Below are positions 1-12,391 of a stretch of DNA of 12,391 nt, piece after piece. Source of the stretch: Treponema sp. (lineage in GTDB: Bacteria > Spirochaetota > Spirochaetia > Treponematales > Treponemataceae). The stretch's first letter is position 1; each line of letters begins with the position of its first letter. The notes under the pieces were generated by a model. The model ran no database searches and was not told where the DNA came from. It was given only the letters and a program-made list of their open reading frames with translations. The position numbers were made by a program, and so were the translations under genes. Location of the stretch: assembly GCA_021442965.1 (NCBI GenBank), contig JABUUX010000053.1:1-12391 (forward strand). The letters run 5' to 3'.

Positions 1-696
1 CCAATGTATCTTTTAGCACGTGCTATAAAAGCAATGGGAATTAAAATGGTACTTTCCGGTGAAGGCAGCGATGAACTTTTTGGCGGATATCTTTACTTCC
101 ACAAGGCGCCGAACGAGAAAGAATTTCACGAAGAGCTTGTTCGCAAAATGAGTAAACTCCATCTTTACGACTGTCTCCGCGCAAACAAAAGTTTGATGGC
201 ATGGGGAATTGAAGGTCGCGTTCCGTTTTTACACAAAGAATTCATTGATACAGCAATGTCCTTAAATCCAAAAGACAAAATGAATATTCGTCTTCCTGAC
301 GGTAAACAAAGAATTGAAAAATGGATTGTCCGTAAAGCCTTTGAAGATATTCTGCCACCGGATATTTGCTGGAGACAGAAAGAACAGTTCAGTGACGGAG
401 TAGGCTACAGCTGGATTGATACACTAAAAGAAATGACTGCACAAAAAGTGAGCGATGCAGAATTCGCTCAAAGAGAAAAAAGATTCCCTGTTAATACTCC
501 AAAAACAAAAGAAGAATATTACTATCGCGAAATTTATTCACGTCTCTTCCCAAGTAACAGTGCCGCTCTCTGCGTTCCGCACGAAGCCGGAGTTGCCTGC
601 TCTACTGCAAAAGCTCTTGAATGGGACGAAGCCTGGAAAAAGATGGACGAACCTTCTGGAAGAGCTATATCAGGAGTACACGAAAAAGCATATTAA
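1..696 (+). CDS. asnB: asparagine synthetase B (glutamine-hydrolysing), C-terminal part, 5' end outside window
   Basis: The reading frame is open from base 1 to a TAA at 694-696, giving 231 residues of a protein that normally has about 550. Only the synthetase half is present; the N-terminal glutaminase domain lies upstream of the window. The enzyme makes asparagine from aspartate, ATP and glutamine-derived ammonia in the cytoplasm. The visible sequence carries the hallmark SGEGSDELFGGY loop (visible residues 19-30), then ANKSLMAWGIEGRVPFL, WRQKEQFSDGVGYSWIDTLK, and the C-terminal ACSTAKALEWDEAW segment. All are close to E. coli AsnB as I recall it. The tail (PSGRAISGVHEKAY) matches the normal end of the family, so the 3' end is intact. 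The ATG at base 4 is an internal methionine, not the start. Identification is by motif and is very secure. Confidence 0.96.
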   Translation, partial: PMYLLARAIKAMGIKMVLSGEGSDELFGGYLYFHKAPNEKEFHEELVRKMSKLHLYDCLRANKSLMAWGIEGRVPFLHKEFIDTAMSLNPKDKMNIRLPDGKQRIEKWIVRKAFEDILPPDICWRQKEQFSDGVGYSWIDTLKEMTAQKVSDAEFAQREKRFPVNTPKTKEEYYYREIYSRLFPSNSAALCVPHEAGVACSTAKALEWDEAWKKMDEPSGRAISGVHEKAY

Positions 697-705
697 AATG
701 ACAGG

Positions 706-744
706 AGCAAGGCTGCGAATACAAACTCGGAAGCATGCCTTGCT
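706..744 (+). terminator. possible weak terminator or inverted repeat after asnB
   Basis: AGCAAGGC (706-713) is the exact reverse complement of GCCTTGCT (737-744), 10 bases after the asnB stop. The loop is long (23 nt) and no T-tract follows, so this is not a classical intrinsic terminator. It is the only stem of note between asnB and the Pho-box region. Its role is uncertain. Confidence 0.3.
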
Positions 745-762
745 TAATCAGGCTGATAATAT

Positions 763-818
763 TTTACATAAATTTTACATTTTTCTCCCCTAACCTTTAC
801 ATTTGTACCTTATAAAAT
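763..818 (+). promoter_or_regulatory. putative Pho box array and -10 of the Na+/Pi cotransporter gene
   Basis: TTTACAT occurs at 763-769, 774-780 and 796-802. The first two are separated by the 4-base spacer AAAT, and the third lies exactly 22 bp (two 11-bp units) after the second; the slot between them (785-791) does not match. A 7-bp direct repeat with a 4-bp spacer is the known geometry of the E. coli PhoB box, and the TTnACA core resembles the Bacillus PhoP box. A -10-like TATAAAAT lies at 811-818, 8 nt after the last repeat, where a PhoB-type activator would stand in for a -35 element. The predicted transcript start is near 824. The same arrangement occurs before the phoB-like gene in this window. 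Confidence 0.72.
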
Positions 819-856
819 AAGCGGTTTATTTTCAGCCGATTTTTTTGGGGGTACAT

Positions 857-2506
857 ATGGATATCTTTTCAGTTCTAACAATGATTGGTGGTCTTTCTCT
901 TTTTCTTTACGGCATGCACGTAATGGGACAAAGCCTTGGAAAACTTGCAGGAGGAAAACTTGAATCGCTTTTAGAAAAACTTACCGACAATCCCGTAAAA
1001 GCAGTTCTTCTTGGTTCCGGTGTAACCGCTGTAATTCAAAGTTCATCAGCTACAACAGTTATGGTTGTTGGATTTGTAAACTCAGGCCTTATGAGTTTAA
1101 AACAGTCAGTCGGAATAATAATGGGTGCTAACATCGGAACAACCATAACCTCCTGGATTCTTTCTTTAGCCGGAATAGAAGGAAACTCTGTTTGGGTTCG
1201 CCTGTTAAAACCTTCCAGCTTCAGCCCTATCCTGGCTCTTATAGGAGCTGTATTTCTTTTGTTCTGTAAATCAACTCGAAAAAAAGATTTAGGGAATATT
1301 TTCTTAGGCTTTGCAGTTTTAATGTTTGGAATGGAAACAATGAGTGGAGCTGTAAAACCTTTAGCAAAAATACCGGCTTTTACAAACCTTTTTACTATGT
1401 TTGAAAACCCATTTTTAGGAATGTGTGTAGGTGCCATTCTTACAGCAATTATTCAAAGTTCTTCTGCATCTGTGGGAATTCTTCAGGCACTTTGTCTTAC
1501 TGGAAGCGTAAGCCTTGGAAGCGCCATTCCAATCATCATGGGACAGAACATCGGAACTTGTGTAACAGCTTTAATTTCCGCAATTGGAGCACAAAAAAAT
1601 GCAAAACGTTCAGCTTTGGTTCATCTTTATTTTAATCTTATAGGAACAATTCTTTTTATGACAGTTTTTTACACTCTGAATGCATTCCTTGATTTTCAGT
1701 TTTTAAAAAATTCTGCCAGTGCCACAAGCATTGCAATTATTCATTCAGGATTTAATATTTCTGCAACACTTCTTCTTCTTCCATTCAGAAACCTAATCGA
1801 AAAACTTACACTTCTTACAATCCCTGTTTCAAAAGACGAAGAAAAAAGAAATTCTAATGAACTTTTCGATATGCGCCTTCTAGAAACCCCAGGAATCGCA
1901 GTTGCGCTGGTAAGAAATGCAGTATGCGATATGGCTCAATCCATTCAAAAATCTTTCCAACTTTGCACCCTTTGTCTTACAGAATACGATGAGAAAAAAA
2001 TTAAGACCGTTATGGAAATTGAAGATGATTTAGACAATGTACAAGTTTCACTTACCAGTGCTATAGAAAAACTTGCATCAAAAGAACTTGATGAAAAAGA
2101 CAGCCACAGAATTTTTGTTTACGAAAAAGCTGTCACAGACTTTGAGCGTATAAGTGATTACGAAAAATCCATTGTACATGCGTTTGAAAAAATGAACCGC
2201 AAAAAAGAAAAATTCACCAAAGAGGGATTTTCGGAAGCAAAAAAAATATTTTCTGCAACAAACGATATGCTGGAAGAAACTGTAAATGCTTTTATTCATG
2301 AAGATGAAAAAGATGAAGAACTTTTGAACGATCTTTTTACAAGACGTAAAATTATAAAATCCATGAAAAAAGAAATCCAGAAAAACCACAAAGCCCGGCT
2401 TGAAAATGGCGAATGTTCCGTAGACGTTGGAATCGTTCTTATAGAAATGACTTCCAGTCTGAACCGCATTGCAGGTCACTTAAAGTCAGTTGCCGAAGTT
2501 ATATAG
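857..2506 (+). CDS. Na+/phosphate cotransporter with C-terminal PhoU-like domain (NptA/YjbB type)
   Basis: A 549-residue inner-membrane protein predicted to import or export inorganic phosphate coupled to sodium. It carries the inverted duplicated core typical of the Na/Pi-cotransporter family: QSSSA at residues 61-65 followed by GANIGTT (90-96), then QSSSA at 200-204 followed by GQNIGT (229-234). Hydrophobic segments fill residues 1 to about 325. From about 340 to the end the protein is charged and helical, with the spacing of a PhoU-like domain (EIEDDLDNVQ, FERISDYEKSIVHAFEK, NRIAGHLKSVAEV). Length and layout match E. coli YjbB. I chose ATG 857 because GGGGG at 847-851 gives a well-placed ribosome site; the in-frame TTG at 845 would overlap that site. 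The Pho-box-like array upstream suggests induction by phosphate starvation. The gene is monocistronic and convergent with the patatin gene. Confidence 0.92.
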   Translation: MDIFSVLTMIGGLSLFLYGMHVMGQSLGKLAGGKLESLLEKLTDNPVKAVLLGSGVTAVIQSSSATTVMVVGFVNSGLMSLKQSVGIIMGANIGTTITSWILSLAGIEGNSVWVRLLKPSSFSPILALIGAVFLLFCKSTRKKDLGNIFLGFAVLMFGMETMSGAVKPLAKIPAFTNLFTMFENPFLGMCVGAILTAIIQSSSASVGILQALCLTGSVSLGSAIPIIMGQNIGTCVTALISAIGAQKNAKRSALVHLYFNLIGTILFMTVFYTLNAFLDFQFLKNSASATSIAIIHSGFNISATLLLLPFRNLIEKLTLLTIPVSKDEEKRNSNELFDMRLLETPGIAVALVRNAVCDMAQSIQKSFQLCTLCLTEYDEKKIKTVMEIEDDLDNVQVSLTSAIEKLASKELDEKDSHRIFVYEKAVTDFERISDYEKSIVHAFEKMNRKKEKFTKEGFSEAKKIFSATNDMLEETVNAFIHEDEKDEELLNDLFTRRKIIKSMKKEIQKNHKARLENGECSVDVGIVLIEMTSSLNRIAGHLKSVAEVI

Positions 2507-2513
2507 AATTTGT

Positions 2514-2619
2514 TTGCGCCTTAACGCCTGTTCCAGCCTTCCCTAACGGTCATCCTCCGCACTCGCTTACGCTCGCTTGCGGTGGACTGCTTCGCAGGGC
2601 TTCCATAGGCTGGCGTGGG
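2514..2619. repeat. GC-rich palindromic intergenic element (REP/MITE-like; may act as bidirectional terminator)
   Basis: This 106-bp stretch starts 7 bp after the cotransporter stop and is clearly GC-rich (about 60% by eye) in AT-rich surroundings. It has nested inverted repeats. CCAGCC (2533-2538) pairs with GGCTGG (2608-2613). Inside that, TCCTCCGCA (2553-2561) pairs with TGCGGTGGA (2578-2586) with one mismatch. CTGC-TTC-GCAG (2587-2597) forms a small hairpin. The loop contains a near-perfect tandem direct repeat, CTCGCTTACG then CTCGCTTGCG (2562-2581). No credible coding frame crosses it. It fills the convergent gap between two genes, so it could stop transcription from both sides. Membership of a dispersed repeat family is an inference from its look. 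Confidence 0.6.
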
Positions 2620-2665
2620 TTATTAACTTTACTTTTTATTTTATACTTCCTCTATCCCCCACTCA

Positions 2666-5068
2666 CTAAAACCTGAAATTTCCAAAGTCTACGCTCAAGA
2701 AAGGAAGCACTGTTTCATTTTTTATCATTCCGGCTCCGGCACGAATATAAACATTTACGTAATCTTTAAATCGCACGCCAACCCCTAATGCAGTGTTCCA
2801 CTTTAAACATTCCTGTGCATAATAATCACCAAGCCCCCATTGAACCTGAGCATCAGAAGGAACCAGCTGATTACTTAAACTGAAAAGACCTGAAAAATCA
2901 TATCCAACATTGTAAATGGAACCAGAAAGAAGGAAATACATTTCTCCACCCAAAATGGAAAGTTCATCTTTTGGTTTATACTGAAGATTTAAATTTGCAC
3001 CAAACTTTTTTGTCCCAAGATATGCTTTATTTACCATCTGTGGTGCATAGCATCTATCCATCATATTAAATCCTTCAGAATAACAAATATTTGAATATGG
3101 AGACAGATTATTTGTAGGTTCCATTCCAAAAATACTTCGACCAGTAATTGACCATTTACTGCTCATAGGAATTGCAAATTGAATTTCCCCTGTAAACACA
3201 CATGAAATATCTTTCATATAAGACGGATCACAAATTGGAACCAGCAATTTTCCACCTGCATCAAGTCTAAATCCATACTCAGGAAAATTATCATTATCCA
3301 AAGTATCAAAGCAATAATCCAAACTGGCTCCCATAAATTGAACTACTGAACTTTTATATTCATCAACAAAAGAATAATAGAAGGTTTCTACATCATCCAA
3401 ATAAGCAAATAAATCCAAAGGATGACTTTTATAAAAGACTTTTAAAAGACCGTCATTACCCGAAAATGTTTTAAATCCAAGCCCCACATGTGCTTCAAAT
3501 TTTTTATCCTGTTCATTAAAATAATTTTCTCTTTCACCTTTAAAAAACTTAAAAGTACTAAACATATCTAAAGAAGCAGAAACACCACTTTGAAAAAACA
3601 GATAAGGATTTAAAGGCTGAAAATAAAATACTTTTGCACCAAATTTATTAACCAAATCAAATCTTAAACTTAAAAGACTGTTTGGACCTGTAAGACCTCT
3701 TAGTTGAATGTCCGGGGAAATAATCAATTTTGAAAGTGTATAATCCGTAAAAGTCTGATTTAAATTTATACCGACCAAGATTCTGGGTTTTAAATCTCCC
3801 ATGTCATTTGCCCTTATACACAAAACAGATTTTTCACCCCGACGTAATATCCTAAGCTGAACAGTTTTGTAATTTCCGGTTCTTACAAAAAAATCCATCA
3901 TGTAGTCAAAGAAAGCTTCGGTAAATCCCATTGACTTAGCAAACTCAAATTCTTGTTTTATAAATGCGTGCTCATATTCCTCTACTCCGTACAGCTCTAT
4001 TTCATCCGGATAGAAATACTCTCGGCTCTGATAATTTGTTTCATGAAGTTTTACTTCGGTGTTTTTTTCTGCTGCATGTGAATAAATTTTTTCTTTTAGT
4101 TCCTCAAAAGCCGGTCTAAATTCATTAACAGCCTCCAACCCTTTATTATAAATCTCTTCGGCTTTTGTAAATGAAACAGCAGAAAAATTGTCAATCTCTG
4201 GACGCACATAAATATCTGCCTGTTTCTGAAGCATAGTAATTTCATCCAATGTAGAATACGTTGTCATCTGCATAATCATACTTGCAGGGCTTCCTTCAAA
4301 ATCTGTTGGCTCAGTTGGAAGACGTGACGAAATATCAAGCGCAATTATATAATCATATCCCAAATCTTTTGCAATATTTGTTGCCAGATTATTTTTTAAT
4401 CCTCCATCAATGTAATATTCACCATCTACTTCATAAGTCATAAAGGCAATTGGAAGCCCCATGGAACATCGTATAGCTTCTGCTATATCACCGCTTTCAA
4501 ATACATCGGCTTTCCCAGTCATAAGATTTGTTGCAACACACCTAAAAGGAATTGGCAGTTCATTAAAATCCATATCAGATGGAAATTTCAAAGTAAACTT
4601 TCTTAGCTTTTCATAAACCTTCTGCCCCGAAGAAAGCCCGCTTCCAAGTTTCAGTTTAAAGTTTTCATCAAAACTCAAAGAAACAGCATTCGCATGGTAA
4701 GAATGTTCTTCCTGATAATCTTCAAAAGGTGAAAGCACTTGATCTGAAAAAAAGTTAGACCACTTCAGATCGAAAAACTCTTTTTTTATTTCCTCTGCAG
4801 AATATCCTGCCGAATATAAACCTCCAAGAATACTTCCTACACTGGTTCCAATAACAAGATCCACCGGGATTCCCAGTTCATCTATTAATTCCATAAGTGG
4901 AATCTGAGCAAATCCTTTTGCACCTCCTCCTGCAAGTACTAGAGCAACGCTCGGTCTGCCTTCAGGCTTAGGTGCAGAAGAAACGTTATCAATAGGAACA
5001 GGTTTGGCAAAAAGACCTGAACAAAAAAGCAATATAAGGAAAATAACAAAAATATTCTTAATTCTCAT
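2666..5068 (-). CDS. patatin-like phospholipase with POTRA and outer-membrane barrel (PlpD-like, type Vd autotransporter)
   Basis: An 800-residue protein predicted to be a lipid acyl hydrolase carried to or through the outer membrane by its own barrel. A signal peptide occupies about residues 1-21 (basic MRIK, hydrophobic core, ending GLFA). The patatin domain (about 40-250) has the oxyanion-hole GGGAKG (47-52), the nucleophile motif GTSVGS with Ser76, and DGG with catalytic Asp221, so the Ser-Asp dyad is intact. Residues about 355-422 look like one POTRA repeat, and about 425-800 is a run of alternating strands ending in aromatic NFRF, a typical barrel-assembly signal. This order matches Pseudomonas PlpD and Fusobacterium FplA. 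The start is ATG at 5068-5066 with only a weak GAAGA upstream; the signal peptide directly after it supports the choice. The gene is divergent from the phoB-like gene across 145 bp. Substrate is unknown. Confidence 0.9.
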   Translation of the reverse strand: MRIKNIFVIFLILLFCSGLFAKPVPIDNVSSAPKPEGRPSVALVLAGGGAKGFAQIPLMELIDELGIPVDLVIGTSVGSILGGLYSAGYSAEEIKKEFFDLKWSNFFSDQVLSPFEDYQEEHSYHANAVSLSFDENFKLKLGSGLSSGQKVYEKLRKFTLKFPSDMDFNELPIPFRCVATNLMTGKADVFESGDIAEAIRCSMGLPIAFMTYEVDGEYYIDGGLKNNLATNIAKDLGYDYIIALDISSRLPTEPTDFEGSPASMIMQMTTYSTLDEITMLQKQADIYVRPEIDNFSAVSFTKAEEIYNKGLEAVNEFRPAFEELKEKIYSHAAEKNTEVKLHETNYQSREYFYPDEIELYGVEEYEHAFIKQEFEFAKSMGFTEAFFDYMMDFFVRTGNYKTVQLRILRRGEKSVLCIRANDMGDLKPRILVGINLNQTFTDYTLSKLIISPDIQLRGLTGPNSLLSLRFDLVNKFGAKVFYFQPLNPYLFFQSGVSASLDMFSTFKFFKGERENYFNEQDKKFEAHVGLGFKTFSGNDGLLKVFYKSHPLDLFAYLDDVETFYYSFVDEYKSSVVQFMGASLDYCFDTLDNDNFPEYGFRLDAGGKLLVPICDPSYMKDISCVFTGEIQFAIPMSSKWSITGRSIFGMEPTNNLSPYSNICYSEGFNMMDRCYAPQMVNKAYLGTKKFGANLNLQYKPKDELSILGGEMYFLLSGSIYNVGYDFSGLFSLSNQLVPSDAQVQWGLGDYYAQECLKWNTALGVGVRFKDYVNVYIRAGAGMIKNETVLPFLSVDFGNFRF

Positions 5069-5152
5069 TCTTCAATTTTAACGCATATGTAAATAAAAAC
5101 CACAAAAAATTTTTACCACGTTTTTCAAATTCAGATTTTTGACTATAAAGAT

Positions 5153-5207
5153 TTTACATAATATTTACATCCGAAGATTTATTTTTCTGATATAATTTTT
5201 ATATAAT
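5153..5207 (+). promoter_or_regulatory. putative Pho box and promoter of the phoBR-like operon
   Basis: Two exact TTTACAT heptamers lie at 5153-5159 and 5164-5170, separated by the 4-base spacer AATA, so their period is 11 bp. This is the same unit and spacing as before the cotransporter gene at 763-802. Two -10-like TATAAT hexamers follow at 5191-5196 and 5202-5207. The first stands 20 nt after the repeats, within 1 bp of the same helical phase as in the cotransporter promoter (8 nt plus one 11-bp turn). This suggests autoregulation by the encoded response regulator. The region also separates the divergent patatin gene, which might share the control. Confidence 0.68.
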
Positions 5208-5213
5208 TTACTT

Positions 5214-5897
5214 ATGCAAACTGTTTACATTGTAGAAGATGACAAAAACATTTCGGAAATAGAATTTTTTACCCTAAAGAATGCCGGTTTTGATCCGGTC
5301 TGCTTTTACGAAAATACTTCTTTTCAAAAAGCCATGGAACAAAAACTTCCCTCTATTGTAATTCTGGATATTATGCTTCCGGGAACTGATGGAATCTCAA
5401 TCTTAAAAAAAATTAGAACTCAAGAACATACAAAGAATCTTCCCGTTATAATGGTTACAGCTAAAGCTTCCGAAATTGATACTGTAAAAGCTCTTGATTA
5501 CGGTGCAGATGATTACATTACAAAACCTTTTGGTTTAATGGAACTAGTCAGCCGAGTAAAAGCAGTTCTTAGGCGCGGAATCCTTTCAACTTCTAAATCA
5601 GAATCCTCAACACCTATTTCTTTGGGAAAAATTAAAATTGATGTAAAAAGCCGGACTGTAACCATCAGCAATAATCCAATAGAACTGACTTTCAAAGAAT
5701 TTGAACTGCTTCTTCTTCTAATACAAAACAAAGGTAATGTTCTGACACGTGAATTCCTTTTAGATAAAATATGGAACACCTCTCCTGACATTGAAAGTCG
5801 TACGGTAGACATGCATATAAAAACACTAAGAAAAAAACTTGAAGCAGAAGGAAACAGGATTGTAACCGTAAGAAACGTAGGCTACAAGGCGGTATAA
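5214..5897 (+). CDS. phoB: OmpR/PhoB-family response regulator, probably phosphate regulon
   Basis: A 227-residue DNA-binding response regulator. The receiver domain (about 3-115) has the acidic pair Asp9/Asp10, phospho-acceptor Asp52 in ILDIMLPG, switch Thr82 and Lys104 in TKPF. The C-terminal winged helix (about 133-226) shows FKEFELLLLLIQNKGNVLTR and the recognition region SRTVDMHIKTLRKKL, ending GYKAV as in PhoB and PhoP proteins. The start is ATG 5214; no purine-rich ribosome site precedes it. The kinase gene starts 2 nt after its stop, so the two are co-transcribed. PhoB identity rests on the partner kinase resembling PhoR, on the Pho-box-like repeats just upstream, and on the same repeats at a phosphate transporter gene 4.4 kb away. 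The OmpR-family call is secure; the phosphate role is a strong inference. Confidence 0.88.
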   Translation: MQTVYIVEDDKNISEIEFFTLKNAGFDPVCFYENTSFQKAMEQKLPSIVILDIMLPGTDGISILKKIRTQEHTKNLPVIMVTAKASEIDTVKALDYGADDYITKPFGLMELVSRVKAVLRRGILSTSKSESSTPISLGKIKIDVKSRTVTISNNPIELTFKEFELLLLLIQNKGNVLTREFLLDKIWNTSPDIESRTVDMHIKTLRKKLEAEGNRIVTVRNVGYKAV

Positions 5898-5899
5898 AT

Positions 5900-7243
5900 T
5901 TGAAACGTAAAATAAACAGCAGATTTTTAATTCTTTCTACAGCTTCCATTATTGTTACAACAATACTTCTTACATTTGTTTTTTATGACATTCTAAAAAA
6001 ACAGGTTTTTGAAAATCTAAAAAACACTGCAGAAATCATTTCCAGCTTTCTATCATCTAATGGGTCTGAATCTACGCCAGAAGTATTTTTATCATCAGAC
6101 AATAATCTTAGGATTACTATTATTAAAACTGACGGTTCTGTTATTTACGACTCTGCCTCTTCTTCTGAATTTCTTGAAAACCATCTGAATCGTCCGGAAG
6201 TAAATCAGGTATTAAAAACAGGAACTGGTAAAATCATCCGTAAAAGTGACACTCTTAGTGAAAGTCTGTTTTACTATGCCCTATTATTGAAAAATGGAAC
6301 TATACTTCGTGTTGGAAAAAAATCCTCAAATGTTTTTGCTATTATTTTTTCAGTGTTACCTGCAGTTGCAATTACACTTATCTTTCTATTTGCACTTTCT
6401 ATTTTATTCAGTCATTTCCTCACTAAAGCCATTATCAAGCCCATAAACCGCATGGCAGATAATCTGGATGAAGTTGATATAAATCCGGTATACCCGGAAC
6501 TGCTTCCCATTGCACGGAAAATTAGAAGCCAGCACGACACAATTTTAAGCACAGTAAACATGAGGCAGGAATTTACTGCAAATGTCAGTCACGAACTAAA
6601 AACTCCGCTTACAGCCATTTCCGGATATGCAGAACTTTTAGAAAACGGAATGGCAGATTCTGATAAAAAACAGACTGAATATTTTGCAGGAGAAATTCAC
6701 AAAAATGCAGACCGCCTCCTAAGTTTAATAAATGATATTCTTCGTTTAAGCGAACTTGATTCCTCACCAAAGCAAGACTCTGTAGTTGGGGAGAATTCTG
6801 ATTTGGCAAAAATCGTAGAAGAAACAATAGACATGCTTAAACTGGAAGCAAAGAAAAACGGAATAAAAATGAAATACTCAGGACCCAAAAGCCTGGTACT
6901 TCCTGTTTCAAAAGAGCTACTTCAAGAACTCTGCTATAATCTTGTTCAGAATGCAGTGCGCTATAACAAACCTGACGGGAAAGTTAAAATCAAAGCTGAA
7001 AAACAATTAAATTCAATTTCTTTTTCTGTAGAAGATACCGGAATCGGAATACCGCTTGAAGCTCAGGACAGAGTTTTTGAACGCTTTTACCGTGTAGACA
7101 AAAGCCGCTCCAAAGAACTTGGAGGAACCGGACTTGGGCTTTCCATTGTAAAACATATTGCAGAAATTACAGGCGGAAAGATTTCTTTAGAAAGTAAACT
7201 TGGACTGGGCACTAAAATATCAGTTACATTTGAAAATTATTAG
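5900..7243 (+). CDS. phoR: PhoR-type sensor histidine kinase
   Basis: A 447-residue inner-membrane kinase, partner of the preceding regulator. A first membrane helix (about 9-30) and a second (about 145-173) enclose an external domain of about 115 residues. That domain carries TIIKTDGSVIYDS and ENHLNRPEV, the pattern of the PAS/Cache-like sensor region of Gram-positive PhoR/PnpS kinases. A short HAMP-like linker (KPINRMADNLDEV) leads to the H-box NVSHELKTPLTAISGYAELL with phospho-acceptor His231. The ATPase domain has an N-box around 343-356 (ELCYNLVQNAVRYN), G1 EDTGIGIP (378-385), FERFYRVD and G2 GGTGLGLSIVKH (408-419). The start is TTG at 5900, preceded by AAGGCGG at 5886-5892. The next in-frame ATG lies past both membrane helices, so TTG is required. 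The 2-nt gap from the regulator stop suggests translational coupling. Confidence 0.88.
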   Translation: MKRKINSRFLILSTASIIVTTILLTFVFYDILKKQVFENLKNTAEIISSFLSSNGSESTPEVFLSSDNNLRITIIKTDGSVIYDSASSSEFLENHLNRPEVNQVLKTGTGKIIRKSDTLSESLFYYALLLKNGTILRVGKKSSNVFAIIFSVLPAVAITLIFLFALSILFSHFLTKAIIKPINRMADNLDEVDINPVYPELLPIARKIRSQHDTILSTVNMRQEFTANVSHELKTPLTAISGYAELLENGMADSDKKQTEYFAGEIHKNADRLLSLINDILRLSELDSSPKQDSVVGENSDLAKIVEETIDMLKLEAKKNGIKMKYSGPKSLVLPVSKELLQELCYNLVQNAVRYNKPDGKVKIKAEKQLNSISFSVEDTGIGIPLEAQDRVFERFYRVDKSRSKELGGTGLGLSIVKHIAEITGGKISLESKLGLGTKISVTFENY

Positions 7244-7332
7244 CAGTACATTTCAAAAAACTTTTTTTCCTTTTGTAATCCTATTGGTAATCTGAAAAAA
7301 GAGATGTAAAATCTTATTTATACAGGTGAAAT

Positions 7333-8178
7333 ATGAAAATTGAATTCAATGAAACAGAACTTAAATCTTTTCCAAATTTCAAAGGTGGTGAAGGAACTCT
7401 AAATGCAAAAATGTTTTTTGACGGGAAAAACAGAATCCTTTACGGAAGACTGGAGCCATCTTCATCCATTGGACTTCACTGCCACGATACATCAAGTGAA
7501 ATTATTTATATCATAAGCGGAAACGGAAAAGTAGTAATTGATGGCTCAATAGAATCACTCAAACCCGGAGACTGCCATTATTGTCCTAAAGGTCATTTTC
7601 ACAGTCTTCAAAACGAAGACAAAACTTTTTGTCTGGATTTTTTTGCTGTAGTTCCAGAAGATGATGTCTTTGCAAAAATGCAGTCCCGCAGATCTATCCG
7701 AAAATTTTTACCACAACTTCCACCAAAAGAAAAAATCGAAAAAGTTATAGAAGCCGGAAGATGGGCAGCCAGCGGAAGAAATCTTCAGTCTTCAATAATC
7801 GTTGCTGTAACTAATAAAGAAATAATTTCAAAACTTACAAAAATTAACGGGGAAATTTCAGAACGCTCAAATGACCAGTTTTACGGAGCACCGGTAATTC
7901 TAATTGTTTTGTCCGATAAAAACTGGCGTAACAAAACATACGACGGCTCCCTCATTCTTGGAAACATGATGCTCATGGCTCACGATTTAGGATTAGGCTC
8001 CTGCTGGATTCACAGAGCTAGAGAAGAATTTGAAACACCGGAATGGCAGGATTGGCTTAAAAGTCTTGGTGTTGAAGGCGAATGGGAAGGTATCGGTCAC
8101 CTGGCACTTGGAATCCCTGACGGAGACATTCCAGATCCAATTCCACGTTCAGGGAACAAAGTTTTTTGGTGTGAATAG
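7333..8178 (+). CDS. cupin-nitroreductase fusion protein
   Basis: A 281-residue cytoplasmic protein with two domains usually found on separate chains. Residues about 20-108 form a cupin barrel. Motif 1 is GLHCHDTSSEIIYIISGNG, with metal-ligand positions His49, His51 and Glu56; motif 2 is GDCHYCPKGHFHSLQN (79-94) with Pro85, Gly87 and ligand His90. Residues about 113-280 form an FMN-dependent nitroreductase-family domain: SRRSIRKF (118-125) for FMN phosphate binding, AASGRNLQ (145-152), and the later GSLILGNMMLMAHDLGLGSCWI (helix plus glycine turn) and HLALGIPD. AGGTGA at 7324-7329 supports ATG 7333. It sits 89 bp after phoR, with no clear terminator between, and has no obvious functional tie to it. 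The substrate is unknown; the cupin may bind metal or a small ligand that is then reduced with NAD(P)H. The domain calls are firm, the joint function is not. Confidence 0.87.
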   Translation: MKIEFNETELKSFPNFKGGEGTLNAKMFFDGKNRILYGRLEPSSSIGLHCHDTSSEIIYIISGNGKVVIDGSIESLKPGDCHYCPKGHFHSLQNEDKTFCLDFFAVVPEDDVFAKMQSRRSIRKFLPQLPPKEKIEKVIEAGRWAASGRNLQSSIIVAVTNKEIISKLTKINGEISERSNDQFYGAPVILIVLSDKNWRNKTYDGSLILGNMMLMAHDLGLGSCWIHRAREEFETPEWQDWLKSLGVEGEWEGIGHLALGIPDGDIPDPIPRSGNKVFWCE

Positions 8179-8245
8179 ATTAAGACTCTCCTTAAAGTAA
8201 ATTATATCTTGAATAAAATTATTGTTTGGAAGTATATTTCAGGAC

Positions 8246-8857
8246 ATGACTTTTTCAGAAGAGATTACAAACAAAGTAAAAACTATATATACAAATCTTG
8301 AAGCAATACAAAAAAACTGGTTAGAAAAAACACAATTCTACTGCCCCGAAGGCTGTGGTTCCTGCTGCATAAATTTTGAACCTGAAGTTTTTGAAATTGA
8401 AGCTATGTACATGGCAGAATGGCTCATAGAAAATCAATATGACAAAGCATTAGATATTGCAGCTGGAAACTTCTGTAAAGACTACAACGAAAAAACCTGT
8501 ATTTTTTTTAATCCCCAAAACGCATATCACTGTTCTATTTATGGGGGACGGCCTTTTATATGCAGACTGTTTGGTGCAAGTTCCTTTCACGATAAGACTG
8601 GAAAAACAGTATGGAGACCCTGTAAATTTATTCCGGTTACAAAATTACAGAAACACAAGCCTCCTCTTTTACATAAGCAATATAACTTTAATGAGGCAGA
8701 AAATATCCTGGGTGCAGTGCCTCCGGTAATGTCAGACATCATGGAGCAAGCGGTATCACTTTCCCCCGACAGCACTTCCACTTTGCCACTACGAAAAATT
8801 CTTCCAGCTATCATAAGAAAAATACTCTTTGAACGTCAGCTTAAAGAAAATGTTTAA
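8246..8857 (+). CDS. YkgJ-family cysteine-cluster protein (putative zinc/iron-binding)
   Basis: A 203-residue soluble protein with the N-terminal cysteine cluster of the YkgJ family: Cys33-x3-Cys37-x2-Cys40-Cys41 in CPEGCGSCC. Further cysteines follow at 77, 85, 96, 106 and 126, and the conserved segment GGRPFICRLFG lies at 100-110. Members are annotated as zinc- or iron-chelating proteins, but their biochemical role is poorly known. I prefer ATG 8246. An in-frame TTG at 8222 would add eight residues but has no ribosome site; the ATG itself has only AGGA one base upstream, so the start is not certain. The gene follows the cupin-nitroreductase gene by 67 bp on the same strand and may be co-transcribed. 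Its stop overlaps that of the convergent ABC gene in a shared TTAA. Confidence 0.83.
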   Translation: MTFSEEITNKVKTIYTNLEAIQKNWLEKTQFYCPEGCGSCCINFEPEVFEIEAMYMAEWLIENQYDKALDIAAGNFCKDYNEKTCIFFNPQNAYHCSIYGGRPFICRLFGASSFHDKTGKTVWRPCKFIPVTKLQKHKPPLLHKQYNFNEAENILGAVPPVMSDIMEQAVSLSPDSTSTLPLRKILPAIIRKILFERQLKENV

Positions 8858-10311
8858 ATACTGACAATACATTCAGCATGTTCTTTTGCTTCCCTTTCAT
8901 CATGTGTCACAAAAATAAGAGTTCTGGTTTCTTCAACTAAAAGATTCTCAATTAATGCCCAATGTGCCTTTTTTGAATTCTCATCAAGAGAATTTGTTCC
9001 TTCGTCCATAAGAATTACAGAGGATGGGAAAGCAAAAGCTCTGGCAGCCTGAACTTTTTGTCTTTCTCCACCACTTAAGTCATCAGGGAATGAATAAGCT
9101 CTTTCTCTAAGTCCCACTTTGTCTAAATAATAAAAAGCCCTTTTATAAGCATCTTCTTTTTTCATTATGGAAAAAAGTGGCAATGCAACATTTTTTAATA
9201 CTGTTATTCCCAAAACCAGTCTGTCTTCTTGAAATATTACTGAAACTTCAGGACACAAAACTGTACCTGTCCATTGGGAAGAAGGAATAATACCGGAAAG
9301 AATTTTTAATAGTGTTGTTTTTCCACTTCCTGTTGGTGAAACTATTGCAGTTTTTTTATGTGATTCAAAATCAATAGAAAAATCAGAAAAAATTTTACGC
9401 TCCACTGTTTCTGTTTTATAAGAAAAGGATAGATTCTTTATATTGACTGCTGTGTCAGGAAGTGAAGCAGTTTGCAAATCCTTTGGTTTTAAAAAAACCG
9501 AAGTGTCAGAGTCAGAAGACATAACTGCAAAAGCCCCGTCACAAATGTGTCTCCGACACTTACTGCTAACAATCATAACTAACTTACACAAACCAAAGAA
9601 AATTTTTTCGGATACTATACATAAGAGTGAAAGAGACACAGTCAGTGCAAAAACTTTTGGAGTATCCAAAATAATACGACTGTCTTGAAGCATTGTTCCC
9701 AATGCATTACGAGGAAGTGCCAGTATTTCTCCAGCAGCCACAACTTTCCATCCTTGAGAAAACACTGTATGTGCAGCCCCAACAAAATAAGGCTTTATAC
9801 ATGGTATATATACACATGATAATTTTGTAAAAGAAGACAATTTAAATACATAAGCCATTTCCAAAAGTTTTTTATCAGTTTGACGAACAGCTTTACAAAC
9901 AGAATCTGTCATTAATGGAAGGCCCATAAGGACTGCGCAAATTACAGGAAGTGTTTTCGAATCAAACCAAAAAAGCATAATCATTATGACTGCTACTACA
10001 GGAGTTGTTCGGATTATTGAAAGAGGAAAAAATAAAAAACTCTTTACACCGTTCCAAAACCCTGAAGCAAGTCCCAGAATTGTACCCAAAAAAAGTGTTA
10101 GAATAAAAGCTTCTAAAACTCTTAGCACAGAACTGCTTAGTGAAATCCAGAATTGTTTTTCTACCACTAATCGGGAAAATTCTTTAATAACTGTTTTTAA
10201 ATGTGGAAACACCAGAGGAGAATCAATCACATAAGAAAAGATTTCCCAGCATCCAAAAAAAATAAAAATTGATAAAACTATAATCAGGTTGTTTCTTAAT
10301 TTTTCTTTCAT
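8854..10311 (-). CDS. ABC transporter permease-ATPase fusion, NitT/TauT (SsuC-SsuB) type
   Basis: A 485-residue protein joining two normally separate subunits. Residues about 8-245 are a permease of the SsuC/TauC family with about six membrane helices and an EAA-like cytoplasmic loop (EMAYVFKLSSFTKLSCVYIP, 151-170). After a linker (about 246-288) comes an ABC ATPase: Walker A SPTGSGKTT (325-333; the first Gly of the motif is Ser, with Lys331 kept), Q-loop Gln361, signature LSGGERQK (412-419), Walker B VILMDE with catalytic Glu437, D-loop SLDE and H-loop His470. All catalytic residues are present, so it should work as a homodimer that forms the complete transporter. The start ATG (10311-10309) overlaps the binding-protein stop as ATGA, a classic coupled junction. 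Substrate cannot be read from sequence; the class covers nitrate, sulfonates, taurine and thiamine precursors. Confidence 0.9.
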   Translation of the reverse strand: MKEKLRNNLIIVLSIFIFFGCWEIFSYVIDSPLVFPHLKTVIKEFSRLVVEKQFWISLSSSVLRVLEAFILTLFLGTILGLASGFWNGVKSFLFFPLSIIRTTPVVAVIMIMLFWFDSKTLPVICAVLMGLPLMTDSVCKAVRQTDKKLLEMAYVFKLSSFTKLSCVYIPCIKPYFVGAAHTVFSQGWKVVAAGEILALPRNALGTMLQDSRIILDTPKVFALTVSLSLLCIVSEKIFFGLCKLVMIVSSKCRRHICDGAFAVMSSDSDTSVFLKPKDLQTASLPDTAVNIKNLSFSYKTETVERKIFSDFSIDFESHKKTAIVSPTGSGKTTLLKILSGIIPSSQWTGTVLCPEVSVIFQEDRLVLGITVLKNVALPLFSIMKKEDAYKRAFYYLDKVGLRERAYSFPDDLSGGERQKVQAARAFAFPSSVILMDEGTNSLDENSKKAHWALIENLLVEETRTLIFVTHDEREAKEHAECIVSI

Positions 10312-11288
10312 TTGTAAAAATCATTTCCGGGAAGTTTTCCGCCTATAGAATCTTCATTCTGGTCTAAAAAGATTTTTAAAAGATTTTCAATTTTTTTCTT
10401 TGAATCTTTTGCAGAATAAAAAACATAAGCTCCGTTTGGAATTGAAGCAGAAGCTATATTTGCTTTTAATCCCAAAGTATGTTTTTCAACAAGCCTTCCC
10501 GCTTCTGTAGGATTCTCATTTGTCCATGTTACTGCAGTTTTGTATTCTGAAAGAAAAGCTTCAATGACTTCTTTTTTTTCTTCATACACTTTTTTATTGC
10601 ATACTAAAAGTGTCATTGGGAAATTATCATTTGAACTTTTTAGTGATGCATATTCTTCAGAAAGTGTTGTTACTTTTTTAACTCCTTTATTTTTTCCCTG
10701 CATTAATGCTACTGTTGCAAATGGTTCCGGAACCAGAATATATTCAGCTTTCCCAGAAACAAGGGCTGCAGCAATTTCTGGATTTGGAATAGAAAAATCA
10801 AGATATAGTGCATTCTGACGGATTGAAGAATTATTACTGCACGGAATATTTTTTTCTTTCAGAATATACCGGAACATATATTCAGGGGTTGCTCCACGAC
10901 CTGCACAGTAAATTGTGCTTCCCGGTAAAATATCTGAAAGACTTTTACATTCAAGATTTGTTGTTAATAGAGAAACATTTCCTTCTCCAACTACAGCCAA
11001 TGCTAGAAGATTTCCCTTGGAGTTGTTCCACACTTTTGCAGCAGCGTTTGGTGGCAGAACACCGATATCAATTTCGCCTTTCAAAAGTTTTGGAAGTTCC
11101 AAATCAGCACCTGAAAAAATCTGAAAATTATAACTTGAGTTTGAACTACCCTCTTCCTTCTCCATTATATAAGCACCAGGAACTGCTGAAGGACCATTCA
11201 GAACGCCTATATTAAGTACAGGGGTTTCGCACCACATTGATGAAATAGAAAATATTAAAAGTGAAAGAATCGCAGCTGCTTTTTTCAT
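10308..11288 (-). CDS. periplasmic substrate-binding protein of a NitT/TauT-type ABC transporter
   Basis: A 326-residue exported solute-binding protein, first gene of a two-gene operon with the permease-ATPase. An N-terminal signal peptide (MKKAAAILSLLIFSISSMWC) is followed by a mature domain beginning VLNIGVLNGPSAVPG. The mature part shows the SsuA/TauA-like pattern: LLKGEIDIGVLPPNAAAKV near residue 70, an inter-lobe segment STIYCAGRGATPEYMFRYIL, and VSGKAEYILVPEPFATVAL. A Cys at residue 20 ends the hydrophobic core, but the preceding Met-Trp is a poor lipobox, so soluble periplasmic export is as likely as a lipoprotein. I chose ATG 11288-11286 because AAGGA (11300-11296 on the reverse strand) stands 7 nt before it and the signal peptide begins there; a frame start at 11333 would add 15 residues ahead of the signal peptide. 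Ligand unknown. Confidence 0.87.
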   Translation of the reverse strand: MKKAAAILSLLIFSISSMWCETPVLNIGVLNGPSAVPGAYIMEKEEGSSNSSYNFQIFSGADLELPKLLKGEIDIGVLPPNAAAKVWNNSKGNLLALAVVGEGNVSLLTTNLECKSLSDILPGSTIYCAGRGATPEYMFRYILKEKNIPCSNNSSIRQNALYLDFSIPNPEIAAALVSGKAEYILVPEPFATVALMQGKNKGVKKVTTLSEEYASLKSSNDNFPMTLLVCNKKVYEEKKEVIEAFLSEYKTAVTWTNENPTEAGRLVEKHTLGLKANIASASIPNGAYVFYSAKDSKKKIENLLKIFLDQNEDSIGGKLPGNDFYK

Positions 11289-11333
11289 AAAAAAGTCCTT
11301 TATATAAATAAATTTTGTATAATGTAATCTCAA

Positions 11334-11502
11334 AAATTTGCACCTTTAGAGATGTCCTTAAATATTCTGCATAATCATAGTAAGAATTGCAAGAGACAAT
11401 ATTTTTTTAAAACAGCGGTTTAAATAGGGGCTTTGGGGAAAAGCGTTTCTGCGTGTGGCAGAAATTATATAAAAGTTCTGTTTGAGTAGGAGTGAGCAGT
11501 TT
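11334..11502. other. intergenic region between binding-protein gene and XRE gene
   Basis: No credible reading frame. The leftward side must hold the promoter of the ABC operon; I see several AT-rich -10-like strings (for example TATACA on the reverse strand near 11320) but no convincing -35 pair. The rightward part holds the two tandem hairpins listed separately at 11430-11464. Confidence 0.5.
11430..11464 (-). terminator. two adjacent hairpins, possible terminator of the XRE gene
   Basis: TTTCTGC (11446-11452) and GCAGAAA (11458-11464) form a perfect 7-bp stem with a 5-nt loop. Immediately next to it, GCTTT (11430-11434) and AAAGC (11440-11444) form a 5-bp stem, also with a 5-nt loop. Read on the reverse strand, downstream of the XRE gene, the larger hairpin is followed by CGCTTTTCC, a weak T-run. 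The structure could terminate leftward transcription about 40 bp past the XRE stop. No gene on the forward strand needs it. Confidence 0.4.
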
Positions 11503-11826
11503 TTAAATCGATTTCAACGTATTCGATATGGCAAGAAGGACTGTTTTATTTTCCTTTGACAGGCTTCGGTAATTATTCATTAAAAGACCTTCTTCGCGAG
11601 TTTCAGATACAGTTTTTGTCTGCCCGTCCGTTCCATTTACAAGATATTCAACAGAAACACCAAGAAAGTCGGCAATTTTTACAGCAGTTTCTACATTTGG
11701 TAAAACTCCGCGTGCATCAATGTAAGACAGAAATGTACTGTTGCTGATTCCCACAGCCGCAGAAATCTCCTTTACCATAAGTCCTTTGTATTCAATCTCA
11801 TTTCTAAGTCTTTCTCTGAATGTCAT
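11503..11826 (-). CDS. small XRE/Cro-CI-type helix-turn-helix transcriptional regulator
   Basis: A 107-residue DNA-binding protein. Residues about 5-65 form a lambda-repressor-like HTH domain, with the helix-turn-helix at MVKEISAAVGISNSTFLSYI and the closing pattern PNVETAVKIADFLGVSVEYLVNG. The short C-terminal tail (about 70-107, SLSKENKTVLLAISNTL) is helical and may serve in dimerisation. No phage or toxin-antitoxin partner is visible beside it. The start ATG (11826-11824) lacks a Shine-Dalgarno sequence. A perfect 14-bp palindrome lies 11 bp upstream of the start codon, and a second related site lies beyond the promoter, so autoregulation is likely. Targets outside the window are unknown. 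Family call secure; role unknown. Confidence 0.87.
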   Translation of the reverse strand: MTFRERLRNEIEYKGLMVKEISAAVGISNSTFLSYIDARGVLPNVETAVKIADFLGVSVEYLVNGTDGQTKTVSETREEGLLMNNYRSLSKENKTVLLAISNTLKSI

Positions 11827-11830
11827 GATT

Positions 11831-11915
11831 GTATTGTATCAATATATTGATGTTATTTTATTAATAATTATAATTTATTGAACTAAAATTACAATACACA
11901 ATAATATATTGATGT
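11831..11915 (-). promoter_or_regulatory. promoter and paired operator sites of the XRE regulator gene
   Basis: On the reverse strand a -35 TTGTAA (11894-11889) and a perfect -10 TATAAT (11872-11867) are 16 bp apart; the expected start is near 11860. Downstream of it lies the perfect 14-bp palindrome ATCAATATATTGAT (11838-11851). A 13-bp direct repeat, AATATATTGATGT, occurs at 11841-11853 and again at 11903-11915, upstream of the -35, with a degenerate palindrome CAATA-N3-TATTG (11899-11911). GTATTGTA (11831-11838) and TACAATAC (11890-11897) form a further inverted pair. Two matching sites flank one promoter, which suits repression by a dimeric XRE protein, perhaps with looping. Confidence 0.6.
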
Positions 11916-11929
11916 AAAGTTGAGTAACA

Positions 11930-12391
11930 TTATGATTTTGTTGAAGAAGAATTGGATGAAGCTATAATTTTCTCCAACTCCAGAAGTTTTATCTTTACAT
12001 CTATTCCCCAGGCGTAACCTGTCATGCTGCCGTCAGAGCCGATTACTCTGTGGCAGGGGCAGATGATGGAAATGGGATTTTTACCGACTGCATTTCCCAC
12101 AGCCTGTGCACTCATTTTTTTTATGCCCCGTTTTAAAGCAATCTCTTTTGAAATTTCTGCGTATGACATAGTTTTTCCGTACGGAATTTTGCAGAGGATT
12201 TCCCACACTTCTTTTTGAAAATCAGTTCCCGCGAAGTAAAGCGGAATTTTTATGTCAGGATTTTTGCCCGAAAAATATTCATCAAGCCATGTGACTGTTG
12301 AAGAAAGGATTTTGTTTCCGCCAGAAACGGAAGATTGTAAGGCGAGTTCGATTAGGTCGTTGCGTTCTAAAATGGCGAGAGGTTTTATTCC
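11930..12391 (-). CDS. ogt: methylated-DNA-[protein]-cysteine S-methyltransferase, N-terminus outside window
   Basis: The reverse-strand frame is open from the window edge (12391) to TAA at 11932-11930, giving 153 residues; only a short N-terminal piece should be missing, since the family is usually 155-180 residues. The protein repairs O6-methylguanine (and O4-methylthymine) in DNA by moving the methyl group to its own cysteine, a one-use reaction. Evidence: GTDFQKEVWEILCKIPYGKTMSYAEI, then AVGNAVGKNP and the active-site ICPCHRVIGSDGSMTGYAWG, with the acceptor Cys in PCHR and the Asn-Arg helix region intact. A GTG at 12208 is an internal valine: conserved residues such as FAGTDFQKE lie upstream of it. 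The gene is on the same strand as the XRE gene and 103 bp upstream of it, but the XRE gene has its own promoter. Confidence 0.94.
   Translation of the reverse strand, partial: GIKPLAILERNDLIELALQSSVSGGNKILSSTVTWLDEYFSGKNPDIKIPLYFAGTDFQKEVWEILCKIPYGKTMSYAEISKEIALKRGIKKMSAQAVGNAVGKNPISIICPCHRVIGSDGSMTGYAWGIDVKIKLLELEKIIASSNSSSTKS

Follow-up and report, generated by a model that had tools for sequence, protein, structure and literature searches.

The window analyzed herein, that is, the whole stretch of 12,391 bases, carries the gene for a Na/Pi cotransporter, nptA, and, downstream of a patatin-like phospholipase gene that runs in the opposite direction, a phoB-like response regulator gene and a phoR/pnpS-like histidine kinase gene (Table 1). 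NptA matched the Pfam families PF02690 (4e-67) and PF01895 (7e-18), while the patatin-like protein matched PF01734 (5e-31), with its Omp85 match falling below the cut-off. By their Pfam domains, the next two genes encode an OmpR-type response regulator adjoining a PhoR/PnpS-type kinase. Their best NCBIfam models were PhoB (222 bits, below its cut-off of 296.2) and PnpS (262 bits, below its cut-off of 400), respectively; these scores being under the curated cut-offs, the named equivalogs are not reached. Despite the reversed patatin gene, the window retains the order nptA, phoB, phoR and a common direction for the three.

Table 1. Genes and predicted promoter elements around the two phosphate genes of the window.
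Feature	Position	Strand	Basis
TTTACAT, unit 1 of predicted nptA Pho box	763..769	+	sequence; pair in 0/20,000 shuffles
TTTACAT, unit 2 of predicted nptA Pho box	774..780	+	sequence
TTTACAT, promoter-proximal unit, 33 bp after unit 1	796..802	+	sequence; third TTTAC in relatives
Predicted -10 of nptA, TTATAAAAT; TATAAA at 811 or TAAAAT at 813	810..818	+	
nptA, Na/Pi cotransporter with C-terminal PhoU domain, 549 aa, ATG at 857	857..2506	+	Pfam; tree
Patatin-like phospholipase, weak Omp85-like C-terminus, spirochete-type, between nptA and phoB	2666..5068	-	Pfam, matches
TTTACAT, unit 1 of predicted phoB Pho box	5153..5159	+	sequence; pair in 2/20,000 shuffles
TTTACAT, unit 2 of predicted phoB Pho box	5164..5170	+	sequence
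Two candidate phoB -10 elements, TATAAT at 5191-5196 and 5202-5207	5191..5207	+	sequence
phoB-like response regulator, 227 aa	5214..5897	+	PF00072, PF00486
phoR/pnpS-like histidine kinase, 447 aa	5900..7243	+	HisKA, HATPase_c

A sequence-only reading of this DNA had counted five exact TTTACAT heptamers before the two phosphate genes, and all five are present on the forward strand, at 763, 774, and 796 5' of nptA and at 5153 and 5164 5' of phoB. The slot at 785, between the second and third copies, holds no TTTACAT, and the nptA array is therefore 0/11/33. The whole window contains 13 copies (9 on the forward strand and 4 on the reverse), of which the remaining 8 are single and mostly intragenic. 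The exact pair TTTACAT-N4-TTTACAT occurs twice in the 12,391 bases and in none of 300 dinucleotide shuffles of the window. When the intergenic stretches were shuffled 20,000 times each, an exact pair on either strand appeared in 0 shuffles of 697-856 (64% A+T) and in 2 of 5069-5213 (81% A+T), and in 20,000 shuffle pairs no heptamer formed an 11-bp pair in the one stretch as well as in the other. The earlier argument that chance is an unlikely source of the repeats is thus borne out for the exact pairs, which are more than chance because they are absent, or nearly so, from shuffled sequence. Matches with up to three mismatches are no more than chance: 10 were found in the window against 5.1 expected, a total that 11 of 200 shuffles reach, and relaxed scanning was set aside as carrying little information. 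Downstream of the repeats lie a Na+/Pi cotransporter gene (PF02690) and a phoB-like/phoR-like pair, in line with the proposal of a Pho box before phosphate genes, and the TTTACAT repeat is very probably such a box.

At both phosphate genes, the direct TTTACA-like units, 11 bp apart, lie 5' of predicted -10 elements. In the nptA promoter, the third unit stands at +33 and TAAAAT at +50, and the predicted -10 occupies offset 48-50, the interval (+48 to +50) where TAnnnT elements accumulate in related nptA upstream regions. The distance from the last unit to the predicted -10 is 15-17 bp, and the spacing between Pho unit and -10 in Escherichia coli pstS is close to this. The second candidate -10 of phoB, at offset 49 from unit 1, is near the nptA layout; if it is used, the transcript would start at or near the ATG. 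The two TATAAT elements are 11 bp apart, and the stretch that holds them (5191-5214) shows no visible Shine-Dalgarno sequence before phoB. In the predicted nptA leader (822-844), a terminator-like hairpin and T-run are followed by GGGGG and the ATG, and terminator-like sites of this kind are no commoner than in shuffles. On the reverse strand near the patatin start (5076-5093), there is also an 11-of-14 box-like match, TTTACATATGCGTTAAAA, which is within chance of relaxed matching, and to which the divergent patatin gene might respond too.

The same arrangement recurs before nptA in other bacteria. From a phoB scan of one-per-species genomes, the best 80 loci were taken, 72 from Bacillota and 7 from Fibrobacterota, a selection in which the absence of spirochetes says nothing. 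Seventy-two loci had 2.3 kb or more of sequence ahead of phoB, and in 46 of them the gene immediately upstream is a codirectional nptA. A box match of 12-14 of 14 was found in 47 of 58 nptA upstream regions, compared with about 0.6% of 2,900 Markov-shuffled ones, and a match of at least 12 of 14 lay on the opposite strand in 6 of the same 58. This set includes Treponema saccharophilum (13/14) and some paralogues, and was drawn up without L081-L086, whose NptA matches start after query residue 10, and without L015, which has less than 150 bp upstream. Conservation before orthologues, put forward earlier as a check on the motif, is therefore found. Further, with multiple matches per locus reduced to one, TTTACA-N5-TTTACA is present in 36 of 54 loci, and 33 of those 36 have a further TTTAC, at +33 (19 loci) or +34 (14 loci). 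Before phoB, a box of at least 12 of 14 was absent from all 48 loci in which nptA adjoins phoB on its 5' side and present in 3 of the 31 in which it does not. The peptide RTVDMHIKTLR of the window PhoB, which we take to be the DNA-reading helix of PhoB proteins, is identical in 65 of 79 related loci, as would be expected if these PhoB proteins read the same box. In the Fibrobacter loci L004, L005, and L021, boxes of 12 of 14 precede a distant nptA copy, and the Pho box may hence extend to a further phylum. IMG/VR yielded one NptA locus at 50%, with no TTTAC-N6-TTTAC in the 300 bp upstream of it, and no patatin relative.

A genome-wide count in 60 genomes from the family of Roseburia inulinivorans (Lachnospiraceae) gave 45 exact motifs in 28 genomes, against 15 occurrences of the reversed pattern in 12 genomes. 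Clustering at phosphate genes in relatives' genomes, which the sequence-only reading had suggested looking for, is evident there: a phosphate gene adjoins 16 of 30 motif loci (the 30 of the 45 places that came with a locus) versus 0 of 15 reversed controls, all of which were counted (Fisher p 0.0002, or 0.0005 without the centre genome's locus). Fourteen of the 16 phosphate neighbors are downstream and two are divergent, and they comprise nptA (12) and one each of pstS, a phosphonate/phosphate-binding gene, a polyphosphate kinase gene, and a PitA-like gene, with three of the calls (PhnD-like, PitA-like, and Ppk) below curated model cut-offs. At one locus, L126, the longest nptA reading shares its opening bases with the box. 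The other 14 of the 30 loci had no phosphate neighbor in the family scans, and among the non-phosphate neighbors are genes for sugar transport, regulators, a sigma factor, and a chemotaxis protein. The divergent neighbors of six motif loci (L107, L114, L116, L117, L120, and L127) and of three controls (L143, L144, and L149) were matched to the reference set only, rather than to the family libraries. Two of the 30 motif places and 5 of the 15 control places are intragenic. Outside the 16 of 30, two motif loci of the centre genome are divergent to an NptA-like gene (L098) and to a 5'-nucleotidase-like gene (L099).

Among known systems, the closest to the window is the nptA-phoB-phoR operon of Lachnospiraceae and other Clostridia, for which we found no name in literature titles. 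Its three genes match those of the window in kind, order, and direction, and, like the window, it shows TTTACA[CT]-N4-TTTACA[CT], a third TTTAC at +33/34, and a -10-like element at about +48 to +50; a related locus, L002, has TTATAAAATAA of the nptA promoter in common with the window. The window departs from it in that the patatin gene separates nptA from phoB, phoB has an exact box of its own, and GC content and codon use follow the window's other genes. In Bacillus subtilis, the box of PhoP, the regulator of the PhoPR pair, consists of TT(A/T/C)A(C/T)A-like hexamers about 11 bp apart, which the TTTACAT core of the window resembles, and Bacillus PhoP has cell-wall polymer targets. In Streptococcus pneumoniae, the PnpR Pho box, TTTACACAATCTTTACA, is placed 92 bp before pstS1, and its TTTACA-N5-TTTACA core is that of the window (PMC4913102); among NCBIfam models, PnpS is the one that fits the window kinase best. 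The target there is pst1, and in the same passages no box is seen before pnpRS, whereas the predicted target in the window is nptA and the window phoB itself carries a box (PMC4913102). The E. coli PhoB box, as given in PMC4415409, has two 11-bp direct units of 7+4 with the core CTGTCAT; the window shares its layout, as had been pointed out earlier, 7+4 being the general layout of Pho boxes. An E. coli-type box was nonetheless rejected for the window on its core, since TTTACAT and CTGTCAT agree at 4 of 7 letters (PMC4415409). The further reading of the motif as this lineage's own does not hold: identical motif and layout precede nptA in Lachnospiraceae and other Clostridia, the core is that of the pneumococcal Pho box as described in PMC4913102, and the three proteins are of the clostridial type too, with PhoB a less clear case than NptA and PhoR.

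The sole Treponema tested, T. saccharophilum, has nptA, phoB-phoR, and pst-phoU together (L087, 10190-18998) on its 382-kb plasmid pTS2. As in the window, a box precedes nptA (TTTACATTGATTTTACAG, 13/14) and phoB and phoR are adjacent; unlike in the window, nptA and phoB are divergent and pst-phoU is nearby. The best match before phoB is 11/14, the pst operon of pTS2 shows no clear box (best 9/14), and the only other one-mismatch site in the 382 kb overlaps a chemotaxis gene start. Relative to the window, NptA is 33.5% and PhoB 49.6% identical, with RTVDVHIRTLR in place of RTVDMHIKTLR, and both T. saccharophilum proteins sit on long branches that were not safely placed in the trees.

The host itself had been described as Treponema-like, a claim that gains support from one protein, the patatin-like phospholipase: among its best 120 matches, 14 are organism-named, of which 13 are spirochetes and one is a Bacteroides bin, and its best full-length identity, apart from an identical 605-aa piece, is 37%. 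Two other proteins were tried against plasmids and gave no assignment, namely AsnB, whose best rows are Bacteroides, Aeromonas, Parabacteroides, and E. coli at 66-68%, and an ABC permease-ATPase, with scattered taxa at no more than 34%. The phosphate genes, by comparison, tell of Clostridia. The window NptA and its 81% metagenome relative (P0002) were placed among the clostridial sequences of the NptA tree, as neighbors of a Blautia/Acetatifactor-like clade, and the 11-row set with nine donor-like loci was recovered at 100/100. An AU test rejected a grouping of 53 Lachnospiraceae-type rows that excluded the window pair (p 6e-5), the 53-row group having been defined with the tree already in view. 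The nine donor-like loci, which were defined from the NptA tree before PhoB and PhoR were tested, include five from Lachnospiraceae, one from Eubacteriaceae, one from Clostridiaceae, and one from Clostridia; nptA is directly 5' of phoB and nptA-phoB-phoR are contiguous in 9 of 9, and a 12-13 of 14 box precedes nptA in the 8 of 8 with readable upstream DNA. PhoR, independently, groups with the same nine loci at 99.8, and a joined NptA-PhoB-PhoR tree of 44 rows gave 100, with the window row flagged for odd composition. For PhoB, the free tree joins the window clade to L012 and L026 (SH-aLRT 95), in another part of Clostridia, while holding PhoB with the nine donor-like loci gave a likelihood 6.5 log units above the free tree and was not rejected (p 0.61).

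As to sampling, the trees took in 16 of the 118 listed NptA matches below P0002 and five of the eight nearest PhoB matches (P0244-P0247 and P0249). The AU test and the 11-row NptA tree were run without other NptA types or Fibrobacter rows, the latter tree also without the 16 NptA protein matches, the joined tree without ten loci of other NptA types or Fibrobacter, and the constrained PhoB test without five long-branch or outgroup rows. Within this sampling, both NptA and PhoR fall inside Clostridia next to a single clade, the Blautia/Acetatifactor-like one, and the PhoB results can be reconciled with that placement. The age, the breadth, and even the direction of the transfer are less sure than the support values, because spirochete sampling is thin.

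Taken together, the shared box and the clostridial-like genes suggest that a circuit, along with its predicted control DNA, was likely taken from a clostridium. We consider it probable, and hold with good confidence, that the TTTACAT repeats are predicted clostridial (PnpR/PhoP) Pho boxes and that nptA, phoB, and phoR were acquired as a unit that was later split. In this scenario, the simplest one for the gene order and boxes observed, a Treponema-like ancestor would have gained a Lachnospiraceae-type nptA-phoB-phoR operon in one piece, presumably with its Pho-box promoter. By analogy with the protein families, low phosphate would lead the PhoR-like kinase to phosphorylate PhoB; as a head-to-tail pair, PhoB would then occupy the TTTACAT units that lie 11 bp apart ahead of the -10, and the bound regulator would raise transcription both of nptA, for phosphate uptake, and of phoB-phoR, as autoregulation. 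The patatin gene, reversed between nptA and phoB, would have split the operon later. Since phoB in the relatives is contiguous with nptA and lacks a box of its own, the phoB box was probably gained when the gene was severed from the nptA promoter. A bolder version of these events, toward which we lean only slightly, is that a spirochete captured a whole clostridial phosphate circuit together with its operator, that a resident outer-membrane phospholipase gene cut the operon, and that the regulator half gained a fresh, perfect operator that restored control.

Several other explanations were weighed against acquisition as a unit. The first, that the repeats are chance or AT-rich promoter-like sequence read by no regulator, can draw on intergenic DNA of 64-81% A+T and on the modest excess under relaxed matching (10 versus 5.1), but it is scarcely credible, given exact pairs that shuffling hardly ever reproduces and a layout that is conserved before nptA in dozens of genomes. 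A misassembly joining clostridial and spirochete DNA, such that the phosphate genes would belong to another organism, would fit the clostridial look of NptA, PhoB, and PhoR beside a spirochetal patatin gene, and the window NptA (P0001) was found on its source contig only. Yet the codon-use distance of nptA is 0.14 to the flanking genes versus 0.27-0.45 to the nine donor-like nptA genes, and its GC content is 0.36 versus 0.43-0.53 in the latter. Because nptA matches the flanking genes rather than the donor-like genes in both respects, a chimeric assembly is improbable, and a transfer, should it be real, would not be recent. In addition, PhoB recurs on two other contigs, with differences at 1 and 4 of 227 residues, and the nearest NptA relative is at 81% and the next at 61%, which is unlike a gene from well-sampled Lachnospiraceae; we regard a misassembly as very improbable.

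Somewhat more weight, though still little, goes to the idea that the boxes are genuine but were assembled independently, with clostridial NptA and PhoB-PhoR arriving by separate transfers and the motif reflecting the preference of the regulator rather than an inherited promoter. The free PhoB tree, which sets the window clade apart from the donor clade of NptA and PhoR, speaks for this, as do the non-adjacency of nptA and phoB in the window and the phoB box, which has no counterpart where nptA directly precedes phoB (0/48), so that at least one box probably arose anew. However, PhoR and NptA are both strongly linked to the same nine loci in the trees, the likelihood rises when PhoB is held with these loci, gene order and common direction are kept, and the nptA promoter retains both the 0/11/33 layout and the stretch shared with L002. 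We therefore judge separate transfers rather unlikely, and acquisition as a unit remains our preferred explanation.

If the three genes were indeed captured together and then split, the window would offer a readable case of an operator and its regulator crossing phyla together and of a regulatory site that was restored following the breakup of an operon. The split operon with its second exact box would, in effect, be a small natural experiment on how regulation survives a post-transfer rearrangement. Our results also replace a lineage-specific motif with one of a known kind that has a likely source, and they provide a testable Pho-box model for a spirochete; a literature search over titles and abstract openings, with subscription journals mostly outside it, returned no treatment of a Pho box or Pho regulon in Treponema or other spirochetes.

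Across the window, scans for Rfam families (at gathering scores) and tRNAs gave no matches. The stretch between the convergent nptA and patatin genes (2507-2665) is GC-rich (0.50) and contains the tandem CTCGCTTACG/CTCGCTTGCG, and a GC-rich 21-mer within it (2562-2582) had no exact match in IMG/VR. Downstream of the kinase gene, at 7333-8178, a 281-aa protein joins a cupin to a nitroreductase domain, and within 8854-11333, on the reverse strand, a permease and an ATPase are fused in a 485-aa protein beside an NMT1/SsuA-like binding protein.
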